Made by a program: the position numbers and the translations under genes. A stretch of 64,000 nucleotides of DNA from Olleya sp. Hel_I_94 (GTDB lineage: Bacteria > Bacteroidota > Bacteroidia > Flavobacteriales > Flavobacteriaceae): positions 1,307,001 through 1,371,000 of the forward strand of contig NZ_VISI01000002.1 in assembly GCF_007827365.1 (NCBI RefSeq), given 5' to 3'. Under the pieces are notes generated by a model. That model had not been told where the DNA came from. It ran no database searches and saw only the letters and a list, made by a program, of their open reading frames with translations. Below, piece after piece: positions 1 to 64,000 of the stretch. Positions within the stretch are counted from its first letter, which is position 1, and each line of letters begins with the position of its first letter.

Positions 1-166
1 CTTCAAATATTTTATTAAGCTTAATACTACTCTTTTCTACTTTAAGATAGACTTCTGATTGAATTACTTTGTCATAGTACATTTCAAGTTTATCCATACG
101 TTTTTGGATGAACTCCAATAATTGGGGATTGGCATTAAAGTTTACTGCCTGTGTGTTTACCTTCAT
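1..166 (-). CDS. hpf: Ribosome hibernation promoting factor (HPF/YfiA family), 5' part
   Basis: Only the first 55 codons are inside the window; the gene runs off the left edge. The start ATG is at 166 and the product begins MKVNTQAVNFNANPQLLEFI, followed by a helix rich in Lys/Asp/Glu (QKRMDKLEMYYDKV) and a beta strand (EVYLKVEK). This is the usual N-terminus of flavobacterial HPF, which binds the 30S decoding centre and holds ribosomes inactive in stationary phase. It lies downstream of the xerC-like gene and rpsU on the same strand, an order common in this family. The identification rests on the N-terminus alone. Confidence 0.85.
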   Translation of the reverse strand, partial: MKVNTQAVNFNANPQLLEFIQKRMDKLEMYYDKVIQSEVYLKVEKSSIKLNKIFE

Positions 167-191
167 ACTTTAAAATTTTGTGGTTAAACAT

Positions 192-1082
192 TTATTTTTT
201 ACTTCTAGGGTGCGCTTTTGCGTATACTTTTTTTAATTCAGCGATACTATTGTGCGTATAAACTTGAGTAGCTGCTAAACTAGAATGCCCTAATAGTTCT
301 TTGACTGCATTTAACTCTGCACCTTGATTTAATAAGTGTGTAGCAAAAGAATGTCTTAGAATATGTGGACTTTTCTTCACCTTAGTTGAAGCTTTACTAA
401 AGTAATCATTTATAATTCTGTAGACAAGAGTTTCATATACTTTAACTCCTTTTTTTGTTAAAAACAAATACTCATTATCTGTAATAGTTTCTAATTTATT
501 TCTTTCTAACTTATAAATATCTACACTATCCATTACCATGTTTAACAAAGGAATAATGCGTTCTTTATTTCTTTTACCTAAAATTTTAATTGTATTATTT
601 TCTAAATCAATATCTTTTAATTTAATGTTTATCAACTCTATACGTCTAATTCCTGTAGAGTAAAATAATTCTATTATTAATTTATTTCTAACACCTTCAA
701 AATCTTGATTGTGGTTAATTTGATCTAGAACTGTATTAATTTCATTTTCTGAAAAGGGGATTTGAACTTTTTTACTTGTTTTTAATGCCTTATGTTTTGA
801 AAGTGGATTTAGCTTTACTTCTTCAATTTTAAGTAGGAATTTAAAGAAGCCATTTAATGCAGAAATCTTTCTATTTATACTTTTGTTGGTTATTCCTTTT
901 TGAACTAAATTAACAATCCAAGATCTAATTTGCGAATAATTTGTTTCTTGAATAGTATTTGTTTCTTCTTCACTAGAAATAAAAGCCATAAAGGATTCTA
1001 TATCTTTTTTATAGGCATTAACTGTTAGCTGGGAATATTTTTTTTCAAGCAACAGGTAATCTAAAAAGGCTTTTAGTAGCAT
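192..1082 (-). CDS. xerC: Tyrosine recombinase, XerC/XerD type
   Basis: 296 residues, the normal length for Xer recombinases. The N-terminal SAM-like core-binding domain covers about residues 1-90 and the catalytic domain about 105-290. The catalytic set is visible: Arg146 (STGIRRIEL), Lys170 (ILGKRNKER), His240 and Arg243 (HILRHSFATHLL), His266 (LLGHSS) and Tyr275 (TQVYTH). Xer enzymes resolve chromosome dimers at dif. It sits between rpsU and hpf, a conserved housekeeping position, and nothing phage-like or att-like surrounds it, so it is read as a chromosomal Xer-type enzyme. Whether it is the XerC or XerD partner cannot be told from this sequence alone. Confidence 0.9.
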   Translation of the reverse strand: MLLKAFLDYLLLEKKYSQLTVNAYKKDIESFMAFISSEEETNTIQETNYSQIRSWIVNLVQKGITNKSINRKISALNGFFKFLLKIEEVKLNPLSKHKALKTSKKVQIPFSENEINTVLDQINHNQDFEGVRNKLIIELFYSTGIRRIELINIKLKDIDLENNTIKILGKRNKERIIPLLNMVMDSVDIYKLERNKLETITDNEYLFLTKKGVKVYETLVYRIINDYFSKASTKVKKSPHILRHSFATHLLNQGAELNAVKELLGHSSLAATQVYTHNSIAELKKVYAKAHPRSKK

Positions 1083-1140
1083 TAAGCGTATAGTATTTAA
1101 GTGTTATAAATATACCTTTTTTGTTTTGGGTATATGTAAA

Positions 1141-1177
1141 AATAAAAAAACCACTAACTAATTAGTGGCTTTTTTTT
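1141..1177. terminator. Intrinsic terminator after rpsU (bidirectional)
   Basis: The inverted repeat CCACTAA/TTAGTGG (1151-1157 with 1162-1168) is flanked by an A-run on the left and a T-run on the right, so it gives a hairpin plus U-tract on either strand. It lies 16 bases after the rpsU stop and before the recombinase start, so it should separate rpsU from the xerC-hpf pair or allow only partial read-through. Confidence 0.75.
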
Positions 1178-1192
1178 ATTAATTGAAGCTAT

Positions 1193-1387
1193 TTATAAAG
1201 CTTCTTGATCTCTTAAATGTTGTACATATTGAGCTTTCTGAATTTTAGCTCTATTTTCTATTGACGGTTTAACAAATTGCTTACGACCTTGTAAAACTCT
1301 TCTTGTTCCCGTTTTATCAAACTTACGTTTGTAGCGTTTTAATGCTCGTTCTATATTTTCTCCGTCCTTTATTGGAATTATTAACAT
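1193..1387 (-). CDS. rpsU: 30S ribosomal protein S21
   Basis: 64 residues, typical of bS21. The product starts MLIIPIKDGENIERALKRYK and is strongly basic, with the RRVLQGRKQFVKPS segment seen in Bacteroidota S21. bS21 sits near the anti-Shine-Dalgarno end of 16S rRNA; in Bacteroidota the S21/S18/S6 neighbourhood is linked to sequestration of that end. A TAnnTTTG-type promoter lies 38-67 bases upstream and a terminator follows at once, so it looks like a single-gene unit. Confidence 0.97.
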   Translation of the reverse strand: MLIIPIKDGENIERALKRYKRKFDKTGTRRVLQGRKQFVKPSIENRAKIQKAQYVQHLRDQEAL

Positions 1388-1424
1388 AGTGTCTTAACCT
1401 CCTCTCTTTTAAAATTTTGAGGCG

Positions 1425-1454
1425 CAAATATAATTAGTTATTTATATTTTACAA
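1425..1454 (-). promoter_or_regulatory. Bacteroidota-type promoter for rpsU
   Basis: On the minus strand the -7 element TATATTTG (1425-1432) matches the consensus TAnnTTTG. A TTG at 1452-1454 forms the -33 element at a spacing of 19 bases. Predicted transcription starts near 1418, giving a leader of about 30 bases before the rpsU ATG. Confidence 0.55.
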
Positions 1455-1470
1455 TAAAAAAAATTGCTTT

Positions 1471-2898
1471 TTATTGTTTAAAAAGTGTGGAACGTTTAGT
1501 TAAATCCTTAATTAACTTTTCATCTTCTTCACTTTCTAGTAATGTATTGTAGTTTTCCCAAAATGTTTTATCGTAAGGTTTTATAGAAAAAATATCCGAA
1601 TCCCAGTCTTGGTTTAAAGCTGCTTGCACTTGTTCTTGATCTTGAATTATCTCAGTAAACAAAATTTCTTGTACTGTATAATAAAACCGTTCTTCTTTAT
1701 TAAAAAGCGCTTCCTCTTCTTTATCAATTTTACCTACTGGCTTATAACCAACATTGACAAGTTTTGGAGTTTCGTAATAGATATAATTTGGATACATTCT
1801 ATCTTGATATTCCATGTAGGATATAACTAGTTTATGGTTTATTTGCGTATCAAATAAGGTTTTACTTCTACTTTTTTGCGCATTAGATCCTGCTTTTAAT
1901 TGATATTCAATTTTTTTAATTGCAAAATTATCCCAATAAATGTACATCCAACCTTCTGCAATATAACCTTCGTTATAAATGCCTTCTGTGTCTAAACCAA
2001 CAAAATCCTCACTTTTATCTATCTTAATTTTATAAATTTTTCTTTCATTATCAACTAAAATCGTATCCAATTTAAATTGATGTGTTGCTAACACATCTTT
2101 ACCTAACAATGCTTTTGGACTTTTAGAATTACGTACTAAATTAAGTTTTCCTTTAAATAAATTATCTAAACCATTTACTCTAGTATCATTCCATTTAATA
2201 GACTTTATTAGTGATGATTTAGCGATAGTATCTCTTCGTAAATTTTTAGGTTTTAAATTAACATTGGCATTATATTTTAAATATGTAGCATATGAAAACA
2301 AACTATCTACATCACGTAAATCGTAACTTTTCCTGACCTGATCTACGTTTATTTTAAGATTATCTTTTCCTCCTGTGACATAACTAGAATCATCATACAA
2401 AGTAATTGCACTTTCAACCAACCATTTAAATTGTTTTTTATTTCGCTCTTTATGTCTAATAAAACCTTTTTGTAAGTATGGTAATTCTGGAAGGTTGTTT
2501 TCTAATTTTTCTAGCGCTCTAAGTACAATATCATTTCCAGTTTTGGGTCTGTTTTCTGCGATAATCAAAATTTCATCTAAGGATGCTACATCTTCCTCTA
2601 ATAAAATATCAAACTCGTTATCAAACTGATCTATTGTTGTTTTGTAGCTTTTAAAACCAATTGAAGAAATGATAATGGTATCCTTTTCGTACGTTTTAGG
2701 CACTAATAACACAAACTTACCATCTGCATTTGTAATAGTACCAATTGTTGTGTTTTGAATATAAACACTTGCGTTTTCAATTGGCATCATACTCATAAAG
2801 TCGACAACTTTATTTTTTAATTCGGTTTGTGCCACAGCAACGCTTCCTACTAGTAAAAATATTATAATTACTGTGGATTTGATCTGAGTCAATTTCAT
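1471..2898 (-). CDS. Carboxypeptidase-like regulatory domain protein, probably outer-membrane associated
   Basis: 475 residues. An N-terminal signal peptide ends near AVAQ (residues 1-24). A carboxypeptidase-D-regulatory-like beta sandwich follows at about 25-110 (VVDFMSMMPIENASVYIQNT, TNADGKF, SSIGFKSY), with the conserved link SLDEILI after it. The remaining 350 residues are a beta-rich, lysine-rich region without transmembrane helices. This domain order is common in Bacteroidota for proteins that attach to or fold with outer-membrane machinery, but no precise function is known to me. It stands alone between rpsU and a repeat array and no terminator was recognised behind it. Confidence 0.75.
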   Translation of the reverse strand: MKLTQIKSTVIIIFLLVGSVAVAQTELKNKVVDFMSMMPIENASVYIQNTTIGTITNADGKFVLLVPKTYEKDTIIISSIGFKSYKTTIDQFDNEFDILLEEDVASLDEILIIAENRPKTGNDIVLRALEKLENNLPELPYLQKGFIRHKERNKKQFKWLVESAITLYDDSSYVTGGKDNLKINVDQVRKSYDLRDVDSLFSYATYLKYNANVNLKPKNLRRDTIAKSSLIKSIKWNDTRVNGLDNLFKGKLNLVRNSKSPKALLGKDVLATHQFKLDTILVDNERKIYKIKIDKSEDFVGLDTEGIYNEGYIAEGWMYIYWDNFAIKKIEYQLKAGSNAQKSRSKTLFDTQINHKLVISYMEYQDRMYPNYIYYETPKLVNVGYKPVGKIDKEEEALFNKEERFYYTVQEILFTEIIQDQEQVQAALNQDWDSDIFSIKPYDKTFWENYNTLLESEEDEKLIKDLTKRSTLFKQ

Positions 2899-2937
2899 TT
2901 TAAATACTTTTAAATATTATTTGTTAGCAGAAACATA

Positions 2938-3315
2938 ATCTTTTTAAGGATTACTATTTTAGCGAAAATAAACATTTATTTTCGCTAAAAAGCTAATCAA
3001 ATTATTTTGTAGCTAGCTTATAATCCTTACCATCGATTACCATTTTAGCGATAATCTTGAATAATTTTCGCTAAAAAGCTAATTAAATTATTTCGTAGCT
3101 GGCTTATAATCCTTACCATCGATTACCATTTTAGCGATAATCTTGAATAATTTTCGCTAAAAAGCTAATCAAATCATTTTGTAGCTGGCTTATAATCCTT
3201 ACCATCGATTACCATTTTAGCGATAATCTTGAATAATTTTCGCTAAAAAGCTAATCAAATTATTTTGTAGCTGGCTTATAATCCTTACCATCGATTACCA
3301 TTTTAGCGATAATCT
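2938..3315. repeat. 86-bp tandem repeat array copied from the 3' end of the acyl-CoA dehydrogenase gene
   Basis: Three full 86-bp units begin at 2993, 3079 and 3165. A fourth copy (3251-3315) is the real end of the acyl-CoA dehydrogenase gene, and a degenerate partial copy lies at about 2938-2992. Read on the minus strand, each unit repeats the gene's last codons (IAKMVIDGKDYKPATK plus a stop) and 3' flank. Each full unit also has the inverted repeat TTTTAGCGA...TCGCTAAAA, so the array is a row of potential hairpins. The units differ at scattered bases (ACG/ACA, TAA/TGA stop, CCA/CTA), which argues against an assembly error. It fills most of the gap between the two flanking genes. Confidence 0.9.
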
Positions 3316-4429
3316 CTCTTAAGATTTCGGAAGTACCACCACCAATTGGTCCAAGCCTACTGTCTCTTAATAGTCTTGCTAATGGATATTCTTCCATGTA
3401 ACCATAACCACCTAAAAACTGAAGACAATCGTAAATAACCTCGTCTGCTACTTTTGTAGATTTTAATTTAGACATCGTAGCTTCTTTTACTACGTACTCA
3501 CCTTTTCCTAATCTATCTGCAATTGTATAGTTAAATGTTTTACAGATTTCTACTTCAGTAATATGGTCTGCTAAACGGTGTCTTAATGCCTGAAAACGGT
3601 CAATTGTTTTACCAAAAGCTGTACGCTCTGACATGTATTGCATCGTGTAATCCAAAGCAAACTCTGCTCTAGCATGTGCATTTACACCCATAATTAAACG
3701 CTCTGTCGCAAAATGTTGCATGATGTATGCAAACCCTTTATTTTCTTCTCCCATTAAGTTAGATGCTGGAATTGTTACATTATCAAATGCAATCTCTCCA
3801 GTGTCTGATGCTCTCCAACCTAATTTATCTAATTTAGTTGCAGACACACCAGGCGTATCTCTATCAATTAAGAAAATACTAATACCCTTATTACCTATTT
3901 CTGGATTTGTTTTTGCTGCAACTACTAAATAATCACTGTATACTCCGTTTGTAATAAATGTTTTTGATCCATTAATTACATATGTATCTCCTTTTTTAAC
4001 AGCTGTAGATCGCATTCCTGCAACATCACTACCTCCAAAAGGTTCTGTAATACAAAGACATCCAATCATGTCTCCAGTAATACTAGCTGTTAGATATTTT
4101 TCTTTTATGGCATCACTACCTTCTGCTTTTAAATGCGTCATTGCTAAATAGGCATGTGCCCACATTGCTGCAGCAAAACCAGCTGAGTTGATTTTTTGTA
4201 ATTCTTCTAGCAAAATAACCATATAGAAAATATCTAAATCCATTCCGCCATATTGCTCTGGGTAACTAATACCAAAAAAGCCCATATCGCCAAATTTTTT
4301 CCAAATAAAGCGTTCTATACTTCCTGTTTTTTCCCATTTATCAATATGAGGTACGACTTCTTTTTTTAAAAATTCGCATAAGCTTTCTCTAAATAAATTA
4401 TGCTCTTCACTGAAGTACATATTTTCCAT
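3260..4429 (-). CDS. Acyl-CoA dehydrogenase
   Basis: 389 residues, the full length of the family. It is an FAD enzyme that introduces the alpha,beta double bond into acyl-CoA, as in fatty-acid or branched-chain degradation. The flavin signature CITEPFGGSDVAG is at 126-138, and the C-terminal segment FLGGYGYMEEYPLARLLRD at about 338-356. The usual C-terminal catalytic Glu position is Gly (GGGTSEI). Glu256 in AEFALDY matches the helix-G Glu used by long-chain and isovaleryl enzymes, so that residue is the likely base (inference). The helix-hairpin-helix gene is 24 bases upstream on the same strand. The last 17-18 codons are duplicated in the tandem array behind the gene. Confidence 0.92.
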   Translation of the reverse strand: MENMYFSEEHNLFRESLCEFLKKEVVPHIDKWEKTGSIERFIWKKFGDMGFFGISYPEQYGGMDLDIFYMVILLEELQKINSAGFAAAMWAHAYLAMTHLKAEGSDAIKEKYLTASITGDMIGCLCITEPFGGSDVAGMRSTAVKKGDTYVINGSKTFITNGVYSDYLVVAAKTNPEIGNKGISIFLIDRDTPGVSATKLDKLGWRASDTGEIAFDNVTIPASNLMGEENKGFAYIMQHFATERLIMGVNAHARAEFALDYTMQYMSERTAFGKTIDRFQALRHRLADHITEVEICKTFNYTIADRLGKGEYVVKEATMSKLKSTKVADEVIYDCLQFLGGYGYMEEYPLARLLRDSRLGPIGGGTSEILREIIAKMVIDGKDYKPATK

Positions 4430-4453
4430 AATACGTTGTGTTATTGTTAAGTT

Positions 4454-5341
4454 CTAATCTAGACGTAAAGATAACTTAATTATCTCTAATTTATTAACAG
4501 GAAAACCGTTAACTTTTGTTAATTCGTCAATGGACTTAAACCCATCACGCAAGGTGCGTTCTTCAATTATACTGTGTGCTACCTCATAATCAATATACTT
4601 AATAGTCACCAACTGCTCTTTAGTTGCTGTATTTAATGCAATTTTAGTAATTGCTCTTGGTGTTTTAATACTAAAATCCGATTTAATATTATCTATAACC
4701 TCTGGCGTTAATCCGTATACTTGTTGCAACTCAATAAACGAGTGAAATCCATTAATTTTATTCCTAAATTTAATGATACGTTCAGAGTATGACGGTCCTA
4801 TGCCATATACTTTTTGTAATTGTATCGCTGTAGCGGAATTTAAATCAAGCTTCTGCGCTTCGGTTTTTACTGTTTTTGAATAACCTGTTTTAAAATTAGC
4901 CTGCTTTGGCTTTGGATTTGTTACCCAATCAGGAAATTTAAAAAAAGGCGAAATTTTGTTCAATACCGAATCGGATACCTTAGTAACGTCTTGAAATTGT
5001 TTTACAGAATTAATCCATTTGTCTTGCTTTCTAAAAGCTAACAATCTATCAATCTCTTGATTGCTTAATCCTAAAGTGTAACCTTTATAATCTGTAATAA
5101 AATTTGGATTAAAGGGATAAATCTTTGGCTTACGTTTTTCTAATTGAATTGCTTTAAGCGAGTCTATTTGTTTAACAAATGCAATAACTTCTGTATCATT
5201 TGAAGCAAAATCAGGATTTGTATCCATCAATTTTGGTAATACAAAGTGATAAAAACTTTGCACAACAATCAAAATTAATAGCAATAAAAAAATCCCACTT
5301 CGTTGTTTTTTAGAAAACTGGAAGTGGGATTTAAAAGTCAT
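4454..5341 (-). CDS. ComEA-like helix-hairpin-helix protein
   Basis: 295 residues. One N-terminal membrane segment (about 17-35, IFLLLLILIVVQSFYHFVL) anchors a protein with three helix-hairpin-helix units: about 78-125 (LSNQEIDRLLAFRKQ), 165-215 (LDLNSATAIQLQKVYGIGPS) and 238-290 (IALNTATKEQLVTIKYIDYE). The LNxATxxxLxxxxGI pattern is that of ComEA-type DNA-binding HhH modules. The role in flavobacteria is unknown to me; DNA binding at the membrane is an inference. It lies 18 bases after the alanine symporter gene and 24 before the acyl-CoA dehydrogenase, so the three may form one transcript. Confidence 0.8.
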   Translation of the reverse strand: MTFKSHFQFSKKQRSGIFLLLLILIVVQSFYHFVLPKLMDTNPDFASNDTEVIAFVKQIDSLKAIQLEKRKPKIYPFNPNFITDYKGYTLGLSNQEIDRLLAFRKQDKWINSVKQFQDVTKVSDSVLNKISPFFKFPDWVTNPKPKQANFKTGYSKTVKTEAQKLDLNSATAIQLQKVYGIGPSYSERIIKFRNKINGFHSFIELQQVYGLTPEVIDNIKSDFSIKTPRAITKIALNTATKEQLVTIKYIDYEVAHSIIEERTLRDGFKSIDELTKVNGFPVNKLEIIKLSLRLD

Positions 5342-5359
5342 TATAATGTTTTTTATATT

Positions 5360-6976
5360 TTACATTTCATCAACTAAATCTGTTGCACCATCTTCAATTG
5401 CATCTTCTTTTTTGTTGATAGCATTCATATACTTAGTAAGCTCCTTTTTAATAACTGGAGATAACATAACTACACCAATAATATTTGGCACTACCATTGC
5501 AAAAATCATAGCATCAGAGAAGTCAATAACAGCTCCTAAACTAATCGAAGCTCCTACAACAACAAATAATAAGAATAAAATTTTATAAATTAAATCTGTG
5601 ATTTTTCCTTTTCCGAATAAGAAAACCCATCCTTGCATACCATAATATGACCAAGAAATCATTGTACTAAAAGCAAATAAAATAACTGCTATTGTTAACA
5701 CAATTGAGAAGTGAGGAATAACCGTATCAAAAGCTGTAGCTGTAATCTCTACACCTTCTTTAATTTCTACTCCATATTCCATAAAACCACCATCAAAGTT
5801 TGTAATAACAATTACTAATGCTGTCATTGTACAAATTACAACTGTATCTACAAAAGGCTCTAATAAAGCAACAATACCTTCACTTGCTGGATATTTAGTA
5901 CGTACAGCAGAGTGTGCAATTGCTGCAGACCCTACACCAGCTTCATTAGAGAATGCTCCACGACGTACACCTTGAATCATTACTCCAATAACACCACCTA
6001 ATCCTGCTAATGGTGTAAATGCACCATTAAATATCGCCATAAACGCATCATCAATTAACGTGAAGTTAGCAAACAATATAATTAGTGCTGCTAATACATA
6101 AATACCAGCCATAAATGGCACTACTTTTTCTGTTACTGATGCAATACGCTTAATACCTCCAATAATTACAATAGCTACCAATACAGCCATTACAATACCA
6201 AAGTACATTCCTGCATTTTCTCCTGTAAGATTAAATAATTTTGTAAACTGAGCTGCTGCTTGATTGGCTTGGAACATGTTACCACCTCCAAAAGATCCAC
6301 CAACTACAAATATTGCAAAAAGCACAGCTAAAACTTTACCAATTCCACCTGCTCCTTTTTCTTTTAATCCTTTAGTTAGGTAGTACATTGGTCCACCATA
6401 TACTGTTCCGTCTTCACCTACATCTCTATACTTTACACCTAAAGTACACTCGGCAAACTTAGATGCCATACCTAAAAGACCTGCAATAATCATCCAAAAT
6501 GTTGCACCTGGACCACCAATTGATAGCGCTACTGCAACACCTGCAATATTACCTAAACCTACTGTAGCAGATAATGCTGCTGTTAACGCTTGGAAGTGAG
6601 ACACTTCTCCATCTGCACCTTCAGCCTTCATTGTTTCAATAATGTCTCCTCCTGGTGTTTGATCTCCATATAAAGAGTCTACACCATGTTTTTCAATATC
6701 TTCATATTTACCTTGTACTACCTTAATTGCAGTTCTAAATCCAGTAAAATTGATAAACTTGAAATAAATTGTAAAAAATAAAGCACCTCCAATAAGAACA
6801 ATTAATACCCATGGAATTCTTATAGTATCTGTAAAAGGAATTTCAGAGAAAATACCTTCAACAAACCAACCTGTATATTTTTTAAAGATAGCGTCTATAT
6901 TATCTGCTGTACTATCTTGAGCAAAGGTTAGCAATGGTAATATTAATGTAAACATCGAGAGAAGATATTTCTTCAT
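5360..6976 (-). CDS. Sodium:alanine/glycine symporter (AGCS family)
   Basis: 538 residues with about ten membrane helices. It imports alanine or glycine with Na+. Family landmarks are SATVGLGNIAGVAVALSIGG (about 135-154), GGPMYYLTKGLKEKG and the conserved RRGAFSNEAGVGSAAIAHSA block (about 337-356). The N-terminus (MKKYLLSMFTLILPLLTFAQ) looks like a cleavable signal peptide, a feature also seen in other Bacteroidota members. The C-terminus is acidic and cytoplasmic. It appears to be the first gene of a unit with the HhH protein and the acyl-CoA dehydrogenase. Confidence 0.93.
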   Translation of the reverse strand: MKKYLLSMFTLILPLLTFAQDSTADNIDAIFKKYTGWFVEGIFSEIPFTDTIRIPWVLIVLIGGALFFTIYFKFINFTGFRTAIKVVQGKYEDIEKHGVDSLYGDQTPGGDIIETMKAEGADGEVSHFQALTAALSATVGLGNIAGVAVALSIGGPGATFWMIIAGLLGMASKFAECTLGVKYRDVGEDGTVYGGPMYYLTKGLKEKGAGGIGKVLAVLFAIFVVGGSFGGGNMFQANQAAAQFTKLFNLTGENAGMYFGIVMAVLVAIVIIGGIKRIASVTEKVVPFMAGIYVLAALIILFANFTLIDDAFMAIFNGAFTPLAGLGGVIGVMIQGVRRGAFSNEAGVGSAAIAHSAVRTKYPASEGIVALLEPFVDTVVICTMTALVIVITNFDGGFMEYGVEIKEGVEITATAFDTVIPHFSIVLTIAVILFAFSTMISWSYYGMQGWVFLFGKGKITDLIYKILFLLFVVVGASISLGAVIDFSDAMIFAMVVPNIIGVVMLSPVIKKELTKYMNAINKKEDAIEDGATDLVDEM

Positions 6977-7068
6977 AATTTATTTATTTGTTAGTTAATT
7001 TTAAGTTAAGATTAGCAAGATGCAAAAAAATGCTGAATTTTTAAAAGAATTCTTGTTAAATACATTAA

Positions 7069-8094
7069 TTAGTCTAAACTAAAAACAGTGTTTAGTTTTT
7101 GGATTTGTTCTGGTCGTCCAAGGACAATAACTTTAGAGTTAGGCACTAATTTTAATTCGGCTTCAGGATTTACAATATACTCGCCATTACCATCCTTAAA
7201 ACCAATGACTGTACATCCTGTCTTATGACGCAAGTCTAAGTCTTTAATAGTCTTGATTCCTGTTTTAGGATCGTAAAGTTTTTCTACTTGTACTTCTTCA
7301 ATATTAATATTACTTTCTCCTACTATAGCTAGATTATCAATAAACTCTATTAAATCTGGTACAACCACTAAGGAAGCCATATGATCACCACCAATACGAT
7401 CTGGTAAAATCACGTTATTGGCACCAGCTAGCTTTAATTTTTCGTAAGAAGTTTCTTGAGAAGCACGACTTATAATGCGTAAATCATTTTTCATTTGTCT
7501 TGCAGATAATACCACAAATAAATTATCTGCATCATTTGGTAAGGCAGAAATTAAGGTGCTTGCTCTAGTGATTCCAGCTTGTAATAAAATTTCATCTTCA
7601 TTAGCATTACCTAAAACAAAAGGTGTGTTTTCGTCTTCAAATTTTTCAATAATCTCTTTGTTTCGTTCTATAATTACAAAAGGTTGCTTATGCGCCAATA
7701 ATTTGGTTGCAGCTTGTTTACCGTTTCGACCAAAACCACATATAATAATATGGTTATTTAGTGCATCAATTTTTTTCTGCATTTTCTTTTGTTTTAGTTC
7801 TTCAATATTATTTTTACTTAAAATAAATTCGGTAATAATAGTTAAAGCATAACCTACAATTACAACACTGTTTAAAATTAAAAATATTGTAAAAATTTTA
7901 GACTTATCGTCTAAAGGTTGCACCTCTCCAAAGCCAACAGTAGTTATAGTTATTACTGTCATATAAAAAGCGTCCACCCAAGTGTAGTGAGACATAAATC
8001 TAAAGCCAATAACACCAATAACTAATAGTATAATTAATAATGCAATTGCAGTATATATTTTAGATCTGTAAAGCGTAATTAGTGGGTTAGTCAT
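7069..8094 (-). CDS. Potassium channel with RCK (TrkA-N/TrkA-C) domains
   Basis: 341 residues, a two-helix K+ channel of the MthK/Kch type. Helix 1 is at about 14-32, the pore helix and selectivity filter at about 45-56 (TTVGFG at 51-56), and helix 2 at about 68-90. A charged linker leads to an RCK-N Rossmann domain (IIICGFGRNG, 116-125), with a TrkA-C domain at about 255-340. The subunit would form a ligand-gated tetramer in the inner membrane. The pspC-like gene ends 3 bases upstream, and the DUF2851 gene precedes that, so the three look co-transcribed. Confidence 0.92.
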   Translation of the reverse strand: MTNPLITLYRSKIYTAIALLIILLVIGVIGFRFMSHYTWVDAFYMTVITITTVGFGEVQPLDDKSKIFTIFLILNSVVIVGYALTIITEFILSKNNIEELKQKKMQKKIDALNNHIIICGFGRNGKQAATKLLAHKQPFVIIERNKEIIEKFEDENTPFVLGNANEDEILLQAGITRASTLISALPNDADNLFVVLSARQMKNDLRIISRASQETSYEKLKLAGANNVILPDRIGGDHMASLVVVPDLIEFIDNLAIVGESNINIEEVQVEKLYDPKTGIKTIKDLDLRHKTGCTVIGFKDGNGEYIVNPEAELKLVPNSKVIVLGRPEQIQKLNTVFSLD

Positions 8095-8097
8095 AAT

Positions 8098-8325
8098 TTA
8101 AAGGTCAAACACAGATGAGCGTTTAGTGTATACAATATCTTTTATGCGCATCCAAAATGCTAAAAATAAGTACAACGCAAAACCAAAACCTAGTGTTGCA
8201 AAGGTTAAATACATAAACGTGGTGCGCACCACTTTGGCTCTAATACCCAAACGATCTGCAATACGCTGACAGACGTGATAGCCTCGTTTTTGAAAATAGT
8301 GTAGCTGTTTATATAAAAATTGCAT
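8098..8325 (-). CDS. Small PspC-domain membrane protein
   Basis: 75 residues. A basic N-terminal part (residues 1-33, with ICQRIADRLGI-like helix after a short stretch of aromatics) is followed by one long hydrophobic segment (about 37-60, FMYLTFATLGFGFALYLFLAF). The pattern VCQRIADRLGIRAKVVRTTF matches PspC, a membrane component of envelope-stress systems. No PspA or PspB is nearby, so a phage-shock role is not supported. It sits 12 bases downstream of the DUF2851 gene and 3 upstream of the K+ channel. Confidence 0.75.
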   Translation of the reverse strand: MQFLYKQLHYFQKRGYHVCQRIADRLGIRAKVVRTTFMYLTFATLGFGFALYLFLAFWMRIKDIVYTKRSSVFDL

Positions 8326-8337
8326 ACTGCAAGATAA

Positions 8338-9612
8338 TTAATTTTGTGCAAGTATAGTATTACCAATTGCACATTTTAAGCAACGGTTTGTATCGCAATA
8401 TAAATTTTTAAGCTGAATAACTGCTTGACTATCCAACGCTGATCCGGAAACCACTTTTAAGCTAGCAAACTTATCTACTATTCCGTTTTTTTCTGGTTTT
8501 AGTTGTTGCATTAAACTAACAATCTCTTCCTCAATAGATTTACCTTGTTGTTTTGCATAACAAAATTTAAGCGGAATGATTGTGTTTATTAATAACAGAT
8601 CCACAAAAGACTTTGTAATTTGCTTTTTTCTAGTTGAAGATACTTTGTCAAACGTATAATGCGACTCCCAAAATGGTGAGGTTGACACCGAAAATAATTT
8701 ATAAATATCCGCAACACTATCCGAAGCAATAACTTTTGAGAACACGTTTTGGTGCAAATGGTATACATTGGCTAATTGTGACAACCTAATCGTAGGAAAA
8801 TTTGGTGGACGCAGTCTAAAAAACTGAAACGGACTAACACTAGCATTATCAATTTTAAATTTTTGTTTTAAAAACGCATAATCTTTTTGTAGTGCAATAT
8901 AATACGCCTCCTGAATATCCTGATCCAATAAACCTGCTTGACCAAAAAACAAAGCTTCTAAACTTTGTAAATTACTTTGCTGTTTTCTAACGACCGAAAA
9001 ATCAAAACTATTAGCCAAACTAAAAAAAGCGTCGTCATTAACTTTAAGACCAAAATTTTTAGCAAGTAATTTAAACAAAACAGCTTCCCAGTTATTATTA
9101 GAAGTTTTTAATATCGCTTCAATAGCTTTTGCTTTACTCTCTAAACGCTCAAAAAACAAACGCTCTAACCAATTTGTGACAACAAAAGGAGTAACATTAG
9201 TAATCGTGTTTTCGCAATTAATCCAAGTTTGTTTACTATTAAATAACTTAGCATAATTATTTAAAGCCACTTGTGATACATAATTTTTAAGCTGGATGGT
9301 TGGGATTTCTGAGTTGTCTTTTCTAAAAACAGGTGTGTCATGCTCCCAAACAACATGTAAAATTACATTATCGTAATTTGGATCAACTTCATGATTATGC
9401 ACGTACCAATCGCTAGATTTACTATGGATCTCGACGTTGCCAGCCCATAATTGACCAGCAATTATAAGTTGCGCATTAAAAAAATCTGGACCAGTATGAT
9501 AATTATGTGTGCCTACATTTTGGATAACAACTTGCTCTCCTTTTGTGGTCTGGAGATTTAAGGTTTCAAATTTTTTAAGTTTCCAGAGATAGTGTAAAAA
9601 ATCTTCTTGCAT
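8338..9612 (-). CDS. DUF2851 family protein
   Basis: 424 residues, full length for this Bacteroidota family. The N-terminal part has VEIHSKSSDWYVHNHEVDPN and NVILHVVWEHD, conserved His/Asp/Trp-rich segments that are family hallmarks. The C-terminus ends in a cysteine cluster (C-x5-C-x2-C in LYCDTNRCLKCAIGN), which could bind metal. No signal peptide or membrane helix is visible, so it is probably cytoplasmic. The function is unknown. It is the likely first gene of a unit with PspC and the K+ channel. An inverted repeat lies just ahead of its start. Confidence 0.85.
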   Translation of the reverse strand: MQEDFLHYLWKLKKFETLNLQTTKGEQVVIQNVGTHNYHTGPDFFNAQLIIAGQLWAGNVEIHSKSSDWYVHNHEVDPNYDNVILHVVWEHDTPVFRKDNSEIPTIQLKNYVSQVALNNYAKLFNSKQTWINCENTITNVTPFVVTNWLERLFFERLESKAKAIEAILKTSNNNWEAVLFKLLAKNFGLKVNDDAFFSLANSFDFSVVRKQQSNLQSLEALFFGQAGLLDQDIQEAYYIALQKDYAFLKQKFKIDNASVSPFQFFRLRPPNFPTIRLSQLANVYHLHQNVFSKVIASDSVADIYKLFSVSTSPFWESHYTFDKVSSTRKKQITKSFVDLLLINTIIPLKFCYAKQQGKSIEEEIVSLMQQLKPEKNGIVDKFASLKVVSGSALDSQAVIQLKNLYCDTNRCLKCAIGNTILAQN

Positions 9613-9643
9613 GGCTTAAAGTTACACTTTTTTATGTAAGAAA

Positions 9644-9663
9644 AATACGTAGTTATACGTATT
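9644..9663. promoter_or_regulatory. Perfect inverted repeat between divergent genes
   Basis: AATACGTA and TACGTATT form 8-base perfect arms around a 4-base spacer (GTTA). The element lies 31 bases ahead of the DUF2851 start and 104 ahead of the DUF6090 start. It could be an operator for either direction. No regulator gene is adjacent and no second copy was seen. Confidence 0.35.
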
Positions 9664-9767
9664 GATTTCTAAACTTAAAACTATTAACTTGACTGAACCT
9701 TCGATAAAGCAAATTAAAAACTTGTCTTATCTATATGTTGCACATCATAAACACAAACCGCTAACCA

Positions 9768-10484
9768 ATGATAAAATTTTTTAGAAAAATTAGACAAAAT
9801 TTACTTTCAGAAGGAAAACTGGGAAAGTACATTAAATACGCAATCGGAGAAATAATACTTGTAGTTATTGGAATTTTAATTGCATTACAGATTAACAATT
9901 GGAATGAGAACCGAAAGCAACAATCTGAAATTATAGATATTTACAACCAGATTGCACTTGATTTAGATAATGATATTAGCGAGTTTTCAAGCGTTATCAA
10001 ATATTACGACTCTATTAAACCCATTTATGATGCTGTCATTTTAGATACTAGAACAGTAGATTTATTAGACGATGGATTATCTAGAATAATGGCTGGAGGT
10101 CCAATAATTAATATGAATAAAGGTGGTATTGAACGCTTAAAATCAATCGCTTCAAAAGATAGTTTATCGTTGCACTTAATTGAATTATATGATACTTCAA
10201 CAACCCTTAACACTATAGAGAAAAAAATTTCTGACGAATGCTACCAAGTTGTAAATATATTTAGAGATAATTACAAGTGGTATCCAGAATGGATAAGCAA
10301 AAGAATAACAAAAGATAATAGCAGTGAAGAGCTGCAAGATTATTTTGTAAATAGTCAAGAATATAGACGTTATGTTATAAGTAGTTACCAGAAATTATAC
10401 AATGCTTATCTTCCAAATTTGCAATTCGGAATAGTTGAATTTAAAAATATAAGAGCAGCTATTTTAAAACGAATAGATAAATAA
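9768..10484 (+). CDS. DUF6090 family membrane protein
   Basis: 238 residues. The N-terminus has the family signature: a basic stretch (MIKFFRKIRQNLLSEGKLGK), then YAIGEIILVVIGILIALQIN as a single membrane helix (about 25-44), then NWNENRKQQ. The rest is a helical, charged domain. This family is abundant and lineage-restricted in Bacteroidota, often in many paralogues per genome; its function is not known. It is a lone gene between DUF2851 and the MFS transporter. Confidence 0.85.
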   Translation: MIKFFRKIRQNLLSEGKLGKYIKYAIGEIILVVIGILIALQINNWNENRKQQSEIIDIYNQIALDLDNDISEFSSVIKYYDSIKPIYDAVILDTRTVDLLDDGLSRIMAGGPIINMNKGGIERLKSIASKDSLSLHLIELYDTSTTLNTIEKKISDECYQVVNIFRDNYKWYPEWISKRITKDNSSEELQDYFVNSQEYRRYVISSYQKLYNAYLPNLQFGIVEFKNIRAAILKRIDK

Positions 10485-10620
10485 CCAAACCACAACATAT
10501 AAATAATTATAGCTAATTTGATCGCTAAATCACGCTACTAAACCTACACAAACACACTTAGTAAATCAATTAAAACCTTTAACTTCGCTTAACAGACCAT
10601 AATATAGCCATCTACTAGTA

Positions 10621-11805
10621 TTGAAACGCGCTAAACTAATACTACCCATAATTGTCATCGCTCAATTTTGCTGTACCTCACTTTGGTTTGCAGGTAATGG
10701 TGTGATTAATGACATGGTCCTAAATTTTAATTTAAAGCTTAATGCTTTAGGGCATTTAACATCTGCTGTACAATTTGGATTTATTATTGGAACACTAGTA
10801 TTTGCTATTTTAACAATTGCAGATCGCTTTTCGCCATCCAAAGTGTTTTTTATAAGCGCCTTGTTTGGAGCAACCTTTAACTTAGCTATTATCTGGAATG
10901 GACATACTTTAACAAGCTTATTACTGCTTCGGTTTTTAACAGGTTTTTGTTTAGCTGGTATCTATCCTATTGGTATGAAAATAGCAACGGACTACTTTAA
11001 TACAGGTTTGGGTAAATCGCTTGGTTTCTTGGTTGGCGCTTTAGTGCTTGGTACTGCTTTTCCGCATTTATTAAAAGATTTTACAAGTAGCTATCCATGG
11101 AAGTCTGTATTAATTACAACATCCACACTTGCTGTAATTGGAGGTTTATTAATTTTATTTTTAGTACCAAATGGTCCTTATCGTAAACCTAGTTTACACA
11201 CTACTTTTAAAGCGTGTTTTACAATCTTTAAAAAACACAACTTTAGACATGCTGCTTTTGGTTATTTTGGTCACATGTGGGAATTATATGCGTTTTGGGT
11301 TTTTACACCAATAATGCTTAAACAATATAGTATTAACCATAGTATTGCAGATTTAAATATTCCGTTATTATCTTTTTTAATTATTGGATTAGGAGGTGTT
11401 GCCTGTATTATAAGTGGCTATGCTGCACAACGTATTGGGACTAAAAAGACTGCTTTTATAGCATTGCTATTATCTTGTATTTGTTGTTTACTATCGCCTT
11501 TACTATTTACAGTAACCTCAACAAATATATTTGTTGGTTTTTTAATGTTTTGGGGAATGGTGGTCGTTGCTGACTCACCATTATTATCGACTTTAATTGC
11601 TGAAAGTGCAACACCACAACTTAAAGGCACCTCACTTACTATTGTAAATTGTATTGGTTTTACAATCTCTATAATAAGTATACAATTATTAACTGCTTTA
11701 ATTGAAACGACTACTTCCAACGGAATTTATGTGATTTTAGCTTTAGGTCCAATTTTGGGTTTACTTGCTTTAAGTGGTAAAAAGAAACCTACTATTAGCC
11801 AATAA
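10621..11805 (+). CDS. MFS transporter
   Basis: 394 residues with about twelve membrane helices, typical of the major facilitator superfamily. A TTG is chosen as start because it opens with a first helix (MKRAKLILPIIVIAQFCCTS) that matches the usual N-terminus and no ATG is near. The loop between helices 2 and 3 (DRFSPSKVFF) and the acidic/glycine pattern in helix 4 (RFLTGFCLAGIYPIGMKIA) fit the family. The substrate cannot be inferred. It stands alone between DUF6090 and a convergent FKBP gene. Confidence 0.88.
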   Translation: MKRAKLILPIIVIAQFCCTSLWFAGNGVINDMVLNFNLKLNALGHLTSAVQFGFIIGTLVFAILTIADRFSPSKVFFISALFGATFNLAIIWNGHTLTSLLLLRFLTGFCLAGIYPIGMKIATDYFNTGLGKSLGFLVGALVLGTAFPHLLKDFTSSYPWKSVLITTSTLAVIGGLLILFLVPNGPYRKPSLHTTFKACFTIFKKHNFRHAAFGYFGHMWELYAFWVFTPIMLKQYSINHSIADLNIPLLSFLIIGLGGVACIISGYAAQRIGTKKTAFIALLLSCICCLLSPLLFTVTSTNIFVGFLMFWGMVVVADSPLLSTLIAESATPQLKGTSLTIVNCIGFTISIISIQLLTALIETTTSNGIYVILALGPILGLLALSGKKKPTISQ

Positions 11806-11808
11806 ACA

Positions 11809-11862
11809 AAAAATCCCAATACTAATTGCTGTATTACTACACACAATCCGTATTGGGATACT
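11809..11862 (-). terminator. Probable terminator of the FKBP gene
   Basis: TCCCAATAC (11814-11822) pairs with GTATTGGGA (11850-11858) across a 27-base loop. On the minus strand the stem is followed by TTTTTTG, so it should end the FKBP transcript. The plus-strand tail (TACTTTTAAA) is weaker, though it may also slow transcription from the MFS gene. Confidence 0.55.
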
Positions 11863-11899
11863 TTTAAAATAAGCGACTTATTTTATTTGGTAACTTGTA

Positions 11900-12328
11900 T
11901 TATTTGATGTCTACCACTTCTAAATCAAAAACAAGATCTTTACCAGCTAATGGATGGTTTGCATCCAAAACGATAGTTTCTTCTTTAACTTCTACTACCA
12001 TTAAGTTAGTCTCGCGACCATCTTGTGTTTTAGAAACTAATCCCATACCTACTTCTGGCGTCATATCCTGAGGTAAATCTGCTTTACTTACTTCTTGAAT
12101 TAAAGCTGGATTAACATCACCATAAGCTTCTTCTTTAGCAATTGTGATGGTCTTTTTTTCGTTTAATTTCATATCAATAACTCCTTTTTCAAAACCAGGA
12201 ATTAATTGTCCTTGACCTAAAGTAAACTCTAAAGGCTCTCTTCCTTCAGACGTATCAAAAATTTGTCCATCAGATAATTTACCTGTGTAATTTACTTTAA
12301 CTGTGTTGTTTTCTTTTACTTGATTCAT
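11900..12328 (-). CDS. FKBP-type peptidyl-prolyl isomerase, SlyD-like
   Basis: 142 residues. The FKBP core is recognised from VNYTGKLSDGQIFDTSEGRE (about 9-28) and FTLGQGQLIPGFEKGVIDMK, and the insert-in-flap segment lies in the middle (about 70-125). It ends KDLVFDLEVVDIK, which closes the FKBP sheet as in SlyD. The His-rich metal-binding tail of E. coli SlyD is absent. It should act as a cytoplasmic proline isomerase and chaperone. A 14-base palindrome lies 18 bases before the start codon. Confidence 0.9.
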   Translation of the reverse strand: MNQVKENNTVKVNYTGKLSDGQIFDTSEGREPLEFTLGQGQLIPGFEKGVIDMKLNEKKTITIAKEEAYGDVNPALIQEVSKADLPQDMTPEVGMGLVSKTQDGRETNLMVVEVKEETIVLDANHPLAGKDLVFDLEVVDIK

Positions 12329-12652
12329 ACTACATTATAAATTTTAAAACGTACGTTTTGCATAATTTTTATGCTGTAATTATTATAGTTTAAACGTACT
12401 GACAGGTTAAACGCTAAAACCAAGCCAAACCCTACACTAAGGGTCAACAAACCTATTTTAGCTTAAATTGCGATTTACTAAACGCCTCCCATTCCTTTGG
12501 TGATAGTACTGTAGCTGTTTTTAGTGTTTATAAAATTTAAAAAATATTTATTTACGCAAATCAGCAACTCTGTCATGTTTATGTAAATAACAAAAAATTA
12601 AGGTGTCAAAACTGCAAAATACCCATGTAACATTTTAGTAAATTGTAGGTCA
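12329..12652. other. Intergenic region with one palindrome, otherwise unassigned
   Basis: This AT-rich stretch separates the FKBP gene from the terminator of the CBS-type gene. It has a 14-base perfect palindrome, AAAACGTACGTTTT (12346-12359), 18 bases before the FKBP start. A 24-codon open minus-strand stretch at about 12453-12527 encodes TVLSPKEWEAFSKSQFKLK with stops at both ends; it might be a gene remnant but is too short to call. Nothing else was recognised. Confidence 0.4.
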
Positions 12653-12690
12653 TAAAAAAAGCCCACAAGTTACTTTGTGAGCTTTTTAAA
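12653..12690. terminator. Terminator after the CBS-type gene
   Basis: An imperfect hairpin (AAAGC-CACAA paired with TTTGTG-GCTTT) is flanked by A- and T-runs. On the minus strand it follows the CBS-type stop at 12709 by about 20 bases and ends in a U-tract. Confidence 0.65.
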
Positions 12691-12708
12691 TTATTAAATT
12701 AATTAGGA

Positions 12709-13689
12709 TTAGTCTATGTAACCCATTTTACGCATCCAGTCGTCGTTAAACATTTTACCAACATAACGACTTCCATGATCATGGAATAATACCACTACAA
12801 CATCGTCTTTAGTAAAGTGCTCTTTTAATTGTAACACACCTTTAATTGCTGCTCCTGCACTATTACCTAAAAACATACCTTCTTCTTTTGATAGTCTTTG
12901 TGTATATACTGCAGCATCTTTATCTGTTACTTTAGTAAACCCATCGATAATACTAAAGTCTACGTTTTTTGGAAGGATATCTTCTCCAATACCTTCTGTT
13001 ACGTATGGGTAGATTTCGTTTTCGTCAAAAATCCCTGTTTCGTGGTACTTTTTAAATACCGATCCGTAGGTATCTATTCCCCAAATTTTAATATTTGGAT
13101 TTTGTTCTTTTAAGTATTTACCAACTCCAGAGATTGTTCCTCCTGTACCTACACCAACAACAAAGTGCGTGATTTTACCATCTGTTTGTTCCCAAATTTC
13201 TGGTCCAGTACTTTGGTAATGTGCTTTGGCATTACTTGGATTATCATATTGGTTTACGTACCAACTGTTTTCTATTTCTGTGCTTAATCTTTTTGATACC
13301 GAGTAGTAAGATCTTGGATCCTCAGGCTCAACTGCTGTTGGGCAAACCACTACCTCTGCGCCTACTGCTTTTAAGATATCTACCTTTTCTTTACTTTGTT
13401 TATCTGCCATTACAAAAATACACTTGTATCCTTTTATAATTGCTGCTAGTGCTAATCCCATTCCTGTATTACCCGAAGTCCCTTCTATAATTGTTCCTCC
13501 TGGTTTAAGACGTCCATCTGCTTCTGCATCTTCTATCATTTGTAATGCCATACGGTCTTTAACGGAGTTTCCTGGGTTAAAGGTTTCGTATTTAGACAAT
13601 ACTAAACATGGTAACTCTGCTGTTAGTTTGTTTAGTTTTACTAATGGTGTATTACCGATGGTTTCTAAAATGTTATTTGCGTATTTCAT
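12709..13689 (-). CDS. Cystathionine beta-synthase / cysteine synthase family PLP enzyme
   Basis: 326 residues, a fold-type II PLP enzyme. Lys44 in NPGNSVKDR would form the Schiff base, EGTSGNTGMG (69-78) binds the substrate carboxylate, and VGVGTGGTISG binds the phosphate. SAGAA holds the pyridine-nitrogen Ser. The middle (DKQSKEKVDILKAVGAEVVV and PEDPRSYYSVSKRL) resembles the catalytic core of cystathionine beta-synthase more than CysK. The C-terminal CBS regulatory pair is absent. It may thus make cystathionine from serine and homocysteine, or cysteine from sulfide; I cannot separate these. It forms a single-gene unit. Confidence 0.85.
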   Translation of the reverse strand: MKYANNILETIGNTPLVKLNKLTAELPCLVLSKYETFNPGNSVKDRMALQMIEDAEADGRLKPGGTIIEGTSGNTGMGLALAAIIKGYKCIFVMADKQSKEKVDILKAVGAEVVVCPTAVEPEDPRSYYSVSKRLSTEIENSWYVNQYDNPSNAKAHYQSTGPEIWEQTDGKITHFVVGVGTGGTISGVGKYLKEQNPNIKIWGIDTYGSVFKKYHETGIFDENEIYPYVTEGIGEDILPKNVDFSIIDGFTKVTDKDAAVYTQRLSKEEGMFLGNSAGAAIKGVLQLKEHFTKDDVVVVLFHDHGSRYVGKMFNDDWMRKMGYID

Positions 13690-13795
13690 TAAGGTATTTT
13701 ATTTTTTTTATTGAAGAAAAAAGCGTCTAATTTATGATTAATCCTTTAAGCTAAAGCTTGAAATTAAGACGTGCTTGTTTCTAATTTAGATTTTG

Positions 13796-13803
13796 CAAAA
13801 GTA
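13796..13803 (-). promoter_or_regulatory. -7 promoter element for the CBS-type gene
   Basis: On the minus strand TACTTTTG fits the TAnnTTTG consensus. No clear -33 TTG lies at the expected distance. Transcription would start near 13789, giving a leader of about 100 bases. Confidence 0.4.
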
Positions 13804-13869
13804 CGTTAATTGTCTAAAATTGAAAGTTAAAACTACATTAATTTATTTTAAAACTGTCCTTAGCTTTGA

Positions 13870-13959
13870 TTGCGTTAGCGGTAGAAACGACATCCTTTTT
13901 TGTGCGCGCTTATGCGCAAAAAAGATATAGTGGATGACGCGACCCTTGTGGTAACGCCC
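13870..13959. repeat. Structured intergenic repeat-like element
   Basis: This stretch of about 90 bases is more GC-rich than its surroundings and nests several inverted repeats: GCGTTA with TAACGC at the ends, CATCC with GGATG inside, and a central TTTTTTGTGCGC / GCGCAAAAAA hairpin. It ends 7 bases before the stop of the LolC/E-like gene. From memory, near-identical elements recur many times in related Flavobacteriaceae genomes, but only one copy is in this window. It might be a REP-like element; it could also serve as the terminator of the permease gene. Confidence 0.5.
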
Positions 13960-13966
13960 AAATTAT

Positions 13967-15202
13967 TTAATCAAAACGGATGGCCTTTACTGGCGAAATT
14001 TTTGAAATAATATATGATGGGACTAACAGCATTAACAAACACAAAATAAAGGTACCAATGTTTAACGCTATTATGTAACCTATATTAATGTAAACTGGCA
14101 CTGCAGAGACGTGATAGGTTTTTGGGTCTAATGGGAATAAACCGAAATATTTTTGTAATAATAGTAAACTTAATCCTATGACATTACCCCAAAATAGTCC
14201 TTTTAATATTAAATAGGCTGCGTTGTATAAAAATATTCTACGAATGCTATTGTTAGCACTTCCTAAGGCTTTTAAAATACCTATCATTTGGGTACGTTCT
14301 AAAATTAAGACTAGCAATGCTGTGATCATGTTAATACCTGCTACTAATATCATAATCCCGATGATGGCGTAAATGTTATTGTCAAAGATTTTAATCCACT
14401 CGAATATAAAGGGATATTCTTTATCAACCGTTTTAGCATTTAATGTAGAAGGCACCTCTTTAAAAATGGCATCTCCTGTGGCTTCTAAGGTATTATAATC
14501 GTCAATAAAAACCTCGAAACGCCCTACTTGGTCGTCCTCCCATTTGTTTAATCGTTGGATTTGTTTGATGTCACCAATCATATATAGTTGGTCCATCTCT
14601 TGCAAACCTGAATTGTAAACACCCACAATATTATAGGTAATCACACGTGGAGGTTTGGTGGTGTCCTCTCTTAAAAAATAGGTGTTTATACGATCGTTTA
14701 ATTTTAATTGTAATCTATTAGCTAGGTATTGCGATATTAAAACATCTGTACTGATATCCTTTGTGTAGTCAGGTAAGCGACCGTCTATTAAAAATGTTTT
14801 AAAATATTGCCAGTCGTAGTCTGCGCCTACACCTTTTATAACAACATATTCAAAATCGTTTTCTAATCTAATAATTCCGGATTTAGTTGCAGTACCTTGT
14901 ATATGTGTTACTTCTGGTACATTTTTAAATGTTGGATAAAAGTCTTGATTGGTAGAGATTGGTCTTATGCTTTCTTGCGAGTTGTTATTATCGTAATTTT
15001 GAATAATACTATGACCATTAAAAGCGATTACTTTTTCTCTGATTTTTTGTTGTAAACCAATACCTGTTGCAATAGCAATCATCATTACAATAATACCTAA
15101 TGCAATTGCTACGATACCAATTTTTATTATTGGTGCCGATATGCTACTTTTATACGCTTTACTATCAATTATGCGTTTAGCTATAAAAAACTCGAAATTC
15201 AA
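13967..15202 (-). CDS. LolC/LolE-like ABC transporter permease (FtsX domain)
   Basis: 411 residues. A first membrane helix (about 26-50, IGIVAIALGIIVMMIAIATG) is followed by a periplasmic MacB-like domain (about 60-265) and three C-terminal helices with the FtsX signature (ILVAGINMITALLVLILERT, GILKALGSANNSIRRIFL). This is the layout of LolC/LolE, which pull lipoproteins from the inner membrane. The start is a TTG at 15200-15202: an in-frame stop lies just upstream and homologues begin NFEFFIAKRI. No LolD gene is adjacent. The start is only 8 bases from the divergent lipoprotein gene. Confidence 0.88.
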   Translation of the reverse strand: MNFEFFIAKRIIDSKAYKSSISAPIIKIGIVAIALGIIVMMIAIATGIGLQQKIREKVIAFNGHSIIQNYDNNNSQESIRPISTNQDFYPTFKNVPEVTHIQGTATKSGIIRLENDFEYVVIKGVGADYDWQYFKTFLIDGRLPDYTKDISTDVLISQYLANRLQLKLNDRINTYFLREDTTKPPRVITYNIVGVYNSGLQEMDQLYMIGDIKQIQRLNKWEDDQVGRFEVFIDDYNTLEATGDAIFKEVPSTLNAKTVDKEYPFIFEWIKIFDNNIYAIIGIMILVAGINMITALLVLILERTQMIGILKALGSANNSIRRIFLYNAAYLILKGLFWGNVIGLSLLLLQKYFGLFPLDPKTYHVSAVPVYINIGYIIALNIGTFILCLLMLLVPSYIISKISPVKAIRFD

Positions 15203-15210
15203 ACTAGATT

Positions 15211-16482
15211 ATGCGATTTAATGTTTTCAAAAATACAGCTTTATTATTTGTTTTAATACTAATTTCTTGCGCTTCTAAAACGAAAAATAATATAAATGAA
15301 ACTAATACTGTTTTGGCTAAAACCGAAACTACTTTAGACAACAGCACAACTAAGCCTATTATTGTTGGTGCCAACCAAACCGAAGCGTATTTACCTTTAT
15401 TAAATGGGAAGCGTGTTGGTATAGTTGCTAATCAAACTAGCGTGATCTTTAAAAATACTTCCCTTAGTAAAACACCAACCTATGACAGTAATACCCATAT
15501 TGTTGATACTTTACTAGACCTACGTGTTACTGTTAAAAAAGTATTTGCTCCAGAACATGGTTTTAGAGGCACTGCAGATGCTGGCGAAGTAGTTAAAGAT
15601 GGTATTGATACAAAAACTAACTTACCAATAATATCATTATACGGAAATAATAAAAAACCTACCGTTGCACAATTACAAGATGTTGATGTTATAATTTTTG
15701 ATATACAAGATGTTGGTGCACGTTTTTACACCTATATCTCGTCTTTACATTATGTCATGGAAGCTTGCGCTGAACAAAATAAAACCTTGATTGTTTTAGA
15801 TAGACCAAATCCAAATGGACATTATATTGATGGTCCAATTTTAGAAAAAGAACATACTAGCTTTGTCGGTATGCATCCTGTACCTGTAGTGCATGGTTTG
15901 ACTATTGGTGAATATGCACAAATGATTAATGGCGAAAATTGGCTAAACAATGGCGTAAAGTGTAATTTAAAAGTAATTACTATAAAAAATTACAATAGAC
16001 AAATGGCTTATGACTTACCTATTAAACCGTCTCCAAACTTACCTAATGCTCAGGCTATAAACTTATACCCTAGTTTATGCTTTTTTGAAGGTACCAATGT
16101 AAGTGCTGGTCGTGGTACGGATTTGCAGTTCCAGATATATGGTTCGCCTTTTTTACCAAAAACAGATTATACTTTTACGCCTAAATCTAACGAAGGTGCT
16201 AAATACCCAAAGCATGAAAACAAAGTATGCCATGGTTATAATTTAAGTAATATTAAACAACAAAGTGGTTTAAACTTAAGCTACTTGATTAACGCTTACA
16301 ACACTACATCCACTAAATCTGATTTTTTTATTGCTAATGGCTTTTTTACAAAACTTGCTGGTACTAAAAAACTGCAACAACAAATTGAAGCAGGTTGGAG
16401 TGAGGACAAAATAAAAGCCACTTGGACAAGTGGCTTGAATGATTTTATGGTTAAACGTAAACCTTATTTATTATATCAATAA
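15211..16482 (+). CDS. DUF1343 / NamZ-like exo-beta-N-acetylmuramidase lipoprotein
   Basis: 423 residues. A lipoprotein signal ends in LISC (Cys20). After a low-complexity Thr/Asn linker, the DUF1343 domain spans about 50-420, with FAPEHGFRGTADAGE (about 113-127), DIQDVGARFYTYISSLHYVM (about 172-191), LDRPNPNG and SAGRGTD. DUF1343 is the NamZ/GH171 family, which removes MurNAc from the non-reducing end of peptidoglycan fragments. It is thus probably a periplasm-facing cell-wall recycling enzyme. It is divergent from the permease gene with 8 bases between starts and converges on the next gene with a 3-base gap. Confidence 0.85.
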   Translation: MRFNVFKNTALLFVLILISCASKTKNNINETNTVLAKTETTLDNSTTKPIIVGANQTEAYLPLLNGKRVGIVANQTSVIFKNTSLSKTPTYDSNTHIVDTLLDLRVTVKKVFAPEHGFRGTADAGEVVKDGIDTKTNLPIISLYGNNKKPTVAQLQDVDVIIFDIQDVGARFYTYISSLHYVMEACAEQNKTLIVLDRPNPNGHYIDGPILEKEHTSFVGMHPVPVVHGLTIGEYAQMINGENWLNNGVKCNLKVITIKNYNRQMAYDLPIKPSPNLPNAQAINLYPSLCFFEGTNVSAGRGTDLQFQIYGSPFLPKTDYTFTPKSNEGAKYPKHENKVCHGYNLSNIKQQSGLNLSYLINAYNTTSTKSDFFIANGFFTKLAGTKKLQQQIEAGWSEDKIKATWTSGLNDFMVKRKPYLLYQ

Positions 16483-16485
16483 AGA

Positions 16486-17466
16486 TTAATCTTCGTAAGG
16501 CAAACCGTTAGGTCTTAAGTTTTCTTTTCTGTATTCTTCTCTGGTTTGCTTTTCTACAGATCCATCTTGTATGACAGAGATGTTATATTTGACTTCTTTT
16601 TTCTCATGCTTATTGTCTTCTGTCGCTACAGTTTGAACATTTGCAATACGTGCATCTGCTTCTTTTCTTTCAGCTTCAGCAATAGCTCTTAACTCTTCTC
16701 TTCTTTTTTCTGCTAATGCTCTCTCTTTTATGGCTTGTTTATTAGCTTCAATTTGTGCTAATTGTCTGTCTGCTTTCTCTCTTTCAGCTTTTGCTCTATT
16801 AGCTTCCGCTAAAGCGTGTTCTTGTTTAGATCTAGCTTCAGCTTCTTTTTTAATTAATTCTCTTTGCTCTTGCTCTTTTTGTTTCGCTTCAGCTAAAGCC
16901 TGATTTTTTCTAGCTGTATCTTCTGCTGCTCTTTTTATCAACGCTCTTTGTTCTCTTTCTTTAGCTTCAGCAGCTTCTTTTCTTTTATTTGCAACACTAG
17001 CTAAACGTGTGTCACTACTTGCATTGTGTCTAGGCTTGATATTTCTTTTACGTTGCTCGTCATTAGACAAACTGGCTCTTAAAACATCTTCTTCTAAATC
17101 TGCAATAGCATCTATTGGCTTAGTAATAGCACCAACTCTGTTTAAAGAAATTGGATATACAGCATCTTCGCGATAGGCAACAACAGTATATTGTCCTACT
17201 TCAAAATGGTGTAATGGAATTTTTGCTTCCTTACTATCTAGATCCATTAAAACAGACTCTTTTTGAGAATGATATAAAAAACTAAATCTATAGATAGATG
17301 AGCTACTTTTAAGAATAATAGTATCTCCTGTTCTGTTTAGTACATGAACAAGTCCTGCTTTGGTTGCATTTACATTTTCAACTATAGTTGTTTTAACTTG
17401 CGAAAATACCGAAGTACTTAGCATTAACATTAAGAATAGTAGGAATGTTATTTTTTGCCTACTCAT
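16486..17466 (-). CDS. Secreted coiled-coil protein of unknown function
   Basis: 326 residues. A signal peptide (about 1-22, ending SVFSQ) precedes a small beta-rich domain (about 25-115). From about 140 to 270 the chain is an Ala/Glu/Lys/Arg-rich coiled coil with an internal repeat of about 28 residues: QRALIKRAAEDTARKNQALA and QRELIKKEAEARSKQEHALA. A short basic tail ends NLRPNGLPYED. I do not recognise the family; a periplasmic structural or tethering role is only a guess. It has a consensus-like promoter and ends 3 bases from the convergent NamZ-like gene. Confidence 0.7.
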   Translation of the reverse strand: MSRQKITFLLFLMLMLSTSVFSQVKTTIVENVNATKAGLVHVLNRTGDTIILKSSSSIYRFSFLYHSQKESVLMDLDSKEAKIPLHHFEVGQYTVVAYREDAVYPISLNRVGAITKPIDAIADLEEDVLRASLSNDEQRKRNIKPRHNASSDTRLASVANKRKEAAEAKEREQRALIKRAAEDTARKNQALAEAKQKEQEQRELIKKEAEARSKQEHALAEANRAKAEREKADRQLAQIEANKQAIKERALAEKRREELRAIAEAERKEADARIANVQTVATEDNKHEKKEVKYNISVIQDGSVEKQTREEYRKENLRPNGLPYED

Positions 17467-17774
17467 AATATAAATTTTATATAGTTACGCTAAAAATCAG
17501 TTATAAGGGAGACCAAATGTATTATGAAATTGGGATATTACATACAAATCTGAACATAATTTATATATAATTAGCCGAACTACATAAAATAGTCGACGAA
17601 TAGTTAATTTATCTGATTATCAATGATTTAAAGCTTTAACCGCTAATTAATTATGAGATTTTCAATAAATATACCAAGATTGTAAGTTTTTACTATTTTT
17701 TTAAAACAAAGTCAATAAACTTCTCAAAAAACACACATCGATTATGACTTGATTAAATAAAAAAATACCACGTA
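17467..17774. other. AT-rich intergenic region
   Basis: About 300 bases between the coiled-coil gene and the cysteine-cluster gene, both on the minus strand. Only the promoter for the coiled-coil gene (17514-17548) was recognised. Open stretches here are under 20 codons. No hairpin with a T-run was found. Confidence 0.5.
17514..17548 (-). promoter_or_regulatory. Bacteroidota-type promoter for the coiled-coil gene
   Basis: On the minus strand a TTTG (17545-17548) and TACATTTG (17514-17521) are separated by 23 bases, at the upper end of the allowed spacing for TTTG-N17-23-TAnnTTTG. Transcription would start near 17508. Confidence 0.5.
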
Positions 17775-18269
17775 TTAATATTTAATTCGTTTTTTCATCT
17801 CTTCAACTATATTAAAAGCAGCAGGACAAATAGCTACATTTTTTAAAGTCAAATTAGATATTTGCTGAAACTTTTTACGGTCAGTATGCGGAAACTCTGA
17901 ACAGGCTTTTGGACGCACATTATATATTGAACAGTAGTTATCTGCTCCTAAAAAGGTACAAGGTACAGATTGTAATACATAGTCATTCTCTTCATCTAGA
18001 CGTAAATAGTTATCTATAAATTGTTGTGGTTTTTGCTTAAAATGTTTAGCAATACGTTGGATATCTTTATCTGTAAATAATGGTCCAGTAGTTTTACAAC
18101 AATTAGCACACGTTAAACAATCGGTCTTTTTAAACTCGTTATCATGCAACTCTTGCATTAAGTAATCTAATTGCTTTGGTGCTTTCTTTTTTAGCTTAGT
18201 AAAAAAGGTTTTATTTTCCTTATGCTTATCTTTGGCAAGCTTTGGAAGACCATTTAAAAATTGTTCCAT
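17775..18269 (-). CDS. YkgJ-type cysteine cluster protein
   Basis: 164 residues. The family pattern is clear: CLTCANCC near residues 56-63, then CTFLGADNYCSIYNVRPKAC (about 110-129) and a final Cys (AICPAA). Such clusters are thought to bind Zn or Fe-S; the family has no firm biochemical role. The N-terminal 50 residues are helical and lysine-rich. No signal peptide is seen, so it is likely cytoplasmic. It is divergent from the methyltransferase gene with 21 bases between starts. Confidence 0.82.
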   Translation of the reverse strand: MEQFLNGLPKLAKDKHKENKTFFTKLKKKAPKQLDYLMQELHDNEFKKTDCLTCANCCKTTGPLFTDKDIQRIAKHFKQKPQQFIDNYLRLDEENDYVLQSVPCTFLGADNYCSIYNVRPKACSEFPHTDRKKFQQISNLTLKNVAICPAAFNIVEEMKKRIKY

Positions 18270-18290
18270 AGTGCAAAAATAGTATTTTAA

Positions 18291-18989
18291 ATGAAAGACC
18301 TTTTCGGAAAAGCATTATTAGATTACCAAAATGGTAATTATACAGAAGACTTAATAACGTCTACTAACATATCTGACGAAGATGAGTTACCACTTCCTTA
18401 TCTTTTTAGGGATTATCAAGACATGCCAAAATTAGAACAAAAAGCTTTGCAACTATCTAAAGGACTGACATTAGATGTAGGATGTGGCTCTGGAAGTCAT
18501 AGTTTATACTTGCAAGACCAAGGACTAAATGTTAAAGCTATTGACATCTCAAAAGGTGCTGTTGAAGTGAGTCATGCTAGAGGTGTCAAACAGGTTGCAC
18601 ACCTTGCGCTTTTAGATGAGACTGAAACTTTTGATACAATTCTATTATTAATGAATGGTACTGGTATTTTTGAAACCTTAAATCAGGTATCCACGTATCT
18701 ATCGCATTTAAAATCATTATTAAATACAGGTGGTCAAGTTTTAATAGACTCTAGTGACATAAAATATATGTATTTAGATGAAGATGGTGGAATTTGGCAA
18801 GATATGAATGCTAATTATTATGGCGAATTAGATTATTATTTAAGTTATAAAGGAGAAGTTGAATTACCAATGAAGTGGTTATATTTAGATTTTAAGTTAC
18901 TACAACAAGCCTGTGAAACTTCTGGTTTAAAATGCGAAATGCTCGCTGAAGGCGAGCATTATGACTATTTAGCAAAGCTATTTATTTAG
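18291..18989 (+). CDS. Class I SAM-dependent methyltransferase
   Basis: 232 residues. The SAM-binding motif I is LTLDVGCGSGSHSLYL (about 59-74) and motif II NVKAIDIS (about 82-89). DTILLLMNGTGIFE is the motif IV region and GGQVLIDSSD the strand-5 region. It lacks a signal peptide. The substrate is not evident. Its 3' end overlaps the convergent DUF2059 gene by 4 bases. Confidence 0.85.
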   Translation: MKDLFGKALLDYQNGNYTEDLITSTNISDEDELPLPYLFRDYQDMPKLEQKALQLSKGLTLDVGCGSGSHSLYLQDQGLNVKAIDISKGAVEVSHARGVKQVAHLALLDETETFDTILLLMNGTGIFETLNQVSTYLSHLKSLLNTGGQVLIDSSDIKYMYLDEDGGIWQDMNANYYGELDYYLSYKGEVELPMKWLYLDFKLLQQACETSGLKCEMLAEGEHYDYLAKLFI

Positions 18990-19513
18990 ATATCGTATCC
19001 TTTTTCTGATAATTTTGCTATCATACTTTTGTATAAATCACCACTCCACATTACAGAAATATCACTCATTGAGGCGTTCATGGAGTCTTGAGAACTTACG
19101 ATTTTTTGACCAGTATCGCTTTGATAAAATTCTTTTAAAATTATTTTATCGCCTTCTGTTAAGGCTTCAGGCTTAAACATATTTTTACCTGCTTTTGTTT
19201 TATATAGCGCATTCATATTTTTTACATCATCATGAGTAAAATGAGCTTTGTAAGCAGATACTATCATTACAGCTAAATCATCCATTGCATCAGGTTTAAC
19301 TTTTTTTAGATCTTTCCATACAGCTGCTGGTACGTCCTGAGACTTAAATTGTTCTTCTAACATTGTAAACATTTGGTCTATAACCCCTTCATAATAAGTT
19401 ATTGTTCCGTTGCTTTGTATGCACGTTTTAACATCTTTACTATACTGATCATTTTGAGCAATACTTACTGTACCTATTGCTAAAAAGCACACAAATGCGA
19501 TAATTTTTTTCAT
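18986..19513 (-). CDS. DUF2059 domain protein, secreted
   Basis: 175 residues from the ATG at 19513. That start is preferred over one 11 codons upstream because it opens directly with a signal peptide, MKKIIAFVCFLAIGTVSIAQ. The mature part is all-helical. LYKTKAGKNMFKPEALTEGD and FYQSDTGQKIVSSQ contain the F/Y-x-T/S-x2-G-x-K/K pattern of DUF2059. The role is unknown; the protein should be periplasmic. It follows the amidohydrolase gene by 33 bases, so the two may be co-transcribed. Confidence 0.8.
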   Translation of the reverse strand: MKKIIAFVCFLAIGTVSIAQNDQYSKDVKTCIQSNGTITYYEGVIDQMFTMLEEQFKSQDVPAAVWKDLKKVKPDAMDDLAVMIVSAYKAHFTHDDVKNMNALYKTKAGKNMFKPEALTEGDKIILKEFYQSDTGQKIVSSQDSMNASMSDISVMWSGDLYKSMIAKLSEKGYDI

Positions 19514-19546
19514 TTTAAAATTGTTTAAGTTATTATAAAATAGCAA

Positions 19547-21169
19547 CTACTGTGCCACTCCATTAATGTACGTTTGATTTACCTTGATATTAGGGATTTC
19601 TTTCTCTTCGATAGTCATTATATTGTTATCTAAGATAATAAAATCCGCAAATTTACCAGCTTCAATACTCCCTTTTTCTTTCTCTTCAAAATTAGCATAC
19701 GCTGCCCAAATAGTCATTCCTTTTAAAGTTTCTTCTCTAGTAAGACCATTATCCTTATTAAATCCTCCTGCTGGATATTGGTTTAGATCCTGTCTTGAGA
19801 CAGCTGCATAAAAGGTTAAAAACGGACTTACTTGCTCTACTGGAAAGTCTGTCCCTAAGGCTAATCTTCCGCTTTTTTCTAGTAAGGTTTTATAGGCATA
19901 AGCACCTTTAATACGGTCTTTTCCTAAACGGTCTTCTGCCCAATACATATCACTTGTTGCATGTGTTGGTTGTATGGAAGGTACGATGTTTTCGTTTTTA
20001 AAATAGTCAAAATCATTATCTGTGATAATTTGAGCGTGCTCTACTCTCCAACGTCTGTTAGTTAGATCTTTTAATGTTTTTTGATAAGTCTGTAAAACAA
20101 ATCTGTTAGCTGAGTCTCCAATAGCATGAGTATTCATTTGGTATCCTGCTTTTGCTATTTGGTCAGCTAAAGTAATAAAAGCATCAGTACCAATAACTAA
20201 AGCACCAAAATGATCATGTTGGTCTGAATATTCTTGTTTTAAAGCTGCTCCTCTAGAGCCTAAAGCTCCATCTGCATAGACTTTTACAGATTGCACATTT
20301 AATCTGTCGGTCTTAATTTTTCCTTTTGATAGGTAATACTCTAAATTTTCTTTTTTATTGCTAATCATAGCATACATACGCATATCTAATGCTCCTGCTT
20401 GTTGTAGACTATCAATTAATTGAATGACTTGTTTGTCCAAACCAGCATCAGACACGGTTGTTAAACCTAAATCTGTGCATATTTTATGTGCTTCAAGCAA
20501 AGCATCAATTTGTTGTTGTTTTGTCGGTTCCGGAAAAATAGCCTCAACCAACTCCATTGGATTGTCAATTAATACTCCTGTAAGTTTGCCATCTTTCTTT
20601 AAAATTTCGCCTCCTTCAATTTTTGTATTAATATCTATTTTAGCTAAATCTAAAGCTGCTTGATTACATAACATAGCATGACCATCTATTCTAGTTAGAG
20701 CCACAGGTGTATCTGGATATAATTTATCCAATAATGCTTTATTTGGGTAAGTTTTGTCGTCCCAATCATTTTGATCCCAACCTCTACCAATAATAAAATT
20801 AGATGGTCGGTTATTATGAAAATCGATAACACGTTTCATTACCTCATCAAAACTTTTAGTATCCCTAAGATTTACTTGTAATTGGTTTAAACCTAAACCG
20901 TAAAAGTGACAATGTGCATCGATAAATCCAGGCAAAATGGTTTGTCCTTTAGCATCAATTGTATTGGTAGCTTTGTATTTTTTATTAATATCATTAGTTG
21001 CACCAACTGCTACAAATTTACCATCTTTAATGGCAAACGCTTCTGTAGTGTTAAAATCTGCATCAACAGTATAAACCGTTCCGTTGGTAATGATAGTATC
21101 GACTTCAATTTTATCTGAAGCACAGGAAACTATAATTAAGAATAATAATAAAACTTTTGTGATTCTCAT
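19547..21169 (-). CDS. YtcJ-like amidohydrolase lipoprotein
   Basis: 540 residues. A lipoprotein signal ends VSC (Cys16). The metal-dependent amidohydrolase fold has the HxH motif in PGFIDAHCHFYGLG (about 79-92), a later His in NTHAIGDSANRF (about 345-356), RVEHAQI and ALGTDFPVE (about 432-440). YtcJ-type enzymes are close to the formamidase/exoenzyme NfdA group. The true substrate is unknown. As a lipoprotein it should act in the periplasm or at the outer membrane. Confidence 0.85.
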   Translation of the reverse strand: MRITKVLLLFLIIVSCASDKIEVDTIITNGTVYTVDADFNTTEAFAIKDGKFVAVGATNDINKKYKATNTIDAKGQTILPGFIDAHCHFYGLGLNQLQVNLRDTKSFDEVMKRVIDFHNNRPSNFIIGRGWDQNDWDDKTYPNKALLDKLYPDTPVALTRIDGHAMLCNQAALDLAKIDINTKIEGGEILKKDGKLTGVLIDNPMELVEAIFPEPTKQQQIDALLEAHKICTDLGLTTVSDAGLDKQVIQLIDSLQQAGALDMRMYAMISNKKENLEYYLSKGKIKTDRLNVQSVKVYADGALGSRGAALKQEYSDQHDHFGALVIGTDAFITLADQIAKAGYQMNTHAIGDSANRFVLQTYQKTLKDLTNRRWRVEHAQIITDNDFDYFKNENIVPSIQPTHATSDMYWAEDRLGKDRIKGAYAYKTLLEKSGRLALGTDFPVEQVSPFLTFYAAVSRQDLNQYPAGGFNKDNGLTREETLKGMTIWAAYANFEEKEKGSIEAGKFADFIILDNNIMTIEEKEIPNIKVNQTYINGVAQ

Positions 21170-21192
21170 TTTTAATATTTTTTGTAAATATA

Positions 21193-21226
21193 AACATAAA
21201 AAAAAAGCCTCAAATAGAGGCTTTTA
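21193..21226. terminator. Intrinsic terminator after the barrel protein gene
   Basis: AAAAGCCTC (21203-21211) and GAGGCTTTT (21217-21225) form a perfect 9-bp stem around a 5-base loop. On the minus strand the stem is followed by a long T-run, so it ends transcription from the barrel/TPR pair before the amidohydrolase gene. Confidence 0.8.
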
Positions 21227-21273
21227 ATTTAAAATATTAGGGAGTTCAAAACCTATAAGTGAATTATTTAATT

Positions 21274-23004
21274 TTACTGAAAATCAAATTTATACGTTGC
21301 TCCTGCTAGAAACTGTATACCTTGAACAGGTGTGTTTTGCCATTTAGTATACTCCTCTCCTACAATATTATTAGCTTTAGCAAATACTGAAAAACGGTCA
21401 TTTATATGATAGCCTACATGTGCATTAGCATCAAAATAACTATCTAAGGTTACAATACCTGAGTTTGGACTAATCAAGTTAGGAATGTTAAATTGATCTT
21501 TACGCTCACCTACATAAAATAGATTAGCTCCTGCAAACCATTGATCGGTTATTTGATAATCTAAAAAGACAGATGCTGTTAAATCTGGTAGATTCCAAGC
21601 TTCCATTTGGTTAGTAACATCATACGAAAAATACTCACCTTTAATACCTAAAGTAAAGTTACGGTTTATGTCTACATTTAATTCTCCAGCAACACTAAAA
21701 GTAGTCACATCATCATACACTAAACCAAACGAGTTACCGTAAGTGTAAGGCTCTAAGTTTGTTGTAATATCATTGTTTGTATAAAGTGCTTTGTTTTTTT
21801 CTGAATAATAATTTCCGCTAACCGAGTAACTCATTGTATTAGACAGCTTACCTTTTATTCCTGCAAATGCCTTATACTGTTGGTCTGTTGGTGCTATAAA
21901 TAGATTTGGTGAGACAAATGGATTTTCTTGAGCAAAATCATAATACGAATTTTGATTTAATCCTCCTGTTACACCTCCAAAAGCAATTAAAACCTCATCC
22001 ACCAACCTGTAACTTGCTGCTATATTTGGATAGATAAAAAACTTACTTTTACTTGCTTCAGTATCATTTAAATACACAGCCTTAACACCTAAATCTACAG
22101 TTAAGTCGTCTTGTTTTAATTGAAAAGTTGGTGCTAAACCAATCTGAAAGTTACCATAGTTAATCTGATTAGGATCTGCATAAGCCTTATCAAAACTACC
22201 ACCAATGTAATCCATAAACACTTCAATATCTACATCGTTATCCTGAATATTAATTGTACCAATTGCGTTAGCTTTAAATCTATTTTCTCCTGATCCAAAA
22301 TTATCTCCAAAGCGTCTATATAAAATACTTCCTGAAGATACTATAGCGTCTTCAAAAGTAATATCTCCTCCAACATAGCCATTAATAAAACTATGACCAA
22401 CATCTAAGCTATCTGCTGTTGCTTGATTAAATAATGGCTGTTGTAAACCATACCAATTATACGTTTGGTATTGAAAACCACCTAAAGCAGTCCAGCTATA
22501 ATCACGATCTTTTTTAGTATATGTTAAATTAAGCTTTGAATCTGAAAATCCGTTATCTGTCAATACATTTTCTATATCACCTTGTGACGAGTGATGTCCT
22601 ACATATGCACTAAAAATCTGATCTCGACCTATGGCATGATTAAGATACGCTTCTCCAACTATTGTGGTATACGTACCAACGCCTAAAGTTGCATAGTTAT
22701 CGTATAACTTAACTTTTTTTGCTTTATCTACAACTGCTGCTTTTCCTTTTGCAGGCGTAAAAGTAGAAGCTACGGGAAATGAAAAAATATTATACTTTAC
22801 TTCTTTTTTAGTTGCAGTCTCAGTATCGTCTAATGTTGGTGTTTCTTTAACTTTAAAAGCGTCAGAAATACTAGGCGTATACGGTTTAACAACATCTATT
22901 ACTCCTGTTTGAATGGTATCGCCTTCTCTTTCTTGTGCAAAAGCGAAGACAGTGATTAATAGTGATGCTATCGTTAAAATGATTTGCTTTTTTGTACTAA
23001 ACAT
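21274..23004 (-). CDS. Plugless TonB-receptor-like outer-membrane beta barrel
   Basis: 576 residues. A signal peptide ends FAFAQ (about residue 23). A short N-terminal segment carries VVKPYTPSISDAFKVKETP. There is no recognisable plug domain. From about 100 to the C-terminus the chain has alternating amphipathic strands, and it ends with GATYKFDFQ, an aromatic C-terminus typical of outer-membrane barrels. It resembles the barrel half of TonB-dependent receptors. Its gene is 40 bases downstream of a giant TPR protein gene; the pair is likely one functional unit at the outer membrane. Confidence 0.75.
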   Translation of the reverse strand: MFSTKKQIILTIASLLITVFAFAQEREGDTIQTGVIDVVKPYTPSISDAFKVKETPTLDDTETATKKEVKYNIFSFPVASTFTPAKGKAAVVDKAKKVKLYDNYATLGVGTYTTIVGEAYLNHAIGRDQIFSAYVGHHSSQGDIENVLTDNGFSDSKLNLTYTKKDRDYSWTALGGFQYQTYNWYGLQQPLFNQATADSLDVGHSFINGYVGGDITFEDAIVSSGSILYRRFGDNFGSGENRFKANAIGTINIQDNDVDIEVFMDYIGGSFDKAYADPNQINYGNFQIGLAPTFQLKQDDLTVDLGVKAVYLNDTEASKSKFFIYPNIAASYRLVDEVLIAFGGVTGGLNQNSYYDFAQENPFVSPNLFIAPTDQQYKAFAGIKGKLSNTMSYSVSGNYYSEKNKALYTNNDITTNLEPYTYGNSFGLVYDDVTTFSVAGELNVDINRNFTLGIKGEYFSYDVTNQMEAWNLPDLTASVFLDYQITDQWFAGANLFYVGERKDQFNIPNLISPNSGIVTLDSYFDANAHVGYHINDRFSVFAKANNIVGEEYTKWQNTPVQGIQFLAGATYKFDFQ

Positions 23005-23044
23005 AATTTATATTTATGAATTACGATTGTGTCGATTGCTGTTA

Positions 23045-26000
23045 TTAGTCTTCAGATATAACTGAAGAGTTTGTTTTAGCTTCTTCTGTTTTAATTTTAT
23101 TCAATTCGGTTTGTGCTTCTGTTTTAACATCTTCAAAATTGCTAAAGTTTTTGATAACACTTTCTAGAATGTATGTCGCTTGAAAGGCGTCACCTAAGGC
23201 ATAAAAATTCTTAGCCATTACCACTAAACCTTTAGCTCCATAATATTTATAACCGGAATAATCTTTAGCTAAACGTTGTGTCACTTGGTTAGACTCTGCG
23301 TATAAACCATCTTTGTTTTTAAAATATGCGTTATAGTATAGTGCTTCTGCTGCAGTTTCACCAGTTGCAAACGTTTCGACTTGTGCATAAGCTGTTCTTG
23401 CTTTAGCAGCATCGTTAGTTTTAATTGCCGAACGTGCAATAATAACATGAGCATCACTTCTAATTTTGTTATCTAAATTACCATTACCTAGCACTTTTTC
23501 CGCGTAAGCGACCGCTTGATTATAGTTATTTAATTGATAATTAGATTGCATTAAATTAGACTGAGCAAATAAACTGTTTTGCGGAAAGTTTGCTTCTGCC
23601 TCTAAGCGTTTTAAGGTTGGTATTGCTGCATTCCAATCTTTTTTATCTAACTGAATTTGAGATAAGCGCAATAAGGCTTCTTCTGAAAATTCGCTTTGAG
23701 ATTTACTGACTACATAAGCATAATGTGGCTCTGCATTAGATTTTAAATCTTTTTTAAAGTACAATTGTGCTAAATAAAAATGAGCTTGAGTAGCATGTAA
23801 TCCATTAGAAAACTGATTTAAATACCCATTAAATTGCTTTATGGCATCATTTACGTTTTCGTCTAAATATTGTTTTTCTGCTGCTTGATACGTTGCGTTG
23901 TCTAAATCTGCGTCTGTAACCTCTACAAAATCTAAAGTTCTAACCCAAGCTGCATACTCATCCACTTTACCTAAATCTATATAAATTAGTCTAGCTGTTG
24001 CTACCGCTTGATTAGCTTCTGGTGTACTTGGATAGTCCTTGGCAACGGACTTAAAGGTTGATAATGCTTGTTGGTTTTGACTCGCGTTATAATAGACTAA
24101 ACCTTGACGTAACTGAGCCTTGCTTGTAAAAGGACTTGTACTATATTCTTTTTTTAACTGACTATAAATTGCAATTGCTTTAGCATCTTTACCTGCTTTT
24201 ACGTAGCTATTACCTAAAGCATACATAGCATCATCACGTAATTTTGATGTTGGGTATTTTGCAATAAATTGTTCTAATTGATTTGTTTGATCACCTTCTT
24301 GACCAATGTAACCGTAGCTCATCGCTTTTTGAAAATACGCATAGTCATTTTCAATTTTACCTACTTGCATCGCTTTTTCATAAGCTGTTATAGCTTCAGT
24401 ATAACGACTAGACACAAAATAACCATCTGCTAAACGTAAATACGCATCGTTTAACCTAACTTTATCCGATTGATTTTTCTGAATAAATTGATTAAAAAAC
24501 ACTGTTGATTGATCGTAGTTTTTTTGCTTAAAATACGTGTAAGCTATATTATAATCTAAATTTTCAAATTCCTTTGTTGACGAAGCTTCACCTTGTTGTT
24601 TAAATTGTTTAAATCCAATTAAGGCATCTTCGTAGTTGGTTAGATTATAATCTGTTTCGGCTTTCCAAAATGTTGCTCTTGCAGTAAATTTTTGATTTTG
24701 TTGTTCTTTCAAAGATTTATCAAAAAGGGTTTCTGCCTCTTGGTATTTACTTTCGTTATACAATTCTAAACCTCTATAAAACGCTACTTTTTGTAACGCA
24801 ACTTTACTTTCAAAACTATTTTTATTTTTCAATAACTCTAAAGCTTCCTTGTAGTTTTTAGAGGTAATGTACGAGTCTATTAATAATACCTCTACCTCAT
24901 CTTTATATTGTGTGTCTGGATATTTATCTAAATAACCTGTTAGTATTTGAGGTACCGATTGATAAGCGTTACCAATTTCGTAACTTATTTTAGCGTAGTT
25001 TAACCAGGCGTCTTCTTGGATTTTTAAATCGTAATCCATTTGAGAGGCGTTTCTAAAAGCATTTAACGCTTCTTGTTTTTTGCCTACATTAACATAGCTT
25101 TCTCCTAAATGATAGTAAGCATTTTGAGCTACGCTATTATCTGCACTTACAATTTTGTTAAATTCTGAAATGGCTTTATCATAATCCTTTTGCTTGTAGT
25201 AAGCGTAACCTAATTGGTAATAATCTGTATTACTCCATTTTCCTTTTTTACCTTTATATTGGGTTAGGTATGGAATAGCTTCGTCATATTTTTTTAAGTT
25301 GAAATAACTTTCACCTATAATTTTATTTAATTCTGAAACTTCGTCTCTATCACTAGTTTCTAGTTTAGATTTAGCAAGGTCTATTGCTTTATCAAATTTT
25401 CCTAATTTAAAGTTTAAATCAGCCTGATAGTAACTTAGTTTTTCTTTATATTTTTCTTCTTGACCAACTTGCTCAAAATACTTATTAGCTCCATCATAAT
25501 CATCACCTTCATAGGACATAAAACCTAAATAATATTTAGCCTGAGAACCATATTTTTGAGAGGTCTCTACACGTGTTAAATACTTTTTAGCATCTTTATA
25601 GTTTTTAGTTGTAAATGAAGCATAACCATTATTAAAGTTATAAGATTCCTTATCTGCTTTGGACAGTCCATTCTCGTCTACTTTTGCATACCACTTTTGA
25701 GCATAGGCGTATTTACCATTAGCAAAGTAATATTCTGCAACATCTAAAAATGCTGTATTTTTTTTTGTACTGGTTGGATAATCTTCTACAAAACGCTCCA
25801 TTAAAACGTCTGCATTTTGCTGATTTAATCTTATGGCTGCATTTGCAATATAAAACGCGCAATTGCTTTTTACGTTTTGGTCATTGGTCTCTTTTTTAAT
25901 CTGACTAAACAAATTTTGAGAAGCTAAATATTGCTGACTGTTATAAAGCTGTAACGCTTTTTGATAATCGCCTAGACTATTGGTATAAACTGCAGTTTCT

Positions 26001-26065
26001 TGTCCAAGTAACTGGAAACAAAAGACTATGGTAATGAAAAATGTAAGCTGTTTTTTTACTAACAT
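23045..26065 (-). CDS. Large periplasmic tetratricopeptide-repeat protein
   Basis: 1006 residues from the ATG at 26065, chosen over one nine codons upstream because it opens directly with a signal peptide (MLVKKQLTFFITIVFCFQLL). Almost the whole chain is TPR or TPR-like helical hairpins, recognised by recurrent patterns such as AYYHLGESYVNVGKKQEALN, ARLIYIDLGK and LYNESKYQEAETLFDKSL. It ends in an acidic tail. Such arrays hold protein partners; here the partner may be the adjacent barrel. No enzymatic domain is visible. Confidence 0.85.
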   Translation of the reverse strand: MLVKKQLTFFITIVFCFQLLGQETAVYTNSLGDYQKALQLYNSQQYLASQNLFSQIKKETNDQNVKSNCAFYIANAAIRLNQQNADVLMERFVEDYPTSTKKNTAFLDVAEYYFANGKYAYAQKWYAKVDENGLSKADKESYNFNNGYASFTTKNYKDAKKYLTRVETSQKYGSQAKYYLGFMSYEGDDYDGANKYFEQVGQEEKYKEKLSYYQADLNFKLGKFDKAIDLAKSKLETSDRDEVSELNKIIGESYFNLKKYDEAIPYLTQYKGKKGKWSNTDYYQLGYAYYKQKDYDKAISEFNKIVSADNSVAQNAYYHLGESYVNVGKKQEALNAFRNASQMDYDLKIQEDAWLNYAKISYEIGNAYQSVPQILTGYLDKYPDTQYKDEVEVLLIDSYITSKNYKEALELLKNKNSFESKVALQKVAFYRGLELYNESKYQEAETLFDKSLKEQQNQKFTARATFWKAETDYNLTNYEDALIGFKQFKQQGEASSTKEFENLDYNIAYTYFKQKNYDQSTVFFNQFIQKNQSDKVRLNDAYLRLADGYFVSSRYTEAITAYEKAMQVGKIENDYAYFQKAMSYGYIGQEGDQTNQLEQFIAKYPTSKLRDDAMYALGNSYVKAGKDAKAIAIYSQLKKEYSTSPFTSKAQLRQGLVYYNASQNQQALSTFKSVAKDYPSTPEANQAVATARLIYIDLGKVDEYAAWVRTLDFVEVTDADLDNATYQAAEKQYLDENVNDAIKQFNGYLNQFSNGLHATQAHFYLAQLYFKKDLKSNAEPHYAYVVSKSQSEFSEEALLRLSQIQLDKKDWNAAIPTLKRLEAEANFPQNSLFAQSNLMQSNYQLNNYNQAVAYAEKVLGNGNLDNKIRSDAHVIIARSAIKTNDAAKARTAYAQVETFATGETAAEALYYNAYFKNKDGLYAESNQVTQRLAKDYSGYKYYGAKGLVVMAKNFYALGDAFQATYILESVIKNFSNFEDVKTEAQTELNKIKTEEAKTNSSVISED

Positions 26066-26217
26066 TGATACTATTTTTAAATTCAAAATCAAAGATAAAT
26101 TAATCTATATCTCTAACGATAGATTTAACTAATAATTATAAACCGATTTATATATTATCAAAAAAAGGTAGATTTAATTATTCTATATTTACAGTCTTAT
26201 TTAAAACAATCCCATAA

Positions 26218-27558
26218 ATGTCTATTAAGAATAAATTACAACATTTAATAACTAATCATGCAGGACTTTTAGTTGTTATTTATGCTGTAGTTATTCGTTT
26301 TATTTTTGTTGTTTTATATAATACAGTAACCCTATTTCCTGACTCTGAAGATTATATTAATTTATCAAAAACTGTTTTTGATTTAACTGGTTATGACGGA
26401 AAAAGAACACCTGGACTACCAGTAATTATCAATCTACTTGGATATAATTTAACTTGGGTTGTAGGTTTCCAATTAATTTTAGGTGTAATGACAACCTATT
26501 TTACATATAGTATTACTAGTGTCCTTAGTAAGGATAAAGCAATTGGCTTTTGGACTGCCATTATATTTACATCTTTTGCTAACGTTGTACTATTTGATTT
26601 TGCTATACTTACGGAAACATTAACTACTTTTTTATTAATCTTTAGTATATGGCTAATAGTCTATTGCAGATTATTTGAGAGCAAAACCAAATGGTACTTT
26701 TACTTTTTATTATCGTTAATACTAACCTGGTTATATCTTACAAGACCTTTTTTTATATATGTTCCTGTAGGTTTTGCTATGTTTTTTATTGTAGCATCTT
26801 TTAAAATTAATTTAAAATCGGTTATTTTAAAAAGCACAATCGTTTTAAGCTTGCCACTATTGACCTATTATATGTGGAACAATCATAATAAAAAAACCAT
26901 TGGACACTTTACAAATACTACATATTTTGGAATTAATTTAACACAAACAGCAACTCCTTTTTTTGAACTAGCAAAGGACGAACATGCCCAAATAAGAGAT
27001 ATTATAGTTAGACATCGAGATTCTATACTTATACATAATCCAAAACTTGAAGCTATGAGTGTTTGGGACGCACAAATTGAGTTATTACAAGTAACAAATT
27101 TATCTCAAAAGGACCTGTATTTTAAATTAGGAGATATCTCTAAACAGCTTATAAAAGACAACCCACTACTTTATCTAAAACAAGCAGGTAAATCTTGGCT
27201 ACTTTTTTGGGGTAATCAAAGTAGTTTTTATTGGAATATTGAAAAGATAAACAATGTTTATTTTAAGCAAGGCACGTTGATAGTGTGGATTTACATACAA
27301 CGCTATGCCTTAATAATATTTAATGTCTTATTTCTAATATTTGCTTTCAAAAAAATAATCCTTTTTTTAAAAAACAAAATGCGCACTTACGACCCTGACC
27401 TTTTTATAGTTTGTATAATCGTTTCAGGATCCTTAGCACAAGCATTAATTGCCTACGGAAACAATAGTAGATTTTGTTTTCCATTTTTCCCATTAATTGT
27501 TTACTTTGTCATCAATAATATTTGGTCTTACAAAGACGTTATTACTTCAAAAAAATAA
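26218..27558 (+). CDS. GT39-like membrane glycosyltransferase or related polytopic protein
   Basis: 446 residues with about ten membrane helices. The first loop has FPDSEDYINLSKTVFDL (about 39-55) and KRTPGLPVI, which match the acidic first periplasmic loop of ArnT/PMT-like GT-C glycosyltransferases that use polyprenyl-phosphate sugars. A periplasmic domain of about 110 residues lies at roughly 215-325. The product probably transfers a sugar to a surface glycan or protein (inference). It opens the polysaccharide-rich part of the window and is closely followed by ftsE. Confidence 0.7.
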   Translation: MSIKNKLQHLITNHAGLLVVIYAVVIRFIFVVLYNTVTLFPDSEDYINLSKTVFDLTGYDGKRTPGLPVIINLLGYNLTWVVGFQLILGVMTTYFTYSITSVLSKDKAIGFWTAIIFTSFANVVLFDFAILTETLTTFLLIFSIWLIVYCRLFESKTKWYFYFLLSLILTWLYLTRPFFIYVPVGFAMFFIVASFKINLKSVILKSTIVLSLPLLTYYMWNNHNKKTIGHFTNTTYFGINLTQTATPFFELAKDEHAQIRDIIVRHRDSILIHNPKLEAMSVWDAQIELLQVTNLSQKDLYFKLGDISKQLIKDNPLLYLKQAGKSWLLFWGNQSSFYWNIEKINNVYFKQGTLIVWIYIQRYALIIFNVLFLIFAFKKIILFLKNKMRTYDPDLFIVCIIVSGSLAQALIAYGNNSRFCFPFFPLIVYFVINNIWSYKDVITSKK

Positions 27559-27566
27559 ACCTTTTT

Positions 27567-28256
27567 ATGTCAAACGCTGTCTTAGAATTAAAAAACGCCT
27601 CTATTTTTCAGGGTGAAAGTCTAATCCTTTCTGAAGTTAATTTAGAAGTTAAAAAAGGAGAGTTTGTTTATCTAATTGGTAAAACAGGTTCTGGTAAAAG
27701 TAGTTTTATGAAAACCTTATATGGTGATTTAAAATTATCACAAGGTGAAGGACATATTGTTGAGTTTGACTTACCGTCTTTAAAGGAAAAAGACATTCCG
27801 TTTTTACGAAGAAAACTAGGTATTGTTTTCCAAGATTTTAAATTATTGACTGACCGTACCATTAATGACAATTTACTATTTGTACTAAAAGCAACAGGTT
27901 GGAAGGATAAAACTAAAATGAATGAGCGTGTCGCTTCTGTTTTAGACAAAGTTGACATGAAAACTAAAGGTTTTAAATTTCCGCATGAATTGTCTGGAGG
28001 AGAGCAACAACGTATTGCAATTGCACGTGCGTTGCTAAATGATCCTGAATTAATTTTAGCAGATGAGCCTACTGGTAATCTTGACCCACAAACTAGTATT
28101 GAGGTCATGGAAGTATTACAAGACATTAATAAAAATGGTAACACAATCTTAATGGCTACTCATGATTATGCTTTACTTTTAAAATACCCAAGTAAAACAT
28201 TAAAATGTGACGATAACAGAATTTTTGAAGTGGTACAGCGTAAGACTACTGTATAA
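27567..28256 (+). CDS. ftsE: FtsE-like ABC transporter ATP-binding protein
   Basis: 229 residues from the ATG at 27567; the reading frame is open further upstream, but family members begin close to this Met (MSNAVLELKNASIF). Walker A is LIGKTGSGKSS (about 36-46), the Q-loop is VFQDFKLL, the signature is LSGGEQQRIAIARAL, Walker B is LILADEPTGNLDP and the switch His is in MATHDYALL. FtsE works with FtsX to control cell-wall hydrolysis at division, but no FtsX gene is adjacent here. It starts 8 bases after the upstream glycosyltransferase gene. Confidence 0.88.
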   Translation: MSNAVLELKNASIFQGESLILSEVNLEVKKGEFVYLIGKTGSGKSSFMKTLYGDLKLSQGEGHIVEFDLPSLKEKDIPFLRRKLGIVFQDFKLLTDRTINDNLLFVLKATGWKDKTKMNERVASVLDKVDMKTKGFKFPHELSGGEQQRIAIARALLNDPELILADEPTGNLDPQTSIEVMEVLQDINKNGNTILMATHDYALLLKYPSKTLKCDDNRIFEVVQRKTTV

Positions 28257-29160
28257 TTTGGTTTAAAATTACTGTACATTTTTTAGCACCTTTAACATTA
28301 AGGTGATTAGCATCAAAAAAATCTGAATCATCAAATCGGTTATCTTCAAACAAGTTGATATACGTTGTATTACTATTACCTAATGCTAAAGCATCTGCTG
28401 TATCGTAAATTTTAGCTACTTTTTTAGAATTTACTAAATTTACATATCTATAATTAACTGGTAAACTTACTAAATACACGTTAATATCTCTAGACTGACA
28501 TTGCTTGATAATTTCTTGGATCCTTTTGGTGTTTTGAGTAAAATCTAACAATCCATCTTCATGGTTTATAGTAACCCGTTTGGCAAAACCATCTAAATCT
28601 TTAGTACTATTTTCAACTAAATTAGTTGTAATAAATCCATGAGTATCACTAGTTACTAAAGTACCGTTTTTAAAATAATCTCTGACATATTTAATAGTTT
28701 TGGATAGTTTGTGTACTAATGCAAGACTATGTTGTTTTAAATCATATTTAGAGATCAAAGGAATGGTTAATCCCATGTGGTTTTTATAAAAATACTTTCG
28801 CCATTTTAAGTCTAACTTATCATCTACCTCACTTAGCGTTGTATAAGCAACAGTTAAAATAATGTTTTTTAGTTTAGGAAAACTATCCACATGTTTTTCA
28901 AACAATAACTTATCAAAATATATAGATTGGCTAACATTAGAAATATTAAAGGTTGGTCTGTCAAAACCTTTAGGATCTATTCCATAAAAAGCATGAGAAT
29001 CCCCAAAAACTAGTGTTTCTATATTACCATATTGCGTTTGTATTTGCTTGTTTTTGTATGAATAATTATTTGGAACATACCTATAAAAACATTCTATAGC
29101 AATAAAAACTAAGAGTAATGGAATGGTAAAAAGTAATGCGTTTTTAAAAAAAGAATTCAT
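28246..29160 (-). CDS. SGNH/GDSL-hydrolase-like membrane-anchored protein
   Basis: 304 residues. One N-terminal membrane helix (about 10-27). The block I motif is FGDSHAFYG (about 53-61) with the nucleophile Ser, and the C-terminal block V motif is DANHLNVKGA (about 282-291) with Asp and His. This is the layout of SGNH esterases and of AlgX/DltD-like O-acetyl-handling proteins. In a polysaccharide cluster it could add or remove acyl groups on a surface glycan (inference). Its end overlaps ftsE by 11 bases in convergent orientation. Confidence 0.7.
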   Translation of the reverse strand: MNSFFKNALLFTIPLLLVFIAIECFYRYVPNNYSYKNKQIQTQYGNIETLVFGDSHAFYGIDPKGFDRPTFNISNVSQSIYFDKLLFEKHVDSFPKLKNIILTVAYTTLSEVDDKLDLKWRKYFYKNHMGLTIPLISKYDLKQHSLALVHKLSKTIKYVRDYFKNGTLVTSDTHGFITTNLVENSTKDLDGFAKRVTINHEDGLLDFTQNTKRIQEIIKQCQSRDINVYLVSLPVNYRYVNLVNSKKVAKIYDTADALALGNSNTTYINLFEDNRFDDSDFFDANHLNVKGAKKCTVILNQIIQ

Positions 29161-29317
29161 TAATTAAATAATAATATCATTTGTAAATATATCACTTTGA
29201 AAATTATCAACTTGTCTATTTATAAATCTATATTAATGCTTAGATTTGAAAAACTGCTACAGCATATTAAAACTGTAGGTCCATAACAAACCAAATAACC
29301 AAAATTTAATAATTATA

Positions 29318-30253
29318 ATGTCTTTTTTTTCTGTAATTATACCGCTTTATAACAAGGAAAAATATGTTTTAAAAACTATTACATCTGTTTTACAACAAAG
29401 TTTTCAAAATTTTGATATTGTAATAGTCGATGATGGCAGTACCGATCAAAGCTTAGCAATAGTTAAGAGTCTAAATAATGACAAAATAACAGTCATCCAA
29501 CAAGAAAATCAAGGCGCATCCATAGCAAGAAACACTGCTATTGCAGCCTCAAACGGAAGCTATATAGCCACATTAGACGCTGACGATATTTGGGATAAAA
29601 ACCATCTATTACAACTAAAAAAATGCATAGACACTTGTCCTGAAGCTGTACTATTTTGTACCAATTATAATATTAAGCGTCATGATGGATTTATAACTAA
29701 ATCTAAATTTAATTTTGAATATGACAATAGTTGCTTGATAATTAACGACTTTTTTAAAGCTAACATTATTAATTTTATTCCTACTTCATCTTCCGTTGCT
29801 TTTAAGAAACAGGACTTTTTAAAAGTTAATGGATATAATACTAAATTAAGAACAGGTCAGGATATTGATTTGTGGATTAAATTTGGTTTAATTGGCAAAA
29901 TCGCTTTTAACCCAAAAATAACGATGCTATATAACTTCTTTGATCAATCTAGTTTATCAAATAGTGATTATAATGAGGACAGATATTTACTAATTAATAA
30001 TTATAAGAATGAAGCACAAAACAACGCTTCATTAAAAAAGTATTTAGACATAAATAGATATGCATTAGTCATTCGTTATAAATTATTAGACCAACCAATT
30101 GACGCTAAAAAAGTAAAGCAAGACATCGATTTTAAAAATTTAAACTATAAACAAAAAGTCCTTGTAAATTGTCCTTCCTCTATTTTAATTGGATTAAAAA
30201 AGCTTCATAGTTTTTTAATAAAAAATAACATTTACTTATCAGCTTTTAAGTAA
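29318..30253 (+). CDS. Glycosyltransferase family 2
   Basis: 311 residues. The GT-A fold is recognised by FSVIIPLYNKEKYVLKTITS (residues 4-23), VDDGSTDQSLAI (about 38-49) and the DxD-type motif LDADDIWD (about 86-93). No membrane helix is present. It would transfer a sugar from a nucleotide donor during repeat-unit assembly. The C-terminus overlaps the convergent FdtA gene by 15 bases. Confidence 0.88.
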   Translation: MSFFSVIIPLYNKEKYVLKTITSVLQQSFQNFDIVIVDDGSTDQSLAIVKSLNNDKITVIQQENQGASIARNTAIAASNGSYIATLDADDIWDKNHLLQLKKCIDTCPEAVLFCTNYNIKRHDGFITKSKFNFEYDNSCLIINDFFKANIINFIPTSSSVAFKKQDFLKVNGYNTKLRTGQDIDLWIKFGLIGKIAFNPKITMLYNFFDQSSLSNSDYNEDRYLLINNYKNEAQNNASLKKYLDINRYALVIRYKLLDQPIDAKKVKQDIDFKNLNYKQKVLVNCPSSILIGLKKLHSFLIKNNIYLSAFK

Positions 30254-30661
30254 TTCAAATTCGCTATAATCTCTAACATAATCCTCTTCATTGTAAACCT
30301 CTGATGCTAAGACTAAACATACTGCTCCTGAAGAAAAATTTTCAAGTTCTCTCCAAATACCTGGTACAATCATCAACCCTTTATTAGGCTTATTTAAACT
30401 GACTGTTTTAGTGTTTTTACCATCTTTTAAAATCACATCAAAACTACCACTTAAGGGTATCAAAAACTGAAATAAAGCTTTATGAGCATGACCTCCTCTA
30501 TAAGCATCACTAGGTACATCGTATAAATAATACACGCGTTTGATATCAAATGGAACGCAATCTTTTTCTATAACTGACAAATTACCACGTCCTTCTTCAT
30601 CAGTGATTTTAGGTATTTCTATAATAGATACTGCGTTTACAGTCGTTGATTTTAATTTCAT
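30239..30661 (-). CDS. FdtA/QdtA-type dTDP-4-keto-6-deoxyhexose 3,4-ketoisomerase (cupin)
   Basis: 140 residues from the ATG at 30661; that start leaves one base after the upstream glycosyltransferase stop and is preferred over an upstream TTG. The cupin pattern is clear: GNLSVIEKDCVPFDIKRVYY, then RGGHAHKALFQFLIPLSG with the catalytic-site His pair, and MIVPGIWRELENFS. FdtA/QdtA enzymes convert dTDP-4-keto-6-deoxyglucose to the 3-keto sugar. The partner aminotransferase is at 33991-35094. RmlA and RmlB are not in the window. Confidence 0.85.
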   Translation of the reverse strand: MKLKSTTVNAVSIIEIPKITDEEGRGNLSVIEKDCVPFDIKRVYYLYDVPSDAYRGGHAHKALFQFLIPLSGSFDVILKDGKNTKTVSLNKPNKGLMIVPGIWRELENFSSGAVCLVLASEVYNEEDYVRDYSEFELLKS

Positions 30662-30662
30662 T

Positions 30663-31502
30663 TTAAGACTTTTCAATTCCTAATTTAACTAGATTTTTAT
30701 AAGTTGAAATTCCTTTTAAACCTACTTTAAATTTTTTAATAATTTGATTTGTTTTTATTGCACCTTGCTTATGTACAATGTATAAATATTTACATAGTTT
30801 TAAGTATCCCAATACACCAGAATATTTGTAATATAAGGCACTTCTGGCATATACTAATTTGTCATTTCCAGAGTCTTTGCCTGAACTAAAAAACGGATGC
30901 GACAATATTACCTTGGGCTCAAATATAGTCTGCATTTTTAATTTTAAAGCCTCTCGCATAAAAATATATTCGTCTGCGGTTTCAAAAGTGGACCCTAATC
31001 CAAAATTGACATTAAAAAGTAGGCTGTTTTGCTTTATTAATTTAGTGTTAAACGTAATCACTACAGAATTAACTTCTTTAATGGACTCTAAATCATGACA
31101 CTTAACTTGAGGATAATTTTTAAATAAATTACCTTCAAAATCTTCCATTTTAAAAGTTATAATAGCTGCATTAGGATTACTATTATATGCTTCTAAAATA
31201 ATTTTATCAAAATCTGGTTTAAATTTAACATCATCGTCTACAATTAAACATAACTGACCAATCGTATTTTTTATTGCCATGTTTCGGCTTTTAGCCAAAC
31301 CTTTTTCAAAACTATTTATCACTCTAATATTATCCACAGTCGACTCCAAAATGTGAGATTGATCTGTTTGATTAATTATCAGGATGTTATAGTTTTTAAA
31401 AGAACTATTTGGAAACATATTTGATAGAAAATCCATAGATGTCTGAAACATAGTTGCTACTAACAACTCTAATTTTACATCTTTCTTTTTGGCATTGCCC
31501 AT
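30663..31502 (-). CDS. Glycosyltransferase family 2-like protein
   Basis: 279 residues. The N-terminal part lacks the usual opening motif, but NIRVINSFEKGLAKSRNMAI (about 57-76) and CLIVDDDVKFKPDFDKII (about 84-101) give the acceptor/donor Asp-rich region of a GT2 fold. EYIFMREAL and PKVILSHPF are later family blocks. It lies one base ahead of FdtA and should be co-transcribed with it. The donor and acceptor are unknown. Confidence 0.75.
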   Translation of the reverse strand: MGNAKKKDVKLELLVATMFQTSMDFLSNMFPNSSFKNYNILIINQTDQSHILESTVDNIRVINSFEKGLAKSRNMAIKNTIGQLCLIVDDDVKFKPDFDKIILEAYNSNPNAAIITFKMEDFEGNLFKNYPQVKCHDLESIKEVNSVVITFNTKLIKQNSLLFNVNFGLGSTFETADEYIFMREALKLKMQTIFEPKVILSHPFFSSGKDSGNDKLVYARSALYYKYSGVLGYLKLCKYLYIVHKQGAIKTNQIIKKFKVGLKGISTYKNLVKLGIEKS

Positions 31503-31539
31503 TAACTTCTATCTTTGAAAACAAATGTATAAAATATAA

Positions 31540-32682
31540 ATGAAGATATTATTAATTGGCGAATATAGCAGACTACACAATTCTTTAAAAGAAGGTTTGA
31601 TTGCTTTAGGACATCAGGTGACTTTAGTTAGTTCTGGTGATGGCTTAAAACAATTTGAATCTGATTATCTGTTAACTTCAAAAATTAAAAATAATCGCTT
31701 TTTAAGTTTATTAAACTCTGGATTAATTAGACTTTTTGGTGTTAATTTAATTCAGAATGAATACTACCAGCAGTTTAAAAAATTATTACCACAATTTAAA
31801 AATTTTGATGTTGTCCAATTAATAAATGAAGATGCACTTGGCGTAACACCAAAACAGTCTATAAAATTATACTCACAGCTTTTTAAGCAAAATAAGTCTA
31901 TCTATTTATTGGCTTGTGGAGAAGATTATGTAACCATAAATTATTTTTTAAATCCAGCAAATGGCTATTCTGTTTTAACACCTTATTTAAACAATACTGC
32001 CTTAAAAAACACATTTAATTTTTCGTTAAAATACACAACAGAAGCTTATAAAAACTTACATGAGTTTATAAACAAAAACATTAATGGTGTAATCTGTTCT
32101 GATATGGATTACCACAGAGCTTATATAAACCATTCTAAATATTTAGGGTTAATCCCAAATCCAATTAACACAGATTTATTAGAATTTAAACCATTAAAAA
32201 CAGATGGTAAAATTCATATTTTCCATGGTATTAACTCGACATCAAGTTTAAAAAAAGGTGCCAATTATTTTTCTGAAGCGTTGCAAATTATTGCTAATAA
32301 ATATCCGGAAAAAGTTAGCATATCTAGCACCATTGACCTACCCTATACTAAGTACATACAAAGTTACGATCAAGCACATATAATATTAGATCAAGTCTAT
32401 TCATATGACCAAGGATACAATGCATTAGAAGCCATGTATAAAGGTAAAGTGCTATTTACAGGAGCTGAAAAAGAATGGTTACAATATTATAACTTAAAAG
32501 AAAACAGTGTCGCTATTAACGCCTTACCTAATGCTGATTATTTAGTTGAAAAACTTGAATGGTTAATTAATAATCCAAATCAAATACAAAGTATAGGAAG
32601 TCATGCCAGCGCATTTGTAAAGCAACATCATGATTACATTACAATAGCACAACGTTATTTAGATACTTGGAATAAAAACTAG
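31540..32682 (+). CDS. Glycosyltransferase, GT1/GT4-like
   Basis: 380 residues. It opens MKILLIGEYSRLHNSLKEGL, the N-terminal Rossmann strand and glycine loop of GT-B enzymes. The C-terminal half has IFHGINSTSSLKKGANYFSE (about 230-249) and DQVYSYDQGYNALEAMYKGK (about 285-304), which correspond to the nucleotide-sugar binding half. The usual EPFGxxxxE motif is altered to a form like GYNALEAM. It ends one base before the convergent flippase gene. Its start is 37 bases from the divergent GT2-like gene. Confidence 0.78.
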   Translation: MKILLIGEYSRLHNSLKEGLIALGHQVTLVSSGDGLKQFESDYLLTSKIKNNRFLSLLNSGLIRLFGVNLIQNEYYQQFKKLLPQFKNFDVVQLINEDALGVTPKQSIKLYSQLFKQNKSIYLLACGEDYVTINYFLNPANGYSVLTPYLNNTALKNTFNFSLKYTTEAYKNLHEFINKNINGVICSDMDYHRAYINHSKYLGLIPNPINTDLLEFKPLKTDGKIHIFHGINSTSSLKKGANYFSEALQIIANKYPEKVSISSTIDLPYTKYIQSYDQAHIILDQVYSYDQGYNALEAMYKGKVLFTGAEKEWLQYYNLKENSVAINALPNADYLVEKLEWLINNPNQIQSIGSHASAFVKQHHDYITIAQRYLDTWNKN

Positions 32683-33990
32683 TTAATCCTCTTCTAATTT
32701 ATCCGGAATTACACCAAATAATGATGAATAGAAAATAAGTAAGATAATAGCGTAGTACATAACATAAGTTGCAAAATGTGCCATATTTGCTCCAACTAAA
32801 CCAAACTCATCTATAAAATACTTGCTAGTAAAGTACAATGTTGTAACTGAAAAAGCTTCGGTAATTATATAATGCCAAAACATACGTTTAGCTAAAAATT
32901 GGTAAGCTATAACAATTGAAAGTACTTTGATAAAATCGCCTAATAATTGCCATAAAAACAAGTCTTCAACTGGTCTAAATTCTTCAGTAAAAACTAAACT
33001 AACAATAAAACTTCTTAAAAAATAGACTACGATTAAACCTAAAGCAAATATTGGAATTATTGTTTTATAAAAACTAAATACCTCTTTTCTAAAATCCTTA
33101 ATATTGTCTATTTCAGAGAATCTAGGTAAAATATACATGGTTAATAATGTACTTACAAATAGTAAGTAATATTTAGAAATCCGATTCATTGCTTCCCAAA
33201 AACCGGCTTGTTCTAAACCTATATTATCAATAATATAACTTCTAATTAATATTGCAACTAAGGGTAAAATAATTGCAGAAAACAACGCCATTCCTGAGTA
33301 TGACCCAAGCTTTTTAGCAAAGTTTAAACTAAAGTTACTGGCTTTAATTAATGGAATAAAGTTTTTTCGGTTTGCAATACCTACAAGTGTTATTAAAAAA
33401 ATAATGGACTCTGCTATCACAACTGCGATTAATGCACCATCAATTTTTTCTTGCCAAATCAGTAAAATGGTAATAACAGCACCTAAAATTTGACCAAAAA
33501 TATTAAATACAATCAAGTATTTATATTTTGCAAAGCCATTCATTATGGAAAAAGCAAACATATTTAACGCGTAAAATGGAAGTGCCATAGAGAATATCCT
33601 AATAACGTACGCGTAGTTGTTGTAGTCTTTAAAAATTAAATCATTAATAAATTCTGCTTTAAAATAAACTAGAATAGACATTAATAGTGTAGAACAAAAT
33701 CCCATGTAAAATACGGTAGAAATTGTTTTACTTAATTGAAAAGCATCATCTTTAAACTGAGCGATATACTTAACAACACCTTTGTAAAGTCCTAAAATGG
33801 ATAAGGATTGCACAGAACCTACAAAGTTACGTAAGTTACCAACTAATGCCATACCCTCTGAACCCACAAATAATGCTATAAATTTGGATGTTAAAAATCC
33901 AGCTATAATTTTTACAATTACAGATACAGAATTAAGGGAAGCTACCTTAACTAGGACATTATTATTTATGTAGTCTAGAACTTTTTTCAA
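32683..33990 (-). CDS. Wzx-type O-antigen/polysaccharide flippase
   Basis: 435 residues with about twelve membrane helices, in the MATE/PST superfamily. It opens with a short polar stretch, then VKIIAGFLTSKFIALFVGSE (about 26-45) and NLRNFVGSVQSLSILGLYKG (about 49-68), which are typical of O-antigen translocases. It should flip lipid-linked repeat units to the periplasm. Its start directly abuts the stop of the aminotransferase gene (33990/33991), so they are co-transcribed. Confidence 0.87.
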   Translation of the reverse strand: MKKVLDYINNNVLVKVASLNSVSVIVKIIAGFLTSKFIALFVGSEGMALVGNLRNFVGSVQSLSILGLYKGVVKYIAQFKDDAFQLSKTISTVFYMGFCSTLLMSILVYFKAEFINDLIFKDYNNYAYVIRIFSMALPFYALNMFAFSIMNGFAKYKYLIVFNIFGQILGAVITILLIWQEKIDGALIAVVIAESIIFLITLVGIANRKNFIPLIKASNFSLNFAKKLGSYSGMALFSAIILPLVAILIRSYIIDNIGLEQAGFWEAMNRISKYYLLFVSTLLTMYILPRFSEIDNIKDFRKEVFSFYKTIIPIFALGLIVVYFLRSFIVSLVFTEEFRPVEDLFLWQLLGDFIKVLSIVIAYQFLAKRMFWHYIITEAFSVTTLYFTSKYFIDEFGLVGANMAHFATYVMYYAIILLIFYSSLFGVIPDKLEED

Positions 33991-35094
33991 TTAGTAATTA
34001 TTCAATTTTTCAATCACTGTATCTACCTCTAAACTAGTCATTATTGGACTAATAGGTAAGCTTACACAAGTTTCGTGAATTTTTTCTGTTATTGGAAATT
34101 TTAAATGGTTAAATCGTTGAAGCGCAATTTGTTTATGTGGCGGAATAGGATAATGTACTGCTGCTTCTATATTATTTACTTTTAAATAGTCTAAAAACTG
34201 TTCTCTATTATCCACTAAAATCACAAATAAATGAAATACATGGTTTTTAGTACCATCATAAAAAGGCAGTTTTATTTTATTATTGTTGATTTTGGATATA
34301 TATTGTTTAGCTATTGATTGCCTATGGCTATTATCATTTTCTAGCGCTTTAAGCTTTATATCCAAAAACAAAGCCTGTATTTCGTCCATTCTGTTATTAA
34401 CACCTAGTACTTCATTTTCATATTTAGTGCTAGTACCATAATTTCTTAATTTAAAAATCATGTCAGCTAATTGGCTATTATTGGTGGTAATTGCACCTGC
34501 ATCTCCTAAAGCCCCTAAGTTTTTACTTGGATAAAAACTAAACGCTGCAGCATCTCCTAAATTTCCTGCTTTTGTACTTAACCTTTTATGTAAAGCTCCA
34601 TGTGCCTGTGCTGCATCCTCAATAACTAATAATTGTTTTTGATTTGCTAAACTTTTTATGGCTTCCATATCACTAAGCTGACCATATAAATGCACTACTA
34701 AAATAGCTTTAGTTTTATGGGATAAACTTTTTTGTATGTCTTTAGATTCAATATTAAAGGTAATTGGATTAGGCTCCACCAAGATTGGTTCCAACCCAAC
34801 TTCTAACAAAGCCAAAATGGAAGCAATAAATGTATTAGCAGGCACAATAACTTGGTCTCCTTTATTTAATATACCAAGCTCCATATATCCTTTAAAAATT
34901 AATACTAAGGCGTCAAAACCATTGCTAACACCAATACAATGTTTAGTTCCGCAAAAGGCTGCATAGTTAGTTTCAAAGGTATTAACACCATCGCCTAATA
35001 TGTATTGACCTGTACTTAAAAACGAATCAAATTGGTGTTTAAATTGGGTCTCAAATCTTGCGTTTATTTTTGGTAGGTCTAAAAACTTAATCAT
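33991..35094 (-). CDS. DegT/DnrJ/EryC1/StrS sugar aminotransferase (FdtB/QdtB-like)
   Basis: 367 residues, full length. PLP is bound by Lys191 in [14 protein letters not shown], with [10 protein letters not shown] (157-166) holding the pyridine Asp160. With the FdtA-like cupin in the same cluster the likely product is dTDP-3-amino-3,6-dideoxyhexose (Fuc3N or Qui3N); the stereochemistry cannot be read here. The start overlaps the end of the upstream FemAB-like gene by 4 bases and its stop touches the flippase start. Confidence 0.88.
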
Positions 35095-36065
35095 ATAAAC
35101 ACTGAATTTAATAATTCGTGATTTTTTGTGCTAACACTATAAAAGTCGTGCACAATCATTCTTGCTCCAAAACTTTCTTTCCAATACAATAGTCCTTTGT
35201 TAATATTTAATCCATTATTTACATTTGATGTTCCAAAATCAAAAAATAATTTATCCTTAAAAACGGTATGTATTAAATATTGAAACAATACATCTAAACT
35301 ACCAAGTTCTTGCTTATCACTATTAGCCGAAATGTACTGCGCATGTGCGACGTTTTTAGTTTCAAAAATAGTTGTTCCAGCTACAATGGTATCGCCTTTA
35401 TATACATTAAACTGTCGTATATTATTTGGAAAATGGGATTGCAGCAATGTCATTTCTTCTAAAGTATGCACAGGTTTGACATTATGTTGTGCTTTTAGAT
35501 TAGGTATTAAAATAGCATTCCAAAAATTTTCTAAACTGCTTTCCTCCTTTACTACTAAATTATTGGCTTGTCCTTTTTTAAACCCTCTTTTTCTGTTACT
35601 AGAAATCGATTCTGGCATAAAGTTATAATCAATAACAGATAATGCATCACGCCTTACTACATTAGCTTTTAGTAAAAACATTAAATAGGCTAACTGACTG
35701 TCTGGTCCTGAAGCATAAATTGAAGGTAAACTCTTGATATTTAAATACAATATATTGTGATCTTCTAAAAACTGTAAAAGTAATTTAAAGACCTCTAAGA
35801 CTTCATTAAATTTTAGAGCCTTATGTGTTACCAATCCACCATACGTTAATCCTTGATGAGAATGTAGTGTGTCACCAACCTTATTAGCTGGTAAAACCGC
35901 AATTAGTTTTTCACCTTTAAAAATAAGCACTGAAAAATCATCAAATCGATCTTTATGGTATTCTATAAAATTTCGATTTAATAAAAATGTTCCATTGTTG
36001 GATTCAGTAATAAAACTGTTCCAAAGCTTTTTATGTTTAGCGGAATATATGGTTAAAGAAAAAAT
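35091..36065 (-). CDS. FemAB/GNAT-like transferase in the amino-sugar operon, start uncertain
   Basis: A GTG at 35930 would give 279 residues beginning [20 protein letters not shown]. The frame is open and clearly coding upstream of it: [17 protein letters not shown] and [10 protein letters not shown] match the conserved N-terminus of this family (from memory). No ATG, GTG or TTG lies between the stop at 36075-36077 and 35930, so I place the start at an ATT at 36065 (provisional). The core has [32 protein letters not shown] segments and [12 protein letters not shown], typical of GNAT/FemAB proteins. It may acylate the amino sugar (inference). It overlaps the aminotransferase gene by 4 bases. 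Confidence 0.75.
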
Positions 36066-36234
36066 AGCGCACTTTTATTTAAGCAATGAAAGTACTAATT
36101 TTTATTGAAGAATTTACTATAAAAATAAGTTATAGCCAATTGCTGAATAAATATAAGGGTAGACACAGTATGTACCGCAGCAAACCTAAATTTAAAAGTA
36201 TGAAACTGCAAGCGCTTTGATTAAACAGTTTTAG

Positions 36235-36260
36235 ATCTATCTTAAAGCATAAAGATAGAT
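36235..36260. other. Unassigned hairpin upstream of the FemAB-like gene
   Basis: ATCTATCTT (36235-36243) and AAGATAGAT (36252-36260) form a perfect 9-bp stem. It has no T-run on either side that would make it a clean terminator, and it sits 17 bases from the typA terminator. It may be part of the leader of the FemAB-like gene. The rest of 36078-36234 shows nothing recognisable. Confidence 0.35.
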
Positions 36261-36270
36261 TTAGTAGTAA

Positions 36271-36310
36271 ACAAAAAAAAGAGGTTTCTAAACTAGAAAC
36301 CTCTTTTAAT
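36271..36310. terminator. Intrinsic terminator of typA
   Basis: A 14-bp perfect stem, AAAAGAGGTTTCTA with TAGAAACCTCTTTT, closes on a 3-base loop (36291-36293). On the minus strand it ends in a T-run. It lies 42 bases after the typA stop. Confidence 0.88.
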
Positions 36311-36351
36311 ATTATATAATTTAGACCGTTGTATTTACAACTAATCTAATA

Positions 36352-38151
36352 TTAAGCAATCTTATTTCTCTTACGATCGTTTTCTGTCAAATAGATCTTA
36401 CGTAAACGAATATGGTTTGGTGTAACCTCTACATACTCATCTTTTTGGATATATTCTAAAGCTTCTTCTAACGAGAATTTGATAGCTGGTACAATCTTAG
36501 CTTTATCATCTGCTCCAGAACTACGTACGTTACTTTGCTTTTTAGCTTTAGTAATATTTACAGCCATATCATCTTGACGAGAGTTCTCACCAATTACTTG
36601 ACCTTCGTAAATATCTTCTCCTGGCTCAACAAAAAACTTACCTCTATCTTGTAATTTATCGATAGAGTAAGGTATTGCTTTACCATTTTCCATAGAGATT
36701 AAAGATCCTGAAATACGTCCAGGAATAGCACCTCTTAATGGTTGGTATTCTTTAAAACGGTGTGCCATAATAGCTTCACCTGCAGTTGCAGTTAATAATT
36801 GGTTACGTAAACCAATAATACCACGAGAAGGAATTAAGAATTCGCAAATCATACGATCTCCTTTTGTTTCCATACTTAACAATTCACCTTTACGTAAAGT
36901 TACAAACTCTACAGCTTTACCTGATACACTTTCAGGAAGGTCAATAGTTAACTCTTCAACTGGCTCACATTTAACACCATCAATTTCTTTAATGATAACT
37001 TGTGGTTGTCCAATTTGTAACTCATAACCTTCACGACGCATAGTTTCAATTAAAACTGATAAGTGTAATACACCACGTCCAAAAACCATAAATTTATCTG
37101 CACTACCAGTTTCACCTAATCTAAGTGCTAAGTTTTTTTCTAATTCTTTTTCTAAACGATCTTTAATGTGTCTAGATGTTACGTATTTACCGTCTTTACC
37201 AAAAAATGGAGAATCGTTAATTGTAAATAACATACTCATTGTAGGCTCATCAATAGCAATTGATTTTAAACCTTCTGGATTTTCGATATCTGCAATAGTA
37301 TCTCCAATTTCAAAACCTTCAATACCAACAACAGCACAAATATCTCCTGTTTGTACGCTATCAACACGTTTACGTCCTAAACCTTCAAATATAAAAAGTT
37401 CTTTTACTCTACTTTTAGTTATAGAACCATCTCTTTTAACTAAAGATATTTGTTGACCTTCTTTTAATTCTCCTCTTTGTAATCTACCAATCGCGATACG
37501 ACCTGTAAAAGAAGAAAAGTCTAAAGATGTAATTAACATTTGTGTTGTTCCTTCTGGAAAAACTGGTGTAGGTACATGCTCCACAACCATATCTAATAAA
37601 GGCTCAACGTTAGTTGTTTCTTTTCTCCAATCATCACTCATCCAGTTATTTTTAGCCGAACCGTAAACTGTTGGAAAATCCAATTGCCACTCTTCTGCTC
37701 CTAACTCGAACATTAAATCAAAAACTTTTTCATGTACTTCATCTGGAGTACAGTTTTCTTTATCAACTTTGTTTACAACCACACAAGGCTTTAACCCTAA
37801 GTCAATCGCTTTTTGTAATACAAAACGCGTTTGAGGCATAGGACCTTCAAAAGCATCAACTAATAACACAACACCATCTGCCATGTTTAATACACGCTCT
37901 ACTTCTCCTCCAAAATCGGCGTGACCAGGTGTATCAATGATGTTAATTTTAGTATCCTTATAAATAACTGATACGTTTTTAGATGTAATCGTAATTCCAC
38001 GTTCACGTTCTAAATCGTTATTATCTAAAATTAAGTCTCCTGTGTTTTCGTTTTCACGAAACAGTTGACAATGGTACATGATTTTATCAACCAGCGTCGT
38101 TTTTCCGTGGTCAACGTGTGCAATAATTGCAATGTTTTTAATATTAGCCAT
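36352..38151 (-). CDS. typA: Translational GTPase TypA/BipA
   Basis: 599 residues, full length. The GTPase motifs are AHVDHGKTTL (G1, about 10-19), RERGITI (G3 region start, switch I), DTPGHADFGGEVERVL (G3), NKVDK (G4) and SAK (G5). Domains II, III, V and the BipA-specific C-terminal domain follow. TypA binds the ribosome like EF-G and is used in ribosome assembly at low temperature and in stress. A -7 promoter element precedes it and a strong terminator follows, so it is a single-gene unit. Confidence 0.97.
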   Translation of the reverse strand: MANIKNIAIIAHVDHGKTTLVDKIMYHCQLFRENENTGDLILDNNDLERERGITITSKNVSVIYKDTKINIIDTPGHADFGGEVERVLNMADGVVLLVDAFEGPMPQTRFVLQKAIDLGLKPCVVVNKVDKENCTPDEVHEKVFDLMFELGAEEWQLDFPTVYGSAKNNWMSDDWRKETTNVEPLLDMVVEHVPTPVFPEGTTQMLITSLDFSSFTGRIAIGRLQRGELKEGQQISLVKRDGSITKSRVKELFIFEGLGRKRVDSVQTGDICAVVGIEGFEIGDTIADIENPEGLKSIAIDEPTMSMLFTINDSPFFGKDGKYVTSRHIKDRLEKELEKNLALRLGETGSADKFMVFGRGVLHLSVLIETMRREGYELQIGQPQVIIKEIDGVKCEPVEELTIDLPESVSGKAVEFVTLRKGELLSMETKGDRMICEFLIPSRGIIGLRNQLLTATAGEAIMAHRFKEYQPLRGAIPGRISGSLISMENGKAIPYSIDKLQDRGKFFVEPGEDIYEGQVIGENSRQDDMAVNITKAKKQSNVRSSGADDKAKIVPAIKFSLEEALEYIQKDEYVEVTPNHIRLRKIYLTENDRKRNKIA

Positions 38152-38174
38152 AATTGTGCCTTATTTTAAGCGTG

Positions 38175-38182
38175 CAAAGGTA
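38175..38182 (-). promoter_or_regulatory. -7 promoter element for typA
   Basis: On the minus strand TACCTTTG, followed by CA, matches TAnnTTTG exactly. No -33 TTG is placed well. Transcription would start near 38168, close to the start codon. Confidence 0.45.
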
Positions 38183-38315
38183 CTCATTTTTTATATAAAA
38201 AAGCGTTTTAATTTATATTTGACAAATTCATTTTAAAAAATTGTAACTTTTTGAACTTAACAGACACAGATAGTTAGGCCTATTTAAAGAAAATATTTGT
38301 AAATTAAACCAATAA

Positions 38316-38347
38316 ATTTCTTCAAAAACAATATATCATTAGTTTTG
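38316..38347 (+). promoter_or_regulatory. Promoter for the lipoprotein-ABC operon
   Basis: TTTC (38317-38320) lies 19 bases before TAGTTTTG (38340-38347). The latter matches the TAnnTTTG -7 consensus; the former is one base off TTTG. The leader would be about 38 bases. Confidence 0.45.
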
Positions 38348-38390
38348 TATTCTTATTAATCAACGACTTAAAAACCATTATCACCACATC

Positions 38391-40148
38391 ATGAAAAAAA
38401 TTATCTTTGTATTACTTATCGTATTATTATTTGCTAGTTGTAGTAAAAAAATTGAAGAATCATACTTTGTACCAAAAGACGCTATTGGTGTTATGTATGT
38501 TAATTTAAAATCGCTTTCAGAAAAAAGTAAAGATTTAGACTTTAATCAATTAAACATTAATACACTTATTGAAGATAAAGCACCCAAAGAGATTAAGCGT
38601 TTTGTGCAAGAGTTACTATCAAAAGATAATTTAGATAAAACCTTTAGAAAAGAATATATTTTAGGCTTTGGTACGTTTAAAAGACTATCTGGTGTTGGTG
38701 GATTAATATTACCTATTAAGGATGCAGCGTCTTTTGAAGCCTTTATACAACCAATGATTGATGAAGTTCCTAATTTAGAAAAAGAAACTAATGTTGGTAA
38801 AGATCAAGAATTTACTATTTACGCAAACAAAGAAATTGCAATTGGATGGAATGGTAAAACTGCATTAATTATTGGTGCAAATAATTATGCTGCTGCAGAA
38901 TTAAAGGACCTTACCACATTAAAAAGAGAAAATTGCATATTAGCAACCAACTATTTTGATGCCTTTTTTGACACTAAACAAGACATGGGTTTACACATAA
39001 CCTCTACTCCATTAGGAGATGCATTTGATGGATTACTAAATACTTTTGCAGGTTTGGATGTTAATCTAGAAAACAACAACCTATCTTATTATGGTAGCTT
39101 TGAGCAAGACCACATATACACTAAAACCAATTTAAAATTAAATGATGATTTTAAATCATTAATTGGTTATAAAAAATGGATGTCTACGTCCTACGATAAG
39201 TCTATGCTTAATGCATTGCCTGATAACCCATTGTTATTTGCAAAATTATCTATTGATCCTGAAAACTTATACGAGCATATTTTAAGTCTACAAGACAACA
39301 AAACTTTACCTATCCAAGCTAGAGAAGAATTAAGAAAAAACATAAAAAATTCTAATAACGAAACAGAAAAAGAACTAGGCATGGACGTTAAATCTTTTTC
39401 TAAAATATTTGATGGATCATTAATGTTTGCCATGACAGAAGGTAAAACAATAAAAGATACTATTTATGATTATAATTATTTTACTGACGAAGAAACCTAT
39501 GAAGTAGTAGATAAAAAAACACCTAACATGTATGGTACAGTAGCCCTGAAAGATAAAAATAAATTTGACCAGTTTTTTAATATTGTAAAAAAGAAAGGTG
39601 CACAAATAGAAACCTTAAACTCCAATTATTTTAAAATAGACGGTAGTACTTTTATGGTTATTACAGAAGATTACATCTTTTTTACAAACGATCAAAGTAA
39701 AGCTGATGAAATAAGTAGTAACGGAAAACTTGCCAACAATTTAAGCGACTTTAAACATAAAGATAAATTATCACACAGCGTTTACCTTTACACAAAAGGA
39801 AATATTGCAGAACTTAGCAATGACTTTACAAAAAGTTTAGGCAATATGTACAATCCTTATAGTAGTTACAATAGATATGGAAACGATACAGCTATGGATG
39901 AAATTTCAGAAAAAAGCAGTGAGATTTACACTAAATATTATGGCGAAAACCATTATTTTATTGACACAGATGGAGGCGAATCTTTTACTTATACTAAAGG
40001 AAACAAAAACTCATTAATACAGACCATTTTATATGGTGACGAAGTAGCAAAAACTATGAGTACTATATATGAAAACAATAATAAAGATGAGGATGAGGAT
40101 GAAATAGAAATTGAAGAAACCGTTATAGAATCTATAGAATCAAACTAG
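38391..40148 (+). CDS. DUF4836-like lipoprotein
   Basis: 585 residues. The lipoprotein signal ends FASC (Cys17). The N-terminal part IGVMYVNLKSLSEKSKDLDF (about 33-52) and later sections with paired ALKDKNKFDQFFNIV-type repeats resemble DUF4836 family surface proteins of Bacteroidota. The C-terminus is acidic (DEDEDEIEIEETVIESIES). Its gene is 5 bases ahead of an ABC ATPase and thus likely in one operon with that transporter. The function is unknown. Confidence 0.72.
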   Translation: MKKIIFVLLIVLLFASCSKKIEESYFVPKDAIGVMYVNLKSLSEKSKDLDFNQLNINTLIEDKAPKEIKRFVQELLSKDNLDKTFRKEYILGFGTFKRLSGVGGLILPIKDAASFEAFIQPMIDEVPNLEKETNVGKDQEFTIYANKEIAIGWNGKTALIIGANNYAAAELKDLTTLKRENCILATNYFDAFFDTKQDMGLHITSTPLGDAFDGLLNTFAGLDVNLENNNLSYYGSFEQDHIYTKTNLKLNDDFKSLIGYKKWMSTSYDKSMLNALPDNPLLFAKLSIDPENLYEHILSLQDNKTLPIQAREELRKNIKNSNNETEKELGMDVKSFSKIFDGSLMFAMTEGKTIKDTIYDYNYFTDEETYEVVDKKTPNMYGTVALKDKNKFDQFFNIVKKKGAQIETLNSNYFKIDGSTFMVITEDYIFFTNDQSKADEISSNGKLANNLSDFKHKDKLSHSVYLYTKGNIAELSNDFTKSLGNMYNPYSSYNRYGNDTAMDEISEKSSEIYTKYYGENHYFIDTDGGESFTYTKGNKNSLIQTILYGDEVAKTMSTIYENNNKDEDEDEIEIEETVIESIESN

Positions 40149-40153
40149 ACTAA

Positions 40154-40786
40154 GTGCAAGTCAATATACAATCCATAGTACCAGATTATTTTACTCCAGC
40201 TTCGTCAGAAGTCTGGAGTAAAAATTTTGAGTTTCAACCTAATTCTAAATACTTGGTTAAAGCTGTGTCAGGAAGCGGAAAAAGCTCGTTATTTAATTTT
40301 ATGTACGGTTTAAATAATAGATACTCTGGCTCTATTTTGTTTAACGACACCTCAATTTCGTCATTCACAGATACTGATTGGACAACTATTAGAAAGCAAC
40401 AAATCGCTATTGTATTTCAGGGATTAAAATTGTTTCCAGAACTGACTGCTTTAGAAAATATTCAGTTAAAAAACACTCTTACAAATCATAAAACTGAGAC
40501 TGAAATCTTAGAGATGATGTCACAATTAGAGGTCGACCAATTAGCACATAAAAAAGCTGAAACCCTGTCTTACGGTCAACAACAACGTATTGCTATTATC
40601 AGAGCATTGTGCCAACCTTTTAAATTGTTACTACTTGACGAACCCTTTAGCCATATTGATGAGGCTCAAATTGCAAATGCCATCACGCTTGTAAATAAAG
40701 AAGTTGCCACTAACAAAGCAACCTTAATAATTGCTAGTTTAGGAGACACATATAATATTGACTACACTAAAACAATATTATTATGA
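40154..40786 (+). CDS. ABC transporter ATP-binding protein with a degenerate switch loop
   Basis: 210 residues from a GTG start at 40154, 5 bases after the lipoprotein stop. Walker A is VSGSGKSSLF, the Q-loop is FQGLKLF, the signature is LSYGQQQRIAI (G to Y change in LSGGQ) and Walker B is LLLLDEPFSHID. The switch loop reads IIASLGDTYN, so the usual His is missing. The chain is short for the LolD/MacB ATPase group. It overlaps the permease gene by 4 bases and should form a complex with it. Confidence 0.83.
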   Translation: MQVNIQSIVPDYFTPASSEVWSKNFEFQPNSKYLVKAVSGSGKSSLFNFMYGLNNRYSGSILFNDTSISSFTDTDWTTIRKQQIAIVFQGLKLFPELTALENIQLKNTLTNHKTETEILEMMSQLEVDQLAHKKAETLSYGQQQRIAIIRALCQPFKLLLLDEPFSHIDEAQIANAITLVNKEVATNKATLIIASLGDTYNIDYTKTILL

Positions 40787-41976
40787 TTGATCAACTTTTA
40801 AAAAAACAGGTCCATAAATCACAGCTATTATTTTTTGCGCTAAGCTCTAGTTTAGGATTAGGTATTTTATTAATTGTAGTTCAATTATTAGTTGACACAC
40901 AATCCATCTTTAATTCTAAAAACGACTTATTAGGCAACCAAAATTTAATAATATATAAGGACTTAGGACGTGATAATGCTTTTACATCTAATGAAATTAC
41001 TGAGTTAAACGCTCAACCTTTTATTAATAAAACAGGTGGTTTTACACATGGTACTTATCGTGTTTTGGCTAGTGTTACGTTTCCTAATCATGCAGGAATA
41101 TCAACCGAAATGTTTTTAGAGGCTGTGTCTGATGAGTTTATTGACATTACCAATGAAGACTGGAAATGGCAACCAGGAGATAAAGAAGTGCCAATAATTA
41201 TTCCTAAAAACTATATTAATTTATATAATTTTGGATATGCAACTAGCTCTGGATTACCACAAGTTAACGAGAAAATAATAAGACAAGTCCCTATAGACTT
41301 AACGTTATCCGGAACACATAAAACAGAAAATTATCGTGCGTATATTTTAGATGCTTCAGAAAAAATAAATTCTATATTAGTCCCAGAATCCTTTTTAAAC
41401 TATACCAACAAAAAATTAAGTCCTTTAAAGGCAAATAAAATATCACGTATTATACTTGATGTTATTAATCCATCTGACCCTAAATTATTAGAATTTTTAG
41501 CTTCAAAAAAATACAATTACTTATCCAACGACATTCAAAACTCTAAACTTAGCTATGTTTTAAAACTAATACTTAGTATTGTATTAGGTATTGGCTTATT
41601 AATTACCATTCTGTCTATCTATCTTGTTATTACTAACATTAATTTACTTATTCTAAAAAATAAGCAAACCATAACACAACTTCATTTTTTAGGATACTCT
41701 AAAGTACAAATAGCAAAAGTATATCATGCTATTGCTTTTAAAATTTTAGCTATTTCAATTATTATAGCACTAACCCTTAGTATTATTTGTAAGTATATAT
41801 TTTCGCCATATTTAAGTGTTTTACAAGTACAACCAAATATAACTTCTATAATTTATTCTGTAATATTAAGCGTATTGATTTTTATTAGCTTAGCCCTGTA
41901 TTATCGTAAACATACTAATAGTAAAATCAAACAAATGTTAAGACCTAATACAAGTCTACTATCTTCTGAAAATTAA
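40783..41976 (+). CDS. FtsX-domain ABC transporter permease
   Basis: 397 residues. One membrane helix near 18-38 is followed by a periplasmic domain of about 220 residues and three C-terminal helices (about 258-290, 310-335 and 355-375). The FtsX-like block is ITQLHFLGYSKVQIAKVYHA (about 302-321). This layout is that of LolC/E- and MacB-type permeases, which move lipoproteins or act mechanically on periplasmic partners. The gene overlaps the ATPase gene by 4 bases. The upstream lipoprotein may be the partner. Confidence 0.83.
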   Translation: MIDQLLKKQVHKSQLLFFALSSSLGLGILLIVVQLLVDTQSIFNSKNDLLGNQNLIIYKDLGRDNAFTSNEITELNAQPFINKTGGFTHGTYRVLASVTFPNHAGISTEMFLEAVSDEFIDITNEDWKWQPGDKEVPIIIPKNYINLYNFGYATSSGLPQVNEKIIRQVPIDLTLSGTHKTENYRAYILDASEKINSILVPESFLNYTNKKLSPLKANKISRIILDVINPSDPKLLEFLASKKYNYLSNDIQNSKLSYVLKLILSIVLGIGLLITILSIYLVITNINLLILKNKQTITQLHFLGYSKVQIAKVYHAIAFKILAISIIIALTLSIICKYIFSPYLSVLQVQPNITSIIYSVILSVLIFISLALYYRKHTNSKIKQMLRPNTSLLSSEN

Positions 41977-41977
41977 C

Positions 41978-41994
41978 TTATCTTTGCAAGATAA
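41978..41994 (+). promoter_or_regulatory. kdsA -7 element embedded in a palindrome
   Basis: TATCTTTG (41979-41986) matches TAnnTTTG and begins 3 bases after the permease stop. It sits inside a perfect inverted repeat TTATCTT-TGC-AAGATAA. A -33 element was not found. A separate promoter for kdsA is plausible. Confidence 0.4.
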
Positions 41995-42006
41995 ATTATT
42001 ACGATT

Positions 42007-42825
42007 ATGACACTTCAAGATATCCCTAAAATTAAACATACAGCTAGCAACAACTTTTTTTTACTTTGTGGTCCTTGTGCTATTGAAGGCGAAGAGATGG
42101 CTTATAGAATTGCCGAAAAAGTTGTTACTATTACTAATAAGTTAGAAATACCCTACGTATTTAAAGGTAGTTTTAAAAAAGCTAACAGAAGTAGGATTGA
42201 CAGTTTTACAGGTATTGGTGACGAAAAAGCTTTAGAGATTTTAGCTAAAGTGTCTGAAAAATTTGACATTCCAACGGTTACAGATATTCACGAAGTTAGC
42301 GATGCTGCAAAGGCTGCACAATATGTAGATGTTTTACAAATACCTGCATTTTTGGTACGTCAAACAGATCTTGTAGTTGCTGCTGCAAAAACAGGTAAGG
42401 TTGTTAACCTTAAAAAGGGACAATTTATGAGTCCTGAAGCAATGAAGCATGCGGTACAAAAAGTAAAAGATGCAGGAAGCGACAAAGCTTGGATTACAGA
42501 TCGTGGGACGATGTTTGGTTACCAAGATATGATTGTGGACTTTAGAGGTATCCCAACAATGCGTCAATATGCACCAACTGTATTGGATGTAACACACTCT
42601 TTACAACAACCTAATCAAACTGCTGGTGTCACTGGTGGAAGACCTGATATGATCGAAACTATTGCTCGTGCTGGAATTGTAAATAATGTTGATGGTTTAT
42701 TTATCGAAACACATTTTGATCCTGCAAATGCAAAAAGTGATGGTGCCAATATGTTACACCTAGATAACTTGGAAGCGTTATTAACTAACTTAACTGCTAT
42801 TAGAAAGACTATTAATAGCCTATAA
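42007..42825 (+). CDS. kdsA: 3-deoxy-8-phosphooctulonate (KDO-8-P) synthase
   Basis: 272 residues, full length. It condenses phosphoenolpyruvate with arabinose-5-phosphate to KDO-8-P for lipid A core. FLLCGPCAIEGE (about 19-30), KGSFKKANRSRIDSFTGIG (about 55-73), QIPAFLVRQTDL and KKGQFMSPEAM are the KdsA substrate-binding blocks, and ITDRGTMFGYQD is present. It fits a cell that makes LPS with the surface glycan genes in this window. It lies 30 bases behind the permease. Confidence 0.96.
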   Translation: MTLQDIPKIKHTASNNFFLLCGPCAIEGEEMAYRIAEKVVTITNKLEIPYVFKGSFKKANRSRIDSFTGIGDEKALEILAKVSEKFDIPTVTDIHEVSDAAKAAQYVDVLQIPAFLVRQTDLVVAAAKTGKVVNLKKGQFMSPEAMKHAVQKVKDAGSDKAWITDRGTMFGYQDMIVDFRGIPTMRQYAPTVLDVTHSLQQPNQTAGVTGGRPDMIETIARAGIVNNVDGLFIETHFDPANAKSDGANMLHLDNLEALLTNLTAIRKTINSL

Positions 42826-42847
42826 TATCCCTTAAACATAATAACAA

Positions 42848-43708
42848 ATGAAACATTTATTAAGGCAAATAGCCATAGTGGGTCTTACCCTATTGTCTAC
42901 ATTAACATTTGCTCAAGACAATATTGACTTACAAAAATACACTGCTAACAACAAAGGAAAGTTTTATATCAGTTGGGGAGGAAACAGAGAAACATTTTCT
43001 GAATCTGACATTAGGTTTAAAGGTAATGGTTACGACTTTACTATTGACAACGCTACTGCCGAAGACAAACCTAAAGGTTGGCATATAGATTATATTAATC
43101 CAACTAGAATGACCATACCACAAACTAATTTTAAAGCTGGTTATTTTATTTCTGACAAATACAATATTTCACTTGGTGTAGATCATATGAAATATGTAAT
43201 GAACAGAAACCGTAGCCAGAATGTTACAGGTTATGTTAACCTTCCTGCAGATGAAGAAGGTAGTGTGTTTAACCAAGAATTTGATGGAAGTGAGTATGTT
43301 GTTTCAGAAGATTTTTTAAAATTTGAACATACCAATGGGTTAAACTACGTGTATTTAGAGTTAAATAGATTTGATGATATTTCTTCTATCTTTAAAATTA
43401 ATAACACTGATAAATTTCAATTAAATATTACTGAAGGTCTTGGTGCTGGAGTGCTATATCCTAAATCTAATACGACACTTTTAGGTAAAGATACTTATGA
43501 CGAGTTTCATTTATCTGGATATGGATTTTCTGCAACTGTAGGTTTAAACCTTACCTTTTTTAAATACTTTTTTATTCAAACAGATTTAAGAGGTGGCTTT
43601 ATTAATATGCCAGATATTAGAACAACAAGTAATGCTAATGAGAGTGCATCGCAACATTTTTGGTTTTTACAACGTGTTTTTTCAATTGGTGGACGCTTTA
43701 GACTATAG
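42848..43708 (+). CDS. Predicted outer-membrane beta-barrel protein
   Basis: 286 residues. A signal peptide ends TLTFAQ (about 22). The mature chain alternates polar and aromatic residues as in small barrels (NKGKFYISWGGNRETFSESD, NISLGVDHMKYVMN, FFKYFFIQTDLRGGF) and ends with SIGGRFRL, a beta-signal-like terminus. I do not recognise a named family. It follows kdsA by 22 bases and may share its transcript. Confidence 0.7.
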   Translation: MKHLLRQIAIVGLTLLSTLTFAQDNIDLQKYTANNKGKFYISWGGNRETFSESDIRFKGNGYDFTIDNATAEDKPKGWHIDYINPTRMTIPQTNFKAGYFISDKYNISLGVDHMKYVMNRNRSQNVTGYVNLPADEEGSVFNQEFDGSEYVVSEDFLKFEHTNGLNYVYLELNRFDDISSIFKINNTDKFQLNITEGLGAGVLYPKSNTTLLGKDTYDEFHLSGYGFSATVGLNLTFFKYFFIQTDLRGGFINMPDIRTTSNANESASQHFWFLQRVFSIGGRFRL

Positions 43709-43709
43709 T

Positions 43710-44057
43710 CTATTGCAACGTTAAAGCTTCTTGCAATACAGCATTAATTACGGTATCATCTATTTTGTCCAAAGACTTGTATCTTAATGATATCATTTTT
43801 TTCCTGTTTTCAATAACATGATGTGTCTTAAAAACAGTTAATTGATTGCCTTTAACAAAAACCAAATCAACAAATTGTTTTTTATGACTTGCATTTAAAT
43901 AACAAAATGGCATTCCGTTTACGTAATAAAACGGAATGCTCCATTTGTACTTTAATTCAAAGTTGATTATTGCATGCTCAATAATAACTTGCAAATGCAA
44001 TAATATAGAACGATAGGGTTCCGGTTGTTTTAAAATATAATGCGCTGCAGGATTCAC
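43710..44057 (-). CDS. DUF1801-like small protein
   Basis: 115 residues. It has the DUF1801 pattern: YILKQPEPYRSILLHLQVII near the N-terminus, KYKWSIPFYYVNGMPFCYLN in the centre and ISLRYKSLDKID near the C-terminus. The family has an alpha/beta fold of uncertain role, sometimes in heat- or iron-related contexts. It converges on the barrel gene with a 1-base gap and is followed upstream by the small membrane protein gene. Confidence 0.75.
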   Translation of the reverse strand: MNPAAHYILKQPEPYRSILLHLQVIIEHAIINFELKYKWSIPFYYVNGMPFCYLNASHKKQFVDLVFVKGNQLTVFKTHHVIENRKKMISLRYKSLDKIDDTVINAVLQEALTLQ

Positions 44058-44063
44058 TTTTTT

Positions 44064-44438
44064 CTATAATATATGTAGTAAGCTAAGCACACCAATAGCT
44101 AATAATGCTACACCTATAATAGCTTTAAAAGGCATTAACTTGTCTGATATTTTTCTTAATGTCTCTTCTAAAGCAGGCACTTTTCCAAATACGTGAGTTA
44201 ACAATAGTATACCTCCAATAATACTTACAATACTAAAAATACCAAACCCTCCTCCTAGTATAATTAAAATAGGCAACACTATAAGTGCGCCACCAATAAC
44301 GGTTTGAAAAGGTGCTAAAACACCTGCAATTTTATTAAAAAAATTAGCTTCACCATCCCATTTATCTAAAGTAGCTAATCCTAATAATAAGCCTCCAGAA
44401 ATGTTAGCAATGTCTAATAGTAATCCTGTTAATGCCAT
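44064..44438 (-). CDS. Small polytopic membrane protein
   Basis: 124 residues with three to four hydrophobic helices (about 5-20, 43-68, 70-85 and 103-122) rich in Gly and Ile. The two halves look similar (ANFFNKIAGVLAPFQTVIGG and RKISDKLMPFKAIIGVALLA), suggesting an internal duplication. No family name is recognised. It precedes the DUF1801 gene by 6 bases. Confidence 0.6.
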   Translation of the reverse strand: MALTGLLLDIANISGGLLLGLATLDKWDGEANFFNKIAGVLAPFQTVIGGALIVLPILIILGGGFGIFSIVSIIGGILLLTHVFGKVPALEETLRKISDKLMPFKAIIGVALLAIGVLSLLHIL

Positions 44439-44556
44439 GATTTATTTGATTTAAATTGGTTAGATTATAAATTTATGAAAAATAAACCATGCATTGGGCA
44501 AATGTTAAAATGAAAATTAATAAACCTTTAACTTTTATATTCTAATTAATTAAACT

Positions 44557-44575
44557 TACTTTGTAATTCAAAGTA
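44557..44575. promoter_or_regulatory. Palindromic operator candidate 1
   Basis: TACTTTG-TAATT-CAAAGTA is a perfect 7-bp-arm palindrome, 8 bases ahead of the 44584 start codon. It shares its layout with 46002-46020 in the same cluster. The TTTG could overlap a -7 promoter element. Confidence 0.55.
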
Positions 44576-44583
44576 CTTTAATT

Positions 44584-45192
44584 ATGAGCGACAAAGATTA
44601 TTTAAAAGATATCAGCGAGATTAAAAACCTTATGAATAAGTCTTCTAGGTTTATTTCGCTAAGTGGTTTATCTGGAATTTTAGCTGGTATCTATGCACTT
44701 GTAGGTGCTGCAATGACCTATTATTACGTAACCACCTATAGTTATGGTACATTATTATTAGATGGATGGGTTTTTAAAACCATAATATTTATACTATTTA
44801 TGGTTGCTTTTTTAAGTATTGTTACTGGTATTTATTTAACTACTAAAAAGGCAAAAAAAAATGACGAAAAAATTTGGGACACCTCATCAAGACGATTAAT
44901 ATTTAATTTTCTAATTCCGTTAGTCGTTGGTGGTTTATATATTTTAATAATACTTAGCCAAGGTCGCTATGGTCAAACAGGTGGTTTGATGCTAATATTT
45001 TATGGTTTGGCATTAATAAATGCCTCTAAATATAGTATTGGAAACATAAAATATTTGGGCTATACCGAAATTATTTTAGGACTTATAGCAACACTTTATC
45101 CTGGTTATGGTTTTTGGATTTGGGTTATTGGTTTTGGCTTTATGCACATTATTTATGGTACTTATATGCATTTTAAATACGATAAAAAATGA
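44584..45192 (+). CDS. Membrane protein of unknown function
   Basis: 202 residues with six hydrophobic segments. The polar N-terminus (MSDKDYLKDISEIKNLMNKS) is followed by SGLSGILAGIYALVGAAMTY, TIIFILFMVAFLSIVTGIYL and further helices. It is the first gene of a compact operon and ends 4 bases into the next gene. Such membrane proteins are often found next to small winged-helix regulators in flavobacteria, which would agree with the regulator two genes downstream. Confidence 0.65.
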   Translation: MSDKDYLKDISEIKNLMNKSSRFISLSGLSGILAGIYALVGAAMTYYYVTTYSYGTLLLDGWVFKTIIFILFMVAFLSIVTGIYLTTKKAKKNDEKIWDTSSRRLIFNFLIPLVVGGLYILIILSQGRYGQTGGLMLIFYGLALINASKYSIGNIKYLGYTEIILGLIATLYPGYGFWIWVIGFGFMHIIYGTYMHFKYDKK

Positions 45193-45656
45193 GTATTGAA
45201 GTTCCGATTATATTAACAATCATAGCAATAATACTATTTTACACAACTTTCTGGGTTGTAAAAAAGTACAATCATAATTTAAAAAAAGCCAAAATCACAG
45301 CTATAGTTATAAGTATTATTAGCACTCCTTTAGTGTATTATGGTTTAATATTATTATTGATAAGTTATATCGAGTACATACCAGAGTCAACATTTAATGA
45401 ACAAAAATGGCGTACAGAAAAAACATCAAGATATAAAATGAGAGATGACATAATTGATAATCAAATTTTAAAACTAAAAAACAAGTCTGAAGTTGTTACG
45501 CTTCTGGGAAATCCTTCTAATAGCACTAGTGATAATCAGTGGGTTTATGATTTAGGAATATCTAGTGCAGGCTTTGGTGTTCAATTTCATAGTTTACAAA
45601 TCACTTTTAAAAACAATGTGGTAGCAAAAGTTAAAAAGTTTATGATAACAGATTAA
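45189..45656 (+). CDS. Membrane protein with a BamE-like C-terminal domain
   Basis: 155 residues. Two hydrophobic segments (about 5-24 and 37-61) lead to an extracytoplasmic domain. That domain, KWRTEKTSRYKMRDDIIDNQ then VVTLLGNPSNSTSDNQWVYD, resembles BamE/SmpA-type folds, in which a helix-strand unit holds LLGxP. Evidence for the fold is motif-level only. It overlaps the upstream gene by 4 bases. Confidence 0.55.
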   Translation: MSIEVPIILTIIAIILFYTTFWVVKKYNHNLKKAKITAIVISIISTPLVYYGLILLLISYIEYIPESTFNEQKWRTEKTSRYKMRDDIIDNQILKLKNKSEVVTLLGNPSNSTSDNQWVYDLGISSAGFGVQFHSLQITFKNNVVAKVKKFMITD

Positions 45657-45689
45657 TTAGCAAAGATTCCTATTTTCGCATAATATAAA

Positions 45690-45983
45690 ATGAGTATAAT
45701 AACCAACATCAATAAAGTATTTGACCATAGGATTAGGCTAGGAATTATGTCTGTTTTAATGGTAAATGAGTACGCAGATTTTAAAACCCTAAAAGCGTTA
45801 TTAGATGCGACAGATGGTAATTTAGCAAGTCACACTAAAGCATTAGAAAAAGCAGATTATATCACAGTAGAAAAACAATTTATAGATCGTAAACCAAACA
45901 CACGTTATAGTGTTACTAAGTTAGGTCAAGCCGAATTTAAAAAACACATTAATGCACTTGAAAAATTAATCAAAAAACAGTAA
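45690..45983 (+). CDS. Small winged-helix transcriptional regulator
   Basis: 97 residues, a MarR/ArsR-like winged helix of the HTH_34 type. It opens INKVFDHRIRLGIMSVLMVN, the recognition helix lies in NLASHTKALEKADYITVEKQ (about 48-67) and the wing is DRKPNTRYSVTKLG. No ligand domain is present. The two TACTTTG-N5-CAAAG palindromes ahead of 44584 and 46030 are its most likely targets (inference). Confidence 0.85.
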   Translation: MSIITNINKVFDHRIRLGIMSVLMVNEYADFKTLKALLDATDGNLASHTKALEKADYITVEKQFIDRKPNTRYSVTKLGQAEFKKHINALEKLIKKQ

Positions 45984-46001
45984 TCTATTTTTTTATCTAT
46001 T

Positions 46002-46020
46002 TACTTTGAAAAACAAAGCA
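46002..46020. promoter_or_regulatory. Palindromic operator candidate 2
   Basis: TACTTTG-AAAAA-CAAAGCA has the same 7-5-7 layout as the site at 44557 with one mismatch. It lies 9 bases ahead of the 46030 start codon. Confidence 0.5.
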
Positions 46021-46029
46021 CTTTGAAAT

Positions 46030-46503
46030 ATGAAAACACAACGTAAACAATTAGTCGCATGGTTATTTAAAATAACACAACATATTTACACCAAATACTT
46101 CAAAAAAAACAAACCTTGGCATATAAAAAAACAACACTTATTACAATTTCCAAAAGACACCTTTGGTTATCATTTAGGCCTGTTTTTACAACACAATGGG
46201 TTTGAGTTAATTCCTAAAGTAGAACGTCACGACGCCTACCACGTAATGACTGGCTATAATACCACTGAGGAAGACGAAATAGCCTTACAATACCTTTGCT
46301 TTGGTAATGGTAAACGCAGCATATACTTGTTTGGCGTGATTACTATAGGCTCCTTAATATTACCAGAATATTGGAAGTATTATATAAAATCGTATCGTAT
46401 AGGCAAAAATGCAAATGCCTTTTACAATCTAAATTATAAAGGATTACTAAACACCTCAGTTAGCACTTTAAGAAGCTCTATATTTATTAATCTAAATTAT
46501 TAA
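46030..46503 (+). CDS. Coq4-like protein
   Basis: 157 residues. The motif HDAYHVMTGYNTTEEDE gives H-D-x2-H-x11-E, exactly the metal-binding pattern of Coq4 (about residues 72-88). The N-terminus has a basic helix and the region after the motif is hydrophobic (IYLFGVITIGSLILPEYWK). In eukaryotes and some bacteria Coq4 acts in ubiquinone synthesis; Bacteroidota use menaquinone, so another role is likely. It sits behind its own operator candidate. Confidence 0.75.
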   Translation: MKTQRKQLVAWLFKITQHIYTKYFKKNKPWHIKKQHLLQFPKDTFGYHLGLFLQHNGFELIPKVERHDAYHVMTGYNTTEEDEIALQYLCFGNGKRSIYLFGVITIGSLILPEYWKYYIKSYRIGKNANAFYNLNYKGLLNTSVSTLRSSIFINLNY

Positions 46504-46504
46504 A

Positions 46505-47134
46505 ATGAAAACCTATATCAAACTTATAATTATGGCCATAACTATAATGGTACTCGCCATTTTAATGGCGCACTTTTATATTAATTATAAAGCTAAAGAC
46601 AAACTTTATAATGACGTAAACGTAATTCCTAAAAACCAGGTAGGTTTATTACTTGGCACCAGCAAATACACAAGTAATAACACTATAAACTTATATTACA
46701 AATACCGCTTGGAAGCTGCTTATTTACTTTACAAAAACAAAAAAGTTGAACGTATTTTGATTAGTGGAGACAACAGTACTAGTTATTATGACGAACCTTC
46801 AACATTTAAACAAGACCTTATCAATCTTGGTATTCCTGCAGATAAGATAATATTAGACTATGCTGGATTTAGAACATTAGATTCTGTTATTAGAGCCAAC
46901 AAAATATTTGGTTTGGATAGTTTTACAATAATCTCACAAAAATTTCATAACCAACGTGCCATTTATTTAGCACAACACTATAATTTAAACGTTATTGCCT
47001 TTAACGCAAAAGATGTAATAAGGCGTTACGGTTTGCGCACCAAAGCAAGAGAGTATTTAGCACGTACCAAAGCAATTATAGATGTTATTATTAATACACA
47101 ACCTAAGTTTTTGGGTCCAAAAATAAGCTTATAA
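46505..47134 (+). CDS. SanA/YdcF-like DUF218 protein
   Basis: 209 residues. One N-terminal membrane helix (about 7-26) precedes an ElyC/SanA/YdcF domain: VGLLLGTSKYTSNNTINLYY (about 46-65), RLEAAYLLYKNKKVERILIS, then GFRTLDSVIRANKIFG and TIISQKFHNQRAIYLA (about 140-155). The family affects envelope integrity and vancomycin sensitivity in enterics. It begins one base after the Coq4-like stop and shares TAATG with the next gene. Confidence 0.85.
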   Translation: MKTYIKLIIMAITIMVLAILMAHFYINYKAKDKLYNDVNVIPKNQVGLLLGTSKYTSNNTINLYYKYRLEAAYLLYKNKKVERILISGDNSTSYYDEPSTFKQDLINLGIPADKIILDYAGFRTLDSVIRANKIFGLDSFTIISQKFHNQRAIYLAQHYNLNVIAFNAKDVIRRYGLRTKAREYLARTKAIIDVIINTQPKFLGPKISL

Positions 47135-47517
47135 TGACAGTAAAAATTGATACTAAATTTTTAGCGCTAACACTAATTATACTTTTAACAGAAATTGCAA
47201 TTGCATACTACTTAAAAAATGGTTTTATACGATTTACAGTTGGCGATTTTCTGGCTTCTATATTAGTCTATTGTGGCCTAAAAAGCATTTTTAAAATACA
47301 TTGTATTCAGGCTTCAATTTGGGCATTAGCAATCTCTTTTTGTATTGAGTTTGCCCAACTAACAAACCTACTTGACACATTACATTTAAAACATAACAAA
47401 ATAGCCTCAATCGTGCTTGGCAGCCACTTTAGTATAGCTGACTTAGTCGCATATACATTAGGTATTATCACTATCTATTTTATAGATACAAATTACATCA
47501 CTAATGAAAACAATTAA
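47134..47517 (+). CDS. DUF2809 membrane protein
   Basis: 127 residues with three to four helices. The signature is FTVGDFLASILVYCGLKSIF (about 31-50), later AISFCIEFAQL and IVLGSHFSIADLVAYTLG. The role is unknown; paralogues are VanZ-like in general layout. It overlaps the SanA-like gene by one base (TAATG) and the DUF1361 gene by 14 bases. Confidence 0.82.
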   Translation: MTVKIDTKFLALTLIILLTEIAIAYYLKNGFIRFTVGDFLASILVYCGLKSIFKIHCIQASIWALAISFCIEFAQLTNLLDTLHLKHNKIASIVLGSHFSIADLVAYTLGIITIYFIDTNYITNENN

Positions 47518-48178
47518 ACAAATCATCCAAGCAGAACATAAAACCATACTATCTATAATATTCCTAACTTTTTTTAGTTTGGTTTTATTACTAATAAGAA
47601 TTAAATTAACTAGTAATTACTACTATTTATTTTTAATCTGGAATTTATTTTTAGCAGGACTACCCTATTTAATAAGTAGTTATTTAGCAACTCTTAAACA
47701 CACAAAATCATCAACTCTAATTACTAACAGTTTACTATGGTTACTATTTTTACCAAACGCACCTTATATAGTTACGGACTTATTTCATTTAAAATATAGT
47801 AGTCAACATTTACTCTGGATAGACACGTTAATTATCACCATGTTTGCTATTACCGGATTAATTTTGTTTTTTAAATCTGTTTGGACCATGGAAATTATTT
47901 TTAAGACTTACGTCGAAAAACATATTGTTGCATTCAGTATTCCGTTGTTATTTATATTAGTTGGTTTTGGAGTTTACTTAGGTCGCTTTTTAAGATTTAA
48001 TTCTTGGGAAGTATTAAATAAACCATGGACTATATTAGAAACAACAGTATTTATAATACTAAATCCAAATTTAAATTACACAGCGTGGCTATTTACAATT
48101 GTATTTGGATTGTTTTTATGTGTCTGTTATTACGCCATAAAAACAAATTACACTACAAACAAAAAAGCTTCCCATTAG
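47504..48178 (+). CDS. DUF1361 membrane protein
   Basis: 224 residues with six hydrophobic segments. LIWNLFLAGLPYLISSYLAT (about 45-64) and FLPNAPYIVTDLFHLKY (about 84-100) are family hallmarks, as is GVYLGRFLRFNSW (about 153-165). The function is unknown. It is the last gene of the operon and its stop codon lies inside the terminator hairpin. Confidence 0.85.
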   Translation: MKTIKQIIQAEHKTILSIIFLTFFSLVLLLIRIKLTSNYYYLFLIWNLFLAGLPYLISSYLATLKHTKSSTLITNSLLWLLFLPNAPYIVTDLFHLKYSSQHLLWIDTLIITMFAITGLILFFKSVWTMEIIFKTYVEKHIVAFSIPLLFILVGFGVYLGRFLRFNSWEVLNKPWTILETTVFIILNPNLNYTAWLFTIVFGLFLCVCYYAIKTNYTTNKKASH

Positions 48179-48190
48179 GAAGCTTTTTTA
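48161..48190. terminator. Terminator overlapping the DUF1361 stop codon
   Basis: AAAAAAGCTTCC (48161-48172) pairs with GGAAGCTTTTTT (48178-48189) around a 5-base loop. The last codons of DUF1361 form the left arm and the TAG stop lies in the loop. It can also serve the convergent lipoprotein gene, having A- and T-runs on both sides. Confidence 0.88.
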
Positions 48191-48214
48191 TACTAATTAA
48201 ATATGAAATTAATT

Positions 48215-50632
48215 TTAATCATTATCTATAATTGAAATCGTAGCTTCTCCTATCGCACTTGCAGATCCACTTATTAATGTTCCTACAACAGTAAAATTTT
48301 CAGTCCCTTCAGCTTCTGTATCATCTGTAATTACAATTGCAAATACACCATTTGTGCTACCTGCTTCAATGGTAATATTAATATTGTTATTACCATAAAT
48401 ACCTTCAATTTGATAATCTTCAAAATCTACTTCACTAGAAACAATTTCAAAATTAATAACAATATCATCGATAGCTGGACTAGATAAAGTAAAAGCATAT
48501 TCCAAAATATCTCCTTCTGTTACCGTTTGATCATTTACAATTATACTTGGACTAGTTGGCACACTAGTGTCATCACTTGGATCTGTACCATTAGCAGCTT
48601 CAATACAATCATCAAAACCATCTCCATCACTATCTGCCACATTAGGATCTGTTATATTACCGTTTGGATTACAGATAGAAAGGTCACTATCAATACCTGA
48701 TAACTCTTCGCAATCTGTTAATCCATCACCATCTGTGTCTAAATATTCCTGATACAAGTATACTTCTGCAATATCAAATTGATTTGTTATGGTATTAACC
48801 GCTTTTACATAAATAATTTGCGTATTCCCATCATCTATAAATGGACTAGCTAATGGATTAACATCAGCTAATGCATCAGCTTCAGTTAAGTAAAAAATAT
48901 AGTTATTATTAATTAATTCAAAATAAACCTCTGAAACAATACTATCAAAATCATAAATTAATGATGGGATACAACCTATTCCTGAAACCTCTGTTGCGTA
49001 AATTAAGACATCCAAATTATCTAAATAATCTGGTATTGAGTCACCATCACTATCGTCATTCATTGGATCTCCATCACTATCATAATCCTCATCAATAGTA
49101 TCAACACCATCATCATCATCATCAGTATCCAAATAGTCAGGTACACCATCTTGATCTGTATCGTCATCAGTATAATCGCCATTAGCATTTAAGTCTTCAT
49201 TAAAATCTAACACACCATCTGCATCAGCATCCAAAAGTGTTGTACAAGACATTTGCGTGCCTAAATCTGTGATAGGAACTGTAAAATTACCTGTTACAAA
49301 AGTTGTAGATTGATTGTTTGTTATATCAAAAAACTGCATGGTATACTCGGTATCTGTCAAACAATAATCTATAGATAAATCCAAGATTCCGTCGGTTATT
49401 GGAATAATAGATACAGAATTATTATAATTTAAAAAGACATAACCATTTGTAGCTGGAGTACCAGAACAATCGTTAAAAACACCAGTTACATTAGTCGTTT
49501 GTGCATTACTATCTGATACTGTTATGGTCAAATTAGTGTCTATATCAAACGGTCCAACAATCTCAGTATAATCATTATCAATACAACCAAAATCCGGAAT
49601 GGTTACTGTTAATGTTTCGTTAGCAGGAATAATACCACAAACTTCACCATTTGCATTAGTGTACCCTGCAGTTGCAGATGTCCATGATACCGATTCGCGT
49701 TGCAATTGTACAATGGTATTAGGCAAAGGATTGTTATTATCATCCACTACAGTAATACACAGTTGAACGGTATCAAAAGCAATGTCACAGTTCCAAAAAC
49801 TAAAATGAGATACCTCTCCAACGTATTTATTACCCTGTAAAACTGCTGTACCTTCTTCCTTCCAATATCCATATGTTTCGTCAAAATACCATAATGGTAT
49901 TGTTTCCGGAGGATTAGTAGCATTAGTTGGCACAGGAACAGATAATTCTGCAGTGGTACCTTCTGCGATATTTAAAACCTCACCATTTTCTCCAATTAAC
50001 TTAACAGCTATCATACCATAAGTTTCTAAAGCTTGTAAATTACCACTCGTATTTTCTGCTATTAAAGCTCCTGGCATTTGCAAAGCCATAGCCTCATTAT
50101 CCGGATTTAAATGTCTTAAAACAACCTGAACATTTCCTAAATACTCAAAACCATTTTCAGTTTCAAAATCACCTGAAAAATTAACAGAAGTTCCGTTTGG
50201 CAAGCCAATATTAAAAGGTTGCCCTGCTCCAATTGTAGCATTTGGATCGGCATCCAACAACATAATTTCTACTTGGTTAACACCACTTGTAGGCACCAAA
50301 GATCTAGAACCATCAATAAAACCAACTTTAGACGCTTTTATATAGGCGAATTTTTCATAAACCGTTGCAGACTCCACTGAAAACACTCCGTTTGCATCTG
50401 TTACGGTCATCATGTTACCTACGTTAATACTAGCTCCAATAATTGGGTCACCTTCTTCATTTATAACCCTTCCTATAAATCTTGCATCCATAGATGCTCC
50501 AAAATTTTCTAAAAAAGGATTGCCAGCTTGACCATCTACTTGTTGTTGGTTTAACGGAATATTATTGTCTTTTTCGCAAGAAAAAATTAATAAAACAACA
50601 AATAATGATACTATAAACTTTAGTTTTTTCAT
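48215..50632 (-). CDS. Large surface lipoprotein with Ca-binding repeats
   Basis: 805 residues. A lipoprotein signal ends FSC (Cys19). A carboxypeptidase-like domain (about 52-112) with GRVINEEGDPIIGASINVGN comes first, then a long beta-rich region, then two Asp-rich thrombospondin-type-3 repeat clusters (about 465-545 and 635-700, e.g. DTDQDGVPDYLDTD and DSDGDGFDDCIEA). A Calx-beta-like domain closes the chain (about 705-805). TSP3 and Calx-beta units bind calcium. The protein should be exposed at the cell surface; an adhesion or structural role is inference. Confidence 0.82.
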   Translation of the reverse strand: MKKLKFIVSLFVVLLIFSCEKDNNIPLNQQQVDGQAGNPFLENFGASMDARFIGRVINEEGDPIIGASINVGNMMTVTDANGVFSVESATVYEKFAYIKASKVGFIDGSRSLVPTSGVNQVEIMLLDADPNATIGAGQPFNIGLPNGTSVNFSGDFETENGFEYLGNVQVVLRHLNPDNEAMALQMPGALIAENTSGNLQALETYGMIAVKLIGENGEVLNIAEGTTAELSVPVPTNATNPPETIPLWYFDETYGYWKEEGTAVLQGNKYVGEVSHFSFWNCDIAFDTVQLCITVVDDNNNPLPNTIVQLQRESVSWTSATAGYTNANGEVCGIIPANETLTVTIPDFGCIDNDYTEIVGPFDIDTNLTITVSDSNAQTTNVTGVFNDCSGTPATNGYVFLNYNNSVSIIPITDGILDLSIDYCLTDTEYTMQFFDITNNQSTTFVTGNFTVPITDLGTQMSCTTLLDADADGVLDFNEDLNANGDYTDDDTDQDGVPDYLDTDDDDDGVDTIDEDYDSDGDPMNDDSDGDSIPDYLDNLDVLIYATEVSGIGCIPSLIYDFDSIVSEVYFELINNNYIFYLTEADALADVNPLASPFIDDGNTQIIYVKAVNTITNQFDIAEVYLYQEYLDTDGDGLTDCEELSGIDSDLSICNPNGNITDPNVADSDGDGFDDCIEAANGTDPSDDTSVPTSPSIIVNDQTVTEGDILEYAFTLSSPAIDDIVINFEIVSSEVDFEDYQIEGIYGNNNINITIEAGSTNGVFAIVITDDTEAEGTENFTVVGTLISGSASAIGEATISIIDND

Positions 50633-50696
50633 CTTTTAAGTTTTGTAATGGTTATATTAATATAACAGATTAAGGCCAAAAAGTCCTAACTTGATA

Positions 50697-51902
50697 TTAC
50701 TCTTTACCGTCTACGTAGTTTTGTAAATAACTAAATCTTTTAGTCAATTTACCATTTTCGGTAATTTTAGCTCTTTTTAAAATACCATCTGCATCATTAT
50801 TAAAAAACGCAGGAATAACATGTTTTAAAAACATCTCTCCAAAACCTTCACTTGCATCTTTTGGTAATTCGCAAGGTAAATTATCTACTGCCATTACAGT
50901 TATTGCATCTTTATCATTATAAGCTACTTCTTTTTCAGTTTTTGCATTATAACCATAAAAAGGGTCAGCAATAGTGGATGGACGGATTGTTGATGCTACA
51001 GGTCCATCAATATCGCAAGAAATATCGGCTATTAAGTTAATTTTAAAATGTGGATGTCTTGCATCTTCTCTTGTAAATAAATAAGGAGCTCCATCACCAT
51101 AAAAGTGACCTGCTATAAAAAAGTCTGTTTGTTTAGCATAAGGCATAAAATTGCTTTCGTAACCTGAAGGATCTTTATAAAACTGTCCTTTATTACCCAC
51201 TTTACCATCCTTACGCTTACTATATTCCATAACATCAATTAAGCAATAAACAGGCTCAGTAAAATTAGAGGTTAAGTATAAAGCATCACTGACTTGCTTA
51301 ATTTTAAGATGATCTAAAATTTCTTGTGCACCTTTAGCTACTTTACCAGTACCAGAAAGCAAAATTTTTATGTTGGGCAATTTAATTTTATCCAGTTCGC
51401 TTTTTACTTCATCTAAATCTTTTAAATGCTCTACTTTAGGTAGTGTAAATAAATTATCACGAAGTCCTAAAGCTCTAAAACCGTTGTAAGCACCTACCAA
51501 ACCAGCATAACGTCCAAAACCAATTAGTCTTGCGCCATTTTGTCTAACAATAGTTTCGTGATCATACATTTCAATATTTTTATCAAGGATAGCTTTTAAA
51601 AGCGCTCTATTATAGGGTTGCTTTTTTATTGTATGACTGAAGAAAAAATATTTTTTATTAGGAATAAGCGTTTCTATTGGCACTTCTTTTACACCAAACA
51701 TCACATCTGCATCTGAAACGTCATCAAAAATCTGAAAGCCATTTTTTTCATATTCGGCATCATTAAACACACGAATGTCCGAAGCCTCAATCATTACTTC
51801 TGCTTGTGGAAAGGAAGTTTTTAAATCTTTTAAATCATTAGGAGAAAACACGACACGTCTATCTGGTGGATTTTTACGTTCTTTTATAATTGCAAATTTC
51901 AT
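50697..51902 (-). CDS. Alanine dehydrogenase / saccharopine dehydrogenase family oxidoreductase
   Basis: 401 residues. The N-terminal domain has MKFAIIKERKNPPDRRVVFS, the (K/R)E(R/K)-rich opening of alanine/saccharopine dehydrogenases, followed by FFSHTIKKQPYNRALL. The NAD-binding Rossmann motif is ILLSGTGKVAKGAQEILDHL (about 178-197). Later blocks are LIADISCDIDGPVASTIR and AVDNLPCELPKDASEGFG. It resembles LYS1-type saccharopine dehydrogenase more than classical Ald, but substrate cannot be fixed. It is separated from the DUF2945 gene by 60 bases. Confidence 0.82.
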   Translation of the reverse strand: MKFAIIKERKNPPDRRVVFSPNDLKDLKTSFPQAEVMIEASDIRVFNDAEYEKNGFQIFDDVSDADVMFGVKEVPIETLIPNKKYFFFSHTIKKQPYNRALLKAILDKNIEMYDHETIVRQNGARLIGFGRYAGLVGAYNGFRALGLRDNLFTLPKVEHLKDLDEVKSELDKIKLPNIKILLSGTGKVAKGAQEILDHLKIKQVSDALYLTSNFTEPVYCLIDVMEYSKRKDGKVGNKGQFYKDPSGYESNFMPYAKQTDFFIAGHFYGDGAPYLFTREDARHPHFKINLIADISCDIDGPVASTIRPSTIADPFYGYNAKTEKEVAYNDKDAITVMAVDNLPCELPKDASEGFGEMFLKHVIPAFFNNDADGILKRAKITENGKLTKRFSYLQNYVDGKE

Positions 51903-51962
51903 ATATCTAAATTTATTCTTGCTAAATTACCTTTAATATTAGGGTTTAGCAAATCAAATTTA

Positions 51963-52172
51963 CTATACACGCTTTACTTCGTTTTCACTTTTTAAAACGT
52001 AGTCACCATCCGATTGCTTTATAAAAAGCGCTTTGTTTCCAGAAGTCCCTTCTCTGGTTACTTTGGTACCTTTAATAGTTTTTGTTATTTTTTTAGTGAA
52101 GGTTTCTTCTACTTTTCCTTTAGCAGTTCCGTGTCCCCAATCCCATTGTACTTCTGTTCCTGTTTTTATCAT
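51963..52172 (-). CDS. DUF2945 (HVA tudor-like) small protein
   Basis: 69 residues. The pattern GTEVQWDWGHGTAKGKVEET then TVKGTKVTREGT-like strands and ALFIKQSDGDYVLKSENEV matches DUF2945, a small tudor-like barrel common in many bacteria. No known role. It starts 136 bases before the tmRNA gene, on the opposite strand. Confidence 0.85.
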   Translation of the reverse strand: MIKTGTEVQWDWGHGTAKGKVEETFTKKITKTIKGTKVTREGTSGNKALFIKQSDGDYVLKSENEVKRV

Positions 52173-52249
52173 CTCTATTTTTTATTTCAATTTAAAAAAT
52201 ATGGCTTAATATTATCTTAAGTTTATTATAAATCTTAAATGGTACAACC

Positions 52250-52276
52250 TTTGCATTATAATTTTTAGTAATTTTG
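52250..52276 (+). promoter_or_regulatory. Possible ssrA promoter
   Basis: TAATTTTG (52269-52276) fits the -7 consensus TAnnTTTG. A TTTG at 52250-52253 is 15 bases upstream, shorter than the usual 17-23. The RNA start at 52308 is further downstream than expected, so the precursor may be processed. Confidence 0.35.
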
Positions 52277-52307
52277 CAATCCAATAAATAACACAATTTA
52301 TTAAAAT

Positions 52308-52699
52308 GGGGTCGACTGGTTTTGACAGCGAGATTAATTAAATTGTAAGCACGTCGAGTAATGATTTTGTACTCGTTAAACACTTGATCAACTTTTTAAT
52401 CGGCGAGAATAACTACGCTTTAGCTGCCTAATCCGAATTATAGTAGGATTAAGCCTCGGTACACAAGGTGTACGAGCTTTATGTCTCCGGAAAGCTTTGA
52501 TTGACAGCGTTCCATTTGAGGCATCGAAAATGTCAATATAGACTTAGTAGCGCTTTGATGCTTTGTTGAAACTAAAAAAGATAAGTTAAAAGTGGGTTGT
52601 CTTTAACCAGCTTTTAATCGAAAACCTAAGAAAAGAATAAACGTGTAGAAAGCCTTTTGGTTACTTGTTTGGACGAGAGTTCGATTCTCTCCGACTCCA
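52308..52699 (+). ncRNA. ssrA: Transfer-messenger RNA (tmRNA)
   Basis: The gene is about 392 bases. The 5' end GGGGTCGACTGGTTTTGACA and the 3' end GAGAGTTCGATTCTCTCCGA give the tRNA-like half: GGGGTCG pairs with CGACTCC (one G-U), and the T arm holds GTTCGATTC. The discriminator A is at 52699; CCA is not encoded. The tag frame GGC GAG AAT AAC TAC GCT TTA GCT GCC TAA (52402-52431) encodes GENNYALAA, the tag of this phylum. With SmpB it frees stalled ribosomes and marks the unfinished protein. A terminator follows within 10 bases. Confidence 0.97.
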
Positions 52700-52703
52700 C
52701 TTT

Positions 52704-52740
52704 AAACGCTCTGAAGCATTGATTTCAGAGCGTTTTTTTT
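52704..52740. terminator. Intrinsic terminator of ssrA
   Basis: CGCTCTGAA (52707-52715) and TTCAGAGCG (52724-52732) form a 9-bp stem with an 8-base T-run after it. The T-run reaches the stop codon of the convergent LacI gene. Confidence 0.88.
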
Positions 52741-53761
52741 ATGACCTAAAGGAAGAGTCCCTAATTACTATATTACTTTTAATTTCAACTAACTTACTAA
52801 TAATATTATCTTCAGGCACATTAATTTCATTTATAAGATATTGTACTGCTGTACGTCCTATTTTTTCTCCAGGTTGATCTACTGTGGTTAATTTGGGTTC
52901 TATTATAATAGAGTTAACAGAATTACTAAATCCAACAACTGCTATTTCTTCAGGTATTTTTACATTAAACTTATTTAGTGTTTGTATTACGCCTATTGCT
53001 GCACCATCTGTAATCGCGAAAATAGCATCAGGTCGTACTTTTGAACTCAATAATATATTGGTCATTCTTTTTCCCTCTTTCATTGATATATCCTCGACAC
53101 TAATAACCATTTTGGGATCTAGCTCAAGGTTATTATCCTTCAAAGCTTTTAAATAACCCGAATACCTTTTTTCCGAATTATAGGAATATTCACCTTCCTT
53201 AATTATAGCTATTCGCTTTTTTCCAATATTAATTAAATGTTCAACTATATTATAGGCTGCTTCCTCATCATTAATTGTAATTTGGGTGCATGGAATTTTA
53301 TTTGAAACCTTATCAAATAAAACAATTGGAATTGTATTTAACGTTGCTAATATGTGATCAACTTCTCTAGTACGCTTGGTTAGTGAAGCTAATATACCAT
53401 CCACACCAAATTGTATCATGGTATTAAACATCTCTTTTTGCTTTTCTACATCATTGTTAGATTCTGATATAATTACCCTAAATCCTTTACTTTCTGCCTC
53501 TTCCATAATACCTCTAACAATAGTCGTAGTAAAGTAATGTGTTATATTGGGTACGATAACACCAATAATATTAGATCTATGATTTCTAAAACCTTTGGCA
53601 AAAATGTTTGGTACGTAATTTAATTTTAATGCTAATGCCTTTACCTTCTCTTTAGTTTGCACGCTAATGTCTGGATGATCATTTAATGCTCTAGAAACTG
53701 TTGATATTGATAATTCTAAAGTCTGAGCTAATTTTTTTAAAGTGGTAACTTCTTTCTTCAT
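52739..53761 (-). CDS. LacI-family transcriptional regulator of the mannosylglycerate locus
   Basis: 340 residues. The N-terminal helix-turn-helix and hinge are TLKKLAQTLELSISTVSRAL and NDHPDISVQTKEKVKALALK (residues 6-45), followed by LNYVPN. The periplasmic-binding-like sugar domain spans about 60-335 (NIIGVIVPNITHYFTTTIVR, AVVGFSNSV). It is divergent from the TonB-receptor gene, with a tandem CAAACGTTT-type operator 14 bases before its own start. It probably represses the locus and itself; the inducer is not known. Confidence 0.9.
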   Translation of the reverse strand: MKKEVTTLKKLAQTLELSISTVSRALNDHPDISVQTKEKVKALALKLNYVPNIFAKGFRNHRSNIIGVIVPNITHYFTTTIVRGIMEEAESKGFRVIISESNNDVEKQKEMFNTMIQFGVDGILASLTKRTREVDHILATLNTIPIVLFDKVSNKIPCTQITINDEEAAYNIVEHLINIGKKRIAIIKEGEYSYNSEKRYSGYLKALKDNNLELDPKMVISVEDISMKEGKRMTNILLSSKVRPDAIFAITDGAAIGVIQTLNKFNVKIPEEIAVVGFSNSVNSIIIEPKLTTVDQPGEKIGRTAVQYLINEINVPEDNIISKLVEIKSNIVIRDSSFRS

Positions 53762-53774
53762 AAAAATAAAATTT

Positions 53775-53797
53775 CAAACGTTTTCGCAAACGTTTGC
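53775..53797. promoter_or_regulatory. Tandem LacI-type operator
   Basis: GCAAACGTTTGC (53786-53797) is a perfect 12-bp palindrome of the LacI-family class with a central CpG. A second, imperfect copy CAAACGTTTTCG (53775-53786) overlaps it end to end, a 12-base step. Both lie in the divergent intergenic space. Confidence 0.8.
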
Positions 53798-53878
53798 ATA
53801 CAAATATCGTACTTTTTAGTACACAACAATGCTTAATTCGTAATTATATTAGCCTAAAATTAACTAATTCTTAATAAA

Positions 53879-56545
53879 ATGAAAAAACTAACCACCACAC
53901 TATTATTATTATTTTGTTGTTTTTCAATGTTTGCACAAACAGAAATATCCGGAACTGTAAAAGACAAAGCTGGATTACCAATTCCAAACGCTAACATTTT
54001 AATTATTAACTCAAACGTTGGAGCTTCTACAGATTTTGACGGAAATTTTAGTTTTACGGTACCTGAACTTACAGGGTCTAAGGAGTTACAAGTATCTTAC
54101 ATTGGCTATACTACTTTGATTAAAAAAGTAGATTTAAACGGTACGCCATTAACACTTGATATTATCTTACAAGAAGGTAATAATTTAGATGAAATTGTTC
54201 TTACAGCCTCTTCTACTTTTAGATCACAAAAACAAGCGCCTTTATCCATTAGTAGTAAAGGCATTAAAGAAATTACTAGACTATCGGCTAACAGTCAAGC
54301 AGATATTTTAAGAGATGTACCTGGTATTACTGCTGAAGGTGGTGGTGGAGAAACTGCAACCAACCTATTTGTTAGAGGTTTACCTTCTGGTGGACAATAT
54401 GTCTTTAACCCTTTACAATACGATGGTATGCCACTTATGAGCACGTTTGGATTAAACTCATCTGCACATGATGTTTACGCTAGACCTGATGTTGGTTTTA
54501 AAGGTGTCGAATTTGTTAGAGGTGGATCTGCTGTACTTTATGGTGCTGGATCAGTTGCTGGTATAATTAACTATACAAGTAAAACTGGAGATTCTAATGA
54601 CGAAAATTTAATTAATGTAGAATGGGGAAATGACGGTAGATTAAAAACTGACTTTTATACTGGTGGACAATTAGGTAGCGAAGATTCTAACACTTATTAC
54701 GCTTTTACAGGTTTTGTTAGAAAAGATGATGGTCCAATTGAAACTGGTTTAACCACAAAAGGAGTGCAGTTTAGAGGTAATATCAAACAAAAATTTGAAA
54801 ACGGATCCTTTACAGTACATGGACAATATATTAATGATAGAGCTCAATTTTACTTACCATTACCATTAGATGGAGCGTCAAGAGAACGTTTAAATGGTAA
54901 CGATGGTGAAGAAGTAAGCCAACTATTGTCTGGTGAACTAGCAAACACTTCATTTTTAACTCCAGGAGGTGTATATGAAAGTCCTATTGAAGATGGTGTC
55001 TACACAAAAGGTGGTTACCTTTTAGCAGATTTTAACTATAACCTAAATGACAATCTAAAATTTAAATCAAAAGTAAAATATGCCAACTACCAACATAATT
55101 TTGCATTATATGTAGGTGGTAGTGGTGATTATGGTAATCCAATTACTATTAATGATTATGTAGCTGCTATTGCACCAGATAATACCGCATTTAGCGCAAC
55201 ATATCAAGGTGGTGCTGGTAACCAAATTAACGGTAACGATTTAGTGGTAGAAAATCTACACGTAGATAGGTTAAGACCAATGACAGATTATTCTGGAGAG
55301 GCTAGCTTTATATTAAATTCTGATGATGGAATACACACCTATACTGCCGGAACATTCTTAGCCAGAACAGAAGCTGAAGATGTTAACTATCAATATAGAG
55401 TCCTTTCAGAATTTAATAATAATCCGCAATTAGTTAACTTAAGCTACACTGACGCTGGAGGAAATAATGTAATTTATTCTGAAGGTGGTTTATACAACAG
55501 GATTGGTATGACAGCCAATAATTACCTAACGCAAAGTAGAACTGCTTTTTATCTTACAGATGAAATGGTTTTTGACAGATGGCGTTTTGATGTTGGATTC
55601 CGTATAGAGTCTACAACTGGTACCTTTAGAAAAGGAGGATTAGAAACCACTCAAGTGTATGAAGACGCTGACTTAACAACTAATTTACAAAATGTTCAAT
55701 TTGCTGATGGTACTTTTACAACTGGCGAAATTAAAGATACAGATTGGGCATTATCATTAGCAGGTTTATACAAACTAACTGATGCCACAAATTTATATGC
55801 TAACCTCTCAAAAGGATACTTTTTTCCGCAACAACGTGGTTTTGGACCAACTCCAGGAATAAGAGATACCAATTATGAGGCTGAAACGATTTTACAAGGT
55901 GAAATGGGAGCCAAATTTGGAACAGATAAATTTTCTGGTTCTGTGGCTGCATACTATGTTGGGTTAAGCGACCGTATACGTATAGATCAAGCAATTTCTG
56001 GAGGTCAATTAGTCGATCAAGCTAGAAGTGAGCAATCAACGCAAACATTAGGTCTTGAAGCAACTGGAAGATATAAATTTACAGAGCATTTAAATGTTTC
56101 TGGGACGCTAACATACCAAGATCATGAAATTACAACTAATCAAACTGAAGATTTAGTCAATGGTACAACAAGTACTATTAATGAAGGTAATGAAATTGCA
56201 AGACAACCAAACCTTTTAGGAAACTTAGGTCTTAACTACGATAACAAAGTTTTTGATGCAAGCTTTGCTGTTAACCACACAGGAAAAAAGTTTACTGACG
56301 ACACTAATAACGTAGAGTTAGATGCTATTACAATTGCAAGATTAGGTGCTGGTTATACAATACAAACTAACGAAGATACGTCCTTACGTTTTGGATTATC
56401 TGTATTTAACTTATTTGATAGTTCTGGTATTACAGAAGGAAACCCAAGAGCTGGTATTGCTGGTCAATCTGGAGATGGCGAGTTTTTTGTTGGACGACCA
56501 ATCTTACCTAGACGTATGTTCTTAACAGCAACATTCAATTTTTAA
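53879..56545 (+). CDS. TonB-dependent receptor of the mannosylglycerate locus
   Basis: 888 residues. Signal peptide MKKLTTTLLLLFCCFSMFAQ; carboxypeptidase-like domain at about 22-105 (ISGTVKDKAGLPIPNANILI); plug domain at about 115-235 (LSANSQADILRDVPGI, FVRGLPSGGQY, FVRGGSAVLYGAGSVAGIIN); barrel to the end, with a final aromatic residue (TATFNF). It takes up a ligand over the outer membrane with TonB energy. No SusD gene accompanies it, which points to a small ligand rather than a long glycan. A terminator-like hairpin follows. Confidence 0.92.
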   Translation: MKKLTTTLLLLFCCFSMFAQTEISGTVKDKAGLPIPNANILIINSNVGASTDFDGNFSFTVPELTGSKELQVSYIGYTTLIKKVDLNGTPLTLDIILQEGNNLDEIVLTASSTFRSQKQAPLSISSKGIKEITRLSANSQADILRDVPGITAEGGGGETATNLFVRGLPSGGQYVFNPLQYDGMPLMSTFGLNSSAHDVYARPDVGFKGVEFVRGGSAVLYGAGSVAGIINYTSKTGDSNDENLINVEWGNDGRLKTDFYTGGQLGSEDSNTYYAFTGFVRKDDGPIETGLTTKGVQFRGNIKQKFENGSFTVHGQYINDRAQFYLPLPLDGASRERLNGNDGEEVSQLLSGELANTSFLTPGGVYESPIEDGVYTKGGYLLADFNYNLNDNLKFKSKVKYANYQHNFALYVGGSGDYGNPITINDYVAAIAPDNTAFSATYQGGAGNQINGNDLVVENLHVDRLRPMTDYSGEASFILNSDDGIHTYTAGTFLARTEAEDVNYQYRVLSEFNNNPQLVNLSYTDAGGNNVIYSEGGLYNRIGMTANNYLTQSRTAFYLTDEMVFDRWRFDVGFRIESTTGTFRKGGLETTQVYEDADLTTNLQNVQFADGTFTTGEIKDTDWALSLAGLYKLTDATNLYANLSKGYFFPQQRGFGPTPGIRDTNYEAETILQGEMGAKFGTDKFSGSVAAYYVGLSDRIRIDQAISGGQLVDQARSEQSTQTLGLEATGRYKFTEHLNVSGTLTYQDHEITTNQTEDLVNGTTSTINEGNEIARQPNLLGNLGLNYDNKVFDASFAVNHTGKKFTDDTNNVELDAITIARLGAGYTIQTNEDTSLRFGLSVFNLFDSSGITEGNPRAGIAGQSGDGEFFVGRPILPRRMFLTATFNF

Positions 56546-56570
56546 TTTATAATAATTTAATTAGTCATAT

Positions 56571-56616
56571 AACTCATCATTTTTTATGCTAAGTAAAGTG
56601 ATGGGTTATTTTTTTA
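56571..56616 (+). terminator. Hairpin with T-run between receptor and hydrolase genes
   Basis: AACTCATCA (56571-56579) pairs with TGATGGGTT (56599-56607) with one T-G pair, followed by ATTTTTTT. It lies 26 bases after the receptor stop and 26 before the hydrolase start, and may reduce transcription into the enzyme genes. Confidence 0.6.
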
Positions 56617-56641
56617 AAATCAAAAAAACTTACAATCTTTA

Positions 56642-57958
56642 ATGTGTATGAAGGATTTACAAAACAACGCTATTACAGTATTAAACAATAACTGGAAAGA
56701 TAAATTTAGCATTCCATGCGCAAAGCTTTACCCTTTTCAATGGTTCTGGGATTCAGGATTAATCGCAATTGGTTTTGCTCATTTTGACATGCCTAAAGCC
56801 GAAAAAGAAATAGAAACACTGCTTGATGCACAATGGAGTAATGGTTTTATTCCTCATATTATTTTTCATACCGAAACTGACACCTATTTTCCTGGACCTG
56901 ATTTTCATCGTTCAGATTTACATCCAGAATCTTCCAAAAAATATAAATCTACAGGTATGACACAACCTCCTGTTACTGGTTTTGTTTTAGAAGATTTATA
57001 CCGTATTAGCAAGGATAGAGACGCTACTTTAAAATTTATAGAGTCCGTAATTGATAAAGTGTATAAAAATCACGAATATTTTTACAACCAACGTGATCCT
57101 CAAGATGAAGGTTTAGTTTACATATACCATAACTGGGAATCAGGTACAGACAACTCTCCTATTTGGGATGATATTTGGGACACTATGAATCCTCCTGAAT
57201 ATACTTTTGAAAGACGTGACACAACACATGTTGATGCTGCACAAAGACCTTCTAAAAGAGAATACGATCATTATTTACACATTATTGAAATTGCCAAACA
57301 AAACAATTACAATGATCAAAAAATAGCAGAGCTTTCTCCCTTTTTAGTTCAAGATCCATTATTTAACGCAGTACTTTTAAAATCTAATCAAAGTCTAATA
57401 GATTTATATCGTATTATAGGAAATAAAAATAATAACGATAAAATACACCAACTTCAAAAATGGCAAGACAAAGGGACTAAATCATTTAATAATAAACTCT
57501 ATGATGAAGAACTAGGTGTTTATGTACATTACGATTTAAGAAACGAAAAATTATTAAAACACATATCTTCCTCTTCTTTTGCACCACTTTTTGCTAATCT
57601 ACCAAGTGAGACTAGAGCAGAAAAAATGGTAGATATAATGATGGAAAAATTTGGTAACCCAGATCAATATCTGTGTGCATCATTTGATCCAACTAGCGAT
57701 AGATTTAATCCTAAAAAATATTGGAGAGGTCCAGTTTGGGTGAATTTAAATTGGATGTTATATTATGGGTTAAAACAATATGGTTTTTACGACATCGCCA
57801 AAAGAATGAAGCAAGATACCATTGAGATTATTGAAAACAATGGGTTTTACGAGTATTTTGATTCTAGAAAAGAAGAACATAAAAATGGTAACGCAGGTTA
57901 TGGAGGTCATAATTTTTCATGGAGTGCTGCATTATTTATAGATTTATTAAATGAATAA
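56642..57958 (+). CDS. Mannosylglycerate/glucosylglycerate hydrolase (GH63-like)
   Basis: 438 residues, an (alpha/alpha)6 barrel with no signal peptide, so cytoplasmic. WFWDSGLIAIGFAHFD (about 34-49), QWSNGFIPHIIF (about 64-75), WESGTDNSP (165-173) with Asp170 as likely general acid, and Glu404 in GFYEYF with GGHNFSWSAA after it (421-430) as likely base. That pattern is the MgH/GgH group of GH63, which cleaves 2-O-glycosylglycerates to free sugar and glycerate. The next genes (glycerate kinase and mannose-6-phosphate isomerase) favour mannosylglycerate. A second ATG two codons in is an equally possible start. Confidence 0.82.
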   Translation: MCMKDLQNNAITVLNNNWKDKFSIPCAKLYPFQWFWDSGLIAIGFAHFDMPKAEKEIETLLDAQWSNGFIPHIIFHTETDTYFPGPDFHRSDLHPESSKKYKSTGMTQPPVTGFVLEDLYRISKDRDATLKFIESVIDKVYKNHEYFYNQRDPQDEGLVYIYHNWESGTDNSPIWDDIWDTMNPPEYTFERRDTTHVDAAQRPSKREYDHYLHIIEIAKQNNYNDQKIAELSPFLVQDPLFNAVLLKSNQSLIDLYRIIGNKNNNDKIHQLQKWQDKGTKSFNNKLYDEELGVYVHYDLRNEKLLKHISSSSFAPLFANLPSETRAEKMVDIMMEKFGNPDQYLCASFDPTSDRFNPKKYWRGPVWVNLNWMLYYGLKQYGFYDIAKRMKQDTIEIIENNGFYEYFDSRKEEHKNGNAGYGGHNFSWSAALFIDLLNE

Positions 57959-57980
57959 ATAACCCACTAGCTTTAACCAC

Positions 57981-59588
57981 ATGAATTATATAGACTACAT
58001 CATCATCATATTATATTTAATCGGATTTTTAGGGATAGGGTATTTCTTTAAAGAAAATAAAAACTCTAAAGATTACTTCCTTGGAGGTCAATCAATGGGA
58101 TGGTTTCCGTTAAGTTTATCAACTATGGCTACCCAATTATCTGCTATTAGCTTTATATCTGCACCAGCATTTGTTGGTTTAAAAGAAGGTGGTGGATTGC
58201 AATGGTTAACCTATGAGTTTGGTGTACCTTTAGCTATGGCGTTTTTACTAATTGCCATAATACCTACCTTATATAATTCTGGTATTGTTAGTGTTTATGA
58301 ATATCTAGAGCGTCGTTTTGATGCCTCTTCAAGGCTACTTATTAGTTTTGTTTTTCAAATTAGTCGCTCTGTAGCAACAGGTGTTATGGTATATACTATG
58401 GCACTTATTTTACAAGCTACCATTGGTATAGAGTTTTGGATTTCGATATTAATTATTGGTGTTATAACTATGGTATACTCCTTTCAAGGTGGAATGAAGG
58501 CTGTAATTTGGGGAGACGTCATACAAATGTGTATTCTCTTTTTTGGTATAATTATTTGCTTATTTTATGGTTTAAGCGAGCTAGGTGGTTATGATAATTT
58601 TATAAATCTTGTTGATAAAGACAGATTAACTGCAGTAGATTTTTCTAAATGGGGATTTAATAATGCCGATAAAAATGACGAATTTGGTTTTTGGCCAATG
58701 GTAATTGGAGGTTTCTTTTTGTATGCTTCCTATTATGGTACAGATCAAACACAATCACAAAGACTACTATCTGCAAAAGGATTACCTACCATAAAAAAAT
58801 TATTACTAGCTAATGGATTGTTTAGATTCCCAATTACATTAACCTATTGTGTAATGGGATTAATTTTAGGAACATTATTACTACAAGACGCTAGTTTTCA
58901 AGAGTTATTAAATACAGTTTACCAATCCAATATTACAAGTTTAGAAGGTAAAAAAGCCGACTTAATGGTACCTGTTTTTATAATTAAATACTTACCAAAT
59001 GGTGTAATCGGTATTTTAATAGTTGCAATAATGTCTGCTGCAATGTCCTCTTTAAGCAGCACAGTAAATTCATTATCTGCAGTAACCTTAGAAGACTTTA
59101 TAAAACGATTTAATCCTGATATGCCAGACAAAAAATACGTACAATACTCACGTTTATTATCTGTATTCTGGGGATTAGTGTGTTTGTTTTTTGCGTTTTT
59201 CGCCGGAAGTATAGAAGGAACTGTTATTGAGGTTATTAACAAAATAAGTTCTATTTTTTATGGTCCCATTTTAGCTGCTTTTATATTAGCTATTCTAACT
59301 AAAAAAACCCACGCTTTAGGTGCTAATATTGGTATCGTTATAGGTGTGTTATTTAATATGTATTTATGGCTATATGTACCAAGTATATTTTGGTTTTGGT
59401 GGAATGCAATAGGTTGTTTAGTAACTGTTATAATAGCCTTAATTGTAAGCTATGTTATTAAAAAAGAAACCAAACCAGGTTTAGATATTGAAGTCTATAA
59501 AGCAGGTAAAAAAGAAGTCATTATACTATTATCATACTTTGTTTTAATTGTGCTGTTTGCAATTTTTATTAGTGAAATTTTAAATTAA
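57981..59588 (+). CDS. SSS-family sodium:solute symporter
   Basis: 535 residues with 13-14 membrane helices. It opens YIDYIIIILYLIGFLGIGYF. SKDYFLGGQSMGWFPLSLS (about 29-47) and ATQLSAISFISAPAFV (about 51-66) form the sodium/substrate region and AMSSLSSTVNSLSAVTLEDF (about 353-372) is the helix-8-type segment. It should import the intact glycoside or one of its products with Na+. It is 22 bases behind the hydrolase gene and 8 before the glycerate kinase gene. Confidence 0.92.
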   Translation: MNYIDYIIIILYLIGFLGIGYFFKENKNSKDYFLGGQSMGWFPLSLSTMATQLSAISFISAPAFVGLKEGGGLQWLTYEFGVPLAMAFLLIAIIPTLYNSGIVSVYEYLERRFDASSRLLISFVFQISRSVATGVMVYTMALILQATIGIEFWISILIIGVITMVYSFQGGMKAVIWGDVIQMCILFFGIIICLFYGLSELGGYDNFINLVDKDRLTAVDFSKWGFNNADKNDEFGFWPMVIGGFFLYASYYGTDQTQSQRLLSAKGLPTIKKLLLANGLFRFPITLTYCVMGLILGTLLLQDASFQELLNTVYQSNITSLEGKKADLMVPVFIIKYLPNGVIGILIVAIMSAAMSSLSSTVNSLSAVTLEDFIKRFNPDMPDKKYVQYSRLLSVFWGLVCLFFAFFAGSIEGTVIEVINKISSIFYGPILAAFILAILTKKTHALGANIGIVIGVLFNMYLWLYVPSIFWFWWNAIGCLVTVIIALIVSYVIKKETKPGLDIEVYKAGKKEVIILLSYFVLIVLFAIFISEILN

Positions 59589-59596
59589 AAGTTAAC

Positions 59597-60730
59597 ATGA
59601 AAATAGTAATTGCTCCAGATAAGTTTAAAAATTCACTAACCAGTTTAGAGTTTTGTAATATCGTTGAAAAACAGCTTAAAAAAGAGTTGCCTTATGCCAA
59701 TATCGTAAAACTACCATTAGCAGATGGTGGTGATGGTACCATTGACATTGTCAAACATTATTTAGATGGAGAAACTATCAAGACTACAGTGTGTAACCCT
59801 TTATTTACAGCAATTGAGGCCAGCTATATTTATGCGCCAAAATATGAAACTGCATTTATAGAAATGGCAGAAGCCTCAGGCTTAAAGCTTTTAAAACCAG
59901 AGCAATTAGACTGTAAAATAACTTCAACATTTGGAACTGGCCAGCTTATTTTGGACGCTTTAAACAAAGGTGCAAAAAAAATAATACTTGGTATTGGTGG
60001 AAGTGCTACAAACGATTGTGGTATTGGCATGGCAACTGCATTAGGATACCGTTTTTTGGATAAAAAAGGTGAAATAGTAAACCCTATTGGCAAAAACCTG
60101 TCATCTATAAAATCCATTGACGTTAGTCAAGCAAATCCACAAATTTTTTCAACAGATTTTAAAATAGCTTGTGACGTTACTAATCCATTATATGGTAAAA
60201 AAGGTGCTGCTTACGTTTATGCTGCCCAAAAAGGAGCTAATCATCAAGATATTTTATTACTTAATAAAGGACTTAAAGATTTTTCAAAATTAATCAGTCA
60301 AATCTTTAAAATAGATCCACAGTCCATACCTGGTTCTGGAGCTGCAGGAGGTATGGGGATTGCTTCTAAAATATTTTTAAACGGAACGCTTGAAAGCGGA
60401 AATAAATTAATTAAACAGTTATCAAATTTTGATAATCAAATTTCAAATGCAGACTGGATTATAACTGGAGAAGGCAAATTGGATAATCAAACGTTATCCG
60501 GAAAAACTATTCAAGGTGTTTTAGATACCTCAACTAAAAATAATATTAATGTAGCAGTCTTTTGTGGTGCGATTGACATTAACGAAAAAGCACTAAAAAA
60601 CATGGGAATTAATTATGCTTCACAAATAATAAACGAAGCAAAAAACTTAGATGATGCCATGCAAAACACTAACATACATCTTAAAACTATGACTAAAAAA
60701 TTTATTGGTCATATCAAACAACTTAAATAA
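59597..60730 (+). CDS. Glycerate kinase (GlxK/GarK type)
   Basis: 377 residues. MKIVIAPDKFKNSLTSLEF, LPLADGGDGTIDIV (about 40-53), IILGIGGSATNDCGIGMATA (about 130-149), PGSGAAGGMGI and WIITGEGKLDNQTLSGK (about 287-303) are the hallmarks of the glycerate kinase type 1 family. This family mostly makes 2-phosphoglycerate, which enters lower glycolysis. In this locus it would consume the glycerate released by the hydrolase. It ends one base before the ATG of the isomerase gene. Confidence 0.95.
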   Translation: MKIVIAPDKFKNSLTSLEFCNIVEKQLKKELPYANIVKLPLADGGDGTIDIVKHYLDGETIKTTVCNPLFTAIEASYIYAPKYETAFIEMAEASGLKLLKPEQLDCKITSTFGTGQLILDALNKGAKKIILGIGGSATNDCGIGMATALGYRFLDKKGEIVNPIGKNLSSIKSIDVSQANPQIFSTDFKIACDVTNPLYGKKGAAYVYAAQKGANHQDILLLNKGLKDFSKLISQIFKIDPQSIPGSGAAGGMGIASKIFLNGTLESGNKLIKQLSNFDNQISNADWIITGEGKLDNQTLSGKTIQGVLDTSTKNNINVAVFCGAIDINEKALKNMGINYASQIINEAKNLDDAMQNTNIHLKTMTKKFIGHIKQLK

Positions 60731-60731
60731 A

Positions 60732-61709
60732 ATGAAATTATATCCCTTAACTTTCAATCCAGTTTTTAGCTACCGTATTTGGGGAGGAAACAAATTAAAA
60801 TCGGTATTAAATAAGAGTTACTCCCAAGACAACATAGGCGAATCTTGGGAGATTTCTGATGTTGAGGATAACCAAACCATTGTAAATAATGGTAATTTAA
60901 AAGGGAATACGCTAAAAGATTTAATTAAGACATTTAAAGGTAATTTTCTGGGACATAAAGTATATCAAACATTTGGCAACAACTTTCCGTTGCTAATAAA
61001 ATTTATTGATGCCAAAACACCTTTATCCATACAAGTACATCCTAGTAATCAGTTAGCTAAAAAAAGACATAATTCATTTGGTAAAAATGAAATGTGGTAC
61101 GTAATGCAAGCTGAAAATGAAGCCGAATTAATTGTAGGTTTTAATCAAAAAATTAGTAAAGAAGACTACGTAAACCACCTTAAAAACAACACCTTAAAAG
61201 ATATTTTAAATATTGAAACAGTAACATCTGGAGACACCTTTTATATTCCTACTGGACGTGTACATGCTATTGGAGCAGGTGTTTTACTTGCCGAAATCCA
61301 ACAAACCTCAAATATTACTTATCGTATTTATGATTATGATAGGATTGACAAAAAAACAGGACAAAAAAGAGAGCTACACACCAATCTAGCTTTAGACGCT
61401 ATAGACTACGATTTTTACAAAAAATATAAAACGGATTACAATCAGGTATTAAACACACCAAGTCAATTGGTAAATTCCGAGTATTTTAAAACTAATATAA
61501 TCGAATTAAACACCAAGTTAACAAGGGATGTTACAGCAATAGATTCGTTTATAATTTATATATGTGTTCTGGGAGAGGTTATAATTAACACGCCTGACGA
61601 CGCTACTAATTATAGCTTAAAAATGGGCCAAACTATTATTATTCCTGCCTGTATTAATCTAATAACAATTCATGCAAATTATGCTAAACTAATTGAAGTC
61701 TATTTGTAA
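60732..61709 (+). CDS. manA: Mannose-6-phosphate isomerase, class I
   Basis: 325 residues from the ATG at 60732; the frame is open a little further up, but this Met gives the usual beginning MKLYPLTFNPVFSYRIWGGN. The zinc ligands are in SIQVHPSNQ (about 97-105), KNEMWY (about 114-119) and GRVHAIG (about 174-180). It interconverts mannose-6-phosphate and fructose-6-phosphate. It closes the locus and would process mannose released by the hydrolase once phosphorylated. No mannose kinase is present here. Confidence 0.94.
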   Translation: MKLYPLTFNPVFSYRIWGGNKLKSVLNKSYSQDNIGESWEISDVEDNQTIVNNGNLKGNTLKDLIKTFKGNFLGHKVYQTFGNNFPLLIKFIDAKTPLSIQVHPSNQLAKKRHNSFGKNEMWYVMQAENEAELIVGFNQKISKEDYVNHLKNNTLKDILNIETVTSGDTFYIPTGRVHAIGAGVLLAEIQQTSNITYRIYDYDRIDKKTGQKRELHTNLALDAIDYDFYKKYKTDYNQVLNTPSQLVNSEYFKTNIIELNTKLTRDVTAIDSFIIYICVLGEVIINTPDDATNYSLKMGQTIIIPACINLITIHANYAKLIEVYL

Positions 61710-61716
61710 CATCTAG

Positions 61717-61755
61717 CAAAAAAAATCCCAATCTGAAAAGATTGGGATTTTTAGT
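61717..61755. terminator. Terminator at the end of the mannosylglycerate locus
   Basis: AAAAATCCCAATCT (61721-61734) and AGATTGGGATTTTT (61739-61752) form a 14-bp perfect stem on a GAAA loop. It serves manA and, by its A-run, the convergent rhodanese gene. Confidence 0.9.
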
Positions 61756-62150
61756 TAATTCTTTTTATAAGGTAATCCATCATGTTTCCATTTAGAGAAA
61801 CCACCTTGCATATCGTATATTTTTTTAAATCCTAAGTCTATCATTTTTTCGGCACACTTAGCACTTCTACCGCCTTTTTGACAATACAATAGCACAGGTT
61901 TTTCCCTATCTAAGGTTTTAATATCATCCTCAAATGTAGGCGACATAAAATCTATATTCTGTGCTGATGCAATAAATCCAGAATTGTATTCCGCTGGTGT
62001 CCTAACATCTATAAACTGAACATTATCAAGAGTCAATAGTGTTTGCATTTCCTCTGGAGAGACAACCTTTATTTCACCTTCAACATTTTTTTCACAACTC
62101 AGTGCAACAAAAACTAAACACAAACTTAATACTAATGCTATTTTTTTCAT
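61755..62150 (-). CDS. Rhodanese-domain lipoprotein
   Basis: 131 residues from the ATG at 62150, chosen because it opens directly with the lipoprotein signal MKKIALVLSLCLVFVALSC. The rhodanese domain is VQFIDVRTPAEYNSGFI (about 41-57) and the active-site Cys in LLYCQKGGRSAKCA (about 86-99). Such proteins carry sulfur or serve as protein-binding domains. It is co-oriented with a second rhodanese 11 bases upstream. Confidence 0.88.
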   Translation of the reverse strand: MKKIALVLSLCLVFVALSCEKNVEGEIKVVSPEEMQTLLTLDNVQFIDVRTPAEYNSGFIASAQNIDFMSPTFEDDIKTLDREKPVLLYCQKGGRSAKCAEKMIDLGFKKIYDMQGGFSKWKHDGLPYKKN

Positions 62151-62160
62151 ACCTTTTTTA

Positions 62161-62469
62161 TTATTCAACTGGTCCTGACCACTCACTAAATCCTCCTAGA
62201 AGATTGTAAGTAGTATCAAAGCCTAATTGATTCATTATTGCGCATGCTTGGGCACTTCTTCCACCTGATCTACAATACACGTAAAAATTCTTAGATTTAT
62301 CTAACTCCTCGACAGCATAAATAAATCCCTGTCCTTTATAAATGTCAATATGTATTGCATTAGGTATTTTTCCTTCTGCAACCTCTTCATCTGTTCTCAC
62401 ATCAAGGATGACTGCGTTATCGTCTTTTTCTAATTGGTTTACCCAATCCGATTGAATTAAATCTGCCAT
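62161..62469 (-). CDS. Single-domain rhodanese-like protein
   Basis: 102 residues. VILDVRTDEEVAEGKIPNAI (about 19-38) and the Cys in FYVYCRSGGRSAQACAIMN (about 60-78) mark a rhodanese. No signal peptide, so cytoplasmic, which makes it the partner of the neighbouring lipoprotein rhodanese on the other side of the inner membrane. The pair may have arisen by tandem duplication. Confidence 0.88.
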   Translation of the reverse strand: MADLIQSDWVNQLEKDDNAVILDVRTDEEVAEGKIPNAIHIDIYKGQGFIYAVEELDKSKNFYVYCRSGGRSAQACAIMNQLGFDTTYNLLGGFSEWSGPVE

Positions 62470-62523
62470 AATATTTATACAATTAATTTTAGCACAAAAT
62501 TAACACATATATAGTATATAGAC

Positions 62524-62560
62524 GTAAAAAAATCCGAAATGTTACATCTCGGATTTTTAT
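62524..62560 (-). terminator. Terminator of the thioredoxin pair
   Basis: AAAAATCCGA and TCGGATTTTT form the outer stem around ATG...CAT. On the minus strand a T-run follows. It separates the thioredoxin-fold genes from the rhodanese genes. Confidence 0.75.
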
Positions 62561-62582
62561 TTATTATAATTGATAGTTTTTT

Positions 62583-63203
62583 TTAAACTTTAATAGAACA
62601 ACCTATAGCTTTAGTTTCGTTAATTTTTACTTCTTTATTATTTAATAGGGCATCAACCGCATCTTCTACATACTTAGTTTTTACAGCATTTGCATCTTGA
62701 TAATTATCATCAATTGCACCAATATATTTAACTACATTTCCTTTTTGTTCTTTTTGCAAAACATACACATGTGGTGTTTTTGTTGCTCCATATTGCGGAT
62801 AAATGTCCTGACCAGCATCCATCAAATAAGGAAAAGTAAATCCTTTTTCCTTAGCTCTAGCTTTCATAGCTTCCATATTATCTCCTGGTTTAACGGTTGT
62901 ATTATTAGGCATAATGGCAATTACTGGATAACCTAGATCTGCATACTTTTTATTTAAACCTTGCACTCTATCCTCATAAGCTACTGCGTAGGGACAAGTA
63001 TTGCAGGTAAATACAACTATAAACCCTTTAGCATCTTCAAAATCTGACAAAGACACCACATTACCATCAATATTTTCAAGTTCAAAATCCGTTGCTACAT
63101 CACCTATTTTATATCCTGAATCAGCACTATTAGTCTTTGTTGTAAAAGCACTAACCGTTATTATAACGACCAACACTAAGGTTAATTTTAAAATTTTTTT
63201 CAT
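62583..63203 (-). CDS. Secreted redoxin / AhpC-TSA family protein
   Basis: 206 residues. A signal peptide (about 1-20) precedes a redoxin fold: GDVATDFELENIDGNVVSLS (about 34-53), then VVFTCNTCPYAVAYEDR (about 68-84) with a CNTC redox motif. TKTPHVYVLQ holds the cis-Pro. It should reduce or oxidise thiols in the periplasm. The gene is 3 bases behind the TlpA-like gene and ends before a terminator. Confidence 0.88.
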   Translation of the reverse strand: MKKILKLTLVLVVIITVSAFTTKTNSADSGYKIGDVATDFELENIDGNVVSLSDFEDAKGFIVVFTCNTCPYAVAYEDRVQGLNKKYADLGYPVIAIMPNNTTVKPGDNMEAMKARAKEKGFTFPYLMDAGQDIYPQYGATKTPHVYVLQKEQKGNVVKYIGAIDDNYQDANAVKTKYVEDAVDALLNNKEVKINETKAIGCSIKV

Positions 63204-63206
63204 AAT

Positions 63207-63743
63207 TTATTGTTTTAAAAATTGTTTTAATTCTGTTTCTAAGGCTATATAATCAAATGATTGTTCATAAAAAACTGTCTTTTGGGTATTGTAAATTAAT
63301 GTTGCAGGAATTGCTCCTGACCAATTTTTATCTACTTTAGGTATCCATGTATTAGCATCAACATCGTTTAAAACTATAACCTCACTTTTTAATTTATTTT
63401 TCAATAAAAAAGGTTTTAATTTACTTTCAATCTGCTTTGGAAAATCTAAACTTACCAAAATAACTTCTACCTTTTTGTCTGCATACGTTGTATTTAATTG
63501 TTCAAAATAAGGTAATTCTTTAACGCATGGTGCACACCAGGTCGCCCAAAAATTTATCACATAAGTTTTACTTTTATCCTTAGCAGCAAGGTATTGCTCT
63601 AAACCGTCAAAATCGACAATTTTTAAATCTTGCTTTAAATAAGGTGCGTCTACTATTTTTATTTGATTACTATTCAATATACTAATATACTGGTTTCCAA
63701 AAGCAAAAAAAGTAAAGGTCAATATTAAAAATAAGTGTTTCAT
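63207..63743 (-). CDS. TlpA-like thioredoxin-fold protein
   Basis: 178 residues. An N-terminal signal or anchor (MKHLFLILTFTFFAFGNQYI) is followed by the thioredoxin fold: NFWATWCAPCVKELPYFEQL (about 66-85) has the CxxC motif WCAPC and GAIPATLIY the cis-Pro. Such proteins maintain thiols in the periplasm, for example in cytochrome c maturation. It is co-transcribed with the redoxin gene. Confidence 0.9.
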   Translation of the reverse strand: MKHLFLILTFTFFAFGNQYISILNSNQIKIVDAPYLKQDLKIVDFDGLEQYLAAKDKSKTYVINFWATWCAPCVKELPYFEQLNTTYADKKVEVILVSLDFPKQIESKLKPFLLKNKLKSEVIVLNDVDANTWIPKVDKNWSGAIPATLIYNTQKTVFYEQSFDYIALETELKQFLKQ

Positions 63744-63809
63744 AAAGTAAATTTAATATTTATTGTTTTCATCTTTTCAGTTTTAACAAATAATTAAAGG
63801 GGAAAATAA

Positions 63810-63840
63810 TTTGAAAACTAACTTTTGATTTATATCTTTG
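63810..63840 (+). promoter_or_regulatory. Promoter of the trp-type leader
   Basis: TTTG (63810-63813) and TATCTTTG (63833-63840) are separated by 19 bases, an exact match to the TTTG-N19-TAnnTTTG promoter class of Bacteroidota. Transcription would begin near 63846, about 10 bases before the leader ATG. Confidence 0.75.
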
Positions 63841-63855
63841 AACTTTATAATAAAC

Positions 63856-63912
63856 ATGAACACAATTTTAAATCATACTTGGTGGTGGAATAATCGAAAT
63901 CAAACTTCGTGA
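63856..63912 (+). CDS. trpL: trp operon leader peptide (attenuator)
   Basis: 18 codons: MNTILNHTWWWNNRNQTS. Three consecutive TGG codons (63880-63888) are a strong mark of Trp-responsive attenuation. The peptide begins just downstream of a consensus promoter and ends 34 bases before an intrinsic terminator. The stop region can pair with the terminator loop. The genes it controls should start after 64000. This is too short for normal gene finding and is read from the pattern alone. Confidence 0.85.
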   Translation: MNTILNHTWWWNNRNQTS

Positions 63913-63968
63913 ACTAACGCTATACGTATTATTTAAGTAACTATACAAAAAAGGCTTGTCATTCACGA
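63907..63968 (+). promoter_or_regulatory. Candidate antiterminator pairing of the trp attenuator
   Basis: TCGTGAA (63907-63913), which overlaps the leader stop codon, is the exact complement of TTCACGA (63962-63968), in the loop and first stem bases of the terminator. A ribosome stalled at the Trp codons would leave 63907-63913 free; one at the stop codon would cover it. A 7-base match could be chance. Confidence 0.4.
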
Positions 63969-63982
63969 CAAGCCTTTTTTTT
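63947..63982 (+). terminator. Attenuator terminator
   Basis: AAAAAAGGCTTGTC (63947-63960) and GACAAGCCTTTTTT (63967-63980) form a 14-bp stem on a 6-base loop (ATTCAC) followed by more T. It lies right after the Trp leader peptide and before any gene. Confidence 0.9.
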
Positions 63983-64000
63983 ATTTCTGAACTTGTTTCA

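Follow-up and report, generated by a model that had tools for sequence, protein, structure and literature searches.

A predicted regulated locus for import and hydrolysis of an α-glycosyl-glycerate, probably mannosylglycerate (digeneaside), in Olleya sp. Hel_I_94

Mannosylglycerate (digeneaside), a sugar acid that red algae are known to contain, protects against salt, and glucosylglycerate is an osmolyte of marine picocyanobacteria. The mngAB system of Escherichia coli relies on PTS transport and on a GH38 enzyme acting on the phosphorylated sugar. For Flavobacteria, digeneaside-degradation genes of Zobellia galactanivorans were reportedly described by Barbeyron et al. in 2016, in Environ Microbiol 18:4610. 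According to an excerpt of a later study, the digeneaside-degradation genes of Z. galactanivorans were used to find Maribacter homologues (PMC8072126), and in an excerpt of another, digeneaside appears among the possible substrates of flavobacterial PULs (PMC6298971). On the evidence of these excerpts, the concept of a flavobacterial digeneaside locus is already in print, and the view of the initial annotation that no such locus had been described has to be withdrawn. Among GH63 enzymes, the mannosylglycerate hydrolase (MgH) of Thermus thermophilus (PDB 2z07, 4wva-4wvc) and the glucosylglycerate hydrolase (GgH) of Mycolicibacterium hassiacum (Mh; PDB 5ohc and others) have been characterized, and the enzymes of Thermus and Selaginella are described, in an excerpt of PMC6608630, as cutting mannosyl- and glucosylglycerate about equally well.

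Here, we analyzed a 64,000-nucleotide stretch of the Olleya sp. Hel_I_94 genome (the window). Its ORF list contained all six open frames that had initially been assigned to two divergent arms, and their Pfam families agreed with that assignment. A LacI-family regulator gene lies on the minus strand (52739..53761; Pfam LacI, 1.4e-10, and Peripla_BP), and the other five genes lie on the plus strand, divergent from it. These encode a TonB-dependent receptor (53879..56545; Pfam Plug, barrel [9.7e-26] and CarbopepD_reg_2), a GH63 MGH1-like hydrolase (56642..57958; MGH1-like_GH, 4.9e-87), an SSS-family sodium:solute symporter (57981..59588; SSF, 2.6e-49), a glycerate kinase of the GarK/GlxK type (59597..60730; Gly_kinase, 2.5e-133) and a class I mannose-6-phosphate isomerase, ManA (60732..61709; PMI_typeI_cat, 7.1e-13). 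The isomerase start listed at 60705 (TTG) had been set mechanically, and a better fit is the ATG at 60732, one base past the glyK stop. In 29 of the 36 related named loci, the hydrolase gene is accompanied by all five of its partner genes, and this recurrence shows that the juxtaposition is not due to chance. The proposal that a single locus takes up and hydrolyzes a glycosylglycerate is supported. Like E. coli mngAB, the locus would let a bacterium feed on mannosylglycerate, but its components differ, GH63 taking the place of GH38 and an SSS symporter that of the PTS transporter; Pfam detected neither a PTS permease nor a GH38 enzyme among the six genes. The Z. galactanivorans genes, as excerpted, concern the same proposed substrate in the same kind of bacteria. 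Gene order was compared in four other Zobellia species, which share the order lacI-TBDT-gh63-sss-glyK but have no linked manA; the genes found here may correspond one by one to those published for Z. galactanivorans.

By sequence, the hydrolase is placed in the mannosylglycerate/glucosylglycerate hydrolase group of GH63. Its domain scored 293 bits against PF22422 (cut-off, 27; residues 30-428), and the WESGTDNSP, GFYEYF and FSWSAA motifs noted initially were present in the translation. The best solved relatives in a PDB comparison were 2z07/4wva (9.6e-93), with 315 bits to T. thermophilus MgH versus 212-219 bits to the mycobacterial enzyme, and identities of 39.5% and 31.6%, respectively. Homology predicts D170 as the catalytic acid and E404 as the base. 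A residue map showed that the glycerate-binding residues Y30, W34, Y82, R202 and Y360 were kept, the Mh contacts Y36, W40, Y88, R216 and Y375 being all conserved; 17 mapped positions (Mh residues Y36 through E419), as well as S435 and W436, were identical to both characterized enzymes. The Mh contact Gln434 is replaced by Phe425, equivalent to Thermus Phe408, and the Thermus-type Phe occurred in 56/56 flavobacterial copies of the tree set and in 156/156 of a partly overlapping set. The hydrolase thus shares its family, catalytic pair, contacts and this Phe with the Thermus enzyme, and its family, catalytic pair and most contacts with the Mh enzyme; what sets it apart from the former is its position beside receptor, symporter and regulator genes. 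Since no obvious signal peptide was seen by eye at its N-terminus (MCMKDLQNN), the hydrolase is probably cytoplasmic.

The receptor scored 81.5 bits against the SusC model (cut-off, 368), and no SusD-like gene was seen by eye among the listed ORFs of the window, in line with the initial description of a TonB receptor without SusD. A SusC/SusD pair, the mark of a SusCD polysaccharide utilization locus, was accordingly not found here, SusD being judged by eye only. The symporter scored 251.9 bits against TIGR00813 (cut-off, 184), and its nearest solved relatives, the iodide, multivitamin and monocarboxylate transporters, which carry anions, ranked above glucose transporters. The glycerate kinase (TIGR00045, 413 bits, cut-off 168; PDB 3cwc, 3.1e-74) and ManA (TIGR00218, 140.7 bits, cut-off 116; PDB 1qwr, 4.2e-43) were equally assigned. 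A glycerate kinase gene followed the symporter gene in all 34 named loci reaching that far, in one of them with one gene between; among 20 loci from more distant relatives, it did so in 16.

Together, the observed families, catalytic residues, gene order and operator conservation provide good support for a regulated import-and-hydrolysis locus for an α-glycosyl-glycerate. With a probability of roughly 0.7, we consider it an inducible scavenging system for mannosylglycerate, for which we infer the substrate, the transport directions, the inducer and the kinase. In such a system, the anionic glycoside would cross the outer membrane through the TonB-dependent receptor, the symporter would bring it intact with sodium into the cytoplasm, and the hydrolase would release mannose and D-glycerate there. 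Glycerate would enter glycolysis through the glycerate kinase, while mannose would be phosphorylated by a kinase encoded elsewhere and the resulting mannose-6-phosphate converted by ManA to fructose-6-phosphate. LacI may repress both arms via a tandem operator until the substrate or a product binds.

We examined the distribution of the locus in relatives. Of 299 genomes sampled across the family, 43 (about one in seven) held the hydrolase, and carriers included the seaweed-associated genera Zobellia, Maribacter and Algibacter; the only additional Olleya genome sampled was without it. Carriers with small genomes (1.6-1.8 Mb; loci L056-L058) showed the hydrolase and symporter only; genes for a receptor, a regulator, a glycerate kinase and ManA were not seen beside this core, some of these contigs ending nearby. 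These small-genome carriers do not point to seaweed. Added here to the known concept are the distribution of the locus, an exchange of transporter types, conservation of the tandem operator, a manA that is optional and the missing kinase step. By tying a red-algal (or cyanobacterial) osmolyte to a compact cassette whose hydrolase occurs in about one in seven sampled genomes, the locus may make small glycosides, beside polysaccharides, traceable as a currency exchanged by algae and Flavobacteria.

The genome encodes three class I mannose-6-phosphate isomerases, and the ManA of the window is an extra copy. Among 57 loci, manA directly followed glyK in 9 and was not seen in 48, some of which end before its place. 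In the nearest relative, O. marilimosa, the manA body was deleted and the hydrolase was still 98% identical. On the GH63 tree, where both characterized enzymes formed very long branches and their placement was disregarded, linked manA underwent at least seven changes of state (48 loci), indicating that the glyK-manA pairing was gained or lost repeatedly at one position. This count left out eight loci: L009, L064 and L071, which end too soon; L056, L057, L058 and L072, which have no adjacent glyK; and L073, which could have been included as a locus lacking manA. The isomerase, initially treated as a defining part of the locus, is therefore not supported in that role.

Given this scattered linkage of manA, its deletion in the nearest relative and the ability of the family to cut both glycerates, mannosylglycerate is the likelier substrate, not a proven one. 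Glucosylglycerate could instead be the main natural substrate, or the locus could serve both glycerates with the linked ManA as an accessory. This is possible but clearly less probable: hydrolysis of both compounds by family members (PMC6608630, excerpt), the small number of manA-linked loci, the hydrolase-symporter core of the small genomes, the existence of papers that mention both glucosylglycerate and Prochlorococcus and the name of the best-scoring NCBIfam model, the glucosylglycerate hydrolase equivalog NF047898, all favor it, but the hydrolase scores far below the threshold of that model (322.8 bits; cut-off, 550), is nearer to Thermus MgH and does not have the Gln434 of the mycobacterial enzyme, and the window carries a third ManA one base after glyK, which glucose would not need. 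Mannosylglycerate, as initially proposed, stands as the best single guess, with product genes that fit it and glucosylglycerate as an alternative.

Two further explanations appear far less probable. The hydrolase might recycle a self-made osmolyte, as its mycobacterial GH63 relative does with glucosylglycerate (PMC6608630, excerpt); this is very unlikely for a gene set in which the operator lies between genes for an outer-membrane receptor and a LacI regulator, a symporter follows and no synthase is present among the six genes. It is slightly harder still to envisage another small α-glucoside or α-mannoside, such as glucosylglycerol or a trehalose-like sugar, as the substrate. Relatedness of the domain to trehalase and to glucosidases of GH63 (Pfam Trehalase, 2.1e-16) speaks for it, but the glycerate contacts are conserved, the glycerate kinase gene is regularly linked, and M. 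hassiacum GgH cuts neither glucosylglycerol nor glucosylglycolate according to the excerpt of PMC6608630.

As the initial annotation had stated, the locus contains no hexose kinase gene. The mannose kinase step is therefore missing and the locus cannot be called complete, as it had been: no ROK or Glk kinase gene and no AGE-epimerase gene were found in this genome, and no kinase other than the glycerate kinase was found among the neighbors inspected (mainly clustered flanking ORFs). The Hexokinase_1 profile matched no control genome. ROK did not track the hydrolase, occurring in 19/43 carriers, an upper figure because several matches span only half the profile, and in 6/20 non-carriers (p 0.41). 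Many carriers, including this genome, should release free hexose with no ROK or Glk kinase or AGE epimerase found, where ROK was searched across carriers and AGE and Glk in this genome only. The best candidate for the mannose kinase is a PfkB fructokinase in a mannitol-type polyol operon. This fructokinase was present in 32/43 carriers and 7/20 non-carriers (p 0.005), an association weakened by relatedness among the genomes and by the use of just 20 of the 256 non-carriers; both it and ROK were absent from 5/43 carriers and from 2/15 named carriers. It is doubtful that mannose is used without a dedicated kinase, either by a moonlighting PfkB that would phosphorylate it or by ManA isomerizing free mannose to fructose for the fructokinase. 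Speaking against this route are Lacinutrix sp. MedPE-SW (a MAG), which had linked manA but lacked ROK and this fructokinase, and O. marilimosa, which had none of the three; an unrecognized kinase is at least as likely.

Finally, the control region contained two abutting 12-bp LacI-type sites, TCAAACGTTTTC and GCAAACGTTTGC, forming a tandem operator (53774..53797, no strand assigned) recognized by site conservation. A LacI relative was present in 33/36 named loci, and all 34 readable control regions had a best site with at most two mismatches and a poorer second site (1-4 mismatches) exactly 12 nt off; the corresponding rates in shuffled control regions were 0.4% and 3.5%. The exact operator 12-mer occurred once in the 3.56-Mb genome, at the locus. 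Searching the genome for an operator regulon containing the missing kinase yielded seven one-mismatch sites, all within ORFs, and the eight operator-like places in all were fewer than the 16 for a reversed control pattern. A terminator-like hairpin with a 14-pair stem and a T run lies at the operon end (61721..61752, plus strand); this evidence is weak alone because the region had 4 such matches versus 4.1 expected from shuffles. Judged by eye on the Bacteroidetes promoter consensus, TATATTAG (53845..53852, plus strand) may be the -7 element of the receptor operon promoter.

The predicted mannosylglycerate locus is a real, conserved and ordinary catabolic locus, and mannosylglycerate is its probable, not its proven, substrate. 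The initial annotation was right in outline, and open reading frames, Pfam and NCBIfam confirmed the positions and strands of all six genes (52739–61709; lacI on the reverse strand, followed on the forward strand by genes for a TonB-dependent receptor, GH63 hydrolase, SSS symporter, glycerate kinase and mannose-6-phosphate isomerase, ManA). lacI and the receptor gene are divergent across a 117-bp gap; 96 bp separate the receptor and hydrolase genes, and the symporter, glycerate kinase and isomerase genes follow at spacings of 22, 8 and 1 bp. The likely start of the isomerase gene is the ATG at 60732, and a terminator-like hairpin lies 3′ of this gene. The receptor failed the curated SusC model. 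The stop of lacI is 38 bp away from a tmRNA gene (52308–52700; tag GENNYALAA), an adjacency also detected in L002 (Olleya marilimosa), L003 and L005 and absent from the remaining 12 of the 15 loci scanned. ssrA is a common insertion site for islands. Unrelated to the locus, an 805-aa lipoprotein-like protein (48215–50632) with aspartate-rich repeats, judged by eye, matched no Pfam family above the cut-off.

The hydrolase matched Pfam MGH1-like_GH (4.9e-87). Its closest solved relative was the Thermus thermophilus mannosylglycerate hydrolase (9.6e-93), followed by entries for the mycobacterial (Mycolicibacterium hassiacum) glucosylglycerate hydrolase (1.1e-63 and weaker). Mapping of the 22 positions named in the available text of PMC6608630 revealed that it retains both catalytic residues and those in direct contact with glycerate, and that it differs from the mycobacterial enzyme at three positions in one loop (Met432, Gln433 and Gln434, mycobacterial numbering), of which that text names only Gln434 as a sugar contact. 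The Gln434 position is Phe425 in the window and Phe408 in Thermus, and Phe occupied it in all 56 flavobacterial copies and in 156/156 of a larger, partly overlapping set. The His78 position was Gln in 2/56 flavobacterial copies and the Phe89 position Tyr in 7/56, while the Trp42 and Arg216 positions were each changed in one of 156. Because the contacts are kept and the Phe is of the Thermus type, the hydrolase sequence points to a glycosylglycerate and leans towards mannosylglycerate, yet does not settle the choice, since the enzymes of Thermus and Selaginella hydrolyze the two glycerates about equally efficiently; the mycobacterial enzyme shows an almost tenfold preference for glucosylglycerate (PMC6608630, available text). 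For a cyanobacterial consortium, PMC5507952 gives glucosylglycerate as a putative osmolyte.

The initial annotation had also read the isomerase as a pointer to mannose. In part this holds: linked manA recurs at one position of the locus, with at least seven changes of state on the hydrolase tree (48 loci, nine with manA), and this recurrence still favors mannose. As evidence for mannose, however, ManA is helpful yet dispensable, because the window genome has three copies, at least one ManA was found in each of 15 named genomes searched, and manA is internally deleted in O. marilimosa (L002 14040–14270), with its first bases and tail kept and its body lost. The window ManA shares 62% identity with the copy adjoining another LacI gene, as against 51% with the third copy. 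This second LacI–manA pair lies elsewhere in the genome (L053 15213–17203), with no evident sugar genes alongside by eye. A tree built from 31 ManA proteins, which carried long-branch warnings, including one for the linked copy of L020, placed 8/8 linked proteins in one 14-member clade (96/95) with the genome's other LacI-linked copy, apart from the group of the third copy.

For the missing kinase step, searches of the window genome found no ROK kinase, Glk or AGE epimerase, the same searches being positive in 12, 4 and 2 of 14 control genomes, respectively. Four PfkB-family matches were detected: a fructokinase (closest solved relative 2qhp, Fructokinase), one KDG-kinase-like, one ThiD-like and one without assignment. 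The fructokinase gene neighbors an ABC transporter and a Pfam Mannitol_dh-family dehydrogenase, whose "mannitol" label is uncertain as it reached no NCBIfam cut-off. Among the 43 hydrolase carriers in the sample of 299 Flavobacteriaceae genomes, 19 had a ROK match, 32 a fructokinase, 38 either and 5 neither. Among 15 named carriers, which overlap this sample (G304 and G312 are apparently G163 and G034, with identical coordinates), O. marilimosa (G299) and Lacinutrix sp. MedPE-SW (G301) had neither. A route without a mannose kinase, in which the PfkB fructokinase would moonlight or ManA would isomerize free mannose to fructose, appears quite improbable, G301 having lowered its likelihood.

That no flavobacterial locus had been described does not stand. 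The idea of flavobacterial digeneaside-degradation genes predates this analysis, digeneaside being another name of mannosylglycerate (PMC8490865). According to the available text of PMC8072126, characterized algae-adaptive traits of Zobellia galactanivorans, including digeneaside-degradation genes, were used to search for homologues in Maribacter, and that of PMC6298971 names digeneaside as one of the additional substrates that flavobacterial PULs may target. Among the matches listed for the mannosylglycerate, GH63 and Zobellia literature, titles and abstract openings gave no evident experimental study of a flavobacterial mannosylglycerate locus.

We examined the control regions of the window and 33 related loci (L031, L034 and L035, with no lacI there, were excluded). 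All 34 contained a site matching GCAAACGTTTGC either exactly (24 regions) or with one (eight) or two (two) mismatches, and in all 34 the next-best site (≤30 nt away, one to four mismatches) abutted at exactly 12 nt, although these related regions are not independent. In shuffled control regions (n = 6800), the corresponding frequencies were 0.4% and 3.5%. Since exact GCAAACGTTTGC occurs in the window genome at this locus only, the LacI regulator probably acts locally.

One scan of named genomes yielded 36 related loci, all Bacteroidetes by title (hydrolase identity, 61–98%). The predicted gene set largely recurred: lacI, receptor, hydrolase, symporter and glycerate kinase genes occurred together in 29/36, and linked manA in just seven (L003, L004, L005, L007, L020, L029 and L030). 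Of the seven loci without all five genes, L009 and L037 end too early, L031 starts within the receptor gene, L016 and L022 are missing the receptor, and L034 and L035 both receptor and lacI. In 20 more divergent loci, picked from the 43 hydrolase-positive sample genomes (identity, 53–68%), the symporter always adjoined the hydrolase (in pieces in L073); 16 of these loci also had glycerate kinase, two had lacI, one a matching receptor and one (L074) manA, with several stretches stopping near the locus. L056, L057 and L058 (genomes of 1.6–1.8 Mb, 83–90% complete) had hydrolase and symporter alone, and glycerate kinase, receptor and regulator were not seen within the stretch read. G171, the sole other genome of the window's genus among the 299, had no hydrolase. 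Receptors (three types) and symporters (two types) were freely combined, with at least seven and at least five changes, respectively, on the hydrolase tree. Because flanking genes vary by lineage (truB-bacA/ftsX-leuS, a biotin-carboxylase operon, Zobellia genes, and tmRNA in Olleya), these comparisons indicate that the locus travels as a cassette or underwent frequent rearrangement.

Nine of the 36 named loci had a gene of a single cluster between hydrolase and symporter; the L012 copy (11318–11923) encodes a GNAT acetyltransferase. In a divergent clade (L059, L061, L062, L064, L065, L067, L069, L070 and L071), a gene of ~270–290 aa, with a longer frame in L069, lay divergent to the hydrolase gene, and both copies scanned (L062 and L069) contained GKRP-type SIS domains.
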